Assembly: GCF_029889745.1 (NCBI RefSeq)
Contig: NZ_CP123639.1
Span: 720,501-784,500 of the forward strand
Source: Ligilactobacillus faecis
GTDB lineage: Bacteria > Bacillota > Bacilli > Lactobacillales > Lactobacillaceae
Reading direction: 5' to 3'
DNA: 64,000 bases
The notes under the pieces are model-generated. The model had not been told where the DNA came from and searched no databases. It saw nothing but the letters and a program-made list of their open reading frames with translations. A program made the translations under genes and the position numbers. Numbering within the stretch: the first letter of the stretch is position 1; each line of letters begins with the position of its first letter. Of the stretch, positions 1-64,000 are shown piece after piece.

Positions 1-1096
1 CTTTTTGATACATTGGATAGGGCATCAAGGGAATTTTTTCAAACATATCAGTAACAGCCTGATAGTTAGCTTCATTCCCATATCCAGCGTCCGCCACTAT
101 ATATTTGAATAGTTCTAAGTTAGTAAAAGATTTTAAAAATGGCACTAATGTCCGTGTGTCCGTTGGGTTAGGAAATATATCATAATGTAGGACAAAGCGA
201 CCGCTAGTCGCGATCTGTAAATTGTAAGCAGGCTTTAGTTGCCCATTTTTCATATGATCTTCCTTTAAACGCATAAAAGTAGCGTCATTATCTGTTTTTG
301 AGAAGCTATTTCGTCCCTGAAAGATCTTCCTATTACGTTCGTATCTTTCTTTTCTTGGCAGAAGATCAGTTTGGAGTTTGCGTTTGATGCTTTTTAGTCT
401 TCGACGAGCTCGCTTATTTTTTGAACCACCTTTTATGACTTTAGGTTCAGTAGCGATATCTTCTTCAATCGCATCTAATTTAAGATCGGTCCCCTTAATA
501 AGCTCCTTTATCGCATCACTGGACCCCAGCATATCTTTTGAAATAGCGATATCAACTTGGTGTTGGATCAGCTCGTCATAGGTCTTAGCTACTCTTTCAT
601 CAAGCGACTTTTCAAACTTATCAGAAGCATTTTTCCAGGTAAAACTATAGCGATTAGCATCAGCTTCTAATTTAGTACCATCAATAAATAAAGCTTCATC
701 GGCATCTAACATACCATTTTTAGATAGAAGCAAGGTAAACAGCACAAAGGCTTTTTCGATGATTTCTTTAGCATGATCACTTGACCGGAAGTTATTGATA
801 GTCTTATAACTAACAGAAGTATTTCCGCTTAACCACATCATTGGAAGATAGTATTGATTCAATTTAGCGATCTTTCTACCAGAAAAGACGGATTCATGGT
901 AAGCAAATAAAGTCATTTTTAAAAGCATAGCTGGATGAAAAGCTGGACGACCGGTATGTGAAGTGTCCTCTAAAAGAATATCTTGGGGGATCGAATCAAC
1001 AAAATGACTGATCAAAACAGCAATATGATCAGCAGGTAATTTCATTGAATAAGTGATATCCAATTCTAATTCAGATGTGTTATAATTTTTATACAT
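1..1096 (-). CDS. IS1182-family transposase, 3' part outside window
   Basis: This is an open reading frame of about 365 codons that starts at an ATG at 1096 behind a good ribosome binding site (AAAGGAG) and runs off the left edge without a stop. The visible part has the IS1182-type layout: an N-terminal target-recognition region ([13 protein letters not shown]), the first catalytic block [16 protein letters not shown], a basic linker and the second block ending [12 protein letters not shown]. It shares [21 protein letters not shown] and NPTDTRTL with the complete transposase at 33764-35530, but the N-termini differ clearly, so these are two different members of one family. It cuts and rejoins its own element's ends. 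It lies next to the thrB terminator. Confidence 0.85.
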
Positions 1097-1140
1097 GGTA
1101 GGTCTCTCCTTTATTATTTTTGGACAACTTAATATTAGCA
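1..1140. mobile_element. IS1182-like insertion sequence, partial
   Basis: One end of an IS1182-type element, inferred from the transposase on the minus strand. The element continues beyond the left edge. The boundary between the transposase start (1096) and the thrB terminator (1157) cannot be fixed, because the inverted repeat partner is not in the window and no copy of the terminal repeat used by the element at 33879-35676 is present here. Confidence 0.55.
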
Positions 1141-1156
1141 AGAGATCGATCATATG

Positions 1157-1193
1157 AAAAGGCTCACGTTGAAAAAATTCGACGTGAGCCTCT
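1157..1193 (-). terminator. Terminator of hom-thrB
   Basis: On the minus strand the arms GGCTCACGTC and AACGTGAGCC form a long hairpin followed by TTTTC. It lies 40 bases downstream of the thrB stop. Confidence 0.8.
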
Positions 1194-1232
1194 TTCTTTA
1201 TTAGAACTGAGTTTTTTCCCAGCCCCTTTTTA

Positions 1233-2108
1233 TTACTTTTCAACGCGCGCGCCTAAAGTATCGACTTCTAATTTGATAAATTTACCTGTCAATCCTTGTT
1301 TTCGGGCTTTTTTGATCAAAGTCTCCATCTTAGCTGGACCGATCAACGTCATGACGGTTGGTCCGGCTCCACTCAAATATGTCCCGTCAGCATTGACTTC
1401 ATGCGCCAATTTGCGCAAGAGCTGGAGATGCGGAACGAGTTTTTGGCGGTACGGCTCGTGATATAGATCTTGTTCGAGCAATTCTTTAACTAATGCTAAG
1501 TCATTTGTCAAAAGCGCTGCTACTAGAGCATTTCCAAGACTACCAGCCCTGACTGCTGTTTTATAGGAAAGCTCATTTGGTAAGACTTGGCGACTTTCTT
1601 TCGTGGCAAGTTCAAAATCTGGGATATAGGCTAAAAGTCCCTCAGCCGGAAATGAGGCGCAAATACTGTGCGGACGTCCATTTAACATGACTGAGACTGT
1701 CAGACCACCTAATAAGGCTGGCGCCACGTTGTCTGGATGACCTTCGAGATCTGTTGCCACTTGCAACAGATCTTCGGTCGTGTAAGCTGTCTGCGCAAAA
1801 TATTGTGCAAGTTTCAACCCGGCAACGATCGCACTTGAACTGCTCCCTAAGCCACGCGCTAATGGGATCTGTGAAGTTACCTTCAAACGCTTAGGAGAAA
1901 GTTTAGGTTCAAGCGCTAATGCAGCTTTGATGATCAAATTTCTCTCATCATGTGGAATCTTATGTCCAAAGTCATGTTCGATCCGCCACTTGGAAGCTTC
2001 ATCGTCTAATACTTCTAATGTCAAATAGCGATCAACAGCTAACCCTAAAGAATCAAAACCAGGGCCTAAATTTGCACTACTTGCAGGCACAACGATCTTG
2101 ACGCTCAT
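1233..2108 (-). CDS. thrB: Homoserine kinase
   Basis: Phosphorylates homoserine with ATP to O-phosphohomoserine, the substrate of threonine synthase, in the cytoplasm. The 291-residue protein is full length for the GHMP kinase family. It has the N-terminal [15 protein letters not shown] block (about residues 8-22), the ATP-binding glycine/serine loop [12 protein letters not shown] (about 82-93) and the C-terminal LSGAGPT motif (about 245). It overlaps the hom stop by four bases (ATGA-type junction), so the two are translationally coupled. The product feeds ThrC, encoded divergently at 3569. Nothing unusual was seen. Confidence 0.96.
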
Positions 2109-3397
2109 CTCTCATTTCCCCCTAAAACTTTATAAGCAGCTAAAAGTTCCATCTCTGGTAGAGCTTTTATCTCTTCTTTAACGGCATTTAACGTTGCTTC
2201 ACTCATCGCGTGTGTCACCAAGGCTATCTGAGCTTGTTTATGACTAGCACTTGTTTGTTTGATCGCTTTAAAGCTTGCTTGGTGTTTTGCCATGATCTCA
2301 GTCAATTTCAACATTTGACCCGGGCGATCTGGGAGAGTCAACGAAAGGTAGTAGGGATAAATAACTTCACTTGCTGGAGCTAACGCTACATTATTTGAAT
2401 AGCTGTTAAAGCGATTCCCTGTTGTTTCCATCACAATGTCTTTTGTCACGGCGATGATATCGCTCAAAACACTGTTGGCTGTAGGTAATTCGCCAGCACC
2501 TGGTCCGTAAAACATCGTTTCTCCGACAGCTTTTCCTGTCACTAAAACCGCATTATTTTCATTTTGGATCGCAGCTAGAGGATTTTTAGCAGGGATCAAA
2601 ACTGGACCAACAGAAACATCGAGTTTGTCATTTTTTAGATCTGCGATCCCGAGTAGTTTGATCGTATAGCCTAAGTTAGCTGCTTCTTTGATATCTTCAA
2701 CTGCAACATTTTCGATCCCTTCGAGTTTGACATCGGTTAAAGTCAGATCTTTGCCAAAAGCAAATTGAGTCAAAATGATCATCTTATAGGCAGCATCTTT
2801 GCCAGCAACATCATTAGTCGGGTCAGCTTCCGCAAAACCTTTTTCTTGGGCTAGTTGCAACGCTTGCGCATATGAGAGCCCATTTTGAGTCATCTGCGTC
2901 AAAATAAAGTTCGTCGTCCCGTTGACGATCCCTAAAACAGACTCGACTTGATCGGCCGCAAAAGAGTTGACGATCGTTCGTAAGATCGGGATCCCGCCTG
3001 CAACACTTGCCTCATAAAAGAGGTCACAGTGATTTTCTTTAGCTAAGGCTGAAAGCTCTGGCCCGTGTAAAGCGATCAGATCTTTGTTAGCTGTTACGAC
3101 GTGCTTATGTTTAGCTAGCAGCTGTTTGATATAAGTCCGTGCTGTTTCGATCGTCCCCATCACTTCAACAACGATCTGGATCTCATCATCAAGTAAGACT
3201 TTATTAAAATCATCTGTTAATTCGATCCCGGTCAAGTCAACATTGCGCGGCGCGGTAACGTCACGCACAACGACTGTTTTGACTTTTAATTCGCACCCGG
3301 TGATGTCGGTGATCTTTTGGGCATTATCTTGTAAGAGGCGTACGACCCCACTTCCAACTGTTCCTAATCCTAAAACTCCGATCTTGATCGTTTTCAT
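2105..3397 (-). CDS. hom: Homoserine dehydrogenase
   Basis: Reduces aspartate-4-semialdehyde to homoserine with NAD(P)H, at the branch to threonine and methionine. It is 430 residues. The N-terminal dinucleotide fold has GLGTVGSGVV (residues 10-19). The substrate domain has NKDLIALHG, GIVNGTTNFIL and EADPTNDVAGKDAAYK. A C-terminal ACT domain (YYLSLTLPDRPGQM, from about residue 350) normally mediates threonine feedback inhibition in this family. It is the first gene of the minus-strand hom-thrB operon. Aspartate-semialdehyde dehydrogenase, which would supply its substrate, is not in the window. Confidence 0.96.
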   Translation of the reverse strand: MKTIKIGVLGLGTVGSGVVRLLQDNAQKITDITGCELKVKTVVVRDVTAPRNVDLTGIELTDDFNKVLLDDEIQIVVEVMGTIETARTYIKQLLAKHKHVVTANKDLIALHGPELSALAKENHCDLFYEASVAGGIPILRTIVNSFAADQVESVLGIVNGTTNFILTQMTQNGLSYAQALQLAQEKGFAEADPTNDVAGKDAAYKMIILTQFAFGKDLTLTDVKLEGIENVAVEDIKEAANLGYTIKLLGIADLKNDKLDVSVGPVLIPAKNPLAAIQNENNAVLVTGKAVGETMFYGPGAGELPTANSVLSDIIAVTKDIVMETTGNRFNSYSNNVALAPASEVIYPYYLSLTLPDRPGQMLKLTEIMAKHQASFKAIKQTSASHKQAQIALVTHAMSEATLNAVKEEIKALPEMELLAAYKVLGGNER

Positions 3398-3507
3398 TTC
3401 CGACCCGCCTTTCTATCTTTAAGCGCTATTTTTTATTAATCTTAACATATTCAAATTTCCTCCAAAAGGTTTTAAATGTTTAATTTAATTTACTTAATAA
3501 TTTTTAC

Positions 3508-3536
3508 TTGTTATTTTAACCTTACTTTGGTAGTAT
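3508..3536 (+). promoter_or_regulatory. thrC-aspartokinase promoter
   Basis: A -35 TTGTTA (3508-3513) and a -10 TAGTAT (3531-3536) are separated by exactly 17 bases, 33 bases upstream of the thrC ATG. It lies in the 171-base divergent gap with hom. No T-box or other riboswitch core was seen here. Confidence 0.75.
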
Positions 3537-3568
3537 AAACACAAATTTACCCGAGAGGAAGGACACCT

Positions 3569-5050
3569 ATGGCCGTTTTGTATCGGAGCACGCGCGCTCA
3601 AACATCCCAAACGATTACCGCCTCACAGGCGATCTTGCAAGGGTTGAGTCCTGATGGTGGGCTTTTTGTTCCCGAAAAGCTCCCTCAAATCACTTTAAAT
3701 TTACAAGAACTAGCGACACTATCTTATCAAGAACTAGCCTTTCGTCTATTACAACCTTTTTTTAGTGATTTTTCTGAAAGTGAATTAAGAGAATGCTTAA
3801 ATAAAGCTTATGGAAAAAATTTCACTTCGCCAGAGATCACACCAACCGTGTTTAAAGATGGTCTTTTTTATTTAGAACTTTTCCACGGACCAACGATCGC
3901 TTTTAAAGATCTAGCTTTACAACTCTTACCGCATTTATTGACGACAGCGGCTAAAAAAAATGGCAGTTCACTTCAAACACTGATCTTGACTGCTACTTCA
4001 GGCGATACCGGTAAGGCGGCGATGGCAGGCTTTGCCGATGTCCCTGAAACACAGATCATCGTCTTTTATCCGCAAGATGGGGTCAGTGCGATCCAAGCTC
4101 GCCAAATGCAGACACAAACTGGCGCAAACACACATGTCGTTGCGATCACAGGCAATTTCGATGATGCTCAGACAAAAGTCAAAGAGATCTTTGACGACCA
4201 AGCTTTTGCAACAAAACTTCACACGGCAGGCTTTCAAACTTCATCGGCGAATTCGATCAATATCGGACGCTTATTTCCGCAAATGGTCTATTATTTTTAC
4301 GCTTACGGCCAGTTGCTCAAACAAGGTCAACTCAAAGCTGGCCAAAAGATCGACTTTAGCGTCCCCACAGGCAATTTTGGGGATATTTTAGCTGGCTGGT
4401 ATGCTAAAAAACTCGGACTCCCGATCGGGCGCCTCATCTGTGCCTCTAATGAAAATAACGTTTTAACAGACTTCTTTCAGACTGGTATCTACGATCGCCG
4501 TCGTGAATTTCATGTGACGACTTCCCCTTCCATGGATATCCTCGTCTCCAGTAATTTAGAACGTTTGCTCTTTTATGCTTTAGATAAAGATGGTGCTAAA
4601 GTAGCGCAACTGATGCATGAACTCAAACAAAATGGCCATTATACTTTACCAAAAGAAGCGCTAGCTAAACTTCAAGCAGAGTTTTTAGCTGATTTTGCAA
4701 CAGAAGATCAAACAGCAGCTGAGATCAAGCGTGTATTTACTAAAACAGGCTATCCCCTTGATCCACATACTGCGGTTGCTTCGGCCGTTGCCTTCCGCCA
4801 CACCCACACTACACCGCTTGTCGTTGTGGCGACGGCTAGTCCGTACAAATTTCCCGAAGCTGTTTTAGAAGCTTTAGGACATGAACACGCTTCAGGGCTT
4901 AAAGCAGTCAAACAGCTCCACGAAGTGATCAAATGGCCTTATCCACAAACGATCCAAACACTTTTTGAAGCACCAGTAAAAGAAGCACTAAATTGTGCAC
5001 CAGAAGAGATGCCACAACTGATCTTTGAGATCTTGGCACAAGTTAAATAA
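3569..5050 (+). CDS. thrC: Threonine synthase
   Basis: Pyridoxal-phosphate enzyme that converts O-phosphohomoserine to threonine and phosphate. At 493 residues it belongs to the long class. Visible features are the N-terminal YRSTR signature, the cofactor lysine in HGPTIAFKDLALQ (Lys113), the phosphate-binding loop TATSGDTGKAA, SANSINIGRL and the PLP-contacting VPTGNFGDILAG. A ribosome binding site GAGAGGAAGG precedes the ATG. It is followed after 15 bases by the aspartokinase gene, so first and last steps of the pathway are co-transcribed, while hom-thrB lies divergently. Confidence 0.96.
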   Translation: MAVLYRSTRAQTSQTITASQAILQGLSPDGGLFVPEKLPQITLNLQELATLSYQELAFRLLQPFFSDFSESELRECLNKAYGKNFTSPEITPTVFKDGLFYLELFHGPTIAFKDLALQLLPHLLTTAAKKNGSSLQTLILTATSGDTGKAAMAGFADVPETQIIVFYPQDGVSAIQARQMQTQTGANTHVVAITGNFDDAQTKVKEIFDDQAFATKLHTAGFQTSSANSINIGRLFPQMVYYFYAYGQLLKQGQLKAGQKIDFSVPTGNFGDILAGWYAKKLGLPIGRLICASNENNVLTDFFQTGIYDRRREFHVTTSPSMDILVSSNLERLLFYALDKDGAKVAQLMHELKQNGHYTLPKEALAKLQAEFLADFATEDQTAAEIKRVFTKTGYPLDPHTAVASAVAFRHTHTTPLVVVATASPYKFPEAVLEALGHEHASGLKAVKQLHEVIKWPYPQTIQTLFEAPVKEALNCAPEEMPQLIFEILAQVK

Positions 5051-5065
5051 TTGGGGGAATTTTTT

Positions 5066-6418
5066 ATGAAAGTCGTTAAATTTGGTGGAAGCTCACTTGC
5101 CAATGGTGAGCAATTCAAGAAAGTTATCCAGATCATCACTGCAAAACCAGAACGTCAAGCTGTGATCACTTCGGCTCCGGGAAAACGTTTTGCTGAAGAT
5201 ACAAAAGTGACTGATCTTTTGATCTCCTATGCAGAAAAATTTTTACGCTACGAAGATACAGCGGCGATCCAACAAACGCTCTATGAACGTTATCATGAGA
5301 TCGCAACGTCTTTTGATGTTCCAGAAGCCGAGCTTTTTTGGCTCAAAAAAGGACTTCAAAAGTTGCAAGAAACGACTTATCCAAACGCCGACTATCTAAT
5401 GGCAGCCTTCAAAGCTCACGGTGAGTATTTCAATGCCCGCCTCTTAGCTTTGATCTTGAATCATCTAGGGATCAAAGCGCGCTTTATCGATCCAAAAGAG
5501 ATCGGCTTTCTTGTGAGTTCTGATCCGAATAATGCCACCGTCTTACCCGAAACGTATGAAAATTTAGCCCGTTTAGACTATGGCACAGAAAAACTGATAT
5601 TCCCCGGATTTTTTGGGATAACGCGTGAAGGCGAGATTGCAACTTTTTCGCGGGGCGGTTCTGATATCACAGGTGCGATCGTAGCACGGGGTCTTTCGGC
5701 TGAGCTCTATGAGAATTTTACCGATGTCGATGCGATCTATGCGGCTAACCCTAAGATCGTCAAAGATCCCTATGCGATCACGAACATGACGTACCGTGAG
5801 ATGCGAGAGCTCTCGTACGCAGGCTTTTCAGTTTTCCATGACGAAGCGATCGTCCCTGCGATCGAAGGCCGCGTCAAGATCAACGTCAAAAATACGAACC
5901 ACCCCGAACGCCCTGGAACGATGATCATTCCTTATCAAGAATTCACGCCTCAGACGCGAGTAACGGGTATCACTAATGCTAAGCACTTTTCAGCCCTTTA
6001 TCTCCATAAATTTTTACTCAACAAAGAGGCCGGGCTAACGCTAAAGATCCTGGAGATCCTGTATAAATATGGGATCTCATATGAACACATGCCATCTGGG
6101 ATCGACGATCTGACGATCATTTTTGATAAGAGCCAACTCTCAGAGCAAAAGAAAGAAGCAGTCGCTCTCGATATTCGAGCTGCTTTACGTCCCGATGAGT
6201 TGCGGTGGATCGATGACTATTCTTTGATCATGATCGTTGGTGAAGGCATGCGCAACCAAGTCGGGATCATGCGCGATATCATTTGCGCGATCTCAGATCA
6301 TAATATCAACCTCCACATGATCAACCAGGGAGCCTCTGAGATCTCGATCATGTTAGGTACCAAAAGCGCTGATGCTGATCGGGCAGTCAAATATATTTAT
6401 GAAGCTTTCTTCGAATAA
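5066..6418 (+). CDS. Aspartokinase with two C-terminal ACT domains
   Basis: Phosphorylates aspartate, the entry step to lysine, threonine and methionine. The 450-residue chain starts with the kinase signature KFGGSSLANG, has FSRGGSDITGA and NFTDVDAIYAANP in the kinase core, and ends in tandem ACT regions (from about residue 310) that normally bind the feedback amino acid. The start at 5066 is chosen because GGGGGAA lies at the right distance; an in-frame TTG at 5051 falls inside that ribosome binding site. Length and the pairing with thrC fit the threonine-sensitive class (Bacillus ThrD/YclM type) rather than LysC. Feedback specificity is inference. Confidence 0.92.
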   Translation: MKVVKFGGSSLANGEQFKKVIQIITAKPERQAVITSAPGKRFAEDTKVTDLLISYAEKFLRYEDTAAIQQTLYERYHEIATSFDVPEAELFWLKKGLQKLQETTYPNADYLMAAFKAHGEYFNARLLALILNHLGIKARFIDPKEIGFLVSSDPNNATVLPETYENLARLDYGTEKLIFPGFFGITREGEIATFSRGGSDITGAIVARGLSAELYENFTDVDAIYAANPKIVKDPYAITNMTYREMRELSYAGFSVFHDEAIVPAIEGRVKINVKNTNHPERPGTMIIPYQEFTPQTRVTGITNAKHFSALYLHKFLLNKEAGLTLKILEILYKYGISYEHMPSGIDDLTIIFDKSQLSEQKKEAVALDIRAALRPDELRWIDDYSLIMIVGEGMRNQVGIMRDIICAISDHNINLHMINQGASEISIMLGTKSADADRAVKYIYEAFFE

Positions 6419-6423
6419 TACAA

Positions 6424-6458
6424 ATAAGCATCCTAAGTTCTATGACTCAGGATGCCTA
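6424..6458. terminator. Shared hairpin between aspartokinase and ABC permease
   Basis: GCATCCT (6428-6434) pairs with AGGATGC (6449-6455) between two convergent genes. T-runs on both sides are short (CTATTTAG and TTATTTG), so it is a modest terminator in either direction. Confidence 0.5.
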
Positions 6459-6459
6459 T

Positions 6460-8400
6460 TTAGTTAGTCTGGTTTTTACAAAAAGCCGTGATCTCTTTTG
6501 TGATCGTATTTCCCGCCAGCACATAGACGCTCAAATAGACTGGCAAAAAGAATAGTAACGTATAAGCTAATGGTTGTCCGACTCGGATCCAGAATCCCGT
6601 CGTAACTGGATCTGCGATCAAATAACTGAGTCCGAGAGTTCCAAAGACTCCATTTATGAGCCCTAAAACCAGTGGTGGTAAAAATAACCACATATTAGCT
6701 GAAAAGACTATCTTTTTTAAGTCCTTTAATTGATAACCTAGTTGATCCAATGTAGCATATTCTTTTAATAGTGAAATTTCTTCGATTCGCGCCGTAAAGT
6801 ATAAAACCGTGCTGATCGTTACAAAAAATAACAGTGAGATCATCGTGATCAGTAAAAAAGTCGGACTATTAGCACGTGTTATCAACTGATCCCGCTCGGC
6901 CGCACTGATATATTCAACTTTAGTCTTTTTAAAAGCAGCTACCAAATTTAGGTCATCCCGTCTATTTTCTCCTTCGAGCGAAGTGATATAGTAGCGTTTT
7001 TTAGCATGTGCTTGCCATAATTTTTGAAAATCATGATCGTTTAGCACGACAGTTACCACGCTATTTGCAAAAGCAAACGCATTATTATTAGTTGCCTGCT
7101 CAACTTTGAGAGCTAACGCTTCATCTTTGAAAGCAAATTGCTCAGTTACTTTTGTTGTTCCAGCATAGTAATTAATGAGGACTCCCTCACCCGGTGGGAT
7201 CTTTGCTAACTTTTCTTTTTGTTGGAGTTCCATCAGACGATCGTAACTTGATAATGAGATCAGATCTAAGTGATCACTAGCATGCTTATTTGAGAAATAC
7301 CATTTTTGTTGCAATTCAAGTTTTAACAAGGGCGTCTTGACTGCCGTAACAGCAAAATCACGTTTGAAGCGTGCTAACTGTGTTGCTGTTAATTGTTCTT
7401 TTGGACTAGCCATTGTCTCAAGTGTTACTGGCACGATTCTTTTAGTGGCCTCATACGGATAACTCAAGCTTAAAAACGTTAGACCTAGTAATAAAACAGA
7501 AGCTGTTGTTAAAAGTGTCAACACCGTCAACAAACGTCCTTTATTTCTGAGACGATGTCGCATGCGCGGAAGGATCACATTACCCTTAAAATTATAGAGC
7601 AGCGCTTTTTTATGTAACAAAAAATCAACGAGATAAGGTAGAGTTTCCAAAATAAACAAGATCGTTCCTAGGCCTAATGCTCCCAATGTTAGCGTCAAAA
7701 GGGGCATATACCCCAATTTATCCCAAAGCGAATCAGGCCGAGTCGTCAAGTTCAAAAAAAGACCATCAGCTACTAAAAGCGCAAAAATACCACTAAAAAC
7801 TAGCACGGGATGCTTTTCTTGTAACTTATCTTGCTGTTGTTGCAAAACTAAAATATCAGTCAAACTTTTTTTGAAGATCAATTCGAGTTCAAGATAGATC
7901 GCTAAGAGCAAAAAGAGCGAAACTACTAACATGGTCAAGAAGATCTGTGGTTCGACACGAAAGTGAAGAACAGAGACATCGAGTTCTAATAATCTGACAG
8001 CTCCTAGGCGCACGAGAAAATAAAATAATGTTCCCACAAAAACGGCGACGATCTGGGCTAAGATCAGCAAGATCAGATTTTCAAATAAAAATAAGCGTAC
8101 GATCTCTTGACGCTTGAAACCTAAAAGCGCATAGATCCCCAGTTCTTCTGCGCGCTGGCGGACAAAAAACTGATTGAAATATAGAAAATAAAAAACGATA
8201 AAGAGCATAAAGACTAAGCTGATCGTCTGGATCATCGTCTTTATATCAGTATCTTCAGCTAAACGAGCGACGATCACTTGATCATTTGAAAAACACTGTA
8301 AGACAAAAAACAAACTAAAGATCAAAATTTGCGCACTAAAGTAGACTTGATAGAGTTTTTGCTGATGTTTTAAATTAGATAGACTCAACTTAAACGACAT
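6460..8400 (-). CDS. ABC transporter permease, FtsX/BceB-like
   Basis: A 646-residue multispanning membrane protein with the layout of BceB/VraG-type exporters of antimicrobial peptides. It has an N-terminal helix, a FtsX-type bundle, further helices to about residue 310, a large extracytoplasmic domain of about 200 residues, and three C-terminal helices. The start at 8400 (MSFKLSLSNLK) is preferred over a GTG at 8409 because AGAGGTGAGG lies just ahead. It follows the ATPase with a 5-base gap, and the two form one transporter. Family knowledge suggests removal of, or resistance to, cell-wall-active peptides; the substrate cannot be read from sequence. Confidence 0.85.
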   Translation of the reverse strand: MSFKLSLSNLKHQQKLYQVYFSAQILIFSLFFVLQCFSNDQVIVARLAEDTDIKTMIQTISLVFMLFIVFYFLYFNQFFVRQRAEELGIYALLGFKRQEIVRLFLFENLILLILAQIVAVFVGTLFYFLVRLGAVRLLELDVSVLHFRVEPQIFLTMLVVSLFLLLAIYLELELIFKKSLTDILVLQQQQDKLQEKHPVLVFSGIFALLVADGLFLNLTTRPDSLWDKLGYMPLLTLTLGALGLGTILFILETLPYLVDFLLHKKALLYNFKGNVILPRMRHRLRNKGRLLTVLTLLTTASVLLLGLTFLSLSYPYEATKRIVPVTLETMASPKEQLTATQLARFKRDFAVTAVKTPLLKLELQQKWYFSNKHASDHLDLISLSSYDRLMELQQKEKLAKIPPGEGVLINYYAGTTKVTEQFAFKDEALALKVEQATNNNAFAFANSVVTVVLNDHDFQKLWQAHAKKRYYITSLEGENRRDDLNLVAAFKKTKVEYISAAERDQLITRANSPTFLLITMISLLFFVTISTVLYFTARIEEISLLKEYATLDQLGYQLKDLKKIVFSANMWLFLPPLVLGLINGVFGTLGLSYLIADPVTTGFWIRVGQPLAYTLLFFLPVYLSVYVLAGNTITKEITAFCKNQTN

Positions 8401-8405
8401 AGTCC

Positions 8406-9149
8406 TCACCTCTCTAGCATAAGCATCATGTCGGATAACCGTTTTTGGTACTGGATCTTTGTTTCCTGAACTTCTTTTTCTAGTGTTGCATAAAGCTTAC
8501 CATCTTTTAAAAAGAGCACTTTTTTAGCGAAACTTGCTGAATACGGATCATGCGTGACCATTAAGATCGTTGTTTGTAATTCTTCATTGATAAGCGCTAG
8601 TTGTTGCATGATCGTTTTAGTTGAATTGGAATCCAAGGCCCCTGTTGGCTCATCGGCGATCACAAGTTTAGGTTCTTTGATCAAAGCTCGAATGATCGCG
8701 ATCCGTTGCTTTTGACCACCTGAGAGCTCATGTGGATAATGCTCTAGTACTTGAAAAACATCAAATTTTTTGCTAAGTCGTGTTACGCTAGTTTCGATCT
8801 CTGCCGGTGTTTTATGCAACAAAGATAATGGCACTGTAATATTTTGTTTAGCTGTTAAACTTGCTAACAGGCGGTAGTCTTGAAAAATAAAACCCAGGTT
8901 ATTGCGCCGAAAAAGAGTCGCTTGCTCACCTGACATTTTTGTAATATCGTCTTTACCAAATAAGATCTGGCCTTTCGTAGGAACATCTAAAGTTGCAATA
9001 CTATTTAAAAGGGTCGTCTTTCCTGAACCAGAAGTCCCCATGATCGCCATAAACTCACCGGTCGCAAGTGAAAAACTAACATTATCTAATGCCAAAGTAT
9101 CTGCTTGTCCATAACTCTTGCTGACATTTTCAACTGTAAGTAATTGCAT
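8406..9149 (-). CDS. ABC transporter ATP-binding protein, BceA/MacB-like
   Basis: A 247-residue ATPase that powers the permease encoded directly downstream. It shows Walker A GTSGSGKTTLL (about residues 40-50), signature LSGGQKQRIA, Walker B LVIADEPTGALDS and the H-loop VTHDP. LolD/BceA-type ATPases of this size pair with FtsX-like permeases. A promoter with an extended -10 (TTTGGTAGTAT, minus strand, near 9180-9195) and the kinase terminator upstream indicate a separate transcription unit that the neighbouring response regulator could control. Confidence 0.92.
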   Translation of the reverse strand: MQLLTVENVSKSYGQADTLALDNVSFSLATGEFMAIMGTSGSGKTTLLNSIATLDVPTKGQILFGKDDITKMSGEQATLFRRNNLGFIFQDYRLLASLTAKQNITVPLSLLHKTPAEIETSVTRLSKKFDVFQVLEHYPHELSGGQKQRIAIIRALIKEPKLVIADEPTGALDSNSTKTIMQQLALINEELQTTILMVTHDPYSASFAKKVLFLKDGKLYATLEKEVQETKIQYQKRLSDMMLMLER

Positions 9150-9192
9150 ATTTCTCCCTACTTTCTTGTAAGCTTTCGATATATACTACCAA

Positions 9193-9222
9193 ACTATTTT
9201 CATGATTTGCTCATTTCTACTA
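9193..9222 (-). promoter_or_regulatory. Possible response-regulator site upstream of the ABC genes
   Basis: The minus strand carries an imperfect inverted repeat around AAATGAGCAAATCATGAAA about 20 bases above the presumed -10. The position fits an operator for the adjacent OmpR-type regulator. The evidence is position and symmetry only. Confidence 0.3.
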
Positions 9223-9224
9223 AA

Positions 9225-9254
9225 AAAGACTTAGACAAACTCTAAGCCTCTTTT
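9225..9254 (-). terminator. Terminator overlapping the kinase stop codon
   Basis: GGCTTAGA and TCTAAGTC (minus strand) pair around a GTTTG loop and are followed by T6. The TAG stop of the kinase gene is part of the stem. Confidence 0.75.
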
Positions 9255-10581
9255 TTGATCTTAAAACTCACTTTAGCACCACCAATTAAAGGATCGCTCA
9301 ATGTTAAGCTCCCGCCGTATTTTAGGCTGACTGCTTTCGCAAAAGCTAAACCGATCCCGTAATGAGCACCACGTCCTTTATTCTCAGTAAAAAATAGTTG
9401 AGTCGCCTTTTGTTTAGCTTCTTTTGAAAAAGGTGCGCCATTATTCCAAATCTCAAAAAGTAGCTCTGTTTCGGTCTCGCTGAAACAGACTCGGACTTGT
9501 TTATCACCTGCTTTGGCATATTGGCAAGCATTGACAAAAAGGTTTAGTAACGCGCGACTTAAAGCCGGTGCATTACCCCAGAAAGTAGTTCTCGTGACCT
9601 CTATTTCACATATTAATTGGACCTGATACATTTTAGCTAATTCTTCAAATTCCAATCGCACCTCCGCAATAAATTGCTGTAGCTCGATCTTGGTTCGCAC
9701 ATCATCATTTATCAAGCGGGCATAAGTCACCATTTCATTAAAATATTTTTCAAAGACTGTGACACTTTTAGAGATCGACTTTAGAAACTCGGTCTGTTGC
9801 GCACTAGTCTCAGTAGCCTCTAAAAGTTCGAGATTACCTTTGACGACTGTTAACGGCGTTTTGATGTCATGGGCTAAAGCTGCGATCTGAAAAGAAAGAT
9901 CTTGTTTTTCTAGCCGTTCTTGCTCAAGTAAAGTAGCTAATTCAGCACTTTTTTGATAAAGGTGCGTCAAGATCGTCTCAAATTCAATGATTTTAATATT
10001 TTCTGGATGCTTAGTCAGCTTATTTTGTCCCAGTGTCAATGAGATCTCTTTTATCGCTTGAAAATCTTTATTTAACTCGTGGATAAATTTAAAGATCGCT
10101 CCTCCGATCACTGAGCATAACCCTAAGATCAGCAAAAGATAATTCAGCTGGTTATACGCTATAAATTGGCGCAATCGATGCTCAGTAAACTCTGGCACAC
10201 TATTTTGTCGAATAACGAGCGCACCGTGACGAATCGCAAAATATTTAAATTCTACTCCAGCAACTGTGATATCGAGCTGCTTTTTAGCCGCTTCTTTAAA
10301 TAACTTGAGTTCATTTGGGACATACCGTCCTAAAATACGCTTTCCAGTATGCTTTTCAAAAATGATATAGTCGACTCGACGTGAATTTAACTCTGAGAGT
10401 AGCTGTTTGCGCGAAACATTTTGTGAAATAGTTATTTTATCATCATTAGGAACCGTGATCTTACCTAGACTGAGTAGTACTGATGAACTTATCGAAGAAA
10501 TCATAAAAACTAGGGTGGTTCCGATAACGATCTCAATGATAACTAACCAGATCCGTTGCTTGAGCGTATATTTTTAAACAT
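9242..10581 (-). CDS. Sensor histidine kinase with a frameshift near its start
   Basis: HisKA/HATPase sensor kinase, partner of the regulator encoded upstream. From residue 1 of the intact frame (ATG at 10504) one sees an extracytoplasmic segment, a membrane helix (YLLLILGLCSVIGGAIF), the H-box AALAHDIKTPLTVV, the N-box NLFVNACQYA and the G-box YGIGLAFAKAV. That start would cut off the first membrane helix. An ATG at 10579-10581, overlapping the regulator stop, begins MFK and would read on through KQRIWLVIIEIVIGTTLVF if the A5 tract at 10571-10575 were A6. As written, that frame stops after 12 codons. It is either a mutation, a sequencing error or a slippage site. Confidence 0.85.
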
Positions 10582-11260
10582 TCCACTTATACCCCATCCC
10601 ACGCACCGTTTTGATCGGATCGATCTGATACTTTGAAAATTTTCTTCTGATTTGATAAACATATTCTGAGATCGAATGAAACAAAACTTCAGCCTCATCG
10701 TCATACACATTGGCATAGATCTCTTCACGGGTATAGACTCGTTCAGGTCTTTGCGAGAGCAATTCTAAGATCGCATATTCTTTGCGCGTTAAAATAACGA
10801 CTTGTCCCCAAACACAAACTTGCTTCTCAGCGAGATAAAATGTGATCGGTCCTAGATTCCTTTTCACCTCTTCAAAATTTTGTTGAGCTCTTTTTCTCCG
10901 TGCTTCTCTTTTTAGATCAGCTTCCACTTTGGCAACTAACTGTTTGAGACTAAATGGTTTAGTGATATAGTCATCTCCACCATTTTCTAAGCCTTTCAAA
11001 ATATCTGCTTCTGTATCTTTAGCACTGATAAAGATGATCGGAACTTCGATATTTTTTCGGAGGAGCTGACAAAGCTCGATCCCATCGATATTTGTCAACA
11101 TGATATCTAATAAGATCAGATCATAACCTTGAAATTCTGTAATTTTGATCGGGAGTAAAACCTCTTGTCGGGTAGTTACTTCGTAATTTTTTAGCTCTAA
11201 TGCATGTCGCATGAGCTTTAAGATCTCCAGATCATCATCGACGATCAATATTTTTTGCAC
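10574..11260 (-). CDS. OmpR-family response regulator
   Basis: A DNA-binding regulator of 228 residues. The receiver domain has acidic residues IVDDD, phosphoacceptor Asp in LILLDIML, the conserved Thr/Ser position ISAKD and Lys in ITKPF. The C-terminal winged helix carries LTRKEYAILELLSQ and SEYVYQIRRKF. The start is a GTG at 11258-11260 preceded by AAAGAGGTGG at correct spacing; an upstream ATG lacks such a site. It is the first gene of the regulator-kinase unit and overlaps the kinase's likely ATG by eight bases. Its probable targets are the ABC genes downstream (inference from BceRS-type neighbourhoods). Confidence 0.92.
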   Translation of the reverse strand: MQKILIVDDDLEILKLMRHALELKNYEVTTRQEVLLPIKITEFQGYDLILLDIMLTNIDGIELCQLLRKNIEVPIIFISAKDTEADILKGLENGGDDYITKPFSLKQLVAKVEADLKREARRKRAQQNFEEVKRNLGPITFYLAEKQVCVWGQVVILTRKEYAILELLSQRPERVYTREEIYANVYDDEAEVLFHSISEYVYQIRRKFSKYQIDPIKTVRGMGYKWNV

Positions 11261-11378
11261 GATTATCCACCTCTTTGTAGAAGCACAGTTTTTATCATTT
11301 AGCTTTAAAGTTAACATTTAAAAATCAGAGAACTTTCAGAAAATGAAGCCGTTTTTTCTTTAGCATAACAGATATGCC

Positions 11379-11422
11379 AAAAAATCCCCCTTACTAACGC
11401 TCATTTACGTTAGTAAGAGGGA
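11379..11422 (-). terminator. asnB terminator
   Basis: On the minus strand CTTACTAACG and CGTTAGTAAG form a long stem with an eight-base loop, followed by GGGGGATTTTTT. It lies just after the asnB stop and insulates the two-component genes. Confidence 0.88.
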
Positions 11423-11431
11423 TCTTAGAGA

Positions 11432-13309
11432 TTATTTTGTGATCTTGACTTTGCTCAAAGTATCAGCTGTCGTGTCTTCTGGGAAGTAGACTTGATACCA
11501 TAAGATAAAGGTGTAGATCGTAAAGATCTTTTGCATCGAAGATTTACCGTTGATATGTTCTTGTAAGATCTCAAGTAAAGCTTCGGGTTCAAAGAATTTC
11601 TTAGCAACATCAGAGGTGAACGCTTCTTCGATCCGCTTTCTAAACTTATCTTCTTTGATCCAGCTTGCGATCGGAGATGGGAAACCTAATTTTTCTTTAT
11701 TAGCCACATCTTTTGGCAATTCAGCTGCCGCTGCTGTTCGCAAGGAGACTTTTGTTTCGTCTCCGCGGATCCGCGTCTTGATCGGCATCGTTGCCGCAAA
11801 AGCAGCGACTTCTTTATCAACTAATGGCGTCCGAACTTCAAGTGAGTTACACATGCTCATGCGGTCAGCTTTGTGTAAAATATCGAACGGCAACCAAGTG
11901 TTGATATCAAAATATTGCATTTGTGTCATTTCATCTTTATCTTTGACATCATCAAAAATGTGTTTTGTATATTCACCTGAATCAACGTTTAACGCCTTGT
12001 TTTTCAAGATCTTATCGCGATCATGATAGTTAAAGACGTAGTTGACCCGGTAGTAACGTTCACTCAATGGTTGCGCTCCCCGGACTAAGAAACGTTGCCC
12101 GTGGAAACGTGGTAAGTTGATGACCATCTTCGATAAAGCTTTTCGGATCCCAGCTGGGACATAAGTTTGATATTTTTCAAACGGACGTGCTTCAAGGTAC
12201 GTATTGTAACCGCCAAAGAATTCGTCAGCCCCTTCACCCGAAAGTGCCACTTTAACTTGTTTTCTCGTTCCTTTTGAAAGGTAGTAAAGTTGCATAGCCG
12301 ATGGGTTAGAGAGCGGTTCGTCCATGTAATACATGATCGTTGGCAAAATGTCGAAATAATCATCGCCATCCATCGTGATCCGCGTATTTTCTTGACCGAT
12401 CTTCTTTGCAAACCGAGAAGACCAATCTAATTCACTATATTTAGAGTTATTGAAACCAAGTGAGAACGACTTGATCGGTTTTAATTTAGCGGCTTCGTTC
12501 AAGACATAACTTGAATCGACCCCACTCGAAAGGAAACTACCGACTTCAACGTCAGCGACCATGTGGGCTTTGACTGAGTTGTCGACTAGACCTTGGATCT
12601 TTTTCGCATCTTCTTCGATCGTTTGATTTTCATCGATATGATCGTAGTTGAACTTATAGTATTGATGAATCTCAGTTTGGCCATCTTTGTGGATGAAATA
12701 ATGACCTGGCAAAAGTTTGTAGACGTTCTTGAACATCGTTTCTTTAGATGGAATAAATTCAAAACTCAAATGGATCGGTAAGAGTTTTTCATTAAATTCT
12801 TTGACAAATTTTGGATGATCTAAGAAAGCCTTGATCTCAGAAGCCCATAAGAAACTCTTTTGATCATCATAGTAATACATCGGTTTGATCCCAAAATGGT
12901 CTCTTGCCCCGAAAACTTCTTTTTTATTGCGATCATAGATCACGAAAGCGTACATTCCACGCAACTTATCTAAAAGTTTTGGTCCCCAAGCGTCATAACC
13001 GTGGATCAAAACTTCTGAGTCAACGTCTGTTCGAAATTCATAACCGAGTTCTTTTAATTCTTCGCGGATCTCTTTATAGTTGTAGATCTCACCGTTGAAC
13101 GTCAAAACTTTAGTTTCATCACGGTTGAACATCGGTTGGCGTCCGTGGGCCAAGTCGATGATCGAAAGACGTCTAAAGCCCATCGCAGCTCCTTCGTCTG
13201 CAAAATAAGCGTCGTCATCTGGACCACGGTGTCTGATGCGATCAGCCATCTTTTCGATCGTATCATCTGGAATATCAGTTTGATTGACATACCCAACAAA
13301 ACCACACAT
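11432..13309 (-). CDS. asnB: Asparagine synthase (glutamine-hydrolysing)
   Basis: Makes asparagine from aspartate, ATP and glutamine. The 625-residue chain starts MCGFVGYV, placing the catalytic Cys2 of the class-II glutaminase domain directly after the initiator Met. The synthetase half has the pyrophosphate loop LSSGVDSSYV, SGEGADEFFGGY and the C-terminal LEVRTPLVDKE segment. It is a stand-alone unit with its own promoter and terminator between the two-component genes and dnaB. Confidence 0.95.
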   Translation of the reverse strand: MCGFVGYVNQTDIPDDTIEKMADRIRHRGPDDDAYFADEGAAMGFRRLSIIDLAHGRQPMFNRDETKVLTFNGEIYNYKEIREELKELGYEFRTDVDSEVLIHGYDAWGPKLLDKLRGMYAFVIYDRNKKEVFGARDHFGIKPMYYYDDQKSFLWASEIKAFLDHPKFVKEFNEKLLPIHLSFEFIPSKETMFKNVYKLLPGHYFIHKDGQTEIHQYYKFNYDHIDENQTIEEDAKKIQGLVDNSVKAHMVADVEVGSFLSSGVDSSYVLNEAAKLKPIKSFSLGFNNSKYSELDWSSRFAKKIGQENTRITMDGDDYFDILPTIMYYMDEPLSNPSAMQLYYLSKGTRKQVKVALSGEGADEFFGGYNTYLEARPFEKYQTYVPAGIRKALSKMVINLPRFHGQRFLVRGAQPLSERYYRVNYVFNYHDRDKILKNKALNVDSGEYTKHIFDDVKDKDEMTQMQYFDINTWLPFDILHKADRMSMCNSLEVRTPLVDKEVAAFAATMPIKTRIRGDETKVSLRTAAAAELPKDVANKEKLGFPSPIASWIKEDKFRKRIEEAFTSDVAKKFFEPEALLEILQEHINGKSSMQKIFTIYTFILWYQVYFPEDTTADTLSKVKITK

Positions 13310-13369
13310 AAGTATTTCTCCTCTATATTTTTAAGTTTTTAAAATGCTTTGTAATATAATTGTCACAAA

Positions 13370-13400
13370 TTAATAGCCTACTGCATTAGACTACCTTTTC
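13370..13400 (-). promoter_or_regulatory. asnB promoter
   Basis: On the minus strand a perfect -35 TTGACA is followed after 17 bases by TAGTCT. About 60 bases of leader precede the AGAGGAG ribosome binding site. Confidence 0.6.
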
Positions 13401-13419
13401 TTGCGTAAATTGTCAAAGT

Positions 13420-14814
13420 TTACTGTGGCTCTTCTGCATAGGAAATATTAGCAAATTTATTATACGATTTGATGAAGAGCAATTTGACCGTTCCCCGTGC
13501 GCCAGCACGGTTTTTTTCGATGATCAGTTCCACTTCACCGACATCTTGATTTTCCGGTTGGCTTGCGCCATTTTCCCCCGCCTCATCGTCGTCACCATCG
13601 GCCCGTTCGTAATAATCCTCGCGGTATAAAAAGGCAACGATGTCAGCATCTTGTTCGATCGAACCTGATTCACGGATATCGGAGAGCACCGGGCGTTTAT
13701 CTTGCCGTTGTTCAACGCCACGCGAGAGCTGTGATAAAGCGATGATCGGAACTGAGAGCTCTTTTGAGAGCTTCTTTAACTGTCGCGAGATCTCAGAAAC
13801 TTCTTGTTGCCGACTTTCTTTATTTGAACCTTCGATCAGTTGTAAATAGTCGATCACGATCAGCCCAAGATTACCCTTTTCCTTAGCAAGTCGGCGACTT
13901 TTGGCGCGGATCTCAGACATTTTGATCCCTGGGGTATCGTCGATAAAGATGCTCGTCTTTGAGAGTGCCCCCACAGCTATGATCAAATTTTCCCATTCTT
14001 GTTCATCGAGTTGTCCCGTGCGCAAATGGTTAGCGCTGATCGAACCTTCGGCACAAAGCATGCGGTTAACGAGTGATTCAGCACTCATTTCCAGCGAAAA
14101 GAGCGCGATCGTCTTGTCAGTCGTCGTGCCGATATTTTGTGCGATATTTAGCGCAAAAGCAGTTTTACCTACGGCTGGACGCGCCGCTAAGATGATCAAG
14201 TTGTCGGGTTGCAGCCCTGCAGTCATTTGATCAAAAGCTTTATAACCGGTCGCAAGCCCCGTGATCTCTTCTTTTTGTTGTGAAAGTTTATCGATCTCAT
14301 CTAACGAATCAGTCAAAACTTGTTCGATCGGTTTAAAACCGCTTTGGTTGCGATTTTCTGCGATCGCTAAGATCTGACGCTCAGCCGCTTCTAAAACATC
14401 ACTGACTGGCTCATCTTGTTCTTTGGCTTGCGTGATGATATTTGTCGCTGCTGAGATCACGCGCCGTAAAACAGCTTTTTCAGCAACTAATTTAGCATAG
14501 TGCCCGATATTGGCTGCGGTAGGGACGGACGAAGCTAGTTCTGCGATATAAGCTGCGCCCCCGATATCATCGAGTTGATTATTCATCGTCAATCGGTCAG
14601 TCACAGTCAAAATATCGATCGCTTCGCCGTCATCATTGAGGTCGATCATCGTTTGGAACAACAGTTGATGGGCACGCCGATAAAAATCGTCAGCCTGCAC
14701 AAATTCGAGCGCATCAGCAAGTGAATCGGGGCTCAAAAAAACAGCCCCTAAGACTGCTTGTTCAGCCTCGATATTTTGTGGGGGTAAACTATCATTCAAA
14801 AGTTCATTTTCCAA
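13420..14814 (-). CDS. dnaB: Replicative DNA helicase
   Basis: Hexameric helicase that unwinds DNA ahead of the replisome (DnaC in Bacillus nomenclature). It is 464 residues. The N-terminal DnaG-interacting domain has PPQNIEAEQAVLGAVF. The C-terminal RecA-like domain has Walker A ARPAVGKTAFALN (about residues 210-222), Walker B LIVIDYLQL, the SRQLKKLSKELSVPIIALSQLSRGVEQR block and the arginine-finger region KNRAGARGTV. Length and motifs are normal. The rplI-dnaB order is conserved in Firmicutes, but here a strong rplI terminator lies between them, so dnaB probably has its own promoter. Confidence 0.96.
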   Translation of the reverse strand: MENELLNDSLPPQNIEAEQAVLGAVFLSPDSLADALEFVQADDFYRRAHQLLFQTMIDLNDDGEAIDILTVTDRLTMNNQLDDIGGAAYIAELASSVPTAANIGHYAKLVAEKAVLRRVISAATNIITQAKEQDEPVSDVLEAAERQILAIAENRNQSGFKPIEQVLTDSLDEIDKLSQQKEEITGLATGYKAFDQMTAGLQPDNLIILAARPAVGKTAFALNIAQNIGTTTDKTIALFSLEMSAESLVNRMLCAEGSISANHLRTGQLDEQEWENLIIAVGALSKTSIFIDDTPGIKMSEIRAKSRRLAKEKGNLGLIVIDYLQLIEGSNKESRQQEVSEISRQLKKLSKELSVPIIALSQLSRGVEQRQDKRPVLSDIRESGSIEQDADIVAFLYREDYYERADGDDDEAGENGASQPENQDVGEVELIIEKNRAGARGTVKLLFIKSYNKFANISYAEEPQ

Positions 14815-14991
14815 CTAGCTCCATCCTTTCGTAAGCATATGATACACCAGAAAATTATAACACAGAACCTGCATCTAAGAGCGTAAAAAAAGCATAGCCT
14901 AAAATTTACTTTCAACCACTAGAGTTCACCGATATGCGCTCTTCCTTTGTTGCTCAATGATCAATTTTTGGGTGGAAAAGCTTTAATCTAC

Positions 14992-15024
14992 AAAAAAGCT
15001 TCCTGCACGATCGCAAGAAGCTTC
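14992..15024 (-). terminator. rplI terminator
   Basis: On the minus strand AAGCTTCTTGC and GTGCAGGAAGCTT form a stem around a GATC-containing loop, followed by T6. It lies 20 bases after the rplI stop. Confidence 0.88.
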
Positions 15025-15042
15025 TTAATCTTGTTTTCTATC

Positions 15043-15492
15043 CTATTGCTCAGAAATATGCACGCGGATCTTAGCTGAAACGTCATTGTGCAACTTGACT
15101 GGTACATTAGCGTAACCCATTGCACGTAACGGTGCTGCTAATTCCATCTTACGTTTGTCGATCTTTAAGCCGTGTTGTTTTTCCATTGCTTGCGCGATCT
15201 GTTTTGAAGTGATCGAACCAAATAAACGTCCGTCACTCCCAGCTTTAGCTTTGATCTCAACTACATATTGTCCTGATTCGAGCTTTTCTTTTAAAGCTTT
15301 TGCATCAGCTAATTCCTCAGCCTCTTTTTTAGCCTCTGCTCGTTTTTGACCACGTAATTGGCTCATTGCTGCTGCATCGGCTTGTTTTGCTTTATTGCTT
15401 TTGATCAAGAAGTTTGCGTATCCATCTGGCATTTCCTTAACTTCGCCACGTTTACCTTTACCGCGAACATCTTGTGTGAAAATGATCTTCAT
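15043..15492 (-). CDS. rplI: 50S ribosomal protein L9
   Basis: Binds domain V of 23S rRNA and helps maintain reading-frame fidelity. The 149-residue length is standard. The N-terminal domain has the family pattern VRGKGKRGEVKEMPDGYANFLI, shown here only as its features KGKRGEV and GYANFL. A long central helix and the C-terminal domain (GSDGRLFGSIT) follow. It sits 32 bases downstream of gdpP, and a good ribosome binding site (AGGGGGA) precedes the ATG. Confidence 0.96.
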   Translation of the reverse strand: MKIIFTQDVRGKGKRGEVKEMPDGYANFLIKSNKAKQADAAAMSQLRGQKRAEAKKEAEELADAKALKEKLESGQYVVEIKAKAGSDGRLFGSITSKQIAQAMEKQHGLKIDKRKMELAAPLRAMGYANVPVKLHNDVSAKIRVHISEQ

Positions 15493-15524
15493 AAAAAAAT
15501 CCCCCTATACGTAAATACTTCTAT

Positions 15525-17537
15525 CTAATTATTTTCGCTCTGTTCTTTTAGAATTGCAAGTAGTTGTTCTTTAACTTGCGCGACTGTCTTGTCTTTGATC
15601 TGCGTAGCGGCGTTGGATAAATGGCCGCCTCCACCCATCTCTTCCATGATGACTTGGACGTTTTCGCGCCCGTTGCTTCGCGCAGAGACCCCGATGAGTT
15701 CTGAGGCCCGTTTTGTAATGACAAAGGAAGCTTCGACCCCACTGACATTTAAGAGCGAATCGGCTACTTGGGCCGCGATCACAGGATCATATTGGTGGTT
15801 TTCTTCCCCACAACAGATCGCGTGTCCTTGGCCGTCAAAATCCGTCAACTCGACTAAATGATTGCGTTCCATATAACTTGTGACACTTTCTTTCATAAAA
15901 TGCCGTGCCATCGCTAAGTCAGCACCGACAGAGCGCAGATAGCTCGCCGCATCAAAAGTTCTTGTTCCTGTGCGGATCGCAAAGGATTGGGTATCGATGA
16001 TGATCCCCGTCAGCATTGCAGTAGCTTCCAATTTATTGATCGGTTCACTATCTTTTGATTGATATTCAAAGAGCTCAGTGATCAACTCACACGTCGAACT
16101 TGCATACGGCTCGATATAAACTAAGATCGGATTATCTGGGAATTCTTCACCACGTCGATGGTGATCGATCACCATCACTCGGTTAGCTAATCTCTCATAT
16201 AATTTTGGTGCTATCGAGATCGACGGTTTCGAGTGGTCGACCATGATCAACAGACTATTTTTAGTCGCTTTTTCGAGTGCATCTTCTGGAGTAATGATCG
16301 AACCTTTGATATTTGGATATTGTTCTAATTCTTCCAGTAACTTTTGAATATCAGAGTGCAATTTTTCCTGATCTAAAACGATCCAACACTGCTTGCCATT
16401 CATCGCTGCGATCCGGCGCACGCCAAGACAAGCACCTAAAGAATCCATATCTGGATTATCATGCCCCATCACAAAGATCTGATCGGCTTGATTCATCAGT
16501 TCGGTCAAAGCTTGCGAGATCATCCGCGCTCTGACCCGCGTCCGTTTTTCCATCGGATTGGTCTTGCCCCCATAGAAACGCGCTTGGTCATCATCTGCTT
16601 TGACAACGACTTGATCGCCACCACGGCCTAAAGCTAGATCAAGGTTATTTTGTGAGATCTTAGCTAACTTCGTCAGATCTTCTGCCCCATAAGCGATCCC
16701 GATACTCAACGTGATCGGTGAATTTTGCTTAGAAGTCCATTCGCGCACTTCGTCTAGGATCTTGAATTTTTCTTTTTCTAAAACACTCAATGTCTTGGCA
16801 TATGTCAAAATGAAAAAATGATCTTCATCAACGCGCTTCAAATAGATCCCAAACTCTTTTGCCCAGTCAGATAAAGCATTAGTCACAAAATTTCCCAGGT
16901 TAGAGATATCTTTATCATTCATTGAACTAGTAACTTCATCATAGTTATCTAAAAAGATCTGACCGATCACAAGGCGCGAATCTTCATAACGTTTTCTGAT
17001 CTCAACGTATTTAGTCACATCTGTCAAATAAAGGGCATGGATATCTTTTTGGACCATCAAATTATATGAACGTCCGTGAAGCTTGATCTCAGTTGCTTTG
17101 CCTTGCCCTTGTTCATTTTGTAAACTTTCAAATAGTTCTGGATCAACTTCTTTGAGTGGCTTGCCTAAGACGTCTTGCTTATCAAAGTACCGTTGCATGT
17201 AAGGGTTGATCCACTCGATAAAATACTCTTTATCATAAAATAAGATCCCGATCGGCATCTTGATCAAAGCATCTTGTTCACCGCGTTTGATCCGATATGA
17301 TAGATCTGAGATGTATTCACTCGTATCTTCTGTGACTTGACGCAAACTAAAATAAGCACCGCTCAAGGCTAAAACTGCACCAAAGAGAACGAGATAACCT
17401 AAAAAAAGTGCCACTTTAAATGCTAAAAAGACACAGACACCTGTAAGGATAAACATCAAAATAGCTAACATCCGCAGGTGCTTATTGAACATAAATTCAG
17501 GCCATTGCCAGAGATCCCTTGTAAAAAATTTTTTCAC
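15525..17537 (-). CDS. gdpP: Cyclic-di-AMP phosphodiesterase GdpP
   Basis: Membrane-bound enzyme that hydrolyses c-di-AMP to pApA and so affects osmotic and cell-wall homeostasis. The 670-residue protein has two N-terminal membrane helices, a PAS domain (KMPIGILFYDKEYFIEWIN), a degenerate GGDEF domain, a DHH domain (VMGHDNPDMDSLGA; DHHRRGEEF) and a DHHA1 domain with EMGGGGHLSNAA. The GTG at 17535-17537 is taken as start because AAAGGAATGCGGGG lies ahead; the longer frame from a TTG at 17564 would include that site. gdpP-rplI-dnaB is the conserved Firmicute order. Confidence 0.95.
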   Translation of the reverse strand: MKKFFTRDLWQWPEFMFNKHLRMLAILMFILTGVCVFLAFKVALFLGYLVLFGAVLALSGAYFSLRQVTEDTSEYISDLSYRIKRGEQDALIKMPIGILFYDKEYFIEWINPYMQRYFDKQDVLGKPLKEVDPELFESLQNEQGQGKATEIKLHGRSYNLMVQKDIHALYLTDVTKYVEIRKRYEDSRLVIGQIFLDNYDEVTSSMNDKDISNLGNFVTNALSDWAKEFGIYLKRVDEDHFFILTYAKTLSVLEKEKFKILDEVREWTSKQNSPITLSIGIAYGAEDLTKLAKISQNNLDLALGRGGDQVVVKADDDQARFYGGKTNPMEKRTRVRARMISQALTELMNQADQIFVMGHDNPDMDSLGACLGVRRIAAMNGKQCWIVLDQEKLHSDIQKLLEELEQYPNIKGSIITPEDALEKATKNSLLIMVDHSKPSISIAPKLYERLANRVMVIDHHRRGEEFPDNPILVYIEPYASSTCELITELFEYQSKDSEPINKLEATAMLTGIIIDTQSFAIRTGTRTFDAASYLRSVGADLAMARHFMKESVTSYMERNHLVELTDFDGQGHAICCGEENHQYDPVIAAQVADSLLNVSGVEASFVITKRASELIGVSARSNGRENVQVIMEEMGGGGHLSNAATQIKDKTVAQVKEQLLAILKEQSENN

Positions 17538-17639
17538 TCGATTTTCCCCGCATTCCTTTCCCAATTTCTAACCTAATTCTTAATACTTATGCTACCTATT
17601 CTATCACAAAAGCCCCGCTTTTACCTTTACGCTATATTT

Positions 17640-18015
17640 TACTGCTGATCGCTCAAAGCTCCATGCAAAAATAGCGCTCTAAAATTCTTGTAATTACCAC
17701 AATATAAGCAGGTCAGCTGATAAGGGCTAGCTACCCTTTGAGGTGACTTAGTGGAAATAGTTGAGAGTTATAGCCCATCTCGAACACACGGGAGGGGGCT
17801 CATAGCATGAAACTATTTAGAAAGGTTAAGCGTGTTGGCGATCGGAAGATATTCCATTGAACTGACGATCGCATATAGGATATACAAAAAGACTATCCAC
17901 GATTTCAAAGATCGCGATCAGTCCTGACCCTTAAACTCTCAAACCATGTCGGGGGCTATTAGGTCGCGACTGATATCCCCCTTTACAAAGTGTGTGGCTA
18001 TTGCAAAATAGTCAA
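17640..18015. ncRNA. Candidate large structured non-coding RNA region
   Basis: No coding frame is credible here, but complementarities are dense: TTGAGAGTT 17761-17769 with AACTCTCAA 17934-17942; AAATAGTT 17755-17762 with AACTATTT 17811-17818; AGCCC 17772-17776 with GGGCT 17796-17800; GCGATCG 17838-17844 with CGATCGC 17866-17872; GGATA 17878-17882 with TATCC 17894-17898; GGGGG 17951-17955 with CCCCC 17977-17981; ATCAGTC 17917-17923 with GACTGAT 17968-17974 inside that hairpin loop (pseudoknot-like); GGCTATT 17996-18002 with AATAGTC 18007-18013. The last stem contains a pair that works as G-U only on the plus strand, a weak hint for plus orientation. No tmRNA, RNase P, SRP or T-box core was recognised. 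Confidence 0.45.
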
Positions 18016-18030
18016 CATCGATCTAGTCAC

Positions 18031-18055
18031 AAAAAAACCGCAGGATCGTCTGCGG
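18031..18055 (-). terminator. Terminator downstream of pnuC
   Basis: A six-pair GC-rich stem, a loop containing GATC, and T7 on the minus strand. It ends transcripts coming from pnuC and from the promoter at 18090-18118. Confidence 0.9.
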
Positions 18056-18083
18056 CTAGTGTTATGAGTTAAGTTATTCACTT
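18031..18083 (-). ncRNA. Predicted tiny RNA of about 50 nt
   Basis: A strong minus-strand promoter at 18090-18118 would start RNA near 18083. Transcription would end at a textbook terminator: CCGCAG-ACGATC-CTGCGG (18038-18055) followed by T7. Between them TTAAGT and ACTTAA form a second small hairpin. No reading frame with a ribosome binding site fits. It could be a small RNA, or an attenuated leader of the structured region beyond. Confidence 0.4.
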
Positions 18084-18089
18084 AAGATA

Positions 18090-18118
18090 AGTATACCCTT
18101 GCTTTTTTAGCTTGTCAG
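18090..18118 (-). promoter_or_regulatory. Minus-strand promoter after pnuC
   Basis: On the minus strand CTGACA (18113-18118) and TATACT (18090-18095) are separated by 17 bases. It lies between the pnuC stop and the terminator at 18031-18055, with no gene to serve. Confidence 0.55.
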
Positions 18119-18146
18119 CTGTTTGCGCTCAAAACTTAAGTATTCT

Positions 18147-18905
18147 TTAGACTTCCTGTCTGAACCAACTTCCCTTTCCAAAGAAAGCATACATATCATT
18201 TAAGAAGAAAATACTGTAACTAAAGATCAACGCAAAATTTCCGTCTCCTTGAAGCATCGTTTGAGCCCACAAAGCGATCGTAAAGACGGAGGCGATCGTA
18301 AAGACATAGTATTGCTCACGTTTACGGTTCAACTCTAATAAAGCCCCGGTGATCGCAAAAGCTAAGTTCAAACTGTCTAAAAAGACCCGTGGATCACTTG
18401 TTAAACTGAAGATAAAATACGTTACGCCCCATGCACAAAAGAAAAAGAGCCCGTATAAGAACCACTCACGACCATTTTCAAATTTTTCAACTTGGATATC
18501 GTCATTCCATTTTGGATCTAAAATGCAAAAAATATCTAAAAAGATCAAGTAACCGATCTGTTCCCAAGCCGTGGCAAAGTTTCCAGCCATAAAACCAGTA
18601 ATTGCGATACAAAGCGCTGAGATCGCCCCGCACCAGCCTTGGATCCCAGAGAGATTTGAGATCCCTAAAACACAAGCAACCGAGAGATTTCCCCCGATAA
18701 AGGCTAAGATCGATTGCACTGGGGTCTGGCTAAATGATTGCACAAGTGAAATAATTTGTAAGACGAAGTTGAACGCCAATAAGAAATAACTGAAATAGCT
18801 CCAACCAAGGCACTGCTTCATCAACCAACTAAAGTAGCCCTTTCTAAAGATATTTTTTGAGTATTGCGGTAAATGCGTCAATACATCATGATAACGTTCA
18901 AACAT
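18147..18905 (-). CDS. pnuC: PnuC-family transporter, probable deoxynucleoside importer (PnuN-like)
   Basis: A 252-residue integral membrane protein with the PnuC pattern: about seven helices, a conserved NLSGIQGWCGA segment and the C-terminal WAQTMLQGDGNFALIFSY and FLNDMYAFFGK segments. Classical PnuC carries nicotinamide riboside. Two NrdR boxes lie just upstream of its promoter, and PnuC relatives under NrdR control have been proposed to carry deoxynucleosides (PnuN); that substrate is inference. The start at 18905 (MFERYH) is chosen because GGGAAGG lies nine bases ahead; two earlier in-frame starts overlap that site. It is monocistronic with its own terminator. Confidence 0.82.
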   Translation of the reverse strand: MFERYHDVLTHLPQYSKNIFRKGYFSWLMKQCLGWSYFSYFLLAFNFVLQIISLVQSFSQTPVQSILAFIGGNLSVACVLGISNLSGIQGWCGAISALCIAITGFMAGNFATAWEQIGYLIFLDIFCILDPKWNDDIQVEKFENGREWFLYGLFFFCAWGVTYFIFSLTSDPRVFLDSLNLAFAITGALLELNRKREQYYVFTIASVFTIALWAQTMLQGDGNFALIFSYSIFFLNDMYAFFGKGSWFRQEV

Positions 18906-18946
18906 AAAAGACATCCTTCCCAAACGTAAATAAAAACAATGTAACT

Positions 18947-18976
18947 ATTATAGGCTGTTTGGAAAATAAAATTCAA
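18947..18976 (-). promoter_or_regulatory. pnuC promoter
   Basis: On the minus strand TTGAAT (18971-18976) and a perfect TATAAT (18947-18952) are separated by 18 bases, 42 bases above the pnuC start. Confidence 0.8.
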
Positions 18977-18984
18977 CCTAAAAA

Positions 18985-19000
18985 TCACAATATATTGTGA
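18985..19000. promoter_or_regulatory. NrdR box 1 (operator)
   Basis: TCACAATATATTGTGA matches the published NrdR consensus acaCwAtATaTwGtgt in all core positions and is a perfect palindrome, extended to 24 bases with flanking AAAA/TTTT. It ends 9 bases from the pnuC -35. NrdR is the ATP/dATP-sensing repressor of ribonucleotide reductase genes. Confidence 0.75.
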
Positions 19001-19014
19001 TTTTAATATTATTA

Positions 19015-19030
19015 AATCTATATATTGTGT
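19015..19030. promoter_or_regulatory. NrdR box 2 (operator)
   Basis: AATCTATATATTGTGT matches the NrdR consensus at all but two positions in the left arm. Box 1 and box 2 are 30 bases centre to centre, about three helical turns, the usual tandem arrangement for NrdR. Confidence 0.7.
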
Positions 19031-19056
19031 TTGTTTTCACTTTATAACTTAAAGTT

Positions 19057-19104
19057 GAACGTTCACATCGTGCAAAATCCTATCTTTTTTTTAAAAGAAC
19101 GTTC
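19057..19104. promoter_or_regulatory. Twin GAACGTTC palindromes upstream of the DUF1002 gene
   Basis: Perfect eight-base palindromes GAACGTTC occur at 19057-19064 and 19097-19104, exactly 40 bases apart. The second covers the -35 position of the promoter whose -10 is TAAAAT at 19119-19124. This looks like a two-site operator. It is not a LexA box, which needs a four-base spacer. The regulator is unknown. Confidence 0.45.
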
Positions 19105-19166
19105 TTCTTTTCTGGTGGTAAAATGAGAGTGTAGCTAGATTTAAAAATAATGAGGTGTTTCATAAG

Positions 19167-20150
19167 ATGAAATGGAAAAAAATCACGATCTTAACGTTGA
19201 TCGTCAGCCTACTAGCTAGTTTGAGTGGAAGTTTCTCAGCTTTGGCGGCTGAAAGTTCGACCACTAAAACTTTGAATTCTGCTTATATCGTTTACGGTGC
19301 GGGAACAAGCACTGAAGCGCGTGAAAATATCGCTAAAGTTTTAGGCAGTGACTCGTCGTTCAAGACCTTGACTGCCACTGCCGCTGATTATAATACGTAT
19401 ATTGCTAAAGGTTCGAGTGAAACGACTGATGCTGCAATGATCAGTTCTGTTGCGATCGCACCGGGTGATCCTGGTTCAGGTGTCAAAGTCAATATCAAAG
19501 ACTACAATGGTGAAAATAACATCACGTCTGTGACTGCCCAACAATACGCGATGGTCGCTCAAATGGCTGGTGTGACTGACGTAACGATCGTTGTAACGGC
19601 TAACCGAGCTGTTTCAGGGGAATCAGCTTTGACTGGGGTCTATAAAGCCCTCACTCAAGACGGGATCGATTTAAACTCTGAAAATACAGCAACGGCTAAC
19701 GAGATGTTAAGCGCCACTAAACCAGCGATCGAGGCTAACAAAGATGATGCTAGCTATCCTGGAAAATTGATGGCTGCCGTCGGAAATGTTTCCAAAGATC
19801 TGGCCAAAGATAAACAAAACGGACAAGAACTAGCTACAAAACAAGATATCCAAGACATGTTGAATACTGCCCTTGAAAAACAAGGGATCAAAGACCAAAC
19901 GACTTCTGATCAAGTTTCGCAGATCTCAGTTGCGTTGTATAACTTCCAAAACGCACCGATCAGCTCAAGCAAGACGTATATCAATAACGTCACAAATACG
20001 ATCAACAACGTCAAAAATTCGACTGGTGATCTGATGAATAAAGCTAAAGACTGGGCCAACAGTGCACAAGCTAAAGAAGCTGTCGACCAAGCAAAAGGTT
20101 GGTTCACCCGCTTTATCGAATGGATCAAAGGATTATTTAATCAACAATAA
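19167..20150 (+). CDS. Secreted DUF1002 protein
   Basis: A 327-residue protein of unknown function. It has a clear signal peptide: basic MKWKKI, a hydrophobic core and an AxA-type cleavage site after about residue 28 (SALAA). The mature part has the DUF1002 features YGAGTSTEARENI, QQYAMVAQMAGV and TGVYKALTQDG, then a helical tail ending in an amphipathic segment (WFTRFIEWIKGLF) that could associate with membrane. ATG 19167 is used because TGAGGTG lies nine bases ahead; an in-frame GTG at 19155 lies inside that site. The location is extracellular or surface. It is monocistronic with a strong terminator. Confidence 0.85.
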   Translation: MKWKKITILTLIVSLLASLSGSFSALAAESSTTKTLNSAYIVYGAGTSTEARENIAKVLGSDSSFKTLTATAADYNTYIAKGSSETTDAAMISSVAIAPGDPGSGVKVNIKDYNGENNITSVTAQQYAMVAQMAGVTDVTIVVTANRAVSGESALTGVYKALTQDGIDLNSENTATANEMLSATKPAIEANKDDASYPGKLMAAVGNVSKDLAKDKQNGQELATKQDIQDMLNTALEKQGIKDQTTSDQVSQISVALYNFQNAPISSSKTYINNVTNTINNVKNSTGDLMNKAKDWANSAQAKEAVDQAKGWFTRFIEWIKGLFNQQ

Positions 20151-20155
20151 TAAGA

Positions 20156-20192
20156 AAAATGAGTCGCGCTGATTTAGCGCGACTCATTTTTT
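20156..20192 (+). terminator. Terminator of the DUF1002 gene
   Basis: AAAATGAGTCGCGCT and AGCGCGACTCATTTT form a near-perfect 15-pair stem with a GATTT loop and trailing T6, starting 5 bases after the stop. Confidence 0.92.
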
Positions 20193-20344
20193 GCCGTCTC
20201 TTAAATCTTTCCTATGCCTATATCGCTATTTGCCAAAATGATCTCATTACCGCTAAAAAATACCGCCTGCTTTTAGCTAATATGGGAGCACAAGCTTCCG
20301 CTGATGATGTCACCAGATATCTTGAAAAATTCAAATTACAGTGA
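20159..20344 (+). CDS. Possible small protein, start inside a terminator hairpin
   Basis: A 61-codon frame. Its ATG lies in the DUF1002 terminator stem, but from codon 14 onwards (LLNLSYAYIAIC to DDVTRYLEKFKLQ) codon choice and amphipathic composition look coding, and the frame ends just before a second terminator. The ribosome binding site is poor (AAGAAA). It may be the tail of a gene whose 5' part was lost, or a product made only by read-through. No family recognised. Confidence 0.3.
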   Translation: MSRADLARLIFCRLLNLSYAYIAICQNDLITAKKYRLLLANMGAQASADDVTRYLEKFKLQ

Positions 20345-20352
20345 CCATACAA

Positions 20353-20398
20353 AAAATTGGGTAGCAAATGCCACGCTCGACATTTACTACCCAATTTT
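20353..20398. terminator. Bidirectional terminator
   Basis: AAAATTGGGTAG (20353-20364) and CTACCCAATTTT (20387-20398) are perfect complements between convergent genes. A and T runs lie on both sides. Confidence 0.75.
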
Positions 20399-20406
20399 CC
20401 TAACTA

Positions 20407-20604
20407 TTAAAAAAAGGCGCTCACAAACGCGCTGAGCCCGATCAAAAACAGAGCCCCACCACTAATGAGCCCAGCCCAGAGACGCCCTGCTGAAAGCATA
20501 TTTTGTCCCTTAGCTTGCATCTTTTGATAATAGCGCCAAGTTGCATAAAGTTCAAAAGCCCCTAACGCAACGATCACTAAACTTAAAATGATCAGTTTGA
20601 ACAC
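20407..20604 (-). CDS. Small membrane protein, function unknown
   Basis: A 65-residue protein with two predicted membrane helices (IILSLVIVALGAFELYATW and LWAGLISGGALFLIGLSAFV) joined by a short basic loop (YYQKMQAKGQNMLSAGR). The start is a GTG at 20602-20604, because GAGGTGAG lies at the correct distance; the longer frame starting at 20652 has no such site. No family recognised. It is transcribed alone, divergent from the gene at 20725. Confidence 0.6.
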   Translation of the reverse strand: MFKLIILSLVIVALGAFELYATWRYYQKMQAKGQNMLSAGRLWAGLISGGALFLIGLSAFVSAFF

Positions 20605-20662
20605 AGATCTCACCTCAAATAAACTTTCTAGCTTTAGTTTACCATTTTTCATTGTGTTAGAA

Positions 20663-20691
20663 AGAAGAAATCGTTATCATAAAAGAGGGAA
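20663..20691 (+). promoter_or_regulatory. Promoter of the 178-residue protein gene
   Basis: TTGTGT and TATCAT are separated by 17 bases, followed by a short leader and the strong ribosome binding site AAAGGAGG. Confidence 0.55.
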
Positions 20692-20724
20692 GTACTTTTT
20701 CACTTACAAAAGGAGGCGCTCACA

Positions 20725-21261
20725 ATGACCCAGATCGCTTTGAATGATCTGAAAGATCAAATGTATACCAAATCGCTTTTTACGACGATCAAAGTTTGTT
20801 CACGCTCGTTTTATCCTTTAAAGCGCCAAACACCATTGACGACCATCTTAGCGCATAATTCCTTTGCAATGACCCAACTTCACTTTGGGACAAATACGAT
20901 CACGCTCTTTGATCAAAATCGAGCCGTGCTCCAACATTTAAAACCACCTCAGATCAAAGATGTCCAACTTGGCCTTTTCTATGCTAACATCGCTTTAAAA
21001 CCACTTCATTTTGCCTCAAAACGCTACTTATTCTCACTACTCTTCACCCTCACATCAGGTCAACAACTCCATTTACTTTCAGATGAACTGACTGCATTTC
21101 CATCCGTTATCGCTTGGCTCAAAGAAAACCAGATCTCTTTGATCGATCAACTTGAGCTTCAAAAAAATTATCACCCGTACCGCACTTTTTCATTTAGCCA
21201 ATTTCTGCTACTTTCTCAAGGAACAAAGTACGCACAAATGATCACTTTACCTGAAAACTAA
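20725..21261 (+). CDS. Hypothetical protein, PH-like fold suspected
   Basis: A 178-residue soluble protein without signal peptide, preceded by AAAGGAGG. It alternates short beta-like segments (ITLFD, RYLFSLLFTLTSG, QQLHLLS) and ends its core in an amphipathic helix (FPSVIAWLKEN), a pattern like bacterial PH-domain proteins. No family is recognised with confidence. It was also compared by eye with ComK, and the match is not convincing. The gene is monocistronic. The hairpin after its stop points the wrong way to serve as its terminator. Confidence 0.55.
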   Translation: MTQIALNDLKDQMYTKSLFTTIKVCSRSFYPLKRQTPLTTILAHNSFAMTQLHFGTNTITLFDQNRAVLQHLKPPQIKDVQLGLFYANIALKPLHFASKRYLFSLLFTLTSGQQLHLLSDELTAFPSVIAWLKENQISLIDQLELQKNYHPYRTFSFSQFLLLSQGTKYAQMITLPEN

Positions 21262-21292
21262 AAAAACTCCGTGATCGGGGAAAATCACGGAG
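21261..21292 (-). terminator. Orphan minus-strand terminator
   Basis: CTCCGTGAT (21267-21275) pairs with ATCACGGAG (21284-21292). The T6 run lies on the minus-strand side only. The nearest minus gene, rpsR, has its own terminator 380 bases upstream, so this one implies another minus transcript between 21293 and about 21670. Confidence 0.7.
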
Positions 21293-21670
21293 AAAAAGGT
21301 TATGTTATTGGGGAAATACTACCTTAATCAATATAAGATAGTTATCACTTACTACATAAAAAGGGGAGAAGATTGATTTATCATCAATCTACATTATCTA
21401 TAATACACCTAAATCACCTAAAAATGCTAATTTTTTTATTGTTTTTTTCTTAAGATTTTAAATTATATCTTTTATCATTTTGGTAATTGTTCGGAATTAA
21501 CGTTTCAGTTTTCCACAATGTTATCCACAACTAGTGTTCGCATCCTTACCTTGATGCCTTTTATTCTGTTCTTGTGTGTAGCGCAGTCCCATCTTAAACC
21601 AAGAACTGTTCTTAACAAAAACGAACGATCCCCTTAAATAGTTCGTATTTTTTCCAGAAAAATTTTTTCA
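21293..21670. other. AT-rich gene-free stretch with DnaA boxes
   Basis: No convincing gene. It holds two DnaA boxes on one strand, TTTTCCACA (21509-21517) and TTATCCACA (21521-21529). It also has a hairpin GATTGAT/ATCAATC near 21370-21395, and complementary GTTCTTG and CAAGAAC arms near 21570-21610. A minus-strand small RNA ending at the terminator 21261-21292 is possible. Confidence 0.4.
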
Positions 21671-21700
21671 AAAAAAAAGACCTCGTCTTCACGAGATCTC
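21671..21700 (-). terminator. rpsF-ssb-rpsR terminator
   Basis: On the minus strand AGATCTCGT-GAAG-ACGAGGTCT is followed by T9, directly after the rpsR stop. Confidence 0.9.
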
Positions 21701-21705
21701 TTTGA

Positions 21706-21942
21706 TTAATCTTCAGCAACGAATGGTAACAAGCCCATGATACGAGCACGTTTGATAGCTACTGTAAGCTTGCGTTGGTTTTTAGCGCTTGTACCTGTTA
21801 CACGACGTGGTAAGATCTTACCGCGTTCTGAGATGAAACGCTTAAGAAGATCTGTATCTTTGTAGTCGATGTATTCGATGTGGTTAGCAGCGATAAAGTC
21901 AACTTTACGACGGCGACGTCCGCCTCTTCTTTGTTGTGGCAT
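21706..21942 (-). CDS. rpsR: 30S ribosomal protein S18
   Basis: Binds S6 and 16S rRNA in the platform of the small subunit. It is 78 residues, with the basic N-terminus RRGGRRRRK and the family core [19 protein letters not shown] followed by [14 protein letters not shown]. It is the last gene of the classic rpsF-ssb-rpsR operon, 22 bases after ssb. Confidence 0.97.
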
Positions 21943-21964
21943 TAGATTTCCCTCCTGTCAGCTT

Positions 21965-22516
21965 TTAGAATGGTAAGTCATCATCTGAAATATCGATCTG
22001 TTGGCCACTATTAGCAAATGGATCAGCCGAAGCGTTGTTATTATTAGCAAAACCGCTATTAAAAGCATCGTTTCCTTGATCATTAGCTGGTGTCCCAAAT
22101 GGATTAGATGATGGCATATTATTATCAGTTGAAGGAGCTGAACCTTGCACATTAGCGTTGCTTGTACCATGTTGTGCGCGGTAACGTTCAGATTCGGCTT
22201 TTGATTCTAACAATGAGAAATCTTCGGCCAGCACTTCAGTAACATAGACTCTTTGACCTTGTTGGTTCTCATAAGAACGCGTCTGGATCCGACCTTGGAT
22301 CCCGACCAATGAACCTTTGTGGGTAAAGTTAGCAAAGTTTTCAGCAGCTTTACGCCACATCACACAGTTGATAAAATCAGCTTCGCGTTGACCTTGTTGG
22401 TTGGTAAAGCGACGATCGATCGCAACTGTAAAGTTAGCGACAGCTGCTCCTGACGGTGTATACCGTAATTCAGGATCACGGGTCAAGCGACCGACCAAGA
22501 CGACTGAATTGATCAA
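21965..22516 (-). CDS. ssb: Single-stranded DNA-binding protein
   Basis: Coats single-stranded DNA during replication and repair. The 183-residue protein has an N-terminal OB fold ([42 protein letters not shown]), a long Gln/Asn/Ser-rich linker and the acidic tip DISDDDLPF that recruits partner proteins. It lies between rpsF and rpsR, as in most Firmicutes. The protein appears complete and normal. Confidence 0.97.
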
Positions 22517-22553
22517 AGTTCATTCCTCCTTTATTGCTTATTTATGTTTGATC

Positions 22554-22844
22554 TTAGTCTTCACGTTTAACGATCATGTGGCGTAAAATGCCTTCGTTGA
22601 TCTTAGCAAGACGGTCAAATTCGTTGATAGCGTCTGCGTTTTCTGCTTTGATGTTTACGATATGGTAGACACCTTCTGTGAAACCACCGATTTCGTAAGC
22701 AAAACGACGCTTAGACCAGTCTTTTGATTCTACGACTTCAGCACCATCGTTTTTCAAAACGTTGTCAAAACGTTCAACTAATTCGTTCTTAGCTGCTTCG
22801 TCAAGAGCTGGGCTGATGATGTAAGTAATTTCATAATTTGTCAT
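22554..22844 (-). CDS. rpsF: 30S ribosomal protein S6
   Basis: Small-subunit protein that dimerises with S18. It is 96 residues from the ATG at 22844, which has AAGGAGGTG nine bases ahead; a longer frame to 22856 overlaps that site. The features [32 protein letters not shown] and a C-terminal HMIVKRED match the family. It is the first gene of the operon and has a strong promoter. Confidence 0.97.
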
Positions 22845-22942
22845 GACTGTTTGCACCTCCTTATGGACTATTGGTTCTTCATCTATTTATAAGAACAAGG
22901 AGAATCTAAAGCTTGATTTTGTTTAGATACTCACGAAGTAGA

Positions 22943-22971
22943 ATTATAACATCATTAAAAGCATTTTGCAA
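22943..22971 (-). promoter_or_regulatory. rpsF operon promoter and leader
   Basis: TTGCAA (22966-22971) and perfect TATAAT (22943-22948) are 17 bases apart on the minus strand. The about 90-base leader contains a stem between ATCTAAA and TTTAGAT that may serve S6:S18 autoregulation, but the known leader motif was not clearly recognised. Confidence 0.8.
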
Positions 22972-23033
22972 GTTGTTATTTGTGCGCCTTACATAATATA
23001 TATACGCAAAACAAAGTCCTTTTTTCTTTAAAA

Positions 23034-23067
23034 ATAAAAAAGAGAGTCAAACAGTCTTTGACTCTCA
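23034..23067 (-). terminator. gyrA terminator
   Basis: GAGAGTCAAA and TTTGACTCTC form a perfect ten-pair stem followed by T6 on the minus strand, just after the gyrA stop. Confidence 0.9.
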
Positions 23068-23083
23068 AATTTTCAGCTCGTTA

Positions 23084-25537
23084 TTAGCTTTTTTCTTCTT
23101 CGACTTCTTCTGGCTCGACTTTTGTCATCGTTGAAACTTTAGCATCATCGTCTAAGTTGATCAATTTGACCCCCATCGTTGCCCGACCAGTTGTGGAAAC
23201 ACTTGCGATATTAAAGCGGATCATGACACCTTTATTTGTGATGACCATGATATCTTCATCCCCAAAGACAGTCGTCATACCGACTAAGTTTCCGTTCTTT
23301 TCTGTGATGTTTGCAGTTTTAACACCTTTACCACCGCGACCTTTGATCGGATATTCTAAGGCACTTGTTTGCTTGCCAAAGCCTTTTTCTGAAATGACAA
23401 AGACTTTAGAATCTGGTTTGAGCAATGATGCGCCGATCACATAATCACCTTCACGCAACTTGATCCCACGGACCCCAGAGGCTGAGCGCCCCATTGCCCG
23501 CACTACTTCTTCTTTAAAGCTGACTGCGTAACCGTTATGCGTTGCAATGATGATGTTTTGCGTTCCGTCTGTGATCGAAACGTTGATCAATTCGTCGCCT
23601 TCACGTAAGTTGATCGCTTTTAACCCGTTTTTACGGATATTGCTAAATTCAGTCACAGAAGTGCGCTTCACGATCCCATGAACGGTCGTAAAGAAGAGAT
23701 AGTTCGAAGCGTTGCGCTTGTCTTCTGCAACATTGATCACAGTTTGGATCTTTTCTTCTTTACTTAGGTCTAATAAGTTGATCATTGGGATCCCTTTGGC
23801 TGCCCGTCCATATTCTGGAACTTCATAGCCTTTCATGCGGTAAACTTTACCGATATTCGTGAAGAATAACAGTTCATCGTGCGTCGAAGTCGTGATCAAA
23901 TGCTCGATGAAATCATCATCATGGACTCCCATCCCTTGAACCCCACGACCACCACGACGTTGAGCTTTGAAATCACTCGTTGGTAAACGTTTGATATAGC
24001 CGTTATGGGTCAACGTGATCACAACATTTTCTTCTTCGATCAAGTCCTCATCTTCGATGCTCAAGACTTCACCGACCATAAGTTCCGTGCGGCGCTTGTC
24101 GCCAAATTTTTCTTGGATCTCAAGCAATTCTTGATAGATGATCTGATGGATCCGTTCAGCATGCGCTAAAATATCTTCGAAATCAGCGATCGCTCCCATC
24201 GTTTTTTGATATTCAGCTTCAACTTTCTCGCGTTCTAAACCAGTCAAACGTACTAACCGCATGTCTAAGATCGCTTGTGCTTGTTTATCGCTCAAATGGT
24301 AGTCATTCATCAAGCGATCTTTAGCTACATCGCCACTTTGTGAACTGCGAATGATGTTGATGATCGCTTCGATATGGTCTAAGGCGATCCGCAACCCTTC
24401 TAAAATATGAGCCCGAGCTTTAGCTTTTTTCAGATCAAATTGCGTTCTACGCCGGATGACTTCTTCTTGATGCTTCAAATAGTGCGTCAAGATCTGCTTT
24501 AAACTCAAGATCTTTGGCGTTCCGTTGACGATCGCTAACATGTTGAAGTTAAAAGTCGTTTGCATCAATGTCAATTTGTATAAATTGTTCAAAACGACAG
24601 AAGCACTGACGTCACGCCGGACATCGATCGTGATCCGCATCCCTTCACGGTCTGACTCATCTTTGATATCAGTGATCCCTTCGATCTTTTTATCGCGCGC
24701 TAATTCTGCGATCCGTTCGATCAATTTAGCTTTATTGACCATGTATGGCAATTCGTGGACAACGATCTGTTCACGCCCATTTTTGAGTTCTTCGATCTCA
24801 ACTTTAGCGCGTAAAGTCACTGAACCTTTCCCTGTCTCATACGCTTTTCTGATCCCTGATTTGCCCATCACGATCCCACCAGTTGGAAAATCAGGTCCTG
24901 GGATCGCCTCCATCAAGTCAGCTGTCGTTGCTTCCGGGTTTTCCATCAATACATGGAGTCCTGAAATAACTTCAGCCAAATTATGTGGTGGGATATTAGT
25001 CGTCATCCCCACTGCGATCCCTGTTGCCCCGTTGACGAGCAAATTAGGAAAACGTGCTGGTAAAACGACAGGTTCACGCTCTGTGCCGTCATAGTTTGGT
25101 TGGAAATCGATCGTATCTTTGTTGATGTCACGTAACATCTCTAACGTGATCTTTGACATTCTTGCTTCGGTGTACCGCATCGCGGCTGCTCCGTCACCAT
25201 CGACCGAACCAAAGTTACCATGCCCATCGACTAAAAGATAACGATAGCTGAAATCTTGCGCCATCCGCACCATCGATTCGTAGATCGCCGAGTCGCCGTG
25301 AGGGTGATATTTACCCATAACGTCCCCCACGATCCGGGCCGATTTTTTATAAGGCTTATCAGGCGTGACTCCAAGTTCATTCATTCCGTATAAGATCCGC
25401 CGATGTACTGGTTTTAATCCATCACGCACATCCGGCAGAGCCCGCGCGACGATAACGCTCATCGCATAGTCTAAAAATGAAGTCCGCATGACTTTTGACA
25501 AGTCGACCTTACTGATTCTATCAGGTACTTCTACCAC
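23084..25537 (-). CDS. gyrA: DNA gyrase subunit A
   Basis: Breaks and rejoins DNA in the gyrase A2B2 complex that introduces negative supercoils. It is 817 residues from a GTG start ([13 protein letters not shown]). The quinolone-resistance region [19 protein letters not shown] precedes the catalytic tyrosine in [10 protein letters not shown] (about residue 121). The C-terminal beta-pinwheel repeats contain the GyrA box [10 protein letters not shown], and the chain ends in an acidic tail ([10 protein letters not shown]). It lies 117 bases downstream of gyrB. The pairing is universal in this order near oriC. Confidence 0.97.
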
Positions 25538-25654
25538 TCTTTTTTCCTGCTATATATGTGAGCCAGAAAAACTATAGCTTTTCCTTTCCTAAACTTTTTT
25601 CACAAATATCAGCCTCACATTTTGATTTTTCCACTGATATCTCATGTTTTCCAC

Positions 25655-27637
<1,983 letters not shown>

Positions 27638-27650
<13 letters not shown>

Positions 27651-28855
27651 CCTTTCTTAGCTTTTTCATTTTTAGGGAAAAATGTCACCGTCTTTTTCTC
27701 TTCTTCTGAGACCCAGACGATATGTTTCTTTCCCTCTTGTTCATTTTCTGAAATATGACCTGCATCGATATGAAATATCTTTGGTTCTTTGATCAAACGT
27801 TGTGTGATCTCACTAAGTCCAGGCGTCGTCAAAAATGTTTGTACTTTCCCTTGGATCGCCTTCAATAAGTGCGTCTGCCGCGCTCCATCAAGTTCTGAGA
27901 GTACATCATCGAGCAATAAGATCGGATATTCCCCCGTTTTATGCTTCATCAATTCGATCTCAGCCAATTTGACGGAAAGCGCCGTAGTTCTTTGTTGCCC
28001 CTGAGAACCATAGATCTGGACGTTTTTTTTATCGATGGTGAAACTGACATCATCGCGATGCGGTCCTAAAAGAGTTGTTCCTTGCAAGATCTCTTTTGCT
28101 TGTAAATTTGCATAACCTTTTTTTAGTTCAATAGCTGTTTTACTTTCATCAGAATCTAAAATGTCTTTCAAACTACTTTCATAATGAAAGGAAAGCATTT
28201 CATTACCTTGGGTGATCGCACTGTGGATCTCTTGGGCATAGCTTTCAAGTTCAGCTAAAAAAGCTAACCGTTTACTGATCACCGCTGCCCCAAACGTTGC
28301 TAACTGGTCTGAGAGTACTTCTAAGTAAAGCTTATCTTGAGCTTTTTTTTGTTGAAGTTGCTTCAAATAGTTATTGCGTTGCTTTAAGATCGCCTTATAT
28401 CGAGTAAGATCATAGAGATATTTAGGATCGATCTGCCCAAACTCCATATCGATAAACCGGCGTCGTACAGCTGGTGCACCTTTGACTAGTGCCAGATCTT
28501 CTGGAGCAAATAAGATCACGTTTAGATTTCCGATATATTGTGATAAACGTGCTTGTTCTAAATGGTTGACTTTAGCTTTTTTACCTTGACGACTCAAAGT
28601 GATCTCCAGTGGGATCGTTCCGAGCTTGCGTTTGATGCGCCCAGCTAAAAAAGCTCCTTTGGCTTTGAAGCGGATCAACTCTCGTTCGTTATTCGTACGG
28701 TGGCTCCGCGCCATCGCCAAAACATAGATCGCTTCAAGCAGATTCGTCTTCCCTTGAGCATTTTGGCCGATCAAAACATTGATCTGAGGCGAAAATTCAA
28801 GTGTAACTTGGTCATAGTTGCGAAAATCACGTAACTCAAGTTCTTCTAAATACAT
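27638..28855 (-). CDS. recF: DNA replication/repair protein RecF
   Basis: SMC-like ATPase that helps load RecA at gaps. The 405-residue chain has Walker A VLIGQNAQGKTNLLEAIY (about residues 29-46), the signature GSQGQQRTTALS and Walker B YPILLLDDVLSELD. It carries about 30 residues more than most RecF proteins at the C-terminus, a charged tail (VSEEEKKTVTFFPKNEKAKKG). Its start is two bases from the yaaA stop, so the two are coupled. Confidence 0.95.
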
Positions 28856-28857
28856 TT

Positions 28858-29085
28858 TTAGCGGTCGACTTTCATCAAATACTCACCGTGGTCTTTGATC
28901 ACGATCTTGTCACCAGGATAGAGTTTCCGTCCTCGTCGTGCATCTTGTTCACCATTAACTAAAATATCGGCTCCATATTCTTGCAAGAACCATTTTGCTT
29001 GACCGCCAGAAGAAACAAGATCGGCGATCTTTAGGAGCTGACCTAAAGTGATATAGGGGGTCTTTAAATAGATCTCTTCTGCCAA
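28858..29085 (-). CDS. yaaA: S4-domain protein YaaA/RlbA
   Basis: A 75-residue RNA-binding S4-like protein always found between dnaN and recF in Firmicutes. The core TLGQLLKIADLVSSGGQAKWFL and NGEQDARRGRKLYPGD are diagnostic. A role in ribosome assembly has been suggested for the Bacillus protein. It heads its own unit, from the promoter at 29120-29148, with recF and gyrB behind it. Confidence 0.93.
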   Translation of the reverse strand: MAEEIYLKTPYITLGQLLKIADLVSSGGQAKWFLQEYGADILVNGEQDARRGRKLYPGDKIVIKDHGEYLMKVDR

Positions 29086-29119
29086 AATATTGCCTCACTT
29101 TCCTAATAGTTACTTATAA

Positions 29120-29148
29120 ATTATACCTTTTTTAAAAACTAAACACAA
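29120..29148 (-). promoter_or_regulatory. yaaA-recF-gyrB promoter
   Basis: On the minus strand TTGTGT (29143-29148) and perfect TATAAT (29120-29125) are 17 bases apart, about 35 bases above yaaA. Confidence 0.75.
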
Positions 29149-29274
29149 TCGAACGAACGGTTAAAATGCGTTCTGAGCCCATTTTATCTGTGTTCAGTAT
29201 GATAACATTCAATTGTGATAAAACGCCTGAGAAACTCTTTTATTAGCTCAGAAAGATCTATTTAACTCAAGATA

Positions 29275-29306
29275 CAAAAAAAGCAGAGGCTTGGCTCTGC
29301 TTTTTT
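29275..29306. terminator. dnaN terminator
   Basis: AGCAGAG and CTCTGCT pair around a CTTGG loop with T-runs on both strands. It lies directly after the dnaN stop and separates dnaA-dnaN from yaaA-recF-gyrB. Confidence 0.88.
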
Positions 29307-29310
29307 AAGC

Positions 29311-30444
29311 TCAGATTGTCCGCACTGGGGTGATCAATTGTACAAAATCCCCGTTAGCTTCGCTTGGCACTAACGTAAACGGGCGAAGTGGTAACGTAAA
29401 ACTTAATAAAACTTCACTTTGACCAAAAGAACGTAAGGCATCTTTCATATAGTCTGGATTAAAAGAGATCTCTAAGTCATCACCTTTCAATTCAGTAAAA
29501 GTCAACTCTTCTTCAACATTTCCGATCTCAGGAGAATTGCTAGAAAGCATTGCTTTATCACTGGTCAACGTCAATTTGACGACATTATTGCGTCCTTCAT
29601 GCGAAAGTAACGAAGCCCGTTCGATCGCCCGTAAAAATTCAGGAGCATTGACTTCTAAAGTCGTTGTTGCCGTTTGCGGGATCAAACGTGTCGTATCAGG
29701 GTAGTTCCCTTCTAGCAGACGCGAGTAAAAAGAAGTATTACCTAAAATGAATAAGATCTGATTTTCAGCGATCTGGATCTCGATATCTTCGCTTTCTTCA
29801 CCGATCATCTTAGCTAATTCATTCATCGATTGCGCAGGAACGATAATGTCATGATCAGCTTCGTTTTTTCCAGTCAATTGGAGCTTACGTTGGCTCAAGC
29901 GGTGGGAATCAGTCGCAACAGCTAACAATTCGCCTTCTTTGAACGCTAGATGGATCCCAGTCAAGATCGGGCGTGTTTCTTGTTTTGAAGCCGCGATCAC
30001 AGTTTGGTTGATAACTTGTTTCAAAATATCTCCTGAAAGCGTCAATTGTTCGCGCGAATCGATCTCAGGTAAGTGTGGGTAGGCTTCAGGATCGACCCCA
30101 TTGATCGTGAAATCAGCTGAACCCGAAGTGATCGCAGCTTGGAAACGTTCATTGACTTCAAGCGTCATCGTTTCTGCTGGCAATTTTTTTACGATCTCAT
30201 TAAAGAAGCGAGCTGGTAACACTACACTCCCAGTCTGTTCAATATTTAGCGCAGCTTGTTCATCAGCGATCGAGATTACTGTTTCGATCGAGATATCTGA
30301 GTTGCTTCCAGTCATGGTCAAGCCATCTTCTGACAGATCGAGTTTGATCCCAGATAAAATCTCTAAGGCTGTCTTAGCTGAGATCGCGCGTTGAACGTCG
30401 TTTAAATACTGAATGAATGCTGCTCTATGTACAGAAAATTTCAT
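29311..30444 (-). CDS. dnaN: DNA polymerase III beta subunit (sliding clamp)
   Basis: Ring-shaped processivity clamp for the replicative polymerase. The length is 377 residues. The three repeated clamp domains are recognisable (MKFSVHRAAFIQYLNDVQRAI; SHRLSQRKL; domain III ending LPLRPFTLVPSEA and VQLITPVRT). It follows dnaA, with one oriC segment between them. Confidence 0.96.
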   Translation of the reverse strand: MKFSVHRAAFIQYLNDVQRAISAKTALEILSGIKLDLSEDGLTMTGSNSDISIETVISIADEQAALNIEQTGSVVLPARFFNEIVKKLPAETMTLEVNERFQAAITSGSADFTINGVDPEAYPHLPEIDSREQLTLSGDILKQVINQTVIAASKQETRPILTGIHLAFKEGELLAVATDSHRLSQRKLQLTGKNEADHDIIVPAQSMNELAKMIGEESEDIEIQIAENQILFILGNTSFYSRLLEGNYPDTTRLIPQTATTTLEVNAPEFLRAIERASLLSHEGRNNVVKLTLTSDKAMLSSNSPEIGNVEEELTFTELKGDDLEISFNPDYMKDALRSFGQSEVLLSFTLPLRPFTLVPSEANGDFVQLITPVRTI

Positions 30445-30616
30445 TAGCAGTCATGCCTCCTGTTAAATATATATATTAATAATAATGTAGTAGTAATAGT
30501 AGGCCCTGTTGATAATGGGGATAACCCCGTCAAGGCTCAGCTAGTGAAGAAAAATGGTTGTGGATAACCTGTGGATAAAGTGGGTGGTTTATCCACACAG
30601 TTTCCACAGCACCACG
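30445..30616 (-). other. oriC: oriC unwinding segment (dnaA-dnaN)
   Basis: Between dnaA and dnaN lie the DnaA boxes TGTGGATAA (30559-30567 and 30570-30578), TTATCCACA (30589-30597) and the weaker TGTTGATAA (30507-30515). Next come a GGCCC block, five DnaA-trio steps TAG-TAG-TAA-TAG-TAG (30488-30502, read 3' to 5' on the opposite strand) and an AT-rich run ending in ATATATATTAATAATAATG. Box, GC cluster, trios and AT-rich stretch are in the same order as the Bacillus subtilis unwinding element, so replication probably opens here. Confidence 0.88.
30488..30502 (-). repeat. DnaA-trio array
   Basis: Five consecutive triplets, TAG TAG TAA TAG TAG on the plus strand, are preceded by the AT-rich run and followed by GGCCC and DnaA boxes. 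This matches the published DnaA-trio element that guides DnaA onto single-stranded DNA. Confidence 0.8.
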
Positions 30617-31957
30617 TTAAGAACTCAAAGATTCACGTAATTTACCGACTTCTTTTTTGAGCTCATCATCTTGCGTCAGTGCTTCAGCGATCTTTTCGTG
30701 GGCGTGGATCACGGTCGTATGATCTTTGCCCCCAAATTCGTTGCCGATCTTTGGTAAAGACGCATCAGTCAATTCACGTGCGAGATACATTGCGATCTGA
30801 CGGGGCACAACGATCGTTTTGACGCGTTTTTTACCTTTAAGATCTGCTACGGAGACGTGATAATACTTAGCGACTTTATCTTGGATCAAGGCGATCGAGA
30901 GCTCTTTTTTAGCTTTTTGTCCATTCAAACTTTGCAAGGCTTCAGCCGCTAAGCTCGTCGTCACCGGTTGCTTAGTCATCTTAGCATATGCTTGGACGCG
31001 CATCAAAGCTCCTTCAAGTTCGCGGATATTTGAATCGATCTGGCCAGCGATATAACTTAATGTGTCATCTGGGACACTCAGTAGTTCAGCTTCGGCTTTA
31101 TTGCGCAAGATCGCGATCCTAGTTTCCAGATCTGGCGGAGTGATATCCACTGATAAGCCCCATTTGAAACGCGAAACTAAGCGCTGTTGAAGTTTAGGGA
31201 TCTCATTTGGTAAACGATCAGAGGAAAGAACGATCTGTTTTTTTTCGTCATATAAAGCGTTGAACGTGTGGAAAAATTCTTCTTGCGTGCCGACTTTATC
31301 TGAGAAAAATTGGATATCGTCGACTAACAGCAGATCAACGTTGCGGTATTCTTGGCGAAATTCTTCTTGGCGCTTTGATTTGATCGAATTGATAAAATCG
31401 TTGGCAAATGATTCGCTCGTCACATATTTGACCCGCGCATTAGGATTGTTTTGGAGCATCTGATGACCGATCGCATGCATCAAGTGTGTCTTACCGAGCC
31501 CAACACCTCCATAAAAGAAGAGGGGATTGTAAAAAAGACCAGGTTCTTCAGCCACAGCTAACGCGGCTGCGTGGGCTAACTGATTGCCTTTGCCAACGAC
31601 AAAAGATTCAAAAGTATACTTATCGTTTAACGGGCTATTTTTACGCGGTAGCGCTGGTGAACTCACTTGAACACTAGGTTTTTCCGGTGTCTTTTCGAGC
31701 GGATCTTGTTCGTCCGGTGTGATCGCCACGATCGTGATCGTGGTTGCAAGCATCTCAGAAAGTTTAGCTGAGATCTCAGGAATGATACTTTGTTTCCAAT
31801 AATCACGGTGGAGTGGCGACGCAACTTCAACGACTAATGTGTTGTCGGTGAAATGAACTGGGTGCGCAGTCTCGATCCATGTTTTAAATGTGATCGGTGA
31901 GAAATCTTGCTTGAAAGTATCACGGATGTATTGCCATAAAGTTTCCAGGTCAAGCAC
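30617..31957 (-). CDS. dnaA: Chromosomal replication initiator DnaA
   Basis: AAA+ initiator that binds DnaA boxes and opens oriC. It is 446 residues from a GTG at 31955-31957, chosen because AAAGGGAGGTG lies nine bases ahead; a GTG further upstream is part of that site. Domain I holds [10 protein letters not shown]. Domain III has Walker [16 protein letters not shown], Walker [10 protein letters not shown] and the box VII/sensor region. Domain IV has the DNA-binding signature [15 protein letters not shown]. It is first gene of dnaA-dnaN and lies between two clusters of DnaA boxes, which probably autoregulate it. Confidence 0.97.
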
Positions 31958-31969
31958 AGAAACGAACAC

Positions 31970-32345
31970 CTCCCTTTCTATGTTGTCTGCATTTATTGTA
32001 GCATTAAAGAAAATGGTTTTCCACAGATCAGTGGAAAAAATTCAAAAATAAATCACAGGGTGTTGATATACTTTTCCACAAGCTGTGCATAAAACGAGTT
32101 ATTTAAAAGATTTTACTCAGTTATGCACAGAAAAGACATCCTGCTTAAACGCTATACATATCAAAGGTTTCAGTTGTTATTCACAAGGGGTTACGCACAA
32201 ATCCACACACATTAATGAACAGCCTGTGATTTGTGCACAAAGTTGGGGATTACATTGTGGAACGAAATTTTTTATCGACAACCACAAGTGAAAAAAGTGG
32301 ATAAAATGTGGATAGTTTTGCGAAGAAAAAAAGAGCGACCTTATT
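31970..32345. other. oriC: oriC DnaA-box cluster (rpmH-dnaA)
   Basis: This gene-free stretch is packed with DnaA-box-like 9-mers: TTTTCCACA at 32017 and 32072, TGTGCATAA at 32084, TTATGCACA at 32121, TTATTCACA at 32177, TTACGCACA at 32191 and GTGGATAA near 32298, with further degenerate copies. It corresponds to the upstream part of a bipartite Firmicute origin. The dnaA promoter must lie within it, but no clean -35/-10 pair stood out. Confidence 0.85.
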
Positions 32346-32354
32346 AAAAAGTCT

Positions 32355-32382
32355 TTGAATTTTAGCCAGACTATGATAGTAT
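32355..32382 (+). promoter_or_regulatory. rpmH promoter
   Basis: TTGAAT (32355-32360) and TAGTAT (32377-32382) are 16 bases apart, about 80 bases above rpmH, pointing away from dnaA. Confidence 0.7.
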
Positions 32383-32464
32383 TAATAAGTAAGTCTGAAC
32401 TTGACATCAAGCTACGTTTTTTGTAGGATATTAAGTAACATTGTATAAAAGGAGGTGTTTTGTT

Positions 32465-32599
32465 GTGAAGAGAACTTACCAACCTAAGAAACGCCATCGC
32501 CAACGCGTCCACGGTTTCCGTAAACGCATGAGTACAAGCAACGGTCGTAATGTGTTAGCACGTAGACGCCGTAAAGGTAGAAAAGTATTGTCTGCATAG
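32465..32599 (+). CDS. rpmH: 50S ribosomal protein L34
   Basis: A 44-residue, highly basic ribosomal protein: [18 protein letters not shown], then [19 protein letters not shown] and a short tail. The start is a GTG at 32465, seven bases after AAAGGAGGTG. It is the first gene of the conserved rpmH-rnpA-yidC cluster divergent from dnaA. Confidence 0.96.
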
Positions 32600-32626
32600 G
32601 CCACTGGACCGTCAGTGGTCTTTTTT
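32599..32626 (+). terminator. Terminator or attenuator between rpmH and rnpA
   Basis: GCCACTG and CAGTGGT pair around GACCGT, followed by T6. It overlaps the rpmH stop. It would lower rnpA expression relative to rpmH, as needed for their very different product levels. Confidence 0.8.
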
Positions 32627-32664
32627 AGTATTTGCAGACTTTTCAAATCATTTGGAGATGTATT

Positions 32665-33018
32665 ATGCGAAAATCATACCGCGTCAAAAAAGAAGCGGAG
32701 TTCCAAGAAGTCTTTACGCAAGGCAAGTCATGTGCTAATCGGATGTTTGTAGTTTACATGATCGAAAAGCCAGGGCAAAAGCATTTTCGGGTCGGGATCT
32801 CTGTTGGTAAAAAGATCGGTAATGCCGTTGAAAGAAACTGGGTCAAACGTCGGATCCGTCAAAGTTTGACTGAGTTGAGGCCACAGTTGAAGCCCGATTG
32901 TGATTTTATCGTGATCGCGCGCCCGAATGCGACCCACATCTCGACAAGCGATGCGAAGAAGAACTTGATCCATGTTTTACGTCTGGCAAAAGTTTTGTCA
33001 GATGACGACCAAATTTAA
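32665..33018 (+). CDS. rnpA: Ribonuclease P protein component
   Basis: Protein subunit of RNase P, which matures tRNA 5' ends with the RnpB RNA. It has 117 residues: MRKSYRVKKEAEFQEVF, the RNR-type signature GNAVERNWVKRRIRQS and the strand PDCDFIVIARPNA. The ATG at 32665 follows GGAGATG; a TTG at 32632 in frame is too early. The rnpB RNA gene is not in the window. Confidence 0.95.
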   Translation: MRKSYRVKKEAEFQEVFTQGKSCANRMFVVYMIEKPGQKHFRVGISVGKKIGNAVERNWVKRRIRQSLTELRPQLKPDCDFIVIARPNATHISTSDAKKNLIHVLRLAKVLSDDDQI

Positions 33019-33033
33019 GTGAGGTACCTACAA

Positions 33034-33867
33034 TTGAAGCAAGGCAAAAAATCGGCCGTTATTCTTAGCGTTTTAGCGGTGATGCTCGTCTTAAGTGGCT
33101 GTAGCACTGATCCAGTCACGGCGCAAAGTACTGGGATCTGGGATCACTATATCGTTTGGAACTTTATTCGAGCGATCGAAGCTTTAAGCAATATTTTTGG
33201 GCATAATTACGGTTGGGGGATCGTCGTCTTTACGATCATCGTGCGGATCGTGATCTTGCCTTTGATGATCTACCAGATGAGAAGTATGCGCAAGACTTCT
33301 GAGTTACAGCCGAAGTTAAAAGAGCTCCAAGCTAAATACCCTGGCCGTGACGTTGAGTCGATGCAAAAGATGCGGGCTGAACAGCAGAAGTTGTACGCTG
33401 AAGCTGGTGTCAATCCAGTTGCAGGTTGTTTACCACTCCTAGTGCAAATGCCGATCTTGATCGCGTTGTATCAAGCGATCTATCGTTCAGAGACCCTGAA
33501 AACGGGGCATTTCTTATGGATGCAACTAGGTGGGAAAGATCCGTACTACATCTTGCCAGTCTTAGCAGCCTTATTCACGTTTGCAACTTCATGGTTGAGC
33601 GTCAAATCTCAACCAGAACAAAATGCGATGACGACGATGATGACTTATGGGATGCCACTTATCATCTTCTTTACCGCTTTGAATGTGCCGGCTGCGTTAT
33701 CACTTTACTGGGTGATCACAAACGCCTTTTCTGTTGTCCAAACTCTCGTGATCAATAATCCGTTTAAGATACAACGAGAACGCGAAGAAAAGAAGCGCGC
33801 TGAAAAAGCACGCCAGCGTAAGATCGAAAAATCAAAACGCAAGGCTCTAAAGAGCAAGAAAAAATAG
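33034..33867 (+). CDS. yidC: Membrane protein insertase YidC (lipoprotein)
   Basis: Inserts membrane proteins alone or with SecYEG. It is 277 residues, with a lipoprotein signal peptide ending LVLSGC (lipidated Cys near residue 23), five membrane helices, the family core VRIVILPLMIYQMRSMRK with the conserved groove arginine region, and a basic C-terminal tail (KKRAEKARQRKIEKSKRK). The start is TTG at 33034, seven to nine bases after GTGAGG; a GTG at 33019 lies inside that site. In most lactobacilli jag/khpB, mnmE and mnmG follow; here an IS element follows. Confidence 0.94.
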   Translation: MKQGKKSAVILSVLAVMLVLSGCSTDPVTAQSTGIWDHYIVWNFIRAIEALSNIFGHNYGWGIVVFTIIVRIVILPLMIYQMRSMRKTSELQPKLKELQAKYPGRDVESMQKMRAEQQKLYAEAGVNPVAGCLPLLVQMPILIALYQAIYRSETLKTGHFLWMQLGGKDPYYILPVLAALFTFATSWLSVKSQPEQNAMTTMMTYGMPLIIFFTALNVPAALSLYWVITNAFSVVQTLVINNPFKIQREREEKKRAEKARQRKIEKSKRKALKSKKK

Positions 33868-35530
33868 TAGTATCATAACAAGAGGCTGTGACATAAGTAG
33901 TCTCTATAAGAGAAAAGTATCTCAGAAATCGAAAATTTGATTTCTGAGATACTTTTTCTTTACGTATTTTGTTTATCTTGGTCACTACTGTGACTAATTT
34001 GTTGATATTCATTGCCAAAACTACAATGCCCATTTCCTTTTCGACTCTTTCGCTCCCCCTAACTGAGAATCGGTTGAATCCCAAAGAAGCCTTCAATCTT
34101 CCAAAAACAGGTTCAACATCAATTTTGCGCCGTGCATAGATTGATCCAGTATTAGAAGATGAAAGTAAAGCTCGTTGTTGTGCTTTAAAATATTCCCAGG
34201 CATTATTGACCATGATCTTCCTTACGTGTCCACTTTTAGTTAAGGCTCGGGGATCTATCAAATGATCATCATCAAATTTTTCAGCAGTATATACTTTAAA
34301 ATCTCTAGTAAATCCATACTTATCAGTTCTTTTAGAATAGTTTGAAAAATTGAATCTAACACCGTTAAGGTCTAAATAATAGTCATCTTTTTCATTATAA
34401 GACCAATTCATGATTTTATGATCATCAGTTTTCCATTTGCGACTATTCTCTTTGAGCATTGTCCCATAAGGGATCAAAACGGTGCGATCACCGTAATTAT
34501 CGTCACAAAAACGATAATTACTCTCAGAACCATACCCAGCATCAGCAACGATAGTTGAACCAAGTACGCCATTGTCATTCAAATGGTCAATAAAAGTAGG
34601 AAGCGTTCTTGTATCAGTTGGATTAGCAAATAACTTATACCCGGTAATAAACTGGTTACTAGTAGCAATTTGAAGATTATAAGCAGGTTTTAGTTGTCCG
34701 TTTAACATTGGATCTTCTTTTACACGCATAAAAGTAGCATCATGGTCAGTTTTAGAGTAACTATTTCGTTCTCTAAGGATGTCTTTTTGTTTTTGGTGAT
34801 TTTGCATTTTTTCTTTACGCGTTAATAGTTTTTTGTAGGTTGCCTTTAATTTTCGACGTTCTTGTTTCGCAGGGTTCGGCGATACTTGTCTAGTTTCTTC
34901 GACTTTTTGATCTAAAGCAACTAGATAATCTTCAAACTTGGCAATTATTACATCTAATGCTTCCAAAGTCAGGTCAGATCCTTTGGGGATCTTTCCGATA
35001 ACTTTAGCTTCGTGGAGCTCGCCTAAAAGTTCAACAACTTTTTGACGATTGAGCTCATCAAAACGAACGACATTTTTCTTCCAGACAAAAGAATACTTAT
35101 TAGCATCCGCAAGGATCTTCGTACCGTCAATGAAAGAAATGTCATCAATCAGATTATGTTTTTTTAGAAAAGCTGTCAATTTAGTTAAACTCTCTTGTGT
35201 TAAGGTAGCTAACTCATCAGAGATCCGAAAACGACAAATAGTTCGATAAGAAGGGACTTGATCAGCGATCAACCAACCAGCAGGCTTATTTTCGCGAGCA
35301 AATCTCTCAATTTTTCGACTACTAAAGATACCATAGCTATAAGCAAGTAAAGTGAGCTTTAGCATAGCAGCTAGATCATATTCACGAGGGCGTCCAAATT
35401 GATAGTTATACTTGAGTTCTAAACTTTCAACAAGTTCATTGATGTAGAGAGCTGGATGATTTTTTTCAGGAATATATTCTAAAGAGATGTTCAAAATAGT
35501 CTGATTAATGTTATAATGACTGTGTATCAT
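33764..35530 (-). CDS. IS1182-family transposase, reads through its own IS end
   Basis: DDE transposase of 588 codons as written. It has N-terminal FGRPREYDLAAMLKLTLLAY, first catalytic block DISFIDGTKILADANKYSFVWK, central DATFMRVKEDPMLNGQLK, second block [15 protein letters not shown] and the C-terminal glutamate region IDVEPVFGRLKASLGFNRF. The ATG at 35530 follows GAAAGGA. The frame has no stop before the element's end: the codons GCC TCT TGT TAT run across the terminal repeat, and about 38 further codons are read antisense into yidC. The functional protein probably ends near the IS boundary, so the extra tail is a product of this insertion site. Confidence 0.92.
   Translation of the reverse strand: MIHSHYNINQTILNISLEYIPEKNHPALYINELVESLELKYNYQFGRPREYDLAAMLKLTLLAYSYGIFSSRKIERFARENKPAGWLIADQVPSYRTICRFRISDELATLTQESLTKLTAFLKKHNLIDDISFIDGTKILADANKYSFVWKKNVVRFDELNRQKVVELLGELHEAKVIGKIPKGSDLTLEALDVIIAKFEDYLVALDQKVEETRQVSPNPAKQERRKLKATYKKLLTRKEKMQNHQKQKDILRERNSYSKTDHDATFMRVKEDPMLNGQLKPAYNLQIATSNQFITGYKLFANPTDTRTLPTFIDHLNDNGVLGSTIVADAGYGSESNYRFCDDNYGDRTVLIPYGTMLKENSRKWKTDDHKIMNWSYNEKDDYYLDLNGVRFNFSNYSKRTDKYGFTRDFKVYTAEKFDDDHLIDPRALTKSGHVRKIMVNNAWEYFKAQQRALLSSSNTGSIYARRKIDVEPVFGRLKASLGFNRFSVRGSERVEKEMGIVVLAMNINKLVTVVTKINKIRKEKVSQKSNFRFLRYFSLIETTYVTASCYDTTIFSCSLEPCVLIFRSYAGVLFQRASFLRVLVVS
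33913..33957 (-). terminator. Transposase terminator inside the IS
   Basis: AAAGTATCTCAGAAATC and GATTTCTGAGATACTTT form a perfect 17-pair stem with a T-rich exit. It lies within the last codons of the transposase and also faces the end of yidC. Confidence 0.8.
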
Positions 35531-35559
35531 TTTATGTTATCCTTTCGAGGGTAATTGTG

Positions 35560-35588
35560 AGGTAGCCGGGCGTGGCTACCTTTTTTCT
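35560..35588 (+). terminator. Hairpin in the transposase leader, plus-strand terminator shape
   Basis: GGTAGCC-GGGCGT-GGCTACC followed by T6 on the plus strand. It lies 30-58 bases above the transposase start, so on the minus transcript it is a stable 5' leader hairpin. It stops antisense transcripts and could limit transposase expression. Confidence 0.65.
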
Positions 35589-35606
35589 TTGATTATAATT
35601 CAAAAG

Positions 35607-35654
35607 CTGGATATATGAAACACGAAGGTTTCCATACATCCAGCTTTATTTTGT
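35607..35654. repeat. Inverted repeat near the right IS end
   Basis: AAAGCTGGATATATG and CATACATCCAGCTTT pair almost perfectly, with A/T runs on both sides. The element therefore has insulating hairpins at both ends. Confidence 0.6.
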
Positions 35655-35682
35655 AGACTTATGTCACAGCCTCTTGTTTTTT

Positions 35683-36654
35683 TTAAAGCAAAGTATAAGT
35701 TTCGTCGAGCAGATAGAGATCTGCTTGTTTTAGCCCTAAAACTTTGATCTGCCGGTCTTTAGTCACTAAAACGGCCCCAAAGATCTCTTCTGAGTCAAAA
35801 GAGTAATTTTCTAAGTCAGTTAAAGTGTCATTGAAAAAGAGTCGTGTCGTTTCGATCTCGCCGATGACAGAATGTTTAGTAAAGACAGTGACACTGACTA
35901 AGTTATTCTCATGTGGATAACCTGTTTTGGGGTCTAAGATATGGTGATAAGTTTTGCCACCACTTTGTAACTGCCGTTCGTAGATCCCACTTGTCACAGC
36001 CGAACACGGCCCGATCTTGACTGAGAGGATCGAGTGCCCACGCTTGGCAAAAGGATCTTGGATCCCGATCCGCCATTTCTGATCAGCGTGCTTTGGTGCT
36101 GGCCCTGTTAGCAAGAGGTTTCCACCTAGATCGATCATCGCTGAACCGATCCCTTTGGCTTTGAAGAGATCTTGGATCCGATCGGCGATATATCCTTTGG
36201 CGATCGCACCTAGATCAAGTTCCATACCTGCTTGTTTTAAGAAGATCGTCAGGTTTTCTTCGTCTAAAAGGACGTTTTTTGGATCACAAAGAGCTAAACG
36301 CGCTTTGATCTGCGCTGATTCTGGGACATGGGCATCTGAAAAACCGATCTTCCATAGTTTGACGAGCGGTCCGATCAAGGCATTGAACCCAAAATTTTGG
36401 CGACTCGTCAAAAGTGCTAATTTTGTAAGAGCAAAAGTCGCTTCACTGACAGCGACGGGATGTTTACCGGCTGCATGGTTGACCTCCATCAATTCTGAGA
36501 GCTCACGATTGACTGTCAAGCGATCTTCATACATTTGCACGAGTGCGTAGGCGTCATCTAGATCGGTCGCGGTTGCCGTCCCAAAGGCCGTTAGACGGAT
36601 ATTTGTCCCCAAGCCACGATATTGCTTGTGGATAGCAGTTTTCTTTGTAGTCAT
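35683..36654 (-). CDS. apbE: FAD:protein FMN transferase, cytoplasmic type
   Basis: Transfers FMN from FAD to Ser/Thr in D-x-x-[ST]-G-A-[ST] motifs of target proteins. The 323-residue chain has the ApbE core ELDLGAIAKGYIADRI, MIDLGGNLLLTG, AVTSGIYERQ and HHILDPKTGYP. In the metal-site segment the usual Asp is replaced by Glu (GEIETTRLF), a variant I believe occurs in lactobacilli. The N-terminus (MTTKKTAIHKQYRGLGT) has no signal peptide or lipobox, so it should act in the cytoplasm. It overlaps the upstream reductase in a TGATG junction, and that reductase carries two target motifs. Confidence 0.93.
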   Translation of the reverse strand: MTTKKTAIHKQYRGLGTNIRLTAFGTATATDLDDAYALVQMYEDRLTVNRELSELMEVNHAAGKHPVAVSEATFALTKLALLTSRQNFGFNALIGPLVKLWKIGFSDAHVPESAQIKARLALCDPKNVLLDEENLTIFLKQAGMELDLGAIAKGYIADRIQDLFKAKGIGSAMIDLGGNLLLTGPAPKHADQKWRIGIQDPFAKRGHSILSVKIGPCSAVTSGIYERQLQSGGKTYHHILDPKTGYPHENNLVSVTVFTKHSVIGEIETTRLFFNDTLTDLENYSFDSEEIFGAVLVTKDRQIKVLGLKQADLYLLDETYTLL

Positions 36655-37532
36655 CAGCCTTCAGACGCCCCCGTCGTCGTATCAGGTACTTTTTCAATGA
36701 TCTCTTCTGTTTGCGAAGCACTGGACAAAGCATCTTCGGTGTAGATCAAGGCCGGCTTTTTTGTTGTTTGCGTCTTGGAAGCACTCGTTACGGCTTGTGG
36801 TGTTTCGTTTAGTTCTTCGCGTAAGACAAAGCTGATCCCATTTGCTTCTTCAAAACTTTGTTCGTCACTTTCTGAAGCACCAGTAACATTATCTAAATTA
36901 TCTAAAACTTTTAAAACTGGATCTTCAGCGGGAAGCAACCTTTTAGTTGGCGTTGGTGTTTTGAGTGGCTTTTTGGCAGGGGTACTTTTCAGTGCTTCTA
37001 AAGCACTAGTGTAACGCATAAAGCCGTCAAAACACTGTTCTAACCAGGCAACAGTGCGTTGATCAAGAAGTTCACCATTTTCAGCAAAAGCGTTCTCGGC
37101 TTGACCAAGTAAAAACTGAAAACCAGGTAAGACAAATGAACCAAGTCCAGGCGAATCTAGGATCCGGCGTAAGCTCTCTTGGGCTTGGACCGTCCCGAGC
37201 TTGCCTAAAGAAGCTCCGACGATCATGACAGGACGCCTTGTCAAAGGATGGACTTTCCAGGAAAGCCATTCGATAACGGATTTTAGCGCAGCAGGAATAT
37301 CATGATCATATTCAGGTGTTCCAAAGATGACACCGTCTGCTGCTTCGATCTTTTCAGCTAACGCTAAGACACTAGGGGGAGTTTGGGCGTAGTCTTCGCA
37401 AAAAAGCGGGATATCTTTGATCTCAACGACTTCGATCGAGGCTTTCGTGGCAAAATGTGTGCTCATAAATTGGAGTAATTTACGGTTGTAAGATTGTGAT
37501 GCATTCGTTCCAACGATAGCGATGAATTTCAT
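36654..37532 (-). CDS. NADPH-dependent FMN reductase with a flavinylation-motif tail
   Basis: A flavodoxin-like reductase of 292 residues. The N-terminal 180 residues carry the family pattern: FIAIVGTNASQSYNRKLL, FGTPEYDHDIPAALKSVIEWLS and a conserved GxxGG-type region near SLGKLGTVQAQESL. The remaining 110 residues are low-complexity, rich in Lys/Pro/Thr/Glu and probably disordered. They contain DNVTGAS (residues 214-220; bases 36873-36893) and DTTTGAS (284-290; 36663-36683), both fitting the ApbE target consensus. The start is the ATG at 37532 (MKFIAIVG); the ribosome binding site is weak. It is coupled to apbE. A covalently FMN-loaded cytoplasmic electron carrier is the inference. Confidence 0.9.
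   Translation of the reverse strand: MKFIAIVGTNASQSYNRKLLQFMSTHFATKASIEVVEIKDIPLFCEDYAQTPPSVLALAEKIEAADGVIFGTPEYDHDIPAALKSVIEWLSWKVHPLTRRPVMIVGASLGKLGTVQAQESLRRILDSPGLGSFVLPGFQFLLGQAENAFAENGELLDQRTVAWLEQCFDGFMRYTSALEALKSTPAKKPLKTPTPTKRLLPAEDPVLKVLDNLDNVTGASESDEQSFEEANGISFVLREELNETPQAVTSASKTQTTKKPALIYTEDALSSASQTEEIIEKVPDTTTGASEG
36663..36683 (-). other. ApbE flavinylation motif 2
   Basis: Encodes Asp-Thr-Thr-Thr-Gly-Ala-Ser three residues from the C-terminus of the FMN reductase. The second Thr position before Gly-Ala is the residue ApbE normally modifies. Confidence 0.6.
36873..36893 (-). other. ApbE flavinylation motif 1
   Basis: Encodes Asp-Asn-Val-Thr-Gly-Ala-Ser in the reductase tail, 70 residues before motif 2. 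It resembles NqrC- and FMN_bind-type targets, but no FMN_bind domain surrounds it. Confidence 0.65.
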
Positions 37533-37622
37533 GGCGAAATGACGCACAGGCAATGTACGTCTGTGTTCAACACCTTTCTATGATTTTAAGCTAGGATACT
37601 TGTCCACTTATAAATGATATCT

Positions 37623-37631
37623 TGTGGATAA
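37623..37631 (-). promoter_or_regulatory. DnaA box upstream of the FMN reductase
   Basis: TGTGGATAA is a perfect DnaA box about 90 bases above the reductase start, 5 kb from oriC. Confidence 0.4.
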
Positions 37632-37761
37632 CTACTTACTTAATTATAGGATATCGGGCGTGGTTTTGAAATAGGGACTGTGAGAGGCTTTCTTTTCGTA
37701 GGTGAAAATATTTGTTAGAATAGTCTAACGTGCCGAAAAATTATGAAAGGATATCGATAAA

Positions 37762-39042
37762 ATGTTAACTACTTTGAAAACATTGACGAAAGAAGAAAAA
37801 AGGACTGAAGTGATCGCTGGGATCACGAGTTTTTTTGCGATCTCTTATATTTTGATCGTTAATCCTTTGATTTTAGCGGATGCGAAGATCCCAGCAAACT
37901 TAAGTATTTTTGCGACGATCTTTGCTTCAGCGTTAGGCTGTTTGATCATGGCAGTGTGGGCTGATGCTCCGATCGTGATCACGCCAGGAATGGGCGTCAA
38001 TGCTTTTTTCACCTACACGTTAGTCGTTTCGATGCATTTGACGTGGCAACAGGCTTTAGCGATCTCGATCTTTAGTAGTGTGATCTACCTGTTAGTTTCT
38101 TTTAGTCGTGTCAGTGAGTTGTTATCTCAGGCGATCCCGCCCGAATTAAAGATCGGGATCACGGCGGGGATCGGATTGTTTTTAGTGACGCTTGGCTTAG
38201 AAAAGGCGCATTTGATTGCACAAGGTGGTAGTCGTTCGTTACTTGCCCCAGGTAACTTAGCTGCACCAGAAACGCTGTTAGCTTTATTTGGACTGGCGTT
38301 GACTTTGGTTTTATATTTACGCCAAGTTCCTGGAAGCTTTATGTTAGGGATCATCGTGACAAGTGCAATAGGAGTCTGTTTAAATATTGGGCTCCAAGCT
38401 CCACCTGAAGTAAGCTTTAGTGATATCAGTAAATATCGCGCGCTTTTGTTTCACGCTGACTTTAGCAGTTTATTTACTTTGAAATTTTTATTAGCTGTTT
38501 TTTCGATGGCGATGATCTTGATCTTTGAATCGATGGGGATCTTAGAGGGGCTTTTACCTGCTCCGCAAAAATTTAAGCGAACTTTTGAAGCAAGTGCCTT
38601 AGCGACTTTTTGTTCTGGTTTTTTAGGGACAAGTCCAACTGTCGCGGCTGCTGAAAGTGCAACCGGGATCGAGTCTGGAGGTAAGACTGGGCTGATGTCT
38701 TTTGTCAGTGGGGTACTCTTTTTAATGGCGCTTTTCTTTATTCCTTTGTTACGTTATGTACCTCAAGAAGCGATCGCGCCAGTGATCATTATTACTGGAG
38801 CTTTGATGATCCAACAGTTGAAAGAATTGAACATCGCTGATTTTTCGACGTGGTTTCCTGCGTTTTTGATCGTTGTCTTGATCCCTTTATCAGGTTCGAT
38901 CTCCCTTGGATTAGCGTTTGGATTTGCAGCTTATCCGTTAGTCAAAGTAGCCTCAGCTCGGGCTCAAGAAGTGTCCCCTCTTTTATGGGGGCTAAGTCTC
39001 TTATTTATTTTACAATTGATCTGTGAAGCTGTTCTTCTCTAA
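37762..39042 (+). CDS. Adenine/guanine-type purine permease (NCS2, AzgA-like)
   Basis: Proton-coupled nucleobase importer of 426 residues with about 12-14 membrane helices. Family features are EVIAGITSFFAISYILIVNP at the N-terminus, VITPGMGVNAFFTYTLV in helix 3, and the substrate motif FLGTSPTVAAAESATGIESGGKTGL. In AzgA/PbuG relatives it carries hypoxanthine, guanine or adenine. The ribosome binding site is GAAAGGA. It is monocistronic, divergent from the reductase-apbE pair, with no purine riboswitch in the 208-base upstream gap. Confidence 0.92.
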   Translation: MLTTLKTLTKEEKRTEVIAGITSFFAISYILIVNPLILADAKIPANLSIFATIFASALGCLIMAVWADAPIVITPGMGVNAFFTYTLVVSMHLTWQQALAISIFSSVIYLLVSFSRVSELLSQAIPPELKIGITAGIGLFLVTLGLEKAHLIAQGGSRSLLAPGNLAAPETLLALFGLALTLVLYLRQVPGSFMLGIIVTSAIGVCLNIGLQAPPEVSFSDISKYRALLFHADFSSLFTLKFLLAVFSMAMILIFESMGILEGLLPAPQKFKRTFEASALATFCSGFLGTSPTVAAAESATGIESGGKTGLMSFVSGVLFLMALFFIPLLRYVPQEAIAPVIIITGALMIQQLKELNIADFSTWFPAFLIVVLIPLSGSISLGLAFGFAAYPLVKVASARAQEVSPLLWGLSLLFILQLICEAVLL

Positions 39043-39092
39043 AAATACTTTGCCCCCAAAAATTCAAACTTTTGGGGGCAAAGTATTTTTTA
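39041..39092. terminator. Bidirectional terminator after the purine permease
   Basis: An about 20-pair stem, AAAATACTTTGCCCCCAAAA with its complement, closes around ATTCAAAC, with T-runs both ways. It lies between convergent genes. Confidence 0.93.
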
Positions 39093-39758
39093 ATATGTTT
39101 CGTTATCGAGGTAGTGGTTATAGTATTTGACTTTGACATCGTCTTTAGAAACGATCAATTTTGTTACTGCTCCGTTTTTAGGACCTAAGCGATCAGCACC
39201 GAGATCTTTTGCGAAGCGATCGACGATGCTTCTGATCGTAATACTGTGGCTGACAAGTAAGACATTTTCTCCCTCTGGGATATGGGTCCGCAAATAGTCA
39301 AAGCCAGCGTCTAAGCGCGCCCAGTATTTTGCATCATCTTCGGCATCTTTGAACGGATCAGTCTCATGCAGTAAGTCGCGGGTCATCCCCAGACCATATT
39401 TTTCTAAAATATCGTTATAAGTTCGGCAACCGTGCAAAGCTCCGACCATGAGCCAAGTTTGTGCAGCATCATTTCCTTCGAAATAGCCAAAGCTTTGTTC
39501 GCGGAAATACTTGAGTTCTTGGGGGACGAGTGTGCTTGAGTGTTTGTTTTGAGCTAAAATAAATTGACATGTGCGAGTTGCCCGCGTCGTGTCAGAATGA
39601 AAAGCATGATCGAACTTGATCTGGGCTAAATGTTTTCCAGCACTTTGAGCGTCATTGAGTCCTTTTGTTGTCAAAGGTGAATCACACCAACCTTGAAGAC
39701 GGTTATAACTATTGAGTAACGTTTGCCCGTGACGGACCATATAAAGTGTAAATGTCAT
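39090..39758 (-). CDS. Histidine phosphatase (phosphoglycerate mutase-like)
   Basis: A 222-residue member of the RHG superfamily: catalytic YMVRHGQTLLNSYNRLQGW at the N-terminus, the second arginine in HSDTTRATRTCQFIL, EQSFGYFEGN and the second histidine in VLLVSHSITIRSIV. Phosphohistidine chemistry is therefore intact. The substrate cannot be told; such proteins include broad-specificity phosphatases. The start is the ATG at 39758, six bases after GAGGT. It is monocistronic. Confidence 0.85.
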   Translation of the reverse strand: MTFTLYMVRHGQTLLNSYNRLQGWCDSPLTTKGLNDAQSAGKHLAQIKFDHAFHSDTTRATRTCQFILAQNKHSSTLVPQELKYFREQSFGYFEGNDAAQTWLMVGALHGCRTYNDILEKYGLGMTRDLLHETDPFKDAEDDAKYWARLDAGFDYLRTHIPEGENVLLVSHSITIRSIVDRFAKDLGADRLGPKNGAVTKLIVSKDDVKVKYYNHYLDNETY

Positions 39759-39849
39759 TTTCATACCTCATCTTGTCTTGCTAATTAATAAGATGATAAC
39801 ATGGAGCTCAGCGCTTTTGAAAGACTAGCTTTTCTCTAAACGTTATGGG

Positions 39850-39855
39850 TATAAT
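39850..39855 (+). promoter_or_regulatory. -10 element of the DHH phosphoesterase gene
   Basis: A perfect TATAAT at 39850-39855 would start RNA near 39862. That argues against translation from the ATG at 39871, which would have almost no leader. The -35 is weak. Confidence 0.55.
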
Positions 39856-39900
39856 TATTATTAGTAGAAAATGAGCGTAATTTTAGAAGGGATAAGAAAT

Positions 39901-40989
39901 TTGAAAAAGACACGACATATCAAGCTTTTTTCGCATAACGATCTCGATGGTTTTGGAGCCCCTGTTTTATTTGAAACGCTGGCACCATATCTTTTTAAAG
40001 ATGTTGAATTTGATCTGACGACTTGTTCAGCCGGAAACTTAGATCGTGAATTAGCCTATTGGTTCAAACAACCTGACTTAGGGCGTTTTACCGATGTCTA
40101 TATCATGGATATGACGCCAGATAGTGAATATTCATTTCAACAGTTGGAACAGCGCTTTGCAAACCACTGGTTGATCTTTGATCATCATGAAAGTGAAGAA
40201 AAGTTGCGCCAAGCTTATCAAACAAACTGTGTGATGCCCTTAGATGAGAGCAAAAATCCAAGTGCAGTCAGTTTAGTTTACGATTGGCTGACCAAACGGC
40301 CTGGGTTTGAGCAGATCCCCACGCAAAAACAAGCTCAAGTTGCAGAGTTAGTCGAGTTGATCCGTGCGTACGATACGTGGGATTGGCAAAAAGATCCTTT
40401 GATGACCCAAGAAGAACGCACAGCCGCTGACGAACTGAATCAGCTCTTTTGGTTTTACCCATTGAGCAAATCCAAGAGTTTTGTGGAAAGTGTCTTTGCA
40501 ACTGGCTGGGAAAACTATCGCGCTCAAAATGAACTTTTGATCAGCACGTTAAATGGACGACGTCAACGCTATTTAGATAAACATTTAAAAAATGTTGAGA
40601 CCTTTGAACTTGACGGACGCAGTTTTGGCGTCGTGTATGCTAGTGATTATAAATCTGAGATCGCCCACGCTTTATTAAAGCGTTTTGATGTCGACGCAGC
40701 TTTGGTGATCGATAGTCATAGTGTCTCGTTACGTTCAAACGGGCAACTAGATGTTGCTAAATTTGCTGCTGAATACTTTGGTGGCGGTGGGCATGCTGAT
40801 TCAGCCGGAGGACGTTTAGAGATCGAACCTTTAAAAGTTGCCGAGCAAGCTGTGATCGAAGTCATCAAACAACAAGCTAAATTAAATGCCGATGTCGAAA
40901 AACAAAATCAAAGCGAAAAAGCTTCGTTGGCTGATCAATTAGATCCCCAAATGGCAGCTAAACTTGCCGCTTTATTTGAAGATAAATGA
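39901..40989 (+). CDS. DHH-family phosphoesterase (NrnB-like oligoribonuclease)
   Basis: A 362-residue soluble phosphoesterase with DHH motifs HNDLDGFGAP, IMDMTPD and LIFDHHESEEK, and a DHHA1 domain with EYFGGGGHADSAGG. It lacks the membrane, PAS and GGDEF parts of GdpP. Bacillus NrnB relatives degrade short oligonucleotides and pAp. The TTG at 39901 is preferred because AGAAGGG lies about nine bases ahead. Monocistronic, closed by a shared terminator. Confidence 0.83.
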   Translation: MKKTRHIKLFSHNDLDGFGAPVLFETLAPYLFKDVEFDLTTCSAGNLDRELAYWFKQPDLGRFTDVYIMDMTPDSEYSFQQLEQRFANHWLIFDHHESEEKLRQAYQTNCVMPLDESKNPSAVSLVYDWLTKRPGFEQIPTQKQAQVAELVELIRAYDTWDWQKDPLMTQEERTAADELNQLFWFYPLSKSKSFVESVFATGWENYRAQNELLISTLNGRRQRYLDKHLKNVETFELDGRSFGVVYASDYKSEIAHALLKRFDVDAALVIDSHSVSLRSNGQLDVAKFAAEYFGGGGHADSAGGRLEIEPLKVAEQAVIEVIKQQAKLNADVEKQNQSEKASLADQLDPQMAAKLAALFEDK

Positions 40990-41029
40990 AAAAAGGCGCT
41001 CAAGGTATTTTTTCCTTGAGGGCCTTTTT
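40990..41029. terminator. Bidirectional terminator
   Basis: AAAAGGCGCTCAAGG and CCTTGAGGGCCTTTTT pair around TATTTTTT, between the convergent DHH and GntR genes. Confidence 0.9.
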
Positions 41030-41723
41030 ACGTTGTACTTTGGATGAAAAACTTAGCATTTTTGAAATGATAAGTCGTTTTTGAGTGATCAAATGCCTCA
41101 CCTGAGGTCAGATAGTAAGTTTCTTCGATCGTCAAGGCTGGCGCTTTTTCTGGTAATTCTAAAAGTTTTGCCTCTTTTTTAGATAATTCGATCACATTAA
41201 GATATTTATCAGAAAAACCGATCGCGATCCCTAGTTCACGGACGTAGTTGAAGATTGAACCTTGGGCGATCTGCTCATTTAAAAAAGAAACTACGGAAGT
41301 TTTGAAGTAAGATTCTTCTAAGCACAAGATCTGATCATCTAAATAGCGGATCCGTTTGACTTCGTAGACTTCTTTAACGTCGCCGTTGAAATACTTGATC
41401 ATGTCTTTTGGCGGGGCGATCTTTTTTAGCGAGAGCACTTTAGCAGTCATCTTATGTTTGACCATGTCGGCTGTAAAACCATTATTATTGATCAAATTGA
41501 TATGTTCATCAAGTTTGGGGCGTCGAACAAAAACCCCACTTCCTTGGATCTGATAGATCAATCCGCGCTGTTCTAGTTTGGCAAGGGCTTTGACGATCGT
41601 ACTTTTACTGACAGCGTATTTTGCCATCAATTCAGTCAATTTCGGCAATTTATCCCCTTGCGTCAAGCCATCTGCGATGATCTGAGCTTCCATCTTAGTT
41701 GCGACTTCATCGTATTTGAGCAA
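41028..41723 (-). CDS. GntR/UTRA transcriptional regulator of the beta-glucoside operon
   Basis: A repressor of about 231 residues with an N-terminal GntR winged helix (LMAKYAVSKSTIVKALAKLEQRGLIYQIQGSGVFV) described here by its core SKSTIVKALAKLEQ, and a C-terminal UTRA effector domain (VYEVKRIRYLDDQILCLEE, ALTIEETYYL). UTRA regulators of this type usually sense a phosphosugar. The start is taken as the TTG at 41721-41723, seven bases after GTGAGGTG; a GTG at 41732 overlaps that site. It is divergent from the PTS gene, whose promoter carries a perfect palindromic operator. Confidence 0.88.
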   Translation of the reverse strand: MLKYDEVATKMEAQIIADGLTQGDKLPKLTELMAKYAVSKSTIVKALAKLEQRGLIYQIQGSGVFVRRPKLDEHINLINNNGFTADMVKHKMTAKVLSLKKIAPPKDMIKYFNGDVKEVYEVKRIRYLDDQILCLEESYFKTSVVSFLNEQIAQGSIFNYVRELGIAIGFSDKYLNVIELSKKEAKLLELPEKAPALTIEETYYLTSGEAFDHSKTTYHFKNAKFFIQSTT

Positions 41724-41830
41724 ATAGGTCACCTCACTTTAGGATCAGAATAATTTTTCTTGATTATATCATATTTCTAAAGCCAACTAGCACCGTGAAA
41801 TATTTCCTGAGAAAATTTGAAAGCCTTTTC

Positions 41831-41859
41831 TTGACAAATTGTGAATTCACAATTATTAT
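41831..41859 (+). promoter_or_regulatory. bgl operon promoter
   Basis: Consensus TTGACA (41831-41836), a 17-base spacer and TATTAT (41854-41859). The operator exactly fills the spacer. Confidence 0.85.
41837..41854. promoter_or_regulatory. Palindromic operator for the GntR regulator
   Basis: AATTGTGAATTCACAATT is a perfect 18-base palindrome between the -35 and -10 of the PTS operon. Bound repressor would occlude RNA polymerase. Assignment to the divergent GntR protein rests on position. Confidence 0.7.
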
Positions 41860-41902
41860 ATAAATATACAATAAATAAAACGGTTACAAAGGAGGTCAAT
41901 AA

Positions 41903-43783
41903 ATGGCTGAAAAAGTTAGAGATTATAAAAAGCTAGCGCAAGAGATCGTCACGATCATCGGTCAAGAAAATATCAGTAGTGCGGGGCATTGCGCTACGCG
42001 TTTGCGGCTAGTCTTGACTAAGACACCGGCAGATGCTAAAGAGAAGATCAGTGAATTGCCAGGGGTGATCACAGTCGTCGAAAAAGGTGGGCAATTTCAG
42101 GTCGTGATCGGGCCACATGTCGTTGATGTTTTCAATGAGTTCAAGCAACTTGTTGATCTTGATTCATTGGCCAAAGTCGAAGTCGAAGATAAGAGCATCG
42201 TCAATCGCGTTATTGCAACGATGTCAGCCGTCTTTGCCCCATTTATCTATATTTTAGCTGCTGCTGGGATCTTACAAGGCTTGTTGATCTTGAGTAAATT
42301 AGCTTTTCCAGCTTTTGCAACAACGGGGACTTATCAAGTCTTTGACTTGATCTCTTGGGCGCCTTTTACGTTCTTGCCTTTATTCATTGCAGTTACGGCT
42401 TCCAAGCATTTCAAGACCAATGTGTATATCGCTTTAGCGTGTTGTGCCGCTCTAGTTTCGCCTAGTTTGACGGAATTGACGCAACAAGTCGCAAGTGGGA
42501 AGACAGTTGAACTGTTCTCATTACCTCTTTCCCAAACGACATACACGTCTTCGGTCTTACCACCGCTGATCTTAGTGTGGCTCTTATCTTATTTAGAACG
42601 TTTTGTCGAAAAACGTTTACCAGGAGTCGTTAAGCAACTTTTGACCCCGCTTTTTTGTCTAGTGATCATGGTGCCAGTTACTTTACTTGTATTAGGGCCG
42701 GCTTCAGCTGTTTTTGCGGCAGGAATTGCAAACGGATACAACTGGTTAGTCGAAGTAGCGCCACCTTTAGCTGCTTTGATCATCGGGGGTTTTTGGCAGA
42801 TCTTTGTCATCTTTGGCGTCCATTGGGGCATCACGCCTGTGGTAATGGCCAACTTTGATATGTACGGACGCGATAGTTTCCAAGCTTTCCAAACGATCGC
42901 CGTTACCGCACAAGTAGCTGCAACGCTAGGCGTCTTTTTGAAAGCTAACAGTAAAGAACTTAAAAACATCTCGCTTTCAGCCTTTATCACGGGGCTCTTT
43001 GGGATCACCGAACCAGCGATCTACGGGGTAACGTTACGCTTCAAACGTCCCTTTATCTATGGCTGTATCGCAGGTGGTCTTGGGGCAGTCGTTGCAAGTT
43101 TCTTCAAACCTTTTTACTTTGCGTATGCTGGTCTCCCAAGCATTTTGACTAGTGTCAATGCGATCAATGAAAAGATGCCTCTGTCCTTTATTGGTCTTTT
43201 GATCGGTCTAGGCGTTGCGATCGTAACAGCTGTTTTATTGACTTTGATCTTTGGTTTTGGCGAAGATGAAGCAAAAGATGAAAAATTAGCCGCTGATGTT
43301 GCTGATAAACCAGCAGTTGCTTTGACAAAAAATGTTAAAGTGACGACACCATTAGAAGGTGAAGTTTTACCTTTAAGTGAAGTACCTGACGCTGTTTTTG
43401 CAAGTGGGGCGATGGGTGAAGGGATCGCGATCATGCCAAGTGATAATAAGATCTATGCACCTTTTGATGGTCAAGTTATCATGGAGACTAGCTCAAAGCA
43501 CGCTTTAGGGCTTCAGGCTAAAAACGGGATCGAGCTTTTGATCCATGTCGGTCTAGAGACCGTTGAACTAAATGGAGCACCATTTACGTACCATGTCAGT
43601 GAAGGTCAGACCTTTAAAAAAGGGGAGCTCTTAATGGAATTTGACCGTGATGCGATCAAAAAAGCTGGTCTTTCTTTGATCACTCCAGTCATCGTCACGA
43701 ATAGTGCCGATTACACGCAAGTAGTTCCAGAAAATGAACATCAACAGATCGTAAACGAGACAGTGATCTTTCAGATCAATTAA
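41903..43783 (+). CDS. PTS beta-glucoside transporter subunit EIIBCA
   Basis: Imports and phosphorylates a beta-glucoside. The 626-residue chain is in B-C-A order. The EIIB domain has the phosphorylated cysteine in SAGHCATRLRLVL (about residue 31). The EIIC domain of about 10 helices has the GITEPAIYGVTLRFKRPF segment. The EIIA domain carries the phosphohistidine in ELLIHVGLETVELNG (near residue 550). It is preceded by AAAGGAGG. It is cotranscribed with the 6-phospho-beta-glucosidase gene 18 bases downstream and controlled by the divergent GntR gene. Confidence 0.94.
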   Translation: MAEKVRDYKKLAQEIVTIIGQENISSAGHCATRLRLVLTKTPADAKEKISELPGVITVVEKGGQFQVVIGPHVVDVFNEFKQLVDLDSLAKVEVEDKSIVNRVIATMSAVFAPFIYILAAAGILQGLLILSKLAFPAFATTGTYQVFDLISWAPFTFLPLFIAVTASKHFKTNVYIALACCAALVSPSLTELTQQVASGKTVELFSLPLSQTTYTSSVLPPLILVWLLSYLERFVEKRLPGVVKQLLTPLFCLVIMVPVTLLVLGPASAVFAAGIANGYNWLVEVAPPLAALIIGGFWQIFVIFGVHWGITPVVMANFDMYGRDSFQAFQTIAVTAQVAATLGVFLKANSKELKNISLSAFITGLFGITEPAIYGVTLRFKRPFIYGCIAGGLGAVVASFFKPFYFAYAGLPSILTSVNAINEKMPLSFIGLLIGLGVAIVTAVLLTLIFGFGEDEAKDEKLAADVADKPAVALTKNVKVTTPLEGEVLPLSEVPDAVFASGAMGEGIAIMPSDNKIYAPFDGQVIMETSSKHALGLQAKNGIELLIHVGLETVELNGAPFTYHVSEGQTFKKGELLMEFDRDAIKKAGLSLITPVIVTNSADYTQVVPENEHQQIVNETVIFQIN

Positions 43784-43795
43784 ATGAAAGGATAA

Positions 43796-45227
<1,432 letters not shown>

Positions 45228-45229
<2 letters not shown>

Positions 45230-45268
45230 AAAAGGCAAGTCCGACTTTTACGTTGGACTTGCCTTTTT
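45228..45268 (+). terminator. bgl operon terminator
   Basis: AAAGGCAAGTCC and GGACTTGCCTTTTT pair around a 12-base loop, directly after the glucosidase stop. Confidence 0.93.
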
Positions 45269-45280
45269 GGCTAGGTGCGC

Positions 45281-45511
45281 CTATTTTTTAAAGCCAAAGA
45301 GCGGTTCTGTCGCAGTTGTGACGTAGGCAGCACTGACTGGTGTTTCCAAGAGTTTTTGCCCCTCTTTATCGACAAAGAGCTGCAATGAAGCGATCTCTTG
45401 CATTGCTTGTTGGACTTCTTGTGGACTCAATTCTTTTTCAACGTAATTGAGCTGGAGGCGGTGCAAAGTTTTTTGGGTACTTGAGTGAAAGCCTAAACTT
45501 AATTTTTTCAT
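45281..45511 (-). CDS. DUF2922 protein
   Basis: A 76-residue protein of unknown function; MKKLSLGFHSSTQKTLHRLQL and the C-terminal YVTTATEPLFGF match DUF2922. The ATG at 45511 follows GGAGGGAAAC; the longer frame has no such site. It lies two bases after the DUF1659 gene, a pair regularly found together in Firmicutes. Confidence 0.75.
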   Translation of the reverse strand: MKKLSLGFHSSTQKTLHRLQLNYVEKELSPQEVQQAMQEIASLQLFVDKEGQKLLETPVSAAYVTTATEPLFGFKK

Positions 45512-45512
45512 C

Positions 45513-45725
45513 TTAACGTTTCCCTCCTGTGATATTTGTCGTTGTTGTTTCAGTGACGCCAAGAAAAGTTTCGCCTGTCAGTAAAGCGATCAAGTGTCCA
45601 AATTTTTCCAGCTGGTCTCCGGTGACGTTTTGCGCGATGTTATTGAAAGTCCGTGTGCGTTTTTTCCCAAGCTTAGTTTGCAGTTGTACGCGGATCGCAT
45701 TTTTTGTCCAAGTTGCTTCAGTCAT
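45513..45725 (-). CDS. DUF1659 protein
   Basis: A 70-residue protein of unknown function with the DUF1659 pattern (KTRTFNNIAQ-like segment, here RTRTFNNIAQNVTGDQLEKFGHL, and a hydrophobic strand before a Thr-rich end). Function not known; GGGGGTCA ahead of the ATG is a good ribosome binding site. It heads a two-gene unit with DUF2922. Confidence 0.72.
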   Translation of the reverse strand: MTEATWTKNAIRVQLQTKLGKKRTRTFNNIAQNVTGDQLEKFGHLIALLTGETFLGVTETTTTNITGGKR

Positions 45726-45856
45726 TGAGATGACCCCCTTTTTTTAAATTCGTGTAAGTGTTGGCCGGCTTGGCTTACACTCTTAATAACGAATTTGAAC
45801 TGGGATCTGTCAAGCTCGCTCAAAAAATTGCTAGCTAAAAAATAAGAGTAGTTATT

Positions 45857-46531
45857 TTAGAGCAGTAACCCGACAGAATAGTGGATGATCATCGTAATGA
45901 TCCCGACGATGATATTGCGAATGATCGCAGTTTTGACCATGCCGTTGCCAAGACGTGCACTGAGATAACCAGTCAAACCGACTGAGACAAGTACGGCTAA
46001 GATCGTTAGGGGCCATTGATATTGGACGGGACTAAGCGACATCGCAGCGAGCGGGAAGATCCCACCGAGTGACGCTGAAACTAACGAAGATAAGGCTGCG
46101 TTCCAAGGATTCATATATTGGCCGAGTTTCAAGTTATATTTCACTGCGATCACAGTTTCTAACGGCTTTTTTTGCATGAGATCTTCAGCGATCAGCTGTG
46201 CAGTTTTTGAGGTAACGCCTTTTTCGACGTAAAAGACTTTGACCGCTTCTAATTCAGTAGCGAAATCGTGTTTTAATAACGCTTTTTCTTTGGCAACCGC
46301 CGCTTTTTCAGCATCTTTTTGAGTGCTGACTGAGGCGTATTCACCAGCTGCCATCGAGAAAGCGCAGGCTAATAGATCAGAGAGACCGGCGATAAAGATC
46401 GTAAATTGGTTAGTCGTGGCTACGGCGACACTAAATAAGACTCCGACAACGGTCAAGATCCCATCATTTGAACCTAAAACGCCAGCCCGTAAAGTGTTTA
46501 GTCGTTCACTCATTGAAGTAGTTTTTTTCAT
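45857..46531 (-). CDS. VIT/CCC1-family transporter, copy 2
   Basis: A 224-residue membrane protein of the vacuolar iron transporter family, predicted to export or store Fe/Mn. The N-terminal helix motif RAGVLGSNDGILTVVGVLFSVA and ACAFSMAAGEYASVSTQKDAEK are diagnostic. A cytoplasmic helical metal-binding segment and three C-terminal helices follow. It lies six bases after its paralogue at 46538, with which it shares the same layout, so the pair arose by tandem duplication. Confidence 0.88.
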   Translation of the reverse strand: MKKTTSMSERLNTLRAGVLGSNDGILTVVGVLFSVAVATTNQFTIFIAGLSDLLACAFSMAAGEYASVSTQKDAEKAAVAKEKALLKHDFATELEAVKVFYVEKGVTSKTAQLIAEDLMQKKPLETVIAVKYNLKLGQYMNPWNAALSSLVSASLGGIFPLAAMSLSPVQYQWPLTILAVLVSVGLTGYLSARLGNGMVKTAIIRNIIVGIITMIIHYSVGLLL

Positions 46532-46537
46532 ATGGTG

Positions 46538-47218
46538 TTACCCCCCGATGATCCGACCGATGATGTATGTCACCGTCATCGTCAACATGCCAGATAAGAT
46601 ATTGCGTAAGATCCCTTGCTTTTTATCAGCGTTACTTAAGATCGCAGCGCCCCAGCCTGTTAAAGCTAAGGCGATCAAGACTGCGATAAAAGTAGCTATG
46701 ATCTTGATCTTTTCAGGAAAGATCGTGATCGCAAGCATTGGTAATAAAGAGCCTGTCGGAAACGAAAGCATTGAAGCAAGTGCAGCTGCATAAGGGTTGA
46801 TGATCTCATTGATGTTTAACCCAAAGCGTTCCCGTACAGTTGTTACAAGGGGGTCTTTAGCCATCATCTCTTTTGTAGCTTGGTAGGCTAATTCTTCTTT
46901 GATCCCTTGCGCAAGATATTTTTGTTCGACCATTTGAAATTCGTGGTCATAGTTCAAAGTAAGGTAGCTCTTTTCTTGCGCGATCGCCTGTTTTTCAGAG
47001 TCTTTTTGAGTGCTGACTGAGACATATTCGCCCATCGCCATCGAAACAGTTCCTGCAAGCATCCCAGCGATCCCAGAGATCAAGATCGCATAGTTACTTT
47101 CATGCGCTCCAGCGACCCCGATGACGATCCCTGCAACAGAGATGATCCCGTCATTTGCTCCCATGACGCTGGCGCGCAAAACATTGACTTTTTGCGCTAA
47201 ACTAAGTTGTTTTTTCAT
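46538..47218 (-). CDS. VIT/CCC1-family transporter, copy 1
   Basis: A 226-residue paralogue of the neighbouring gene: RASVMGANDGIISVAGIVIGVA, GTVSMAMGEYVSVSTQKDSEKQA and five helices. It is the promoter-proximal gene of the pair. VIT proteins are often homodimers; two adjacent, diverged copies could form a heterodimer (inference). Confidence 0.88.
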   Translation of the reverse strand: MKKQLSLAQKVNVLRASVMGANDGIISVAGIVIGVAGAHESNYAILISGIAGMLAGTVSMAMGEYVSVSTQKDSEKQAIAQEKSYLTLNYDHEFQMVEQKYLAQGIKEELAYQATKEMMAKDPLVTTVRERFGLNINEIINPYAAALASMLSFPTGSLLPMLAITIFPEKIKIIATFIAVLIALALTGWGAAILSNADKKQGILRNILSGMLTMTVTYIIGRIIGG

Positions 47219-47376
47219 AAAACTTCACGCCTCTTTTTTAGAATCATTCTAAATCTATTATAGAGCAATTTTGTTTGATGTAAACTAAAAGCTTAAAGAT
47301 ATTTTAAGGATGTCAATAACTTGTCTCTTAAAATACAATTTGAGATAATTTAGGCAAAGTAGAGGGGGTGCGATAA

Positions 47377-49167
47377 ATGAAGAAAGGGAAAGTTTTACTT
47401 GGGATCGTAAGTGCACTTTTATTATTGTTCCATCTGCAAGCGATCAAAGCTGCGGGAAGCTATGAGATCACTGGCTATAATGCGACAGCCGATATTTTAG
47501 AAGATGGTAGTATCGAACTGACGCAAAAGATAACATATGCCTTTGACGGGGATTTTAACGGTGTTTACTATGATCAAAATTTAACTAAGATCAAGCAATT
47601 AAGTGATGTCTTTGTCGCAGTCACACAAGCTGGACAAACGACAACTTTGAAAGAAGCTACGACTGGGGCTAATAATACTTACCAGCTATTACAAGAGGCA
47701 GATAAGCTACGGATCAAAGTCTTTCATAAAGTTTCGGATGAAGACGTGACTTTGACATATCGCTACAAATTGTTCGGGTTAGTCACTAATTATCGTGATA
47801 CAGCTGAATTGAATTGGAAGATCTTAGGCGCAGGTTGGGATGAACCAGTCCAAAATATCAAAGTGACACTCAATTTCCCGACTAGACCTCAAAATGAGCT
47901 CCAAGCTTGGTCGCATGGGCCCCTGACTGGGTATACGGCTGTCGATAAAAAACAAGGTAAAGTTACTTTAACGTTAGCAGAATTACCAACAGATCAATTT
48001 TTAGAGACGCATCTTTTATTTCCAACGGCCGTCACCGCTAAAAATCAACAATTTGTTGATAAAGATGCTAAGCAAACTATCCAACAAGCCGAAGCTGTGT
48101 TAGCTAAAGAAGCAAATGAAAAGCGGAAAGCAGAAAAAAGGCAGATGCAAATGCTCAAAAATGGCTTTTTAGGTGTGATCTTACTTGCTTCAGGCGGGAT
48201 GCTCTTTTTATTGTGGCGCGATCCAGGCAAGAAAAAACTGAAATTTCCACCAGTGACGCATAGTTATGAGGTACCTCGATATACTCCTCTTGAGGCGTGG
48301 GCGATCGTAAAAGATCAAACTCCAGATAGTCAGGCTTTTAGTGCGTATTTGTTAGAATTAGCAGGTCAAAAACGACTTATGCTCGAAAAAGTTCCTGGTA
48401 AAAAGGCTGAGAATTATTTGATCACTTTGAAAGATCAAACCTTACTCGACCAAGAGCTCTTCAACTTTTTATTTACCAAAGTCGGTACAGGGACAGCTTT
48501 TACTTTAGAAGAGTTGAAGCGCTACGGGAAGCGCAACCGCCAGGCTAAACAACTATCTAAAAGTTTTGATCAATGGTCTGAAACGAATTTTAAAAAAGCG
48601 CGCGCACTAGGGTATTATGATGCCCAAAGTACAGGCTGGTTATGGACGATCGGAATAGCAGGTGCGTTAGACATTTTTGCCCTGATGCTCATCGGTTTTT
48701 TTGTCACAGGTATTTGGCGCTACCTTTGTTTTGGGCTCGCCGGGGGAGTTTTAGTTTTAAGTTGGCGTTATCTGACAACACATGCGCGTTATACTGAGAC
48801 TGGGCAAGAAGCTTTATATGAACTTAAATGCTTTAAAAAGATGTTAAGTGATATTGGACGTTTTGATCTTAAAAAAGTCGGTGATCTAGTCTTGTGGGAG
48901 CAGATCTTACCATATGCAGTCATTTTTGGCTTAGCTAAAAAAGTTATCCGAGCTTTACAAGTCGAGTTTGGAGAGGCTGAGCTAAGAGAAGCTTTTGGGA
49001 CCTACTATTTCGTTTACTTTAGTGATGACTTTGATCATTCGTTTGCAAGTAGTTTTTCAAACACTATGACCAATGTTACGAGCTATTCTTCGGCTAGTGG
49101 AGGCTCAGGTGGTTTTTCAGGCGGTAGTTCTGGTGGCGGTGGTGGTGGCACTGGCGGTGCTTTCTAA
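47377..49167 (+). CDS. DUF2207 membrane protein
   Basis: A 596-residue surface protein of unknown function. It has a signal peptide or N-terminal helix (LLGIVSALLLLFHLQAIKA), an extracytoplasmic beta-rich DUF2207 domain (YEITGYNATADILEDGSIELTQKI, described by YNATADILEDGS), a helix near residue 265, a cytoplasmic segment, two further helices near 425-470, and a Gly/Ser-rich end (GGSGGFSGGSSGGGGGG) typical of the family. The ribosome binding site is AGAGGGGG. Downstream genes form a separate module after a weak hairpin. Confidence 0.85.
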   Translation: MKKGKVLLGIVSALLLLFHLQAIKAAGSYEITGYNATADILEDGSIELTQKITYAFDGDFNGVYYDQNLTKIKQLSDVFVAVTQAGQTTTLKEATTGANNTYQLLQEADKLRIKVFHKVSDEDVTLTYRYKLFGLVTNYRDTAELNWKILGAGWDEPVQNIKVTLNFPTRPQNELQAWSHGPLTGYTAVDKKQGKVTLTLAELPTDQFLETHLLFPTAVTAKNQQFVDKDAKQTIQQAEAVLAKEANEKRKAEKRQMQMLKNGFLGVILLASGGMLFLLWRDPGKKKLKFPPVTHSYEVPRYTPLEAWAIVKDQTPDSQAFSAYLLELAGQKRLMLEKVPGKKAENYLITLKDQTLLDQELFNFLFTKVGTGTAFTLEELKRYGKRNRQAKQLSKSFDQWSETNFKKARALGYYDAQSTGWLWTIGIAGALDIFALMLIGFFVTGIWRYLCFGLAGGVLVLSWRYLTTHARYTETGQEALYELKCFKKMLSDIGRFDLKKVGDLVLWEQILPYAVIFGLAKKVIRALQVEFGEAELREAFGTYYFVYFSDDFDHSFASSFSNTMTNVTSYSSASGGSGGFSGGSSGGGGGGTGGAF

Positions 49168-49189
49168 AACTAAGAAACTAGAGTCTAAG

Positions 49190-49213
49190 GTTCTAAACGA
49201 TTTTTAGAACTTT
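49190..49213 (+). terminator. Weak terminator after the DUF2207 gene
   Basis: GGTTCTAA and TTAGAAC pair around ACGATTTT, with a short T-run. Confidence 0.45.
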
Positions 49214-49256
49214 CGTTTGAGAAAAAATCTTATAATGTTTAAATGAAGGTGAAAAA

Positions 49257-49439
49257 ATGAATTTGAAGATCTTGATCCCGTTGGTTTTGATAGGGATCGT
49301 CTACTTATATTTATGTATCCGCAGTATCTTTTGGAAAGATGAGACGCGCTATTTACCAAAGATCGTTTGGCTAGGGATCTGTTTGGTATCAGTTCCTTTA
49401 GGGGGCGTGCTCTATTACTTTGTTGGACGTGAGGTGTAG
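49257..49439 (+). CDS. Small PLDc_N membrane protein (YxlE-like)
   Basis: A 60-residue protein with two membrane helices: LIPLVLIGIVYLYLCIRSIF and the PLDc_N motif KIVWLGICLVSVPLGGVLYYFVGR. In Bacillus, YxlE of this type precedes YxlF and YxlG, exactly the order here. The stop overlaps the region of the next start by a two-base gap. The role within the transporter module is not known. Confidence 0.82.
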   Translation: MNLKILIPLVLIGIVYLYLCIRSIFWKDETRYLPKIVWLGICLVSVPLGGVLYYFVGREV

Positions 49440-49441
49440 CG

Positions 49442-50338
49442 ATGGATAAAACCCTTTTAGCTGTCGAGGCGCTGACCGTTAAGTTTGGCAAGTTTAAAGC
49501 TTTAGATACAGTTTCGTTTGCCCTCCAAACGGATGCTGGTGTCGTCGGGCTGATCGGGCCAAATGGGGCCGGCAAAACGACTTTGATCCAGACGATCTTA
49601 CGGCAAAATCGAGCTCAAGGAAAACTTATGGTAAATTGTAAGATAGCCTATTGCCCAGATATGCCGGAATTTGAAAAGCAATATACGCCTGTTGAAGTGT
49701 TAGCTCAAGCACTTTATTTAAATGGGGCCAAGTTTGAGCGCCAAAGGGTCTTTTCGATCTTAAAAAGAGTTGGGCTAGCTCAAGCACTTGATCGACCAAA
49801 TGGTGGGTTTTCCCGGGGAATGAAACAACGTTTAGGGATCGCCGTTGCGTTAGTTTTAGATCCCGAGATGATCTTTTTAGATGAGCCAACAAGTGCTTTA
49901 GATCCTCTAGGAAGAAAAGAAATTTTAACACTGATAAAAGAGATCGCTAAAGAAAAAGTCGTTGTCGTCTCGAGTCATCTACTCGTTGATATCCAAAATA
50001 TTGCAACGCACCTTTTAGTCTTAAACGAAGGGCATTTGTTATATCAAGGAAAAACAAAAGATTTTTTAGCGACCTATGATCGCTTGGCGGTGTTAAAACT
50101 CGAAGCTAATGACCTTTTACGTGCTACACAATATTTAGCCAAGGCTAAGATCAAAGTGACTGTAGTTAAAGAGGAAGCAAGTTTATATTTTGAAAAAGAA
50201 AATTTGGCAAAAGTTATGCAGATCGTGTTAGCGTACCAACTCAAGTTTTATTTTTGTGGTGTTGATGATAATGGACTTGAACGCGCTTTTGAAAATATCG
50301 TCCAGCATGACCAAACTAAAAAGCAGGTGAGCCGATGA
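49442..50338 (+). CDS. ABC transporter ATP-binding protein (YxlF-like)
   Basis: A 298-residue ATPase with Walker A GLIGPNGAGKTTLIQ, signature FSRGMKQRLGIA, Walker B LDPEMIFLDEPTSALDP and H-loop VSSHLL. The signature has FSRG instead of LSGG, a common variant of this class. About 90 extra C-terminal residues are a typical regulatory extension. It overlaps the permease gene by four bases (ATGA). Confidence 0.9.
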   Translation: MDKTLLAVEALTVKFGKFKALDTVSFALQTDAGVVGLIGPNGAGKTTLIQTILRQNRAQGKLMVNCKIAYCPDMPEFEKQYTPVEVLAQALYLNGAKFERQRVFSILKRVGLAQALDRPNGGFSRGMKQRLGIAVALVLDPEMIFLDEPTSALDPLGRKEILTLIKEIAKEKVVVVSSHLLVDIQNIATHLLVLNEGHLLYQGKTKDFLATYDRLAVLKLEANDLLRATQYLAKAKIKVTVVKEEASLYFEKENLAKVMQIVLAYQLKFYFCGVDDNGLERAFENIVQHDQTKKQVSR

Positions 50339-51078
50339 TCTATAAATTAGAGTTTTTAAAATGGAAAAGAAGTGGACAACTGTGGCTACTATGGGGATTA
50401 TTTGCCTTTTTTGCCCTTACTTCGATGGTCATGACGTATTATTTAAAAGATATCATGGAAAGCATGGACGCTGGCAATCTCCAGCTGGTCCTTCAAAAGC
50501 CAACATGGCAGGCTTTATTTGCTTCTTACTTGAAAAATGCAGCTCAGTTACTCTTACTGATCACAACGTATCTTGTAGCTTTGAACTGTACACTGGGCAA
50601 CAGTGAAGCTTTGAACTTATTTTATAAAACAAACGCTAAAAGTCCGTGGCGTGTTTTTTTGCCAAAGATCAGCGTCAGTTTAGGTGTGCTTGCAAGTGCC
50701 CTTTGTGTTGGTGGGCTCTGTGCTACATATGTGACTTGGGCTTTTTTTGACGAGTTAGCAATAGATAAGATCATAGCGACTTTATTGCTACAAGCTTTAG
50801 GCTACTTAGTCTTTGTTTTATTTGGCAGTGTGCTTGCGATCTGGAATGGACGCCCTTTTATCGCAGCTGTTGTCGTTGAAGTCATCGTTTTAGTCGCGAC
50901 ACTTTTTAGTGGCGTCAAAACTTTTGCTACTTGGGCCCCAACCAGTTTGTTGCAGTCAGAACAGGCTTTAAAACAAGGGTTTGCTTGGGATGAGAGTGGT
51001 CAGGCAGTCTTATTTAGTTTGTTCTTATGTGCTATCTTTTTAGGGGTTTTACTCATTCGACCATTGAAAAAATCATAA
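50335..51078 (+). CDS. ABC transporter permease (YxlG-like)
   Basis: A 247-residue protein with six predicted helices and no large extracytoplasmic domain, as in ABC-2 type exporters. With the ATPase and the small PLDc_N protein it forms a YxlEFG-like module. In Bacillus that module belongs to the sigma-Y operon and is linked to toxin immunity or export; here no sigma factor gene is adjacent and the substrate is unknown. Confidence 0.82.
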   Translation: MIYKLEFLKWKRSGQLWLLWGLFAFFALTSMVMTYYLKDIMESMDAGNLQLVLQKPTWQALFASYLKNAAQLLLLITTYLVALNCTLGNSEALNLFYKTNAKSPWRVFLPKISVSLGVLASALCVGGLCATYVTWAFFDELAIDKIIATLLLQALGYLVFVLFGSVLAIWNGRPFIAAVVVEVIVLVATLFSGVKTFATWAPTSLLQSEQALKQGFAWDESGQAVLFSLFLCAIFLGVLLIRPLKKS

Positions 51079-51114
51079 AAATTTTATGTATTTCCTAAAT
51101 TTCTAGCTGATTCT

Positions 51115-51143
51115 TTGCTCCGCCCTAAAGAAAGCGCTATACT
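51115..51143 (+). promoter_or_regulatory. Promoter with a cre-like site
   Basis: TTGCTC (51115-51120), 17 bases and TATACT (51138-51143). The segment AGAAAGCGCTATAC (51129-51142) resembles the catabolite-responsive element TGAAANCGNTNNCA with about two mismatches and overlaps the -10. CcpA repression of the downstream GH1 gene is plausible. Confidence 0.55.
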
Positions 51144-51192
51144 TATTTATGTAAAGTCATATTGATAAAAGATTATACATTTTGGAGGTCTT

Positions 51193-51762
51193 ATGGAACA
51201 GACGTTATATTTGATGCGCCACGGGCAAACTTTATTTGATAGTTTAGGCAAACTCGAAGGTTGGAGCGATTCACCGTTGACAGAAAAAGGCAAAAGACAA
51301 GCTAAAGCAGCTGCTAAGTACTTTGAACAAGTCGATCTTTCAGCCGCGTATTGTTCAGCGTCAGAGCGTTGTTGCGATACGTTAAGAGCGACGACGAATC
51401 TACCATATATGCGGTTAAAAGGCCTCAAAGAACAAAACTTTGGTCTTTTAGAAGGTGAGCACGATTATTTCCATCATCTTTTCCCATACGGAGAACGTTT
51501 TGTCAAATATGGTGGCGAAAGTGATCAAGCTGTCAAACAACGGATCGTTAAAACGTGCACTCATTTGATGCATCGTTCTAGTAGTCAAAATGTTTTAGCT
51601 GTCAGTCATGAAAGTGCGTGTCATCAATTTTTAGCGCATTGGGATGCCAAAAAAGCACGTCAGATCAAGCGGATCCCTAATGGATGTATTTTCAAATATG
51701 GCTTTGAGAAAAGGAATGATACTTTTAAACTATTAGAAAAGATCGAACTAGATCACGTGTGA
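51193..51762 (+). CDS. Histidine phosphatase (phosphoglycerate mutase-like), sugar-operon copy
   Basis: A 189-residue RHG-family phosphatase: LYLMRHGQTLFDSLGKLEGWSDSPLTEKG at the N-terminus (catalytic RHG), CSASERCCDTLRA, and the second histidine in VLAVSHESACHQF. It lies 17 bases before a 6-phospho-beta-glucosidase gene and shares its promoter, so it may dephosphorylate a sugar phosphate (inference from context). It differs in length and sequence from the family member at 39090. Confidence 0.83.
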   Translation: MEQTLYLMRHGQTLFDSLGKLEGWSDSPLTEKGKRQAKAAAKYFEQVDLSAAYCSASERCCDTLRATTNLPYMRLKGLKEQNFGLLEGEHDYFHHLFPYGERFVKYGGESDQAVKQRIVKTCTHLMHRSSSQNVLAVSHESACHQFLAHWDAKKARQIKRIPNGCIFKYGFEKRNDTFKLLEKIELDHV

Positions 51763-51772
51763 GAAAGGATGA

Positions 51773-53266
<1,494 letters not shown>

Positions 53267-53267
53267 T

Positions 53268-53310
53268 AAAACAGCGAGCTTAGAAATACTTCTAAACTCG
53301 CTGTTTTTTT
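53268..53310 (+). terminator. Terminator of the second GH1 gene
   Basis: AACAGCGAGCTTAGAA and TTCTAAACTCGCTGTT pair around ATAC, followed by T7. Confidence 0.93.
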
Positions 53311-53363
53311 ACATTATCTCGGGAAATTTAAATTACTTTTTTCAAATTTGATCCAAAAATTTT

Positions 53364-53369
53364 GCTATA
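53364..53369 (+). promoter_or_regulatory. Extended -10 of the XRE gene
   Basis: TTGCTATAAT: perfect TATAAT with an upstream TG at the extended position. The -35 is poor. Confidence 0.5.
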
Positions 53370-53403
53370 ATCAAAATAAAAAATGAGAGCGAGGAAGAGG
53401 TAG

Positions 53404-53823
53404 ATGAAATATGAACTGATGCTCTTTGATAAAAACTGGCAGTTTTCTTTATCAGAGTATCTGGCACAAATGGCGCACCAACATGAAGCGATCATGGCTC
53501 GCTCTTTTGAACGACAAGAACAGCTAAAAACTAAGCAACCTAAAGAAAGCGCACAACACACGACTTTTGAACCACAAGCACTAGTCCTTTCGCAAAAGAC
53601 CAAAGCTTATTACCAACGGCAAAATCTCAAAGTCGATTACCAATTAGCTTTTCACCGGATCAGAAAACAGTTGGGGCTAAGTCAACGTGCTTTTGCTAAA
53701 TGCTTAGGGATAAAACTTAAGCAAGTACAAGCGATCGAAGCTGGTAAGGTTTTACCAACGCTTGATGAATTGCTCAAGTTAGCGACAGTGAGCGGTCAAA
53801 CTTTGCGCATCAGCTTTGAATGA
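53404..53823 (+). CDS. XRE-family regulator with a C-terminal helix-turn-helix
   Basis: A 139-residue protein. The N-terminal half is charged and helical (LAQMAHQHEAIMARSFERQEQ), and the C-terminal 60 residues form a Cro/C1-type helix-turn-helix (LGLSQRAFAKCLGIKLKQVQAIEAGKVLPTLDELLKLA). Putting the DNA-binding domain at the end resembles HigA-type antitoxins, but no toxin gene is adjacent. It is monocistronic behind an extended -10 promoter. Targets are unknown. Confidence 0.75.
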   Translation: MKYELMLFDKNWQFSLSEYLAQMAHQHEAIMARSFERQEQLKTKQPKESAQHTTFEPQALVLSQKTKAYYQRQNLKVDYQLAFHRIRKQLGLSQRAFAKCLGIKLKQVQAIEAGKVLPTLDELLKLATVSGQTLRISFE

Positions 53824-53837
53824 GCTAAAACATTTGT

Positions 53838-53866
53838 TTGACAATTTGAACGTTTAACATTATATT
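53838..53866 (+). promoter_or_regulatory. mnmE-mnmG promoter
   Basis: TTGACA, a 17-base spacer and TATATT, starting shortly after the XRE stop, about 140 bases above mnmE. Confidence 0.75.
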
Positions 53867-53924
53867 AGAGATAATCATTCTTATCTTAATTGATAAAGTA
53901 GTCAAAGTGCTTTATCCACCAAAA

Positions 53925-53976
53925 AACTTGCCGTCAGGTGAGTTTATTTTTGCGTGGAGTAGGCGCTTTTTTTATG
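53925..53976 (+). promoter_or_regulatory. Structured mnmE leader with attenuator-like hairpin
   Basis: ACTTGCC-GTCA-GGTGAGT forms one hairpin. A second, GCG/CGC around TGGAGTAGG, is followed by T7 just above the ribosome binding site. The layout resembles a terminator in the 5' leader. No known riboswitch class was recognised. Confidence 0.45.
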
Positions 53977-54005
53977 TTCAAAAAAGAAAGTAGGGAAATA
54001 TAAGC

Positions 54006-55400
54006 ATGGCTAATATGGCAGTAACTGAATTTGACACGATCGCTGCGATCGCCACCCCTCCTGGCGAAGGTGCGATCTCGATCGTGCGGTTGAGTGGTGA
54101 TGAAGCAGTTACGATCGCAAATAAGGTGTTCAAAGGTAAAGACTTGACGCAAGTAGCAAGTCACACGATCAACTATGGGCATTTGATCGACCCTAAAAAA
54201 GATGAAGTGATCGATGAAGTCATGGTCTCAGTCTTACGTGCGCCGAAAACATTTACCCGTGAAGATACTGTTGAGATCAACTGTCACGGTGGGATCGTGC
54301 CAACTAATAAGATCTTACAAGTGCTTTTGACGAATGGAGCGCGGTTAGCCGAACCAGGTGAATATACGAAACGTGCTTTCTTACATGGGCGGATCGATTT
54401 GACGCAAGCCGAGTCAGTGATGGATCTGATCCGGGCTAAAACAGATCGTTCGCGCAAAGTTGCTTTAGGGCAACTAGATGGTAACCTTTCCCAAATGATC
54501 ACGGCGTTACGCCAAGAGATCTTAGATGCACTGGCACAAGTCGAAGTCAATATCGACTATCCCGAGTATGATGACGTTGAAGAGATGACGTCTAAAGTTT
54601 TACGTGAAAAAGCTTTTGAAGTCAAAGCAAAGATCCAAAACTTGTTAGTGACCGCTGAACAAGGTAAGATTTTACGCGAAGGGCTTGCCACAGCTTTAGT
54701 TGGTCGCCCCAATGTCGGTAAGTCCAGCTTATTGAATTATTTATTACACGAAGAAAAAGCGATCGTAACTGATATTGCAGGGACGACGCGCGATGTGATC
54801 GAAGAATATGTTAACGTACGTGGTGTCCCACTGAAATTGGTCGATACGGCTGGGATCCGCGAGACAGATGACCTGGTCGAAAAGATCGGCGTCAAACGTT
54901 CACGAGAAGCAATCGCAAAAGCCGACCTAGTTTTACTTGTTTTGAATAATAGTGAAGAGTTGACTGCGGCTGACTATGAGCTACTTGAAGCAACTAAAGA
55001 TAAAAAGCGGATCATCATTTTAAATAAGACAGATCTTCCGGCTCGCCTTGATCAAGCAAAATTAGCCAAAGTCGCTAAAACTGAAGAGATCTTAGCGACA
55101 TCAGTCTTACAAAATGATGGCTTAGCAAAACTTGAAGAACGGATCGCTGAACTTTTCTACGGCGGGATCGAAAACTCGCAAACAAGTGTTTTAGTGACCA
55201 ATGCCCGCCACATTTCACTGTTAGAACAAGCCGAAGCGAGTTTAGATGCAGTTTTAGCCGGGCTTGACGCAAGCTTACCTGTTGATCTCGTGCAGATCGA
55301 TATGACGACGGCTTGGGAGCTTTTAGGTGAGATCACTGGTGATAGTTATCAAGATGAGTTGTTAGATCAACTCTTTAGTCAATTTTGTTTAGGAAAATAA
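54006..55400 (+). CDS. mnmE: tRNA modification GTPase MnmE
   Basis: Together with MnmG makes the 5-carboxymethylaminomethyl group on wobble U34 of several tRNAs. It is 464 residues: N-terminal folate-binding domain ([23 protein letters not shown], catalytic context), inserted G domain with [20 protein letters not shown] and NKTD, and the invariant C-terminal FCLGK with the active Cys. It lies 15 bases before mnmG. Confidence 0.96.
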
Positions 55401-55415
55401 TAAGAGGAACAGATT

Positions 55416-57326
55416 ATGCAATTTGGAGAACGCTATAAGGCAAAAGATTATGATGTGATCGTTGTTGGAGCTGGCCATGCGGGGTGTGAAGCGGCATTAG
55501 CTTCAGCACGGATGGGAAATGAAACGCTTTTGATCACGATCAATTTAGAAATGGTCGCTTTTATGCCATGTAACCCTTCGATCGGGGGACCGGCTAAAGG
55601 GATCGTCGTCCGTGAAGTCGACGCTCTTGGTGGACAAATGGGGAAAAATATCGATAAGACTTACGTTCAAATGCGGATGCTAAATACGGGTAAAGGCCCG
55701 GCAGTCCGAGCTTTACGGGCACAAGCTGATAAAAGTCGCTATTCGATCGAGATGAAGCATACGTTAGAAGATCAAGAACATTTAACGTTACGCCAAGGGA
55801 TCGTTGATGATCTGATCGTTGAAGATGGGGCGGTCAAAGGGGTCGTGACCAACACTGGTGCATGCTACGGTGCTAAGGCAGTCGTTTTGACGACGGGGAC
55901 TTCAGCTCGCGGTAAGATCATCATCGGCGAATTGATGTATTCTTCAGGACCAAATAATACCCAAGCCGCAGTTGAGCTCTCAAAAAATCTTGAACGTCTA
56001 GGCTTTGAGCTCAAACGCTTTAAAACAGGAACACCTCCACGGGTCGATGGCAATACGATCGAATACGATAAAACTGAGATCCAACCTGGTGATACTAAGC
56101 CTCATCTTTTCAGTTATGAAAGTAACGATAAAGATTATTTAGACGTCAAACAACAACTTTCTTGCTGGTTGACGTATACCAGTGAGATGACACATAAGAT
56201 CATCCGCGCTAACCTCGATCGAGCTCCGATGTTTTCTGGGGTGATCGAAGGGGTCGGACCGCGTTATTGTCCATCGATCGAAGATAAGATCGTACGTTTT
56301 TCAGATAAACCACGGCATCAACTCTTTATCGAACCTGAAGGACGCGATACATCCGAATACTATATTCAAGGGCTTTCAACTTCCTTACCAGAAGACGTTC
56401 AACAACAGATGGTCCACTCGATCCCAGGTTTAGAAAAAGCGCAAATGATGCGCCCAGGCTATGCGATCGAATATGACATCGTTTCCCCATATCAACTGCG
56501 ACCAACGCTTGAGACGAAGTTGATCAAAGGTCTCTACACGGCTGGACAAACAAACGGGACTTCTGGATATGAAGAGGCTGCTGGTCAAGGGCTGATCGCC
56601 GGGATCAACGCTGGGCGACATGCGTTAGGCAAAGAAGAGCTCGTCTTGAAACGAAGCGATGCTTATATCGGTGTGATGATCGATGACCTCGTAACAAAAG
56701 GGACGAACGAACCTTACCGTTTATTGACAAGTCGCGCTGAATATCGGTTGATCTTACGACATGATAACGCTGATCTCCGCTTGACTGAGATCGGGCATGA
56801 CCTTGGTTTGATCTCTGACGAACGCTTTAACGCATTTGAAGAAAAAAAGGCCGAGATCGAAGCCGAAAAGAAACGTTTGTCAACGATCCGCATTAAGCCA
56901 AGCGCTGCCGTTGACGCTTACCTTGAAGCGCATGGTGATCGACCTTTAAAAGATGGGGTCTTAGCGAGTGAATTTTTACGGCGACCATACGTGACTTATG
57001 CCGATCTTTTACAATTCATCGCTGCTCCAGATACACCGCTTGAACGCCACGTGATCGAACAGATCGAGATCCAATACAAATATGAAGGTTACATCAAAAA
57101 GGCGTATGAAAAAGTCGAAAAATTAAAACGTATGGAAGAAAAGAAGATCCCCGCCCAGATCGACTATGAAGCGATCGAAGGTCTAGCGACTGAAGCACGC
57201 CAAAAACTGACAAAGATCCGTCCTGAAACATTAGCCCAAGCTGGCCGGATCAGTGGTGTCAACCCAGCTGACTTATCGATCTTGGCAGTTTATATCGAAC
57301 AAGGTAAGATCGCTAAACTTGACTAA
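55416..57326 (+). CDS. mnmG: tRNA uridine-5-carboxymethylaminomethyl synthase MnmG
   Basis: FAD-dependent partner of MnmE. It is 636 residues: N-terminal FAD-binding [41 protein letters not shown], the second family signature region [15 protein letters not shown] and the C-terminal helical domain that docks MnmE and tRNA. In its first 150 codons eight of nine isoleucines are ATC preceded by a codon ending in G, a good example of the window's GATC bias. Co-transcribed with mnmE. Confidence 0.97.
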
Positions 57327-57342
57327 AAAACACTGCTCTTGT

Positions 57343-57370
57343 TTGAGCGATCTAAAAAATCTGCTAAGAT
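57343..57370 (+). promoter_or_regulatory. Promoter of the DUF441 gene
   Basis: TTGAGC and TAAGAT are 16 bases apart, 35 bases above the start. Confidence 0.5.
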
Positions 57371-57404
57371 GGACATAGTGTAAAAAAGATAGGGGTTTTA
57401 ATAT

Positions 57405-57866
57405 ATGCAAACTTGGCTATTTTTATTATTGATCTTAGCAGTTTCATTTTTTGGCAAAAATAATTCCTTGATCATCGCGACGCTTGTCGTAATGGTGCTC
57501 AAAGCTTTCCCTTTTTTAGCGGAAAAATGGTTTCCAGTGATCCAAGCAAAGGGGATCAACTGGGGCGTTACGATCATCTCAGTGGCGATCTTGATCCCGA
57601 TCGCAACGGGTGAGATCACCTTTAGAGATCTGATCGATGCTTTTAAGATGCCGGCTGGCTGGATCGCAGTCGGTTGTGGGATCTTAGTAGCGATCTTATC
57701 GCGTTATGGGGTCGAGCAATTGGCAGCAACACCACAAGTAACAGTCGCGCTTGTTTTTGGAACGATCTTAGGGGTCGTCTTCTTACGTGGCGTTGCTGCT
57801 GGTCCAGTGATCGCCAGCGGGATGACCTTTGTGATCATCAGTTTATTAGGTCTTAGTTTTAAGTAA
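57405..57866 (+). CDS. DUF441 membrane protein (YeaL family)
   Basis: A 153-residue protein with four to five membrane helices: [60 protein letters not shown] and [18 protein letters not shown]. These match the YeaL/DUF441 family of unknown function. A good ribosome binding site (GATAGGGG) precedes the ATG. It is monocistronic. Confidence 0.85.
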
Positions 57867-57903
57867 AAAAGAGCCTCACATTTTAGCGTGAGGCTCTTTT
57901 TAT
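57866..57903. terminator. Bidirectional terminator
   Basis: AAAAAGAGCCTCAC and GTGAGGCTCTTTTT, between convergent DUF441 and brnQ. Confidence 0.93.
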
Positions 57904-57919
57904 ATGTGGTTTTCCTGGG

Positions 57920-59296
57920 TTATTCTTCGACCATTTCCGGTAAGGAATTGCGACGTACGAAGTGGACTAATAAACCAACGACTAAGCCGACTAAAGCTGG
58001 AACGATCCAAGACATTCCGATGCTAGCAAGGGGTAGGTGGGCGCGGAGGTTACCAACTGCCAAGCCAAAGGTGCTGTGGCTGACCACTTTTGGAAAGGCA
58101 ACGATCATATCGAAGAAAGCTGGCACGACGGTGCAGACAACAACTGCTAAGTAAACGACCCCATCACGTTTGAAGAGTGGTGAAAAGACTGAAAGCAAGA
58201 TCAAGACCATGGAAAGTGGGTACAAGAACATCAACATCGGTGTTGACCAAGCGATGATCGTCTCTAAACCAAAGTTAGCAGTCAAGAAAGAAGCAAAACA
58301 ACTGAGGAACAACCAAACATGGTAGCTAACTTTTGGAAAATGGTTGTGGAAATCTTGGGCAAAAGCAGCTACGAGCCCTACAGCAGTCGTTAAGCAAGTA
58401 ACGGTCAAAAGCGTGGCTAAGACAGCTTGTCCGACTGAACCAGCGTAAGCTGTAACGATCTGTGAAAAGGCTGTCCCACCTTCAGCTGACAGTTTGAACT
58501 GACCAAGTGACATTGCACCTAAAACGATCAAGAGCAAGTAGATCAAAGCGACAGCTCCCATCGAGAAGAAGCCAGATTTAGCAGTTACTAAAGAAACGCT
58601 CTTTGAATCGCGGAACCCCATCTGCTTGATCGCTGTTACGACTGTTACCCCAAAAGCAAGTCCAGCTAAAGCATCCATTGTGTTGTAGCCTTCAAGGAAG
58701 CCATTTGTCAAAGCAGTTGAAAATGAAGTATAAGCAGCTGTAACAGGTGCACCAGTTGTTTGACCAAGTGGATTAGCAAAGGCGACGACGAATACGAGCG
58801 TCAAAAGAACTAAGAACAAAGGATTCAAAACTTTACCGACATTAGAGAGGATGTCATTTTCTTTATACGAAAATGCGAAAGCTGCGGCAAAAAATAAAGC
58901 TGAAAATAAGAGCAGTCCCCAGTGATTATTTGCCCCTAAGAAAGGTTGGAGCCCGACAGAATAAGCGACTGTCGCTGTTCTTGGAGTTCCGAAAAGTGGT
59001 CCGATCGTAGCGTGGATCAAGACCATAAAGACAAGGGCAAAACCTGTTCCAAGTGGTAACCCTACATCATAGACCCCTTCAGCTTTAGTGATGGCGATCG
59101 CTAAAACAGATAATAATGGCAGTAAGACACCAGTCACAAGAAAGCCTAATGTAGCTGGGACCCAGTTGTGGCCGGCTAATTGGCCAAGGTGAAGAGGGAA
59201 GATCAAGTTTCCAGCTCCAAAGAAGAGACCGAAAAGTAACGAACTGACAACAGCATAATCTTTAAACGACATCTTTTTTCCTGTAAGTTTTTGCAT
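57920..59296 (-). CDS. brnQ: Branched-chain amino acid carrier BrnQ
   Basis: Cation-coupled importer of isoleucine, leucine and valine. The 458-residue chain has 12 membrane helices and the LIVCS-family features SLLFGLFFGAGNLIFPLHLG at the N-terminus and MDALAGLAFGVTVVTAIKQMG in the middle. AAGGAGTG precedes the ATG. Expression is under the T-box leader at 59338-59648, so it responds to uncharged tRNA. Confidence 0.96.
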   Translation of the reverse strand: MQKLTGKKMSFKDYAVVSSLLFGLFFGAGNLIFPLHLGQLAGHNWVPATLGFLVTGVLLPLLSVLAIAITKAEGVYDVGLPLGTGFALVFMVLIHATIGPLFGTPRTATVAYSVGLQPFLGANNHWGLLLFSALFFAAAFAFSYKENDILSNVGKVLNPLFLVLLTLVFVVAFANPLGQTTGAPVTAAYTSFSTALTNGFLEGYNTMDALAGLAFGVTVVTAIKQMGFRDSKSVSLVTAKSGFFSMGAVALIYLLLIVLGAMSLGQFKLSAEGGTAFSQIVTAYAGSVGQAVLATLLTVTCLTTAVGLVAAFAQDFHNHFPKVSYHVWLFLSCFASFLTANFGLETIIAWSTPMLMFLYPLSMVLILLSVFSPLFKRDGVVYLAVVVCTVVPAFFDMIVAFPKVVSHSTFGLAVGNLRAHLPLASIGMSWIVPALVGLVVGLLVHFVRRNSLPEMVEE

Positions 59297-59337
59297 AAAT
59301 CAAATCACTCCTTTTATCCTGCACAACAAGATCAGCA

Positions 59338-59648
59338 AAAGAAAAGGCGCCCTTAGACTAACTTATTTAGTCCAAGGACGCCTTTTGAGCGTGGTACCAC
59401 CTTGTTTTATGAACGCCTCGCTACGTTCACCTTTCACGTACGGTCTCGATCTAGAATTAAGAGACGATACGCTAACACTGTAATGGGTGTACCCAGAGTG
59501 CCTACTAAAAACTAGTTTGTTCGACACAACGCTAAAAAGTGATCTTTCACTTTCAGGTGACCTACTCCCTTACACCGACCGGAGCTCGCTGTTAGGCACA
59601 CTGAAAGTTACTTTTCTTTCTCATCGCGTTTGCTGATATTTATCGTTG
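59338..59648 (-). promoter_or_regulatory. T-box riboswitch of brnQ, probable isoleucine type
   Basis: The invariant T-box AAGGTGGTACCACG lies at 59390-59403 (minus strand), followed by a strong terminator (AAAAGGCGTCCTTGGACTA stem, 59342-59387). Stem I is closed by AACGC/GCGTT. Arms CTTTCAG/CTGAAAG and AAAAGT/ACTTTT frame the specifier loop TGAAAGATC, placing ATC (Ile) as the specifier directly before the lower stem. Uncharged tRNA-Ile should favour antitermination and brnQ expression. The specifier choice is inference. Confidence 0.92.
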
Positions 59649-59653
59649 AGATA

Positions 59654-59682
59654 AATCTACAACGCTTTTGAGTGACTGTCAA
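59654..59682 (-). promoter_or_regulatory. brnQ promoter
   Basis: Minus-strand TTGACA (59677-59682), 17 bases, TAGATT (59654-59659); the start falls at the beginning of the T-box. Confidence 0.85.
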
Positions 59683-59846
59683 TACTTTTTTGAAAAAAAT
59701 CTATTTTTAGGTTCAGGTAATTTTATTTTACTGTAATTTATTATTTAGTAAATTTATTTATAAATAAAGTGAATTATCTGCGTATATACTAATTGTAAAT
59801 GTTTTAAAAATAATTTTTATAAAATAAATTTTTCAGTAAAAAATTA

Positions 59847-59875
59847 TTGACAAAAGTAAAAACCAAAATTATGAT
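59847..59875 (+). promoter_or_regulatory. opp operon promoter
   Basis: Consensus TTGACA (59847-59852), 17 bases, TATGAT (59870-59875), in a very AT-rich 200-base stretch (59690-59912) that otherwise shows no gene. Confidence 0.8.
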
Positions 59876-59912
59876 TGGTAAAAATAAATTTAAGTTCAAA
59901 GGAAGTGAGCTC

Positions 59913-60893
59913 GTGTTATTAGAGATCAAAAATGCAAGTACTGCGTTTAAAGTCAAAGGGCATTATTATAATGCGCTAGATAAGATCGATCTAACTGTCA
60001 ATGAAGATGAAGTCGTCGCGATCGTCGGTGAATCGGGGTGTGGAAAGAGTACTCTTGCGACAAGTATCATCGGCCTGCATGACCCAGTACGGACGAAGGT
60101 GACGGGAAGTATTTTATTTAAAGGCAAAGAGCTAGTCGGAGCATCTGAGAAAGAGTTGAATACTTTACGGGGCGCTCAGATCGGGATGATCTTTCAAGAT
60201 CCGTTAGCGGCATTGAATCCGCTGATGCGGGTCGGAGAACAGATCAAAGAAAATCTTGACCTACACACTGATCTGAGTGAGATCGAAAAAAAGACTCGCG
60301 TCGAAGAGCTTTTATTAGCAGTCGGGATCGAACAAGCTGCCCAAGTTGTCAACTACTATCCCCATGAACTTTCGGGGGGGATGCGCCAACGGGTCATTAT
60401 TGCGATCGCGATCGCCTGTCAGCCAGAGCTCATTATTGCAGATGAGCCGACGACTGCACTCGATGTGACGATCCAAGCTCAGATCTTAGACTTATTAAAG
60501 GAGATCCAAGCTAAAAATCATGCCGGGATCGTCTTGATCACCCATGATCTTGGTGTTGTCGCCCAGATGGCTGATCGGGTCTGCGTGATGTATGCTGGGC
60601 AAGTCGTTGAAAAAGGAACGACGCGCCAGATCTTTGAAGATCCAAAGCATCCGTATACGCGCTCGCTTCTCCGTTCGATGCCACAAGCAGATGAACCGAC
60701 AAAAGAGCTGTATGTGATCAAAGGGATGGTGCCTTCGTTACAGCAGTTAGAACATAGAGGCTGTCGCTTTGCCAAACGTGATCCGCGTTTAGCTGCGTTA
60801 GAACACGAAGAAGAACCGCAAATGCATCAAGTTGCGCCAGGACATTTTGTGCGTTGTATCTGTTGGCGCAACTTCACATTTCTCGAAGAATAA
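59913..60893 (+). CDS. oppD: Oligopeptide ABC transporter ATP-binding protein OppD
   Basis: One of two ATPases of a dipeptide/oligopeptide importer. The 326-residue protein has Walker A GESGCGKSTLATS, Q-loop QDPLAALNPL, signature LSGGMRQRVI, Walker B ADEPTTALDVT and the C-terminal oligopeptide/dipeptide domain (HPYTRSLLRSMP; GCRFAKRDP). The GTG at 59913 is the start because AAAGGAAGTGAG lies ahead; an upstream in-frame TTG is the promoter's own -35. Some C-terminal cysteines typical of OppD are missing. Confidence 0.93.
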   Translation: MLLEIKNASTAFKVKGHYYNALDKIDLTVNEDEVVAIVGESGCGKSTLATSIIGLHDPVRTKVTGSILFKGKELVGASEKELNTLRGAQIGMIFQDPLAALNPLMRVGEQIKENLDLHTDLSEIEKKTRVEELLLAVGIEQAAQVVNYYPHELSGGMRQRVIIAIAIACQPELIIADEPTTALDVTIQAQILDLLKEIQAKNHAGIVLITHDLGVVAQMADRVCVMYAGQVVEKGTTRQIFEDPKHPYTRSLLRSMPQADEPTKELYVIKGMVPSLQQLEHRGCRFAKRDPRLAALEHEEEPQMHQVAPGHFVRCICWRNFTFLEE

Positions 60894-60913
60894 ATTTTTT
60901 AAGGGGGGGTCAT

Positions 60914-61855
60914 ATGAATAACTTGATCACGGTAAAGGATCTAAAAGTCTACTATCCGATCCGTTCGGGCTTTTTTAACCGAGTAACTGATTATGTTTAT
61001 GCAGTCGATGGAGTCTCATTTGAGATCTTACCAGGGGAAAGTTATGGGATCATTGGTGAATCTGGTTCGGGGAAATCGACGATCGGTCAAGCGCTCGTGG
61101 GACTTTTAGACGCAACAGATGGCCAGATCATTTATCAAGGCCAAGATGTGACAGAAAAAAGAGTTCGTAAGAAGATGATGTATAACCGCGATGTCCAAAT
61201 GATCTTTCAAGATTCGCTCTCGAGTTTGAATCCAAAGAAAAAGATCATCGACATCGTCGGCGAGCCGCTAAAAAATTTTGAAAATCTCACAGGTGATACT
61301 TTAAAAGCACGTGTTTTAGAATTGCTAGCGACAGTTGGATTAGATGAAGAAGCAATGTATAAATATCCACATGAATTTTCAGGAGGACAGCGCCAACGGA
61401 TCGGGGTCGCACGGGCAGTGGCGTCAAATCCGAAATTGATCATTGCCGATGAGCCAGTCTCAGCTTTAGATCTATCAGTGCAAGCTCAAGTTTTGAACTA
61501 CATGAAAAAGATCCAAAAAAAATATGGAGTCGCCTATTTATTCATCTCACATGATCTCGGTGTCGTCCACCATATGTGTGACCATCTAGCGATCATGCAT
61601 CGAGGACGTTTTGTCGAAGTTGGCACACGTGAAGACATTTACGAAGATCCATTACATATCTATACTAAAAGGCTTTTAGCGGCGATCCCACGGATCGATG
61701 TCAGTCGGCGTGAAGAAGATCGGCTTTTTCGAACTAAGATCGAAGAAGAATACATTGCCCAAAAAGAACAATACTATGATGAAGCTGGGCGTGTTTACGC
61801 GCTTGAGAAGATCACCCAAACACATTATGTGGCTCTGAGAAAGGAAGGTGAATAG
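60914..61855 (+). CDS. oppF: Oligopeptide ABC transporter ATP-binding protein OppF
   Basis: Second ATPase of the importer, 313 residues. It has Walker A GESGSGKSTIGQ, QDSLSSLNPKKK, signature FSGGQRQRIGVA, Walker B ADEPVSALDLS and the C-terminal oligopeptide domain start HIYTKRLLAAIP. The ATG at 60914 is preceded by AAGGGGGGG. The gap to oppD is 20 bases. Confidence 0.94.
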   Translation: MNNLITVKDLKVYYPIRSGFFNRVTDYVYAVDGVSFEILPGESYGIIGESGSGKSTIGQALVGLLDATDGQIIYQGQDVTEKRVRKKMMYNRDVQMIFQDSLSSLNPKKKIIDIVGEPLKNFENLTGDTLKARVLELLATVGLDEEAMYKYPHEFSGGQRQRIGVARAVASNPKLIIADEPVSALDLSVQAQVLNYMKKIQKKYGVAYLFISHDLGVVHHMCDHLAIMHRGRFVEVGTREDIYEDPLHIYTKRLLAAIPRIDVSRREEDRLFRTKIEEEYIAQKEQYYDEAGRVYALEKITQTHYVALRKEGE

Positions 61856-61858
61856 AAT

Positions 61859-62818
61859 TTGATAAAAACGACTTTACGCCGGTTAGTTTTGATGATCCCG
61901 CAGATCATCATTTTGAGCCTTATCGTTTTTTGGCTGGCAAAATTGATGCCAGGGGATCCTTTTACAGGGTTGATCACCCCAGAGACTTCAGCAAAACAGA
62001 TCGAATATTTGCGCCAAAAGGCAGGTTTTTACGATCCGTGGTACGTTCAATATTGGCATTGGATCGTACGCTTATTTCACGGTGATCTAGGTCTGAGCTA
62101 CCAATTTAAGATCCCAGTGACTCGTTTATTAGCCCAACGGATCAGTAATACATTGTGGCTTTCGCTTTTGACGATGATCTTGAGCTACTTATTTGCGTTA
62201 CCTTTAGGGGTGATCGCGGGAAGGTATGAGAACACTTCACGTGATAAATTGATCCAACTGTACTCATTTATCACATATGCGATCCCAGCTTTTATCTTCT
62301 ACTTATTAGGGATCTATATTTTTGGCTATAAGCTCAAATGGTTTCCAACATCAGGCTCAGTCAGTGTAGATGTCAACGGAGGTTTAGCTTATTTCTTTAG
62401 TCGGATCGATCATATGCTGTTGCCTGCGATCTTGATGGCTTTGATCAGTACAACAGCAGTCGTGCAATACCTTAGAAGTGAGATCATCGATAATTCTAAA
62501 CAAGACTACGTTAAAACGGCTTTAGCCAAAGGTGTACCAGAGAGTGTTGTTTTTCGCAAACATATCTTTCGCAATTCATTACTGCCGATCGCAGCCTTTT
62601 TAGGTTATTCGATCACAGGGCTTTTAGGGGGCTCGATCTTTGTTGAAACGATCTTTGGCTACCCAGGTATGGGGCTCTTATTTATGGACTCGATCACAGG
62701 ACGCGATTATTCAGTGATCACGGTTTTAGTTCTTTTATATGGGATCTTGACTTTGATCGGTTCTTTATTGTCAGATATCATTTTAAGTCTTGTTGATCCA
62801 CGTGTACGGATCGATTAG
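61859..62818 (+). CDS. oppB: Oligopeptide ABC transporter permease OppB
   Basis: First membrane subunit, 319 residues with six helices. It has the N-terminal IPQIIILSLIVFWLAKLMPGDPF and the coupling motif KTALAKGVPESVVFRKHIFRNSLLPIAAF (EAA loop, residues around 215-245). The start is a TTG three bases after the oppF stop, using the ribosome binding site AAGGAAGG inside the oppF end. Confidence 0.93.
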   Translation: MIKTTLRRLVLMIPQIIILSLIVFWLAKLMPGDPFTGLITPETSAKQIEYLRQKAGFYDPWYVQYWHWIVRLFHGDLGLSYQFKIPVTRLLAQRISNTLWLSLLTMILSYLFALPLGVIAGRYENTSRDKLIQLYSFITYAIPAFIFYLLGIYIFGYKLKWFPTSGSVSVDVNGGLAYFFSRIDHMLLPAILMALISTTAVVQYLRSEIIDNSKQDYVKTALAKGVPESVVFRKHIFRNSLLPIAAFLGYSITGLLGGSIFVETIFGYPGMGLLFMDSITGRDYSVITVLVLLYGILTLIGSLLSDIILSLVDPRVRID

Positions 62819-62828
62819 GGGGGATTTT

Positions 62829-63695
62829 ATGGGGAGATCTTCAAATTTAAAAATGATCGTTCGTGAATTCAAACAAGATAAAACGGCGACTGTTTTTTTT
62901 CTTAGTTTGACGCTTTTGATCGCCGTGATCTTTGTGTGGGCGGCTTGTTTAGATACGAATAAGATCATGACTGTCGATATTTTGAATCAATATGCACCCC
63001 CAGGTAAAGATGGGATGCTTTTAGGAAGTGAACAAGGTGGGAGAAATATTTTATATTTGCTTGTCGTGGGGACGCGCAATTCACTTTCGATCGGTTTTGC
63101 AGTTACATTGTTATCACAAGTGATCGGGATCAGTTTTGGACTGATCGCAGGTTACTACGGTGGCAAAGTCGATAACGCGATGATGCGTTTCTTAGATTTC
63201 ATGATGACCTTACCGATGTTGATGTTGATCATCGTGATCGTTTCGATCATTCCAAATTATAGTATGACAAGTTTTGTTTTGATCATGTCAGCTTTTTATT
63301 GGATCGGAACAGCACGTTTGATCCGTTCAAGAACATTAGCAGAGGCTAACAAAGAATACATTTTAGCATCAAAAACGCTAGGAACGAGCGATCTGGTCAT
63401 TATTTTCCGGGAATTGTTGCCCAATCTTAGTTCGTTGATCATCGTTGAAGCGATCTTGAATCTGACATCAAATATCGGGATCGAAGTTGGCCTCTCCTTT
63501 TTAGGGTTTGGGCTTCCCGAGTCAGTTCCGAGTTTAGGAACTTTGATCGGTTATGCGCAAGAGCCAGAGATCTTGACAGGAAAAATTTGGGTCTGGCTTC
63601 CAGCAGCATTATTGATCTTGTTTTTCTGTGTTGGGTTCAGTTATATCGGTAATGTGATCCGGCGGGCTTTTGATGCACGGCAACGCCTAGGATAG
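62829..63695 (+). CDS. oppC: Oligopeptide ABC transporter permease OppC
   Basis: Second membrane subunit, 288 residues with six helices. It has the N-terminal cytoplasmic leader (SSNLKMIVREFKQDK) and the EAA loop ANKEYILASKTLGTSDLVIIFRELLPNL. The ATG at 62829 follows AGGGGGGA; an earlier in-frame start would overlap oppB. The gap to oppB is 10 bases. Confidence 0.93.
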   Translation: MGRSSNLKMIVREFKQDKTATVFFLSLTLLIAVIFVWAACLDTNKIMTVDILNQYAPPGKDGMLLGSEQGGRNILYLLVVGTRNSLSIGFAVTLLSQVIGISFGLIAGYYGGKVDNAMMRFLDFMMTLPMLMLIIVIVSIIPNYSMTSFVLIMSAFYWIGTARLIRSRTLAEANKEYILASKTLGTSDLVIIFRELLPNLSSLIIVEAILNLTSNIGIEVGLSFLGFGLPESVPSLGTLIGYAQEPEILTGKIWVWLPAALLILFFCVGFSYIGNVIRRAFDARQRLG

Positions 63696-63710
63696 AAGGG
63701 GAAGATGAAT

Positions 63711-64000
63711 ATGTCAAAAAAATTATGGGAGGTAATGTTAGTAGTAGGTTTACTTATGTTTTTAGGGACTTTTACTGTTCAAGCTAATGAGTATCAAGCA
63801 AGTTATACACCTAAAGGATCTGTCAAAAAAGGAGGGACACTTAGAGTCGGTTATGTCAGTGATGATGCATTTAAGGGGATTTTTGCACAAGAATTGAGTA
63901 GTGACGGGCTCTCAAGTAATGTCAGTCAGTTTGGAACGATCCCGTTATTTAAGGCAGATCGAAACGATCACTATACAAAAGGTGGTTTAGCAGATCTTGC
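63711..64000 (+). CDS. Peptide-binding protein OppA-like, 3' end outside window
   Basis: Start of an SBP_bac_5 solute-binding protein. After a basic start (MSKKLWE) and a hydrophobic core comes VQA, a likely signal peptidase I site near residue 25. The mature chain begins NEYQASYTPKGSVKKGGTLRVGYVSDD, with the KKGGTLRVG pattern typical of peptide-binding proteins. The expected lipobox cysteine is missing in all visible residues, so the usual lipid anchor is absent. The start at 63711 is chosen for spacing after AAGGGG; an ATG at 63705 is also possible. Confidence 0.85.
   Translation, partial: MSKKLWEVMLVVGLLMFLGTFTVQANEYQASYTPKGSVKKGGTLRVGYVSDDAFKGIFAQELSSDGLSSNVSQFGTIPLFKADRNDHYTKGGLADL

Follow-up and report, generated by a model that had tools for sequence, protein, structure and literature searches.

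A candidate multi-site flavinylated tail on an FMN_red-family reductase encoded together with a signal-less ApbE in Ligilactobacillus faecis

In Ligilactobacillus faecis, a reductase of the FMN_red family ends in a low-complexity tail with three candidate flavinylation sites, and its gene overlaps that of an ApbE-family FAD:protein FMN transferase which has no export signal. Flavinylation of this tail is, according to our analysis, well supported by analogy with homologues; we further infer that several of the sites are used, that the tail flavins act as a shuttle, and which acceptor they serve. In the reading that we prefer, and to which we give about an even chance of being correct, the protein would be a cytosolic oxidoreductase that uses NAD(P)H and whose tail FMNs relay electrons to an acceptor in solution, possibly a soluble fumarate reductase. 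The window, i.e. the whole stretch of 64,000 nucleotides that was analysed, comes from a genome of 2.38 Mb in two contigs and contains the following features of the gene pair:

36654..37532, minus strand: FMN_red-family reductase with a flavinylation-motif tail, 292 amino acids, starting from the ATG at 37532 (Pfam FMN_red, 8.8e-35)
37095..37532, minus strand: FMN_red (flavodoxin-like) domain of the reductase (Pfam match, residues 8-153)
35683..36654, minus strand: apbE, FAD:protein FMN transferase family (Pfam ApbE, 5.6e-69)

Both genes lie where the first-pass annotation had placed them, and the overlap that it had read as TGATG (junction CTGATGACT) indeed has one base common to the reductase stop codon TGA and the apbE start codon ATG. 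As to the reductase start, the mechanical open reading frame opens at the TTG at 37553, and the ATG at 37532 is the one that agrees with the relatives in the alignment. The solved chains nearest to the FMN_red domain in the PDB search were 1rtt (4.8e-23, annotated as 'conserved hypothetical protein') and YieF of E. coli (3svl, 6e-20); TAL effectors, also returned for the reductase, were discarded as noise, as no stretch passes alone. In each of the five relatives checked the reductase-apbE pair has one or more neighbours in common with the window, namely a membrane insertase gene (60KD_IMP) in four and a permease gene in one, and two genes at 39090-40989 also flank the pair in three of the five. 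Separately, a DDE transposase ORF (window positions 33764-35530, 588 amino acids, Pfam DDE_Tnp_1 1.9e-22) separates apbE from the membrane insertase gene; since the insertase gene directly adjoins apbE in loci L036-L038, the ORF looks like an insertion within the lineage of the window.

The tail and its motifs are arranged as follows:

36657..36998, minus strand: low-complexity C-terminal tail of 114 residues, without a Pfam match
36873..36893, minus strand: motif 1, DNVTGAS (DTTTGAS in all three aligned relatives)
36777..36797, minus strand: degenerate motif QAVTSAS, without the Asp (DEQTGAS and DTTTSAS in two relatives, the third having no motif there)
36714..36734, minus strand: motif DALSSAS, with Ser for Gly at position 5 (DALTSAS in all three aligned relatives)
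36663..36683, minus strand: C-terminal motif DTTTGAS, two residues before the protein end (identical in all three aligned relatives)

The first-pass annotation had recognised DNVTGAS and DTTTGAS, which are present, but it had missed DALSSAS and the degenerate QAVTSAS. The pattern D-x-x-[ST]-[GS]-A-[ST] occurs three times in the tail (DNVTGAS, DALSSAS and DTTTGAS), so that the two covalent FMN groups proposed initially should be replaced by three candidate sites in the window protein and up to four in its relatives. A DNA-level motif scan of the whole window returned DNVTGAS and DTTTGAS, i.e. two matches against 0.13 expected, and none of 100 shuffles reached this number. When the residues of the tail were shuffled 20,000 times, a single motif of the looser form arose 88 times and never more than one, against the three observed. 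Neither FMN_bind (PF04205; no match at E 0.1) nor FAD_binding_2 was found in the reductase by the Pfam search. The AlphaFold2 model, built with three relatives, is weak (mean pLDDT 52); pLDDT falls below 40 from residue 191 onward, which says little on disorder of the tail, as the core is mostly of low confidence too.

The alignment comprised the window reductase and three relatives with 70-72% identity. A search of genome contigs for related loci confirmed only three relatives, and those of the reductase that have a species name are L. animalis, L. murinus and L. apodemi. In the four aligned sequences 18 of the 21 motif positions are invariant, versus 23 of the 91 other positions of the tail (Fisher p 4e-7); in the reductase core this is true of 145 of 180 columns. 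In all three relatives apbE adjoins the motif-tailed reductase. Within the genus, reductases with multi-site tails and no PAS domain occur in six of 26 genomes (G000, G003, G004, G017, G020 and G021, with 3, 4, 4, 3, 4 and 2 motifs, respectively), all with apbE directly downstream and with the last motif 2-3 residues before the C-terminus. The conservation of the motifs and of the apbE linkage, on which the first-pass annotation had made its interpretation depend, is found both in the aligned relatives and in these six genomes.

Outside the motifs, two short conserved blocks, SFEEANGI-FV and PALIYTE, were noticed at 36735-36857 of the window, the latter directly preceding DALSSAS. Together they account for 14 of the 23 invariant non-motif positions and might possibly be docking segments. 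The TFGL and PVIV[DN]LR blocks in loci L101 and L102 somewhat resemble them.

As for the transferase, its match to the solved chain 7esa (FAD:protein FMN transferase) has an E-value of 5.3e-61, and we take this chain to be FmnB. The N-terminus of the window ApbE, MTTKKTAIHKQYRGLGTN, contains no hydrophobic segment (the best 19-residue mean hydropathy in the first 45 residues is 0.65) and no lipobox, there being no cysteine in it. The protein is therefore signal-less, as had been noted from the start, and it lacks the signal peptide and lipobox of the usual exported form. In a review, signal-less ApbEs are on record (PMC12052999). The window ApbE was aligned with 40 ApbE frames from 39 chosen loci, a subset of the ApbEs fetched; in the first 50 residues of these frames, taken from the first possible start codon, the best 19-residue mean hydropathy ranges from 0.11 to 1.11, and none of them looks exported. 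The same review describes the roles of Ser257, Arg262, His273 and Asp301 of FmnB. Judging by alignment spacing, the window ApbE retains residues matching the first three, and the position of the triad Asp301 is occupied by Glu in 41 of 41 Lactobacillales ApbEs aligned, the window included. We counted this exchange at the FmnB-type triad against the proposed mechanism, along with the existence of relatives that have a single motif. It is probably a mark of the family and not a defect, since flavinylation of an FMN_red protein by the cognate Lactococcus apbE has been published (PMC11334425) and the ApbE of an L. lactis plasmid, the one read, also has Glu; this plasmid ApbE may differ from the Lactococcus sequence used in the cited work.

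The window apbE is the sole ApbE match in the source genome, and no FMN_bind was found there at E 0.001. Genome-wide, the DNA-level motif pattern, which misses position-5 Ser coded TCN, gave 49 matches versus 37 for the reversed-pattern control, a small excess at most. In frame, within ORFs of at least 60 amino acids, the motifs were found in the window reductase (three), in a 404-residue paralogue with the architecture FMN_red-PAS_10-tail (two, DVATSAS and DANTGAS) and in two other proteins. The paralogue, whose gene adjoins one for a tail-less FMN_red protein and is far from apbE, is the only convincing motif-bearing protein found besides the window reductase. DAATSAS in a mevalonate kinase-like protein (an identity assigned by reading) was taken as chance, and DFETGAS was seen in one further protein.

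In the genus, apbE is present in 24 of 26 genomes and FMN_bind in 12 of 26. All 24 apbE-positive genomes have a candidate substrate: FMN_bind in 12 of them and, in the other 12, a motif-tailed protein adjoining apbE, which is an FMN_red tail in five cases and a PAS-like protein in seven. The two genomes without apbE have neither an FMN_bind nor a reductase match (E 0.001).

The PAS-like protein just mentioned has 185-186 residues, ends in DAISGAS plus two residues, and adjoins a signal-less apbE in seven Ligilactobacillus genomes that have no FMN_bind:

L168:898-1455; L176:2323-2883; one each in L172, L173, L174, L177 and L178: PAS-like DAISGAS protein

Four of the seven were compared with Pfam PAS_10, and two of these pass the cut-off of 22.1 bits (24.9 and 23.4) while the other two score less (17.7 and 18.7). 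A close relative of the FMN_red protein is missing from six of the seven genomes (none, or one at E about 1e-8 to 1e-9), so that the window-type reductase is not a universal partner, which counts against the mechanism proposed below. Judging by sequence, this protein could represent a further possible class of ApbE substrates.

The first-pass annotation supposed that such a layout may be little described, which does not hold. In their survey of 47,894 genomes, Huang et al. (2024; PMC11334425) described, mainly in Firmicutes, FMN_red (PF03358) proteins with an unstructured extended C-terminus that carries one to two motifs and with apbE as a neighbour. Such proteins of L. lactis and L. taiwanensis were flavinylated when co-expressed with the cognate apbE, and SDS-PAGE with Ala controls showed that the predicted Ser/Thr was required. 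The window protein resembles this class in its FMN_red domain, motif-bearing extension and apbE neighbour, but has three motifs, with up to four in its relatives, in place of one to two. The L. lactis plasmid relative differs also in having a PAS_10 domain, which is absent from the window protein (the accessions of Huang et al. were compared by description). The initial observation is thus confirmed and its interpretation partly supported: a cytoplasmic reductase with a flavinylatable tail and a cytoplasmic ApbE agrees with the conserved motifs and linkage, the sole ApbE, the absence of FMN_bind and the flavinylated Lactococcus homologues, whereas the number of candidate sites and the presumed novelty had to be revised.

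Several other systems invite comparison. A signal-less cytoplasmic ApbE flavinylates the soluble fumarate reductase of Klebsiella pneumoniae (PMC12052999), and the substrate predicted for the window ApbE is likewise a soluble redox enzyme. In the Klebsiella protein the covalent FMN lies within a folded domain, whereas the window system would carry it on a bare tail, any FAD protein being a separate chain. Multi-flavinylated proteins (PMC10339131, PMC11334425) also have several covalent FMNs per chain, but they are secreted or predicted extracytosolic FMN_bind chains, in contrast to the naked motifs of a cytosolic tail. The Flavin-tag (Tong et al., 2021, via PMC12052999 and PMC10722498) is likewise a seven-residue terminal motif flavinylated by ApbE; it is engineered, and the window tail would be its natural counterpart. 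Within the available portions of the literature on ApbE flavinylation (including PMC11334425, PMC12052999, PMC8238504, PMC10722498, PMC12504390, PMC7074142, PMC9670130 and PMC10339131), neither PAS-less tails with 3-4 sites nor a PAS-like tagged protein is described. Hence the basic layout of FMN_red, motif tail and apbE has been known since 2024, and it is the soluble, PAS-less form with three to four bare tags that may be new.

We propose that the two genes constitute a cytosolic redox module, in which ApbE, produced along with the reductase, would flavinylate the flexible tail at up to three motifs, the final Ser of each receiving the FMN. Electrons from NAD(P)H would enter at the FMN_red domain, where the tail FMNs, as flexible carriers, would collect them for delivery to an acceptor in solution. 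The likeliest candidate for this acceptor would be a stand-alone soluble fumarate reductase, which is an FAD protein of the flavocytochrome c type and has neither a heme nor an FMN domain. It is suggested by the fact that in other relatives FMN_red, FMN_bind and FAD_binding_2 are fused in one chain, in two domain orders, i.e. the reductase, covalent-FMN and FAD domains are united there; the window protein lacks the FAD_binding_2 part of these fused reductases. The source genome does encode such a stand-alone protein (464 residues, L103:1444-2838), whose score with PRK06481 (flavocytochrome c) is 619 bits, the cut-off being 542. Its matches include flavocytochrome c fumarate reductases, 1ksu among them with an E-value of 4.5e-101, and it has no heme or FMN domain. 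Against this proposal, its gene is not beside the reductase-apbE operon, being about 600 kb away. A strong stand-alone FAD_binding_2 gene (frames of 448-487 amino acids, E 2e-81 or better) is present in the same 24 of 26 genus genomes as apbE, and in the two apbE-less genomes FAD_binding_2 has no match at 1e-25. This co-occurrence, of which we found no description in the literature, is suggestive only, as it rests on two negative genomes that may reflect one event. Against the mechanism we also count the fact that DALSSAS lacks the Gly of the tested flavinylation consensus; Gly-to-Ala in the motif of another substrate roughly halved flavinylation (PMC12052999).

Alternatively, the tail flavin could fill the FMN site of the reductase itself, the extra motifs being spare or serving the other subunit of a dimer. 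This explanation, somewhat unlikely in our estimation, is the nearest to the view of Huang et al. (2024), who located the sites on the extension near the FMN site and proposed that flavinylation anchors the flavin in this existing site. Relatives with a single site would suit it. The FMN-binding loop bears on it as well. The Arg of the GSxR loop, seen in 13 of 19 outgroup FMN_red proteins, has a role in binding the FMN phosphate. With classes set by length and motif count only, its position is occupied by Ala in 14/14 motif-bearing proteins shorter than 350 amino acids and by Ala, Tyr or Ser in 51/51 motif-bearing ones of 350-519 amino acids, a replacement that could suit a tethered FMN. However, the Arg is also missing in nearly all tail-less relatives (it is present in 1/36 with apbE in the locus and in 0/66 without, 13 of the latter being unparsed) and in six of 19 outgroup FMN_red proteins with no apbE in the fetched stretch, so its absence may be a mark of descent only. 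Moreover, the argument of PMC11334425 that flavinylation prevents flavin loss concerns the outside of the cell and is not applicable to a cytosolic protein. Finally, three to four sites per chain exceed the one FMN site of an FMN_red domain, and if all of them are used, anchoring by itself is insufficient.

It might also be that the C-terminal motif alone is used, the internal ones being decaying copies, which we find quite unlikely. A census of FMN_red proteins bears on this point, and the distribution of motifs in it also favours the reading that we prefer; its loci were either fetched for likeness to the window reductase or chosen for their frame length and are not a random sample, duplicate sequences and frames touching locus ends were dropped, and single-query phmmer searches decided the classes. 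Motifs are carried by 0/100 tail-less, 14/16 PAS-less tailed and 50/50 PAS-containing proteins, the two tailed rows without a motif being L007 (a distant reductase, E 2.7e-5) and L192. In 47/50 PAS-type proteins the last motif stops 1-4 residues short of the C-terminus, and in the 14 motif-bearing PAS-less tails, eight of which have one motif only, it stops 2-8 residues short of it; terminal tags are known to work best in flavin-tagging, where the seven-residue motif suffices (PMC12052999). The second motif region, QAVTSAS in the window protein and lost in one relative, would fit such decay. On the other hand, 48 of the 50 PAS-type proteins have at least two motifs (1 in 2, 2 in 32, 3 in 14 and 4 in 2), and DNVTGAS/DTTTGAS and DAL[ST]SAS are kept in 4/4 aligned proteins, the surrounding tail mostly not. 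That the tail is unflavinylated, its motif-like repeats being plain low-complexity sequence and apbE serving something else, would fit the small genome-wide excess of motifs but seems very improbable given their clustering and conservation in the tail, a genome that offers its one ApbE no FMN_bind substrate, and the published flavinylation of homologues (PMC11334425).

Returning to the proposed electron shuttle, a wider version of it can be put forward tentatively, although we regard it as rather doubtful: a lactobacillar soluble 'flavin wire', in which up to four FMNs per tail would conduct electrons from NAD(P)H to the stand-alone soluble fumarate reductase with no membrane, heme or FMN_bind domain involved, the same tag being reused on PAS-like proteins. 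If this were true, ApbE tagging would be a modular means of equipping flexible intracellular tails with varying numbers of redox centres, a role beyond the extracytosolic one usually assigned to it, and the soluble fumarate reductase of lactobacilli would acquire a testable electron donor. The window and its relatives also supply natural multi-tag sequences for flavin-tagging.

As to the wider family, another PAS-less group has a single DATTGAS two residues before the protein end and a gene overlapping apbE. In a sample of 398 Bacilli the FMN_red domain was matched at 1e-30 in 42 genomes outside Lactobacillales, mostly by short frames. From these genomes 25 loci were taken, 20 of them hand-picked, and one of the latter (L268) shows apbE in the PAS version of the three-gene arrangement; the other five loci (L226-L230) have long FMN_red frames that run off the locus, each with one internal motif. 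In L077 (1351-2178) an FMN_red tail was observed in which DADTGAS is the one good motif, accompanied by about four degenerate D-x-x-A-S-A-[SF] repeats at a spacing of ~20 residues. This PAS-less protein nests among PAS-type proteins in the FMN_red domain tree, a weak point, since deep nodes are poorly supported and the label TAIL in that tree also covers several FAD-type genes truncated where their locus ends. A plasmid search with the reductase gave 479 records that match the domain, none covering 80% of the query. The three-gene form, i.e. apbE with a tail-less and a tagged FMN_red gene, is found on plasmids of Lactococcus, Lacticaseibacillus and Enterococcus faecium; on an E. faecium plasmid (L003:1286-6959) apbE, FMN_red, tagged FMN_red and a regulator gene lie between two annotated copies of IS1216.
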